The notes beneath the pieces are model-generated. The model did not search any database, had not been told where the DNA came from, and saw only the letters and a list, made by a program, of their open reading frames with translations. The position numbers were made by a program, and so were the translations under genes. A stretch of 11,443 nucleotides of DNA from an uncultured Pseudomonadota bacterium. GTDB lineage: Bacteria > Pseudomonadota > Gammaproteobacteria > Steroidobacterales > Steroidobacteraceae. Position 1 is the stretch's first letter; each line of letters starts with the position of its first letter. Where the stretch lies: NCBI GenBank assembly GCA_946479515.1, contig CAMLGF010000096.1, positions 1-11,443 on the forward strand, in the 5' to 3' direction. Shown piece after piece: positions 1 through 11,443 of this stretch.

Positions 1-2
1 CC

Positions 3-803
3 ACCGACTGGCGACATGCCAACCCGCGGGCAGTGGCACGCATGCCCGAGGATACCCTGGCGCCGTTACTGGTCGCGCTGGCGCTCACGGCCGTATTCAC
101 CGCCGGATTACTGCATGCGCCCGGCTGGCTCGCGCTCACCAGCCTGGTCACGCTGGCCCTGATCGGCTACTGGCTCTGGCCGAAACACTCCGCGACGGGT
201 CCGGGAAGCGGCTCCGCCGAACTGATCCGCCGCCTGGGCTGGGACGAGAAGCGTGGCACCCAGGCCATGGCCTGGCTCATCGTCACCGAAGCACTGCTGT
301 TCGTGTCCCTGTTCTTCTCTTACTACCTGCTCGCCGCCCACAATCCGAAGTGGCCGCTGGACGCGCCGCCAAAACTGAAGCTGGCGCTCGGCATGCTCGT
401 GATCCTGCTCGCCAGCAGCGCCTGCCTGGAAGTCGCCCGTCATTTCGGCAAGCGTTCCCGGAATGGACCGCTGCGCATCGCCATCCTCTGTGCCGTGCTG
501 TTGGGCGTGCTGTTCCTCGGACTGCAGACGCTGGAGTATCGCGACCGGCTGAAGTCGGTCCTGCCGACCAGCGATGCCTACGGATCCATCTTCTACGTGA
601 TCACCAGCATCCACGGCCTGCACGTGCTGATCGGGCTGCTCATGCTGGCGTACGTGGCATGCCTGCCGAGACCCAGTCCGGGTGCGGATCGGCCGCCGCA
701 TCGTCCGCTGCACGCCGCCGCCCTCTACTGGCATTTCGTCGACGCCGTATGGATCTTCATCGTGCTGCTGCTGTACCTCGTGCCGCACTGGCGGTCCGCA
801 TGA
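3..803 (+). CDS. Cytochrome c oxidase subunit III region, 5' partial (possible subunit I/III fusion)
   Basis: This is an inner-membrane subunit of a heme-copper terminal oxidase. Seven hydrophobic segments are visible at about nt 63-113, 126-179, 264-332, 378-446, 471-539, 582-665 and 720-791. The last two carry typical subunit III motifs, SIHGLHVLIG and YWHFVDAVWIF. Possible starts are GTG 33 and ATG 42, but neither has a clear Shine-Dalgarno and the frame stays open to the window edge. The first two helices, introduced by ARMPEDT, resemble the end of a caa3-type subunit I rather than the start of a free five-helix subunit III. I therefore treat the gene as running off the left edge, perhaps as a subunit I/III fusion; a standalone seven-helix subunit III is the alternative. 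The stop overlaps the next start (ATGA). The subunit III assignment is firm; the fusion is inference. Confidence 0.85.
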   Translation, partial: TDWRHANPRAVARMPEDTLAPLLVALALTAVFTAGLLHAPGWLALTSLVTLALIGYWLWPKHSATGPGSGSAELIRRLGWDEKRGTQAMAWLIVTEALLFVSLFFSYYLLAAHNPKWPLDAPPKLKLALGMLVILLASSACLEVARHFGKRSRNGPLRIAILCAVLLGVLFLGLQTLEYRDRLKSVLPTSDAYGSIFYVITSIHGLHVLIGLLMLAYVACLPRPSPGADRPPHRPLHAAALYWHFVDAVWIFIVLLLYLVPHWRSA

Positions 804-1195
804 GCACGCGATGCCTGATGTTCACGCTCGTCGCCAGCGCACTGCTCGCGGGCTGCGGCCACTCGGGCCGGCGTCACACCGGCTACGACGGCCAATTCAC
901 CGCGCAGGTGGCCGGTGGCGCCGCCGAGCGCGGCGGCCGGCTCCTGGTGCAACACGGCTGCGGCGCCTGCCATACCGTGCCCGGGCCGTACCGGGCGCGT
1001 GGCCGCGTCGGCCCGCCGCTCGACTTCTTCGCCGAGCGCTCGTTCATCGGCGGACAGCTGCCGAACCGGCCCGAAACCCTGGTGCGCTGGATCATGGACG
1101 CGCCGAGCCTGATTCCCGCCACCGCGATGCCCAATCTGAACGTCAGCGAACGGGATGCGCGCGACATCGCGGCCTATCTCTACACGCTGCACTGA
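800..1195 (+). CDS. c-type cytochrome lipoprotein, mono-heme
   Basis: This is a 131-residue cytochrome c with a lipoprotein signal: a short hydrophobic stretch ending in LLAGC puts the lipidated cysteine near residue 19. The protein should therefore be anchored on the periplasmic side of a membrane. The single heme site is CGACH at residues 54-58. Met110 in TAMPNL is the likely distal ligand, followed by the usual C-terminal helix (DIAAYLYTLH). The start is ATG 800, overlapping the preceding stop (ATGA); ATG 821 would lose part of the signal. The domain resembles the cytochrome domain fused to subunit II further down the operon. Lying between an oxidase gene and an alcohol dehydrogenase gene, it probably carries electrons into the oxidase or is an extra oxidase subunit. 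The exact partner cannot be read from the sequence. Confidence 0.9.
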   Translation: MSTRCLMFTLVASALLAGCGHSGRRHTGYDGQFTAQVAGGAAERGGRLLVQHGCGACHTVPGPYRARGRVGPPLDFFAERSFIGGQLPNRPETLVRWIMDAPSLIPATAMPNLNVSERDARDIAAYLYTLH

Positions 1196-1207
1196 TCCGA
1201 GGTAACC

Positions 1208-3016
1208 ATGCGCACGCCGTCGCTAGCCAGTCTCGCCCTCGCCGGCATCTGCGGTTTCATGAGCTCGCCGTCCTCGGCGCAGACGGCCGCGCCGCCGGCG
1301 GGCATTCGCATGATCTCGCCGCTTCCCGGCGCGGAATGGACGCTGCCCAACGGCGACCTGGCCAACACGCGTTACAGCACGCTCGAGCAGATCACCACCG
1401 CCAACGTCGGCGAGCTGAAGCCGGTGAACGTCATGCACACCGGCATTCCGCAGGGACACGAGGGCAGCCCGCTCGTGGTCGGCCACACGATGTACGTCGT
1501 GACGCCGTTTCCCAACAAGCTCATTGCCATCGACCTGGAGGATCCCAAGGGACCGGTCAAGTGGAGCTATGCGCCGCATCCCGATCCGCGCTCGGTTGGC
1601 ATCGCCTGTTGCGACGTGGTGAACCGCGGCGCCTCGTACGCCGACGGCAAGATCATCTACAACACGCTCGACGCGCAGACCGTGGCGGTGGATGCCAGGA
1701 CCGGCAAGGAAGTGTGGAAGACCCGCCTCGGCGACATCAACAAGGGCGAAACCATCACCATGGCGCCGCTGGTGGTCAAGGACAAGGTGATCGTCGGCAA
1801 CTCCGGCGGCGAGCTCGGCGTGCGCGGCTGGGTGACCGCGCTCGCGGTGGCCGATGGCCGCGTACTCTGGCGTGCGTACAACACCGGTCCCGACGCCGAC
1901 GTGAAGATAGGCGCAGGCTACCGGCCGTTCTACGACAAGGATCGCGGCAAGGATCTCGGCGCGACCTCCTGGCCCGCCGAACAATGGAAGTTCGGCGGCG
2001 GCACGGTTTGGGGCTGGATCTCCTACGACCCGGAACTGGACCTCATCTACTACGGCACCGGCAACCCCGGTGTCTGGAACCCCGACCTCAGGCCCGGTGA
2101 CAACAAGTGGTCGTGCAGCATCATCGCGCGCGACCCCGATGACGGCGAGATGCGCTGGGCGTACCAGATCTCCGCGCACGACGCCTGGGACTACGACGAA
2201 ATCATGGAGAACGTGCTCGTCGACATGCCGTTCGGCGGCAAGACGCGCAAGCTGCTCATCCACCCGGGCCGCACCGGCTTCGTGTTCGTGCTCGACCGGG
2301 CCACGGGCGAGCTGCTGTCGGCCGAGAAATTCATGCCGTCCACCAACTGGGCCGATGGCTTCGACCTGAAAACCGGCAAGCCCCGCGAGAACGCCGGGAA
2401 GCGCACGCGCTACGGCGTGGTCACGCGCGATATCTGCCCCTCCTCGACCGGCGCCAAGGAATTCGTACCGTCGGCGTTCTCGCCACGCACCGGGCTGCTG
2501 TACATCCCGGCACACAACACCTGCATGGACTACGAGGGAATCGAGGCTAACTACATCGCCGGCACCCCTTACCTCGGCGCCAGCGTCAAGATGTATCCCG
2601 GCCCGGATGGCTTCCAGGGCGAACTCATCGCCTGGGACCCGGTGGCGGGCCGCGCCGCGTGGGGCGTGAAGGAAGAGAAGTTCCCGGTGTACAGCGGCGT
2701 GCTCGCCACGGCCGGCGACGTGGTGTTCTACGGCACCATGGACGGCTGGTTCCGGGCGCTGGACGCGCGTTCGGGCAAACTACTCTGGCAGTTCAAGACC
2801 GGCTCCGGCATCGTCGGCAACCCCATCACCTTCCGCGGCCCCGATGACAAGCAGTACGTGGCCGTGTATTCCGGCATCGGCGGCTGGATGGGCGCGGTCG
2901 CGCTGCCGTCGGTATCCGAGGACGATCCATACGCGGCGCTCGGCGTGGTCGGCGCCATGAAGGGCATCAAGCAGCACACCTCACCCGGCGGAGCGCTCTA
3001 TGTCTTCGGCCGCTAG
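1208..3016 (+). CDS. xoxF: PQQ-dependent alcohol (methanol/ethanol) dehydrogenase, lanthanide-type XoxF-like
   Basis: This 602-residue periplasmic quinoprotein would oxidise a primary alcohol to its aldehyde and pass electrons to a cytochrome c. A signal peptide ends near SSAQTA (about residue 25), and the rest is an eight-bladed PQQ propeller of normal family length. Visible active-site residues are the vicinal cysteines C134-C135, metal ligands E202 (in GGELGVRG) and N286 (in GTGNPG), and catalytic D328 in WDYD. D330, two residues on, is the extra acidic ligand characteristic of lanthanide enzymes (XoxF, ExaF/PedH); calcium MxaF has alanine there. Ligand spacing (84, 42, 2) fits the family. 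A GAGGT lies 4 nt before ATG 1208. Motifs such as HEGSPLVVG and VVTPFPN point to XoxF rather than ExaA. Substrate and XoxF subclade are not decidable here. Confidence 0.93.
   Translation: MRTPSLASLALAGICGFMSSPSSAQTAAPPAGIRMISPLPGAEWTLPNGDLANTRYSTLEQITTANVGELKPVNVMHTGIPQGHEGSPLVVGHTMYVVTPFPNKLIAIDLEDPKGPVKWSYAPHPDPRSVGIACCDVVNRGASYADGKIIYNTLDAQTVAVDARTGKEVWKTRLGDINKGETITMAPLVVKDKVIVGNSGGELGVRGWVTALAVADGRVLWRAYNTGPDADVKIGAGYRPFYDKDRGKDLGATSWPAEQWKFGGGTVWGWISYDPELDLIYYGTGNPGVWNPDLRPGDNKWSCSIIARDPDDGEMRWAYQISAHDAWDYDEIMENVLVDMPFGGKTRKLLIHPGRTGFVFVLDRATGELLSAEKFMPSTNWADGFDLKTGKPRENAGKRTRYGVVTRDICPSSTGAKEFVPSAFSPRTGLLYIPAHNTCMDYEGIEANYIAGTPYLGASVKMYPGPDGFQGELIAWDPVAGRAAWGVKEEKFPVYSGVLATAGDVVFYGTMDGWFRALDARSGKLLWQFKTGSGIVGNPITFRGPDDKQYVAVYSGIGGWMGAVALPSVSEDDPYAALGVVGAMKGIKQHTSPGGALYVFGR
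2990..2993 (+). promoter_or_regulatory. Shine-Dalgarno of xoxJ inside the end of xoxF
   Basis: GGAG lies 6 nt before ATG 3000, within the last codons of the dehydrogenase gene. It supports ATG 3000 as the true start despite the 17-nt overlap, and suggests translational coupling of the two proteins. Confidence 0.6.
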
Positions 3017-3902
3017 CAAGGCGTGGCTGACGTTGCTGGTGACGGCGTTGCTGCTCGCGGCGATGGACTATCACTTCTGGACGCGCGACCGCCCGCTCAT
3101 CCGCCTGATGCCGGAGGCGCATGCCGGCGAGGCCGCCGCGCCGGACGGCGCCGCGGCCGGCCCGTTGCGCGTGTGCGCCGACCCGAACAACCTGCCGTTC
3201 TCGAACCTGCGCGGCGAAGGCTTCGAGAACGAACTGGCGCGCATCGTGGCACGCGAGCTCGGCCGCGAACTGCAATACACCTGGTGGCCGCAGCGCCGTG
3301 GCTTCATCCGCCAGACGCTCAAGGCCGGCCGGTGCGATCTGGTCATGGGCGTTCCGGCCGGCTTCGAGCTGGTCGAGCCGACCGCGCCTTACTACCGCTC
3401 GGGCTACGTGTTCGTCACGCGCGCCGACCGGCATCTCGACCTCAGCGGCTTCGACGATCCGCGGCTGGCCACGCTGGTGATCGGCCTGCATGCCATCGGC
3501 GACGACTACGCGAACGTGCCCCCGGCCCAGGCGCTGGCCGCGCGCGGCATAGTCGCGCACATCCGCGGCTACAGCATCTACGGCGACTACTCGCGCCCCG
3601 ATCCGCCGCGCGAGCTCATCGACGCGGTGGCGCGGGGCGAGGTGGACGTGGCCATCGCCTGGGGGCCGCTGGCCGGCTACTTCGCCGGCCGCGAGGGTGT
3701 GCAACTAGCGCTCACTCCGGTCGCCGGCATGAACGATCGCGACCCGGCCATGCAGTTCGCCATCAGCGCCGGCGTGCGCCATGGCGACCATGCCCTGAAG
3801 GCCGCGGTCGAGCGCGTACTGGCGGTGCGCCGCGCCGAGATCGATGGCGTGCTGCGGCGGTTCCACGTACCGCTCCTGGAAAGTGCGGAGGCCCCGTCAT
3901 GA
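3000..3902 (+). CDS. xoxJ: XoxJ/MxaJ-like quinoprotein dehydrogenase-associated periplasmic binding protein
   Basis: This 300-residue protein has the fold of an ABC-transporter solute-binding protein, but belongs to the family found beside PQQ dehydrogenases. An N-terminal hydrophobic segment (about residues 8-22) exports or anchors it. The mature domain opens with RVCADPNNLPFS (residues 57-68), followed by YTWWPQRRGF and AGRCDLVMGVPAG, all typical of that family. C59 and C112 could form a disulfide. No permease or ATPase gene is adjacent, which argues against transport. In methylotrophs XoxJ/MxaJ is thought to help activate or assemble the dehydrogenase, and the genetic coupling to xoxF fits this. 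The start at 3000 is supported by an internal Shine-Dalgarno, and the stop overlaps the next start (ATGA). The family is clear; the biochemical role is inferred. Confidence 0.9.
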   Translation: MSSAASKAWLTLLVTALLLAAMDYHFWTRDRPLIRLMPEAHAGEAAAPDGAAAGPLRVCADPNNLPFSNLRGEGFENELARIVARELGRELQYTWWPQRRGFIRQTLKAGRCDLVMGVPAGFELVEPTAPYYRSGYVFVTRADRHLDLSGFDDPRLATLVIGLHAIGDDYANVPPAQALAARGIVAHIRGYSIYGDYSRPDPPRELIDAVARGEVDVAIAWGPLAGYFAGREGVQLALTPVAGMNDRDPAMQFAISAGVRHGDHALKAAVERVLAVRRAEIDGVLRRFHVPLLESAEAPS

Positions 3903-4351
3903 AACCCATGTTGTTCGCGATCATGCTGATCATCGCATTGGCCTGCGCCGCGGCCGTGGCGCAGACGCCGGCGGGCGCCGAACGCGGCGTCGCTGCGACC
4001 GCCGGGCGCGAACCGTTGGGACCGGTGCCCGGCCCGGGACGCGTGCGTCCCGCACTCAGCAATCCCTTCGCTGGCGACGAGTCCGCGCGGGTGTCCGGAC
4101 GCAAGCTGTTCGTGGCGTTCAATTGCTCGGGGTGTCATGGCGGCCATGCGGGCGGCGGCATGGGCCCGAGCCTGCGCGACGAGGACTGGATGTATGGCAG
4201 CGAACCTGCCGACCTCTTCGATTCGATCGCCGAGGGACGCGCGCACGGCATGCCGGCCTGGGGCACGCTGCTGCCGCCACAGTACATCTGGCAGCTGGTC
4301 ACCTACATCCAGTCGCTGCGCACGCCGCAGGAGGCGGATCCACCGCAATGA
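3899..4351 (+). CDS. Small periplasmic cytochrome c, XoxG position
   Basis: This is a 150-residue mono-heme cytochrome c. A signal peptide (hydrophobic residues about 4-20, then AVAQTP) is followed by a Pro/Gly/Ala-rich stretch of some 40 residues before the heme domain. Heme binding is CSGCH at residues 76-80, and the likely distal ligand is M118 in GMPAWG. The C-terminal helix IWQLVTYIQSL is typical of class I cytochromes. GGAGG lies 7 nt upstream of ATG 3899, which overlaps the xoxJ stop (ATGA). Immediately after xoxF-xoxJ, it holds the place of XoxG, the dedicated electron acceptor of XoxF. I infer that it shuttles electrons from the dehydrogenase to the oxidase. It is somewhat short for known XoxG, so I give no symbol. 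Confidence 0.88.
   Translation: MKPMLFAIMLIIALACAAAVAQTPAGAERGVAATAGREPLGPVPGPGRVRPALSNPFAGDESARVSGRKLFVAFNCSGCHGGHAGGGMGPSLRDEDWMYGSEPADLFDSIAEGRAHGMPAWGTLLPPQYIWQLVTYIQSLRTPQEADPPQ
4329..4334 (+). promoter_or_regulatory. Shine-Dalgarno (AGGAGG) before coxB
   Basis: A full AGGAGG lies within the end of the preceding cytochrome gene, 13 nt from ATG 4348. The spacing is longer than optimal, but no other candidate start for the oxidase subunit is better placed, so it supports ATG 4348. Confidence 0.45.
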
Positions 4352-5391
4352 ACCGCCCGCCGCGATTCCCATGCTCGGGCCGCGCCGCGCTCGCCGCAGG
4401 GCTGGCGCCGCTGCTGTGCAGCGCCTGTTCGGGTCCGCAGGACTATCTACACGGCGCCAACCACGCGGCGCGGGAGATCGCCACCTTCGGCTGGTGGGTG
4501 CTGGTCTGCTTCATGGTCGCGTCGCTCGTGGTCTGGGTCCTGCTCGCGCGCATCCTGCTGAGATTCAGCGACGGCAGCTTCGCCGCCCACGAGCCGGCCG
4601 AAGAGGAACGCGGCCGCCCGTGGATACTCATCGGCGGTCTCGGCATTCCGGCGGTGGTCTTCTTCACGTTCTTCTTCCTCATGTTCGGCCCCCTCGAGGC
4701 CACACCGGCGCACGAGGGCGGCGGGCGCCCCGCCGACATCCGGATCACCGGCCGCCAGTGGTGGTTCGAGGCCGAATACCAGGGAAGCACGCCGGACCAG
4801 AACGTGCGCGTGCCGACCGAGTTGCACATACCGGTCGGCGTGCCGGTCGACATCGCCGTGCAGACCCGCGACGTCATCCATTCGTTCTGGATTCCCCGGC
4901 TGCACGGCAAGGTGGATCTGGTTCCCGGCCGCGTGAACCACCTGCGCATCGTCGCGGATCAGCCGGGCGTGTATCGCGGCGAGTGCGCGGAATTCTGCGG
5001 CGTGCAGCATGCGCACATGCGCATCGAGATCGTGGCGGAGCCGCGTGATTTCTACCAGGCGTGGCTGGCCGCGCAGCGCGCGCCCGCGAAGCAGCCGGCG
5101 CCCGACGCCGCGCAACTGGCGCAGGGACGCGAGGTGTTCCTGTCCGCGGCCTGCGCGCTCTGCCACACCATCCGCGGCACCGGCGCGCACGGCCTGCTGG
5201 GACCGGATCTCACGCACGTCGGCAGCCGCGCGCGCATCGCCGGCGGCTCGTTCGAGAACAACGCCGCGAATCTCGCGGCGTGGATCACCGATGCACAGTC
5301 GCTCAAGCCCGGCGCGCAGATGCCCAGCCTGCGGCAGCTCGAAGGCGCGGATCTGCGCGCGCTCGTGGCCTATCTACAGAGCCTGCGCTGA
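4348..5391 (+). CDS. coxB: Cytochrome c oxidase subunit II with fused cytochrome c domain (caa3-type)
   Basis: This is the electron-entry subunit of a caa3-type oxidase, 347 residues. The N-terminus carries a signal with a possible lipidation cysteine (C27 in CSACSGPQ; the lipobox is not classical). Two transmembrane helices follow at about residues 45-70 and 91-114. The periplasmic cupredoxin domain contains QWWFEAEY and a complete CuA set: H178, C213, E215, C217, H221 and M224, in the order CxExCGxxHxxM. A C-terminal class I cytochrome c domain has CALCH at residues 269-273 and M325 as probable distal ligand. Subunit II with a fused cytochrome is the hallmark of caa3 oxidases, which accept electrons from small cytochromes. 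Its position downstream of the dehydrogenase genes, away from the other oxidase gene, is unusual. ATG 4348 overlaps the preceding stop (ATGA). Confidence 0.95.
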   Translation: MNRPPRFPCSGRAALAAGLAPLLCSACSGPQDYLHGANHAAREIATFGWWVLVCFMVASLVVWVLLARILLRFSDGSFAAHEPAEEERGRPWILIGGLGIPAVVFFTFFFLMFGPLEATPAHEGGGRPADIRITGRQWWFEAEYQGSTPDQNVRVPTELHIPVGVPVDIAVQTRDVIHSFWIPRLHGKVDLVPGRVNHLRIVADQPGVYRGECAEFCGVQHAHMRIEIVAEPRDFYQAWLAAQRAPAKQPAPDAAQLAQGREVFLSAACALCHTIRGTGAHGLLGPDLTHVGSRARIAGGSFENNAANLAAWITDAQSLKPGAQMPSLRQLEGADLRALVAYLQSLR

Positions 5392-6443
5392 TGACGCGAC
5401 CCGCCACGCTATTGCTGATCGCCGGCCTGGTGAGCGCAAACCCCGCGTGGCCGGCCGCCTGTCGCGAAGTGATCGTCAGCAATGAAGGCTCGGGCGACAT
5501 CGCCATCGTCGATCCGGTGGCGGGCGCGGTCACGGCGCGGATCCCGGTGGGCAAGCGGCCGCGCGGCATGGCGCTGTCCCCCGATCGGCAGCTGCTGTAC
5601 GTCGCGCTCAGCGGCTCGCCGGCGGCGCCGCCCGGCGTCGACGAATCGACACTGCCGCCGGCCGACAAGCGGGCGGACGGCATCGGCGTGGTCGATCTCG
5701 TCGCGCGTCGCCTGCTGCGCACCTTCACCGGCATCTCCGATCCCGAACGCGTCGCAATCGGCGCCAGCGGCGCGCGCCTATACGTCGCCAGCGAGGATCA
5801 GGGCACGGTGGTCATGTTCGACAGTGCCAGCGGCGAGCGCCTGGCGCAGACGCCAGTCGGCGGCGAAGCGGAAGGCGTCGATCTCGACCCGGCCGGCGTG
5901 CAGCTGTATGCCACGTCCGAGGCCGAGGGCACGGTCACGGTGCTCGACGCGAAGTCGCTGGCGGCCATTGCGACGCTGCCGGTGGGTCGGCGTCCGCGTT
6001 CGACGGCCTTTTCTCCCGACGGGCTGCGCGCCTATGTGGCCAACGAGGCCAGCGCCAACATCAGCGTGATCGACACGATTTCCCTGCGCAGCCTGCCGCC
6101 ACTGTCGCTGCCGGTGGGCAACCTGCCCATGCGCATCGCCGTGCCGCCGGCGGGCTCGCTGCTGTACGCGAGCACGGGCCGCGGTCGCGACATCGTCGCC
6201 ATCGAACCCGTGTCCGGGCGCATCGTCGAGCGCGCGCAATCCGGCGATCGGCCCTGGGACATCGCCATCAGCCCCGATGGTGCCGAGCTGTACGCGGCCA
6301 ACGGTCCGTCCAACGACCTCAGCGTGTTCGACCTGCCGGAGCTGAAACTGCGCGCGCGCATCCACACCGGCGAGAAACCCTGGGGCGTGGCCTGCCGCGA
6401 CAACTGGTGGACGCGCGAAGGCATCGGCGGAAGACCGAAGTGA
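5391..6443 (+). CDS. Secreted YVTN beta-propeller protein, PQQ-catabolism-associated type
   Basis: This 350-residue protein has a signal peptide (about residues 1-22, ending near WPAA) and a chain of about seven YVTN/YncE-like repeats. Typical repeat pieces are VGKRPRGMALSPD, LYVASEDQGTVVMFD, AYVANEASANISVID and LYAANGPSNDLSVFD. The set of repeats should close into a seven-bladed periplasmic propeller. An insertion after the first blade (VDESTLPPADKRADG) matches my memory of the family annotated as PQQ-dependent catabolism-associated beta-propeller. It has no heme motif and no recognisable catalytic residues, and its function is unknown; it could be a scaffold or accessory factor for the dehydrogenase. 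ATG 5391 overlaps the coxB stop by one base (TGATG), so it is probably the last gene of the operon. Confidence 0.88.
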   Translation: MTRPATLLLIAGLVSANPAWPAACREVIVSNEGSGDIAIVDPVAGAVTARIPVGKRPRGMALSPDRQLLYVALSGSPAAPPGVDESTLPPADKRADGIGVVDLVARRLLRTFTGISDPERVAIGASGARLYVASEDQGTVVMFDSASGERLAQTPVGGEAEGVDLDPAGVQLYATSEAEGTVTVLDAKSLAAIATLPVGRRPRSTAFSPDGLRAYVANEASANISVIDTISLRSLPPLSLPVGNLPMRIAVPPAGSLLYASTGRGRDIVAIEPVSGRIVERAQSGDRPWDIAISPDGAELYAANGPSNDLSVFDLPELKLRARIHTGEKPWGVACRDNWWTREGIGGRPK

Positions 6444-6453
6444 TCCGGAGCGC

Positions 6454-6477
6454 CACCACGGCGACGACGCCGCGGTG
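6454..6477. terminator. Hairpin after the respiratory operon, terminator-like without a T-tract
   Basis: Arms CACCACGGCG (6454-6463) and CGCCGCGGTG (6468-6477) pair over ten positions with one A-C mismatch around the loop ACGA. The hairpin starts 10 nt after the propeller stop codon. No run of T follows, so intrinsic termination is uncertain; it could instead stabilise the 3' end of the message or be chance in GC-rich DNA. Confidence 0.35.
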
Positions 6478-6524
6478 AATCGACACAGTTGCCCGACTCG
6501 TCACGTGTCTGGTAAACCGGCCCC

Positions 6525-7379
6525 ATGCAAGTCATCGAGCAGCGCCGAAGGGATCTGGGCGGCTTCGAGGTGGGGCGCGTCCTGCCGTACACGCGGCGCC
6601 ACATGGTCGGGCCGTTCATATTCTTCGATCACATCGGCCCCAAGCAGTTCGCACCCGGCATCCCGCCCAGCATCGACGTGCGGCCGCATCCGCACATCGG
6701 TCTGGCGACGGTCACCTATCTGTTCGCGGGCGAGATCATGCATCGCGACAGCCTGGCATTCGAGCAGGCCATTCAGCCCGACGAGGTCAACTGGATGGTG
6801 GCCGGGCGCGGCATCACGCACTCGGAGCGATTCGAAAAGGCGCGCGCCGAGGGCGGGCCGCTGCACGGCATCCAGGCGTGGGTGGCATTGCCGGTGGAGC
6901 ATGAAGAGACCGAGCCCGCGTTCTCTCACCACAGCGCGGCCGATCTGCCGTTCCACGAGCACGACGGCGTGCGCACGCGCCTGCTCGCGGGCGAAGCCTT
7001 CGGGCTGCGCGCCGGTGTGCGGACACACTCGCCGCTGTTCTACGCGCATTGGGAAGTGGATCGCGGCCGGCGCGTGGCGCTGCCCGATGTGTACCCCGAG
7101 CGCGCGGTCTACGTCGCGGCGGGCGAAATCTCGGTGGGCGGGCAGACCCTGGGCGCGGGCCACATGGCGGTGTTCGAGCCCGGGGAAGACAGCACGCTCG
7201 AGGCCTCGGCACGCGCGACCCTGATGGCGCTCGGCGGCGAGCCGGTGGGCGAGCGCTACATCGAATGGAATTTCGTGTCCTCCTCGCAGGAGCGCATCGC
7301 ACAGGCCAAGGCCGACTGGAGAGCGCGGCGCTTCAAACTACCCGACCTCGACGACCAGGAATTCATCCCGCTGGCATGA
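6525..7379 (+). CDS. Pirin family protein (bicupin)
   Basis: This 284-residue protein has the pirin double-cupin layout and usual length. The N-terminal cupin carries the four metal ligands expected for pirins: H55 and H57 in RPHPHIGL, then H99 and E101 in GITHSERFE. MVAGRGITHSE and GGPLHGIQAWVALP are family signatures. The C-terminal cupin (about residues 165-245) lacks a recognisable metal site, as is usual. Pirins bind Fe or similar metals; some have quercetin dioxygenase activity and others act as redox-sensitive regulators, so the role here is open. It should be cytoplasmic, with no signal peptide. ATG 6525 has no good Shine-Dalgarno and lies 81 nt after the preceding stop, so it probably has its own promoter. 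The stop overlaps the following ATG (ATGA). Confidence 0.92.
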   Translation: MQVIEQRRRDLGGFEVGRVLPYTRRHMVGPFIFFDHIGPKQFAPGIPPSIDVRPHPHIGLATVTYLFAGEIMHRDSLAFEQAIQPDEVNWMVAGRGITHSERFEKARAEGGPLHGIQAWVALPVEHEETEPAFSHHSAADLPFHEHDGVRTRLLAGEAFGLRAGVRTHSPLFYAHWEVDRGRRVALPDVYPERAVYVAAGEISVGGQTLGAGHMAVFEPGEDSTLEASARATLMALGGEPVGERYIEWNFVSSSQERIAQAKADWRARRFKLPDLDDQEFIPLA

Positions 7380-7647
7380 GGGCGCTGGCACTTCTCATCG
7401 CCGGCATACTCGCGGGTTGCGCGGCCGCCCCGACGGCCCTCAAGGGCCGCTTCAGCGTGCGCCAGGTGCCGTACACGCCCGACAGCGGATCCATCGCCAT
7501 CCGCTGCGGCAGGCTCATCGAACCGAGGCCGAGACGCAGCGACAGGCGCTGGAGAACGCCGCGGCCACCCTCGCCGACATCTCGGTGCTCGAGCGCGTCG
7601 ACGTGGTCATCAAGGGCGGCCTGATCTTCAAGCTGCCGGTCGATTGA
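7376..7647 (+). pseudogene. Remnant of an amidohydrolase-family lipoprotein gene (internal deletion and frameshift)
   Basis: An ATG at 7376, overlapping the pirin stop, opens a frame with a clear lipoprotein signal (LLIAGILAGC). It continues to SIAIRCGRLI, which resembles the first strand of amidohydrolases (normally followed by DG). From about nt 7520 that frame becomes arginine/serine-rich nonsense and ends at 7624. In the +1 frame, sensible sequence resumes and ends at 7647 with ADISVLERVDVVIKGG, which resembles the C-terminal strand of imidazolonepropionase-like amidohydrolases. The metal-binding core of some 350 residues is missing. I read this as the two ends of one gene joined by a deletion near 7520-7525. 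A short overlapping lipoprotein ORF (7376-7624) is the less likely alternative. The amidohydrolase identity rests on two short motifs. Confidence 0.5.
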
Positions 7648-7663
7648 GTCGCGGCTGATCCTG

Positions 7664-8554
7664 CTAGTCGAAGTACTTCCGATACTTCGCCGGCATGTCG
7701 GGCAGCGCGCGGATCTGAAAGCGGCGGTAGAACACCTCGGCCGCCTCGCTCTGGAACTGCAGCCTGCCGCCGGTCATCGGCACCCAACGTTCGCCGCCGG
7801 CGTCCTGGTAACGATGGCGCGCCTCTTTCAGCGCCATCACCACCTTGCCATTCACGATGTGCAGGCAGCGGTCCTGGATGCAGACCAGGTCGAGCTGGTT
7901 CCATTGGCCGGGGCGGTCCTCGTCGGAACCCGCGAGCGCGTGATTATTGGGTGGCACGAATTCCGTCCACGGCGCCGAGGGATTCCATCGCGGCGCATCC
8001 GCGCCCTGCGCGCCGGCGACGCCCGGCGTCGCACGCAGGGTCATGGCCGACGTGGCCTGCGTCCAGTATTCGCCGAGACCATGCTCGATGACCTGGAACT
8101 CGTGCGACAGCGCCCAGGTCTTCCAGTAGTCCACGCCGAATGGGCCGCGGCTGTGATAGAGGATGCCCGAGTCCTTGAGCTCGGCGAGCCGGGGCTGCCA
8201 TTTCTTCTCGCCCCATTTGAATTGCACGCGGAAGTGGTAGTTCGAGAACTCCTCGCGGGTCACGAGGCAACCGTAGTACTCGCCGCTCACGCGCAGCACG
8301 GGCTCGCCGGATTCCCGGCGCACGGTGAACACATCCTGCCCGGGCGGATTCAGGCCCACGGGCTGCAGGTCGGGAGGCGCCGTACCCTCGATCACGCTCA
8401 GGATCCGGTCGCCGCGATAGCTCAGCCACACGTCGAAGTTCGCGAGCTTGTCGTCCAGCAGATCGCGCCAGACCGGGGTGGCAGGGTCAGCGGCCGCGGT
8501 GGCGCTGAATGACAGCGTGGCCAATGCCACGCACAGGGTGACCGTGCTCTTCAT
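7664..8554 (-). CDS. Secreted DUF1080 (3-keto-disaccharide hydrolase-like) protein
   Basis: This 296-residue protein has a signal peptide (MKSTVTLCVALA through SATAAADP, cleaved near residue 22), followed by a single DUF1080 jelly-roll domain with a concanavalin-like fold. Family motifs in order are NYHFRVQFKWGEKKW, DSGILYHSRGP, SHEFQVIEHG, WNQLDLVCIQDRCLHIVNG and the C-terminal LQFQSEAAEVFYRRFQI. Family members include hydrolases of 3-ketoglycosides and many uncharacterised secreted proteins; substrate and catalytic residues cannot be assigned here. The start is ATG at 8554-8552. The frame is open further upstream, but that extension is arginine/cysteine-rich, overlaps the regulator gene and would hide the signal peptide. 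It follows the regulator stop by 16 nt on the same strand, so the two are probably co-transcribed. It is convergent with the amidohydrolase remnant. Confidence 0.9.
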   Translation of the reverse strand: MKSTVTLCVALATLSFSATAAADPATPVWRDLLDDKLANFDVWLSYRGDRILSVIEGTAPPDLQPVGLNPPGQDVFTVRRESGEPVLRVSGEYYGCLVTREEFSNYHFRVQFKWGEKKWQPRLAELKDSGILYHSRGPFGVDYWKTWALSHEFQVIEHGLGEYWTQATSAMTLRATPGVAGAQGADAPRWNPSAPWTEFVPPNNHALAGSDEDRPGQWNQLDLVCIQDRCLHIVNGKVVMALKEARHRYQDAGGERWVPMTGGRLQFQSEAAEVFYRRFQIRALPDMPAKYRKYFD

Positions 8555-8570
8555 GTGCCGCGAGCATACT

Positions 8571-9437
8571 TCAATGCACCTCGGCCGACGCGCCGGCAAT
8601 GGCATCGACAATGTCCGCGACCATGCGATCACGCACCGATGCGGCCTGGGCCGCAGCTTCGACATAGCGGGCCGACCACAGCACCCGCCCCTGCACATCC
8701 ACGAGCTGGGCGCTGACGCGCAGCTGGTCGCGCGCCTGCCGCACGCTGCCCGTCACCTGGAATCGCACCGCCAGCACGCGCGCGACCTCGCCGGGCTGTG
8801 CCAGCACGCCCTTGTACACCGCCACGTCTTCCCAGCGGCGCACCGCCAGCGTCGATTGGCGCACCAGCGCCGCGATGAGATCCTGGGTGAAGCGATCGGC
8901 CTCGGCCGCCAGCGCGGGATCGTCACTCTGGTTCTCGAAGGGCAACACGGCCAGGGCCGGTTGCAGGGTAGCTTGTGCCACGCGCGGCCCGCGCGACGTG
9001 ACGAACCAGATGACGGCGAAGGCAACGGCCAGCACCAATGGCGCGATCAGGCCATACATCCAGCGAAAACGCAGCGGCCGCACGCCGTGCGCATGGCGCC
9101 GCTCGGGGGCCGCCGCCGCGGGATCGAGCAGCGCGCCTTCTTCCAGGCTGTATGCGATGAGACGGTGATCCACGTCGCCCAGTACGCGGCGCAATTCGCC
9201 GATGCTCTGCACGAGCTGATCGTCCGAGCCGATGATGCCGGGCCACACGGCGCCGATGATCTCCTCGGTCGGAACGCGGCGCCCCGGCCGCTCCGCCAAG
9301 TAACTGAGGACCGCGAGCGTCTGCGGCCGCAGCGGAATCTCGCGTCCGTCGCTGGTCAGCCGGCTGCCGGGCAGATCGAGCAGGTAGCGGCCGAAGGTGA
9401 TGCTGCGCGGCGGTTCGCCGACCTCGTCGTGAGCCAT
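8571..9437 (-). CDS. CadC-like membrane-anchored winged-helix regulator
   Basis: This 288-residue protein has three parts. Residues about 13-105 are an OmpR/CadC-type winged helix (ITFGRYLLDL, LRPQTLAVLSYLAERPG, EIIGAVWP, LVQSIGELRRVLGD). Residues about 126-147 form one transmembrane helix. Residues about 160-285 are a periplasmic TolB/FlgO-like domain (LAVLPFENQSDDP, VTGSVRQ, LRVSAQLVDVQGRVLWSARY). This architecture is typical of one-component sensors that bind DNA while embedded in the inner membrane. The wing normally ends with a GRGYRL-type motif; here it reads DHRLIAYSLEEGALL, so the wing is degenerate or divergent. ATG 9437 is chosen over an upstream TTG at 9473. The probable target is its own operon with the DUF1080 gene, perhaps also the divergent EamA gene. 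The signal it senses is unknown. Confidence 0.85.
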   Translation of the reverse strand: MAHDEVGEPPRSITFGRYLLDLPGSRLTSDGREIPLRPQTLAVLSYLAERPGRRVPTEEIIGAVWPGIIGSDDQLVQSIGELRRVLGDVDHRLIAYSLEEGALLDPAAAAPERRHAHGVRPLRFRWMYGLIAPLVLAVAFAVIWFVTSRGPRVAQATLQPALAVLPFENQSDDPALAAEADRFTQDLIAALVRQSTLAVRRWEDVAVYKGVLAQPGEVARVLAVRFQVTGSVRQARDQLRVSAQLVDVQGRVLWSARYVEAAAQAASVRDRMVADIVDAIAGASAEVH

Positions 9438-9453
9438 CGCGTCGATGAGAACG

Positions 9454-9489
9454 CATCCGGCTTTGCCGCGCAATCATCCGGACGGCAAA
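9454..9489. promoter_or_regulatory. Candidate operator in the divergent regulator/EamA intergenic region
   Basis: TTTGCCG (9462-9468) and CGGCAAA (9483-9489) form a perfect 7-bp inverted repeat. CATCCGG occurs twice as a direct repeat (9454-9460 and 9475-9481). Corresponding positions in each pair lie 21 bp apart, two helical turns, as expected for a dimeric winged-helix protein contacting one DNA face. The site lies just upstream of both divergent starts. That it is the binding site of the adjacent CadC-like regulator is inference. Confidence 0.4.
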
Positions 9490-9508
9490 CTACGCCGCCA
9501 TTCTCCGC

Positions 9509-9513
9509 AGGGG
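9509..9513 (+). promoter_or_regulatory. Shine-Dalgarno of the small EamA gene
   Basis: AGGGG lies 8 nt before ATG 9522. This fixes ATG 9522 rather than the ATG at 9528 as the start, and argues against the much longer upstream-open frame that runs antisense to the regulator. Confidence 0.55.
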
Positions 9514-9521
9514 CTCACCTC

Positions 9522-9941
9522 ATGCAAATGATCTGGTTGGGCATCGCCATCGCCGCCACCGTGGGTTACCACGTAGTGCTGAAACTCACGCCCGTGGGCG
9601 CGAACCCCTATCTGTCACTGGCCGTGACCTACGCCGTGACCACCGCCGCCTTCCTGGCGGTCTATGCCCTCGCGCCGGGCCCGGCGCCTTTCAAGAGCGC
9701 GCTCGGCGACCTCAACTGGACGGCGCTGGCGCTGGGGGCGATCGTCGTCTTTCTCGACTTTGGCTTCCTGATGCTCTACCGCGGCGGCTTCGACGTGAGC
9801 CTCGGGCAGCTCATCACCCAATCCGCCGGCGCACTGCTGCTGCTGCTGGTCGGTGTGGCGTTCTTCGCCGAGAAGCTCAGCCTGGTGAACGTCGCCGGCA
9901 TTCTGCTGTGCGTAGCCGGCCTGTGGCTGATCAATAAATAG
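9522..9941 (+). CDS. Small EamA/DMT-family membrane protein, four helices
   Basis: This 139-residue, very hydrophobic protein has four predicted transmembrane helices, at about residues 1-18, 28-48, 65-85 and 95-137 (the last block holding a helical pair or one long hairpin). The C-terminal part, AGALLLLLVGVAFFAEKLSLVNVAGILLCVAGLWLI, matches the conserved end of an EamA repeat, where a glutamate-lysine pair precedes the last helix. Full EamA transporters have two such repeats (about 290 residues); this is a half-size form, which would have to act as a dimer, as in small multidrug resistance proteins. Substrate is unknown. It is divergent from the regulator gene across an 84-nt region and may be controlled by it. 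The stop is TAG 9939-9941. Confidence 0.85.
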   Translation: MQMIWLGIAIAATVGYHVVLKLTPVGANPYLSLAVTYAVTTAAFLAVYALAPGPAPFKSALGDLNWTALALGAIVVFLDFGFLMLYRGGFDVSLGQLITQSAGALLLLLVGVAFFAEKLSLVNVAGILLCVAGLWLINK

Positions 9942-9948
9942 GGACATT

Positions 9949-9970
9949 CCTCGTTTTCCAGGAAAAGGGG
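9949..9970. repeat. Short palindrome between convergent EamA and metH genes
   Basis: TTTTCC (9954-9959) and GGAAAA (9961-9966) are perfect inverse complements around one base. With the flanking CCTCG and GGGG, the arms extend to about ten pairs with a bulged G. It lies in the 50-nt gap between converging genes but has no T-run outside the stem on either strand, so it is not a classical terminator. The wider sequence GGGACATT...AAAAGGGGAC resembles a dispersed motif I recall from gammaproteobacterial genomes; only one copy is in this window. Confidence 0.45.
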
Positions 9971-9991
9971 ACGCGCCTGCGCCCCCCGGCT

Positions 9992-11443
<1,452 letters not shown>

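Follow-up and report, generated by a model that had tools for sequence, protein, structure and literature searches.

The stretch of DNA analysed here (the window, 11,443 nt) raises the question of whether an alcohol dehydrogenase of the XoxF type is served by an oxygen-reducing partner of its own. Our results favour a dedicated periplasmic branch of alcohol respiration running from XoxF through XoxG to a caa3 oxidase, bypassing the bc1 complex and kept and transferred as one module, a reading to which we assign a probability of about two in three.

Gene content of the cluster

Open reading frames and profile searches delineated seven genes on the + strand, covering bases 3-6443. Their six junctions are, in order, an overlap of 4 nt, a gap of 12 nt and overlaps of 17, 4, 4 and 1 nt. 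The seven co-directional genes of the initial annotation, with overlaps of 1-17 nt or a 12-nt gap, were thus all recovered on this strand with equal junction lengths. One promoter-like site was observed in the window against 0.8 expected by chance, a count compatible with a single transcript but no proof of it; expression of the seven genes would presumably be matched.

The first gene (3..803) is the 3' portion of a gene for a fused subunit I-III of cytochrome c oxidase, described below. It is followed by a lipoprotein c-type cytochrome (800..1195, PF00034 above cut-off) with a LAGC lipobox and a CGACH haem site, both recognised by eye; members of the same family adjoin xoxF in relatives. Next come the PQQ-dependent dehydrogenase XoxF (1208..3016), a XoxJ-type periplasmic binding protein (3000..3902; TIGR03871, 298 bits for a cut-off of 212) and a XoxG-type c-type cytochrome (3899..4351). 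The latter exceeded the cut-off of PF13442 and displayed a CSGCH site by eye; it scored 45.8 bits with the MoxG model TIGR03872, below the cut-off of 147.8, and is presumed to be the electron acceptor of XoxF. Oxidase subunit II, CoxB (4348..5391), precedes the last gene (5391..6443), which encodes a seven-bladed propeller of the YncE/YVTN type (PF10282). This product had been announced as a PQQ-associated propeller; it is indeed a propeller related to such proteins, but its 170.5 bits with the PQQ-associated model TIGR03866 fall short of the cut-off of 287.3. YncE-type genes also occurred near xoxF in other loci.

A fused subunit I-III in a caa3-type oxidase

The first reading frame, in which PF00510 was recognised (E 1.4e-23), is open from base 3 and its 5' end lies beyond the contig. 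Residues 6-66 resemble the C-terminal tail of an unfused subunit I (COX1 of locus L004, 50% over 62 aa), and residues 1-262 match positions 589-850 of P0122, a fused COX1-COX3 protein of 855 aa (57%). About residues 1-66 thus correspond to the subunit I tail and about residues 82-260 to subunit III. Since the tail continues in frame into subunit III, this frame is the terminal part of a gene in which I and III are fused. The nature of the first 66 residues and the extent of the P0122 alignment also led us to reject a separate subunit III gene with its start at base 33 or 42. The initial annotation, which saw here a subunit III region, was right about COX3 and missed the preceding tail; it had also made its proposal depend on a subunit I gene upstream, and it is the end of that subunit that opens the window.

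Subunit II combines a CuA site (PF00116) with a C-terminal cytochrome c domain (PF00034), as expected of the caa3 type, and scored 148.6 bits with TIGR02866 (cut-off 147.7). Its closest solved chain is subunit II of the Thermus caa3 oxidase (2yev_B), to which it aligned through both domains. The Thermus thermophilus enzyme (PDB 2yev) shares with the window the C-terminal cytochrome c of subunit II as well as a fused I+III polypeptide, although the sequences are only distantly related. The nearest subunit II proteins besides the window's own displayed 70-77% identity and included P0008 from Gammaproteobacteria and P0010 from Steroidobacteraceae, a lead that makes a gammaproteobacterium the probable source of the window. 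When 369 genomes from the class of locus L020 were queried with subunit II, matches besides the centre genome did not exceed 46%.

XoxF and its clade

XoxF passed the methanol/ethanol PQQ dehydrogenase family model TIGR03075 with 635 bits (cut-off 480). Its active-site residues are conserved: Asp328 and Asp330 occur in DAWDYDEIME, where MxaF chain 4tqo has Ala at the second position. We take Asp328 to be the catalytic residue and Asp330, two residues on, to be the lanthanide-type Asp; judging from the sequence, the enzyme would use a lanthanide.

In the reference tree, cox-linked XoxF proteins, including that of the window, formed an A + B clade (95/83), with the XoxF5, MxaF, 4mae and 7o6z references outside; the window XoxF belongs to subclade A. 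Chain 4mae, which we take to be a XoxF2, is the closest solved structure, but its clade was rejected as that of the window in view of its position outside A + B. The label XoxF3-type used here follows gene content as given in the text of PMC10875860, the tree containing no named XoxF3 reference sequence. Queried with XoxF, 369 genomes from the class of locus L001 yielded matches of at most 63% besides the centre genome. A plasmid of Sinorhizobium meliloti carries a XoxF5-type system that likewise comprises XoxF, a cytochrome c and a XoxJ-type protein and has the same active-site residues, yet no gene for an oxidase subunit lies within 10 kb of it and it falls on the XoxF5-reference branch.

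Gene order and comparison with described clusters

Two gene orders dominated among relatives and were circular permutations of one another; in all, the gene set occurred in at least four arrangements. The commoner order is xoxF-J-G-cox2-cox1-cox3-ctaG-cytc. That of the window (layout A) is rarer: COX1 was found upstream of xoxF in 18 of 80 related loci, all belonging to one XoxF subclade. Carriers of this layout include the culturable Azohydromonas australica and Modicisalibacter luteus. The initial annotation had staked its proposal in part on the order being found in other genomes, as is the case. It had also described the dehydrogenase module as inserted between oxidase subunit genes; the placement is as stated, but the commoner order, circularly permuted, describes it better. 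On plasmids, layout B clusters such as those of Mesorhizobium sp. pB1-1-8 and Sinorhizobium medicae pSMED03 likewise hold xoxF, xoxJ, a c-type cytochrome and three oxidase subunit genes tightly packed on one strand, with the circle opened elsewhere: xoxF-J-G-coxB-ctaD-cox3-hyp-ctaG-(cytc), cytc not being found on pSMED03. In Methylocella tundrae the two halves of the cluster are convergent. Since order varies and the halves can be convergent, a single operon is not obligatory.

XoxF3 clusters with cox genes were reportedly noted as early as Keltjens 2014, a work cited in PMC10875860. The text of PMC10875860 describes such clusters, with cox genes and ctaG, in 12 Acidobacteria genomes, so the pairing of XoxF3 with an oxidase is of a known kind. 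As in that text, XoxF stands beside XoxG, XoxJ, CoxI, CoxII, CoxIII and CytC in the window, CoxI by its C-terminal tail only as judged from the matches to L004 COX1 and P0122; YncE appears in a figure legend of the same paper. The window differs in that subunits I and III are fused and in that its sequenced part holds neither ctaG nor the small hypothetical gene, both of which were absent after subunit III, where the cytochrome c gene overlaps by 4 nt, and elsewhere in the window. They could lie upstream, beyond the contig. Because ctaG was absent from the available DNA of 11 of the 18 loci with layout A, this gene is no fixed part of the cluster. The window's order is permuted; the text of PMC10875860 gives no gene order, and its Fig. 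5 may show one. In full-text literature searches, which covered text rather than figures and sources other than Keltjens 2014, neither the permuted order nor a fusion of I and III within such a cluster came up, and neither did the tree agreement reported below.

Linkage and joint inheritance of XoxF and the oxidase

The search for relatives yielded 299, of which 80 loci were kept; linkage to COX1 was counted in the 53 with enough flanking DNA. Since 47 of these 53 have a COX1 on the same strand no more than 8 kb from xoxF, the pairing goes beyond chance and is not peculiar to the window's contig. The clusters' oxidase is an additional one, since the 12 genomes surveyed for PQQ alcohol dehydrogenases contained 2-10 COX1 matches each.

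Inheritance was likewise shared. Distances between XoxF and COX1 correlated with r 0.87 over 25 genomes, against 0.24 for XoxF and RpoB and 0.17 for COX1 and RpoB, and the partial Mantel value of XoxF and COX1 given RpoB was 0.866 (25 genomes); over 49 loci the XoxF-COX1 correlation was 0.90. These values support the inheritance of XoxF and the oxidase together, beyond what RpoB accounts for. Of the claim that the oxidase is dedicated to the dehydrogenase, the tie between a caa3-type oxidase and this XoxF clade is supported; the pairing itself is not new.

The tie is not absolute. L002, a close XoxF relative, has XoxF, XoxG and XoxJ without cox1, cox2 or cox3 within 10 kb and seven COX1 matches elsewhere in its genome, and L001, another close relative, has a COX1 from a different caa3 lineage; the pairing is thus open to loss and exchange. 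L024 also lacks cox1, cox2 and cox3 within 10 kb of XoxF, XoxG and XoxJ, with only the cytochrome c kept, and L008 displays a divergent oxidase set. In L070, a recent tandem duplication was rejected, its two COX1 copies belonging to different lineages; two adjacent clusters, the first of them truncated where the contig ends, are the better reading of this locus.

Such losses as in L002 and L024 would be expected if the genes were linked without being dedicated, as a transferable XoxF + caa3 package in which electrons from XoxG enter the general pool of cytochrome c and the oxidase is open to all donors. Clusters on plasmids typed as conjugative (pSMED03 and p195_1) point the same way, as do the caa3-type oxidases without xoxF neighbour that fall within the COX1 clade of the clusters, and co-transfer through linkage alone would produce matching trees as well. 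Yet the oxidase neighbour is limited to XoxF of this clade: among 32 PQQ alcohol dehydrogenases in the 12 genomes, 14 had a same-strand COX1 within 3 kb, while for the other 18 none was in view (the contig's nearest COX1 was at least 64 kb away in eight cases, and ten lay on contigs without COX1). Moreover, the trees of XoxF and COX1 agree about as well as those of COX1 and COX2, and the set holds together despite its reshuffled order. We therefore regard mere linkage as unlikely. A stable supercomplex, a single particle of XoxF, XoxG, lipoprotein cytochrome and caa3 oxidase that electrons never leave, would suit the joint inheritance and the three predicted cytochrome c modules beside the oxidase (lipoprotein, XoxG and subunit II tail, two of them apparently membrane-tethered), but is improbable, XoxF-XoxG binding being transient in known systems and tree agreement no demonstration of contact.

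Functional implications

In the dedicated branch that we prefer, XoxF would use PQQ and a lanthanide ion to oxidise an alcohol, probably methanol, and XoxG would accept the electrons. These would reach subunit II, entering at its cytochrome c domain and CuA site either directly or by way of the lipoprotein cytochrome c, and then the haem-copper centre in subunit I, where oxygen would be reduced and protons pumped; quinone and the bc1 complex would be bypassed. The genes would form one module, inherited and transferred as a unit; in the window its order is the permuted one, specific to a single XoxF subclade, and the genes for I and III are fused.

According to the text of PMC10875860, XoxF3 enzymes occur in several phyla from soil and weathered rock and were without biochemical data in 2024; that of Methylocella silvestris is described in the text of PMC9291206 as produced in very low amounts in the conditions studied. 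The most abundant protein of one soil proteome is given as a PQQ methanol dehydrogenase in the text of PMC5103831.

A bolder proposal, which we put forward as speculative and rather doubtful, is that XoxF3 and its caa3 oxidase are a co-evolving, horizontally moving and physically coupled unit, with which a recipient could burn alcohol with oxygen without drawing on its own bc1 complex or general oxidase; the permuted lineage, some members of which have fused subunits I and III, may then be a further step towards a single machine. Gene neighbourhood and tree agreement, compared with RpoB, predict that the XoxF3-type clade has its own oxygen-reducing partner. If so, alcohol oxidation in these bacteria would be wired otherwise than in methylotrophs whose XoxF has no oxidase neighbour.

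Gene content and subunit I

All seven co-directional genes claimed by the initial annotation, with junction overlaps of 1-17 nt and a single gap of 12 nt, were present on the + strand at 3-6443. From 5' to 3' they coded for oxidase subunit III, a lipoprotein cytochrome c, XoxF, XoxJ, XoxG, a subunit II combining CuA and cytochrome c domains, and a propeller. Subunit II found its closest match in Thermus caa3 subunit II, in an alignment spanning both domains. Downstream, after an 81-nt gap, lies a pirin gene (6525-7379, + strand). At 9992-11443 (- strand) the contig end cuts a gene for a B12-dependent methionine synthase, leaving its C-terminal part. At about 7376-7647 (+ strand), two short pieces in different frames resemble, on inspection by eye, the two termini of an amidohydrolase, one a lipoprotein-type N-terminus and the other the C-terminus; the central portion is absent. 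Neither piece had a Pfam match, and they would represent a remnant gene or an assembly slip.

The proposed search for subunit I upstream reached the contig end at base 1, but the first ORF is already open at its own first base. Residues 6-66 of this ORF matched the C-terminal end of a subunit I that Azohydromonas encodes as a separate protein (50% over 62 aa), and the frame runs on into subunit III; a subunit I tail is present in frame with subunit III, and subunits I and III are likewise fused in Thermus caa3. A database search for COX1-COX3 fusions (7992 candidates scored, 22 reported) included, among the matches listed, P0122, a fused protein of 855 aa matching window residues 1-262 at 57%. 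The best 80 of 299 related loci contained 54 cox1-cox3 pairs, of which just one was fused, in L003, a Myxococcales MAG locus with COX1 and COX3 on a single ORF; the I-III fusion is thus rare here.

Gene orders

These 80 loci came from a scan of genome contigs with XoxF and, being the best of 299, represent the near end of the family; eleven gene types were searched in them. Two layouts, assigned by the side of xoxF on which COX1 stands, are circular permutations of one another: A, cox1-cox3-(hyp)-(ctaG)-cytc-xoxF-(xoxJ)-xoxG-cox2, and B, xoxF-(xoxJ)-xoxG-cox2-cox1-cox3-(hyp)-(ctaG)-(cytc). When gene order was compared across genomes, as had been suggested, the window-type layout A recurred in 18 of the 80 loci, every one with the XoxF motif DYD[ESA]IME. 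Layout B occurred in 41, the motif being absent in 40 and present in L001 (L073, for which the motif scan gave no reading, was entered as motif-less). L070 had COX1 on both sides of xoxF, and 20 loci had no same-strand COX1. At window 2189-2209 (XoxF residues 328-334), the window's XoxF subclade has E-I-M-E right behind the lanthanide-type Asp, its first E replaced by S or A in L017 and L019; most other XoxF proteins of the set have x-V/I-N-E there. The motif end ME, found in the window and 26 of the 80 loci, accompanies layout A. This tie may not be absolute, because the shortened, motif-less locus L022 resembles layout A, with cytc directly before xoxF, cox2 after and COX1 outside the view.

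COX1 of the Gemmatimonadota layout B loci belongs to the lineage containing layout A loci; the order therefore changed inside that lineage. We infer that side-by-side clusters such as L070 are the kind of intermediate that deletion could turn into layout A. The oxidase genes of Bradyrhizobium p195_1 lie upstream in B order, and Methylocella tundrae carries two convergent half-clusters. This Bradyrhizobium plasmid and Sinorhizobium medicae pSMED03 (L187 and L183), both typed conjugative, each carry a XoxF cluster that includes the genes for oxidase subunits I, II and III. Locus L042 (Opitutus MAG, 7381-12386) showed one cox2 followed by two cox1-cox3 sets in a row, whose COX1 copies fell in different parts of the tree.

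Frequency and specificity of the pairing

Flanks of 4.5 kb or more on the upstream side and 5.5 kb or more on the downstream side were visible in 53 of the best 80 of 299 loci, and 47 of these had a same-strand COX1 within 8 kb of xoxF. The other six were L002, L008, with its oxidase set on the opposite strand, L024, L029, and L049 and L079, which stood outside the XoxF3-type clade in the tree. COX1 was seen in 13 of the 27 loci with contig-shortened flanks.

Twelve genomes without MAG label (2-10 COX1 matches each, 65 of 72 used for distances) contained 32 PQQ alcohol dehydrogenases above the family cut-off, 14 of them with a same-strand COX1 within 3 kb. For eight of the other 18, the nearest COX1 on the same contig was at least 64 kb away; the contigs of the remaining ten showed no COX1, though one might in principle be hidden beyond a contig end. 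In a phylogeny that included five references of known structure, the cox-linked XoxF proteins belonged to two clades: A, of 11 rows (support 100/100), and B, of 18 rows (100/99). A node at 95/83 unites the two, to the exclusion of XoxF5, MxaF, 4mae and 7o6z. All 18 unlinked dehydrogenases fell outside both clades, which also included four proteins without COX1 in view (L002, L024, L029 and L036, the last in a shortened view) and two with opposite-strand COX1 (L008, L182).

Close XoxF relatives without the oxidase (L002, L024) or with another one (L001, L008) speak against a dedicated pairing. The cluster oxidase belongs, as one branch, to a broader caa3-type family, since its COX1 clade (70 rows, SH-aLRT 99) held 61 of 61 cluster rows and also 9 of 32 other COX1s. 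Two of these nine adjoin a PQQ dehydrogenase; the regions around six others were examined and showed no xoxF. The cluster COX1 of L019, a MAG labelled Actinomycetes, was nested among Acidobacteria, perhaps through binning error or transfer.

Clusters of this XoxF3-cox kind were already known. In 12 genomes of Acidobacteria, PMC10875860 reports XoxF3 accompanied by CoxI-III, CtaG, CytC, XoxG and XoxJ; for the presence of cox and ctaG in a small number of xoxF3 operons it cites the mini-review of Keltjens et al. 2014. A cluster-figure legend of review PMC11845868 names cox and CtaG. The window's cluster is real, mostly ordinary and belongs to this known kind; its gene order and fused subunit are unusual.

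Co-inheritance of XoxF and oxidase

Trees of 49 loci shared 22 (XoxF-COX1), 23 (XoxF-COX2) and 27 (COX1-COX2) of 46 splits, against 0.2-0.3 on average with shuffled labels; the respective distance correlations were 0.90, 0.84 and 0.87. Among 25 genomes they were 0.87, 0.85 and 0.79, versus 0.24, 0.17 and 0.21 for XoxF, COX1 and COX2 with the species control RpoB, a set including one fragment (L047, 376 aa). XoxF and COX1 shared 14 of 22 splits there, versus 7 for XoxF-RpoB and 6 for COX1-RpoB, and their partial correlation given RpoB was 0.866, matched by none of 999 permutations. Because this agreement far exceeds that with RpoB, dehydrogenase and oxidase have travelled as a pair, in many cases independently of the species. 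Such tree agreement could come from tight linkage by itself; that linkage was kept through several rearrangements speaks for selection. It is this strong co-inheritance of XoxF and oxidase that is worth pursuing.
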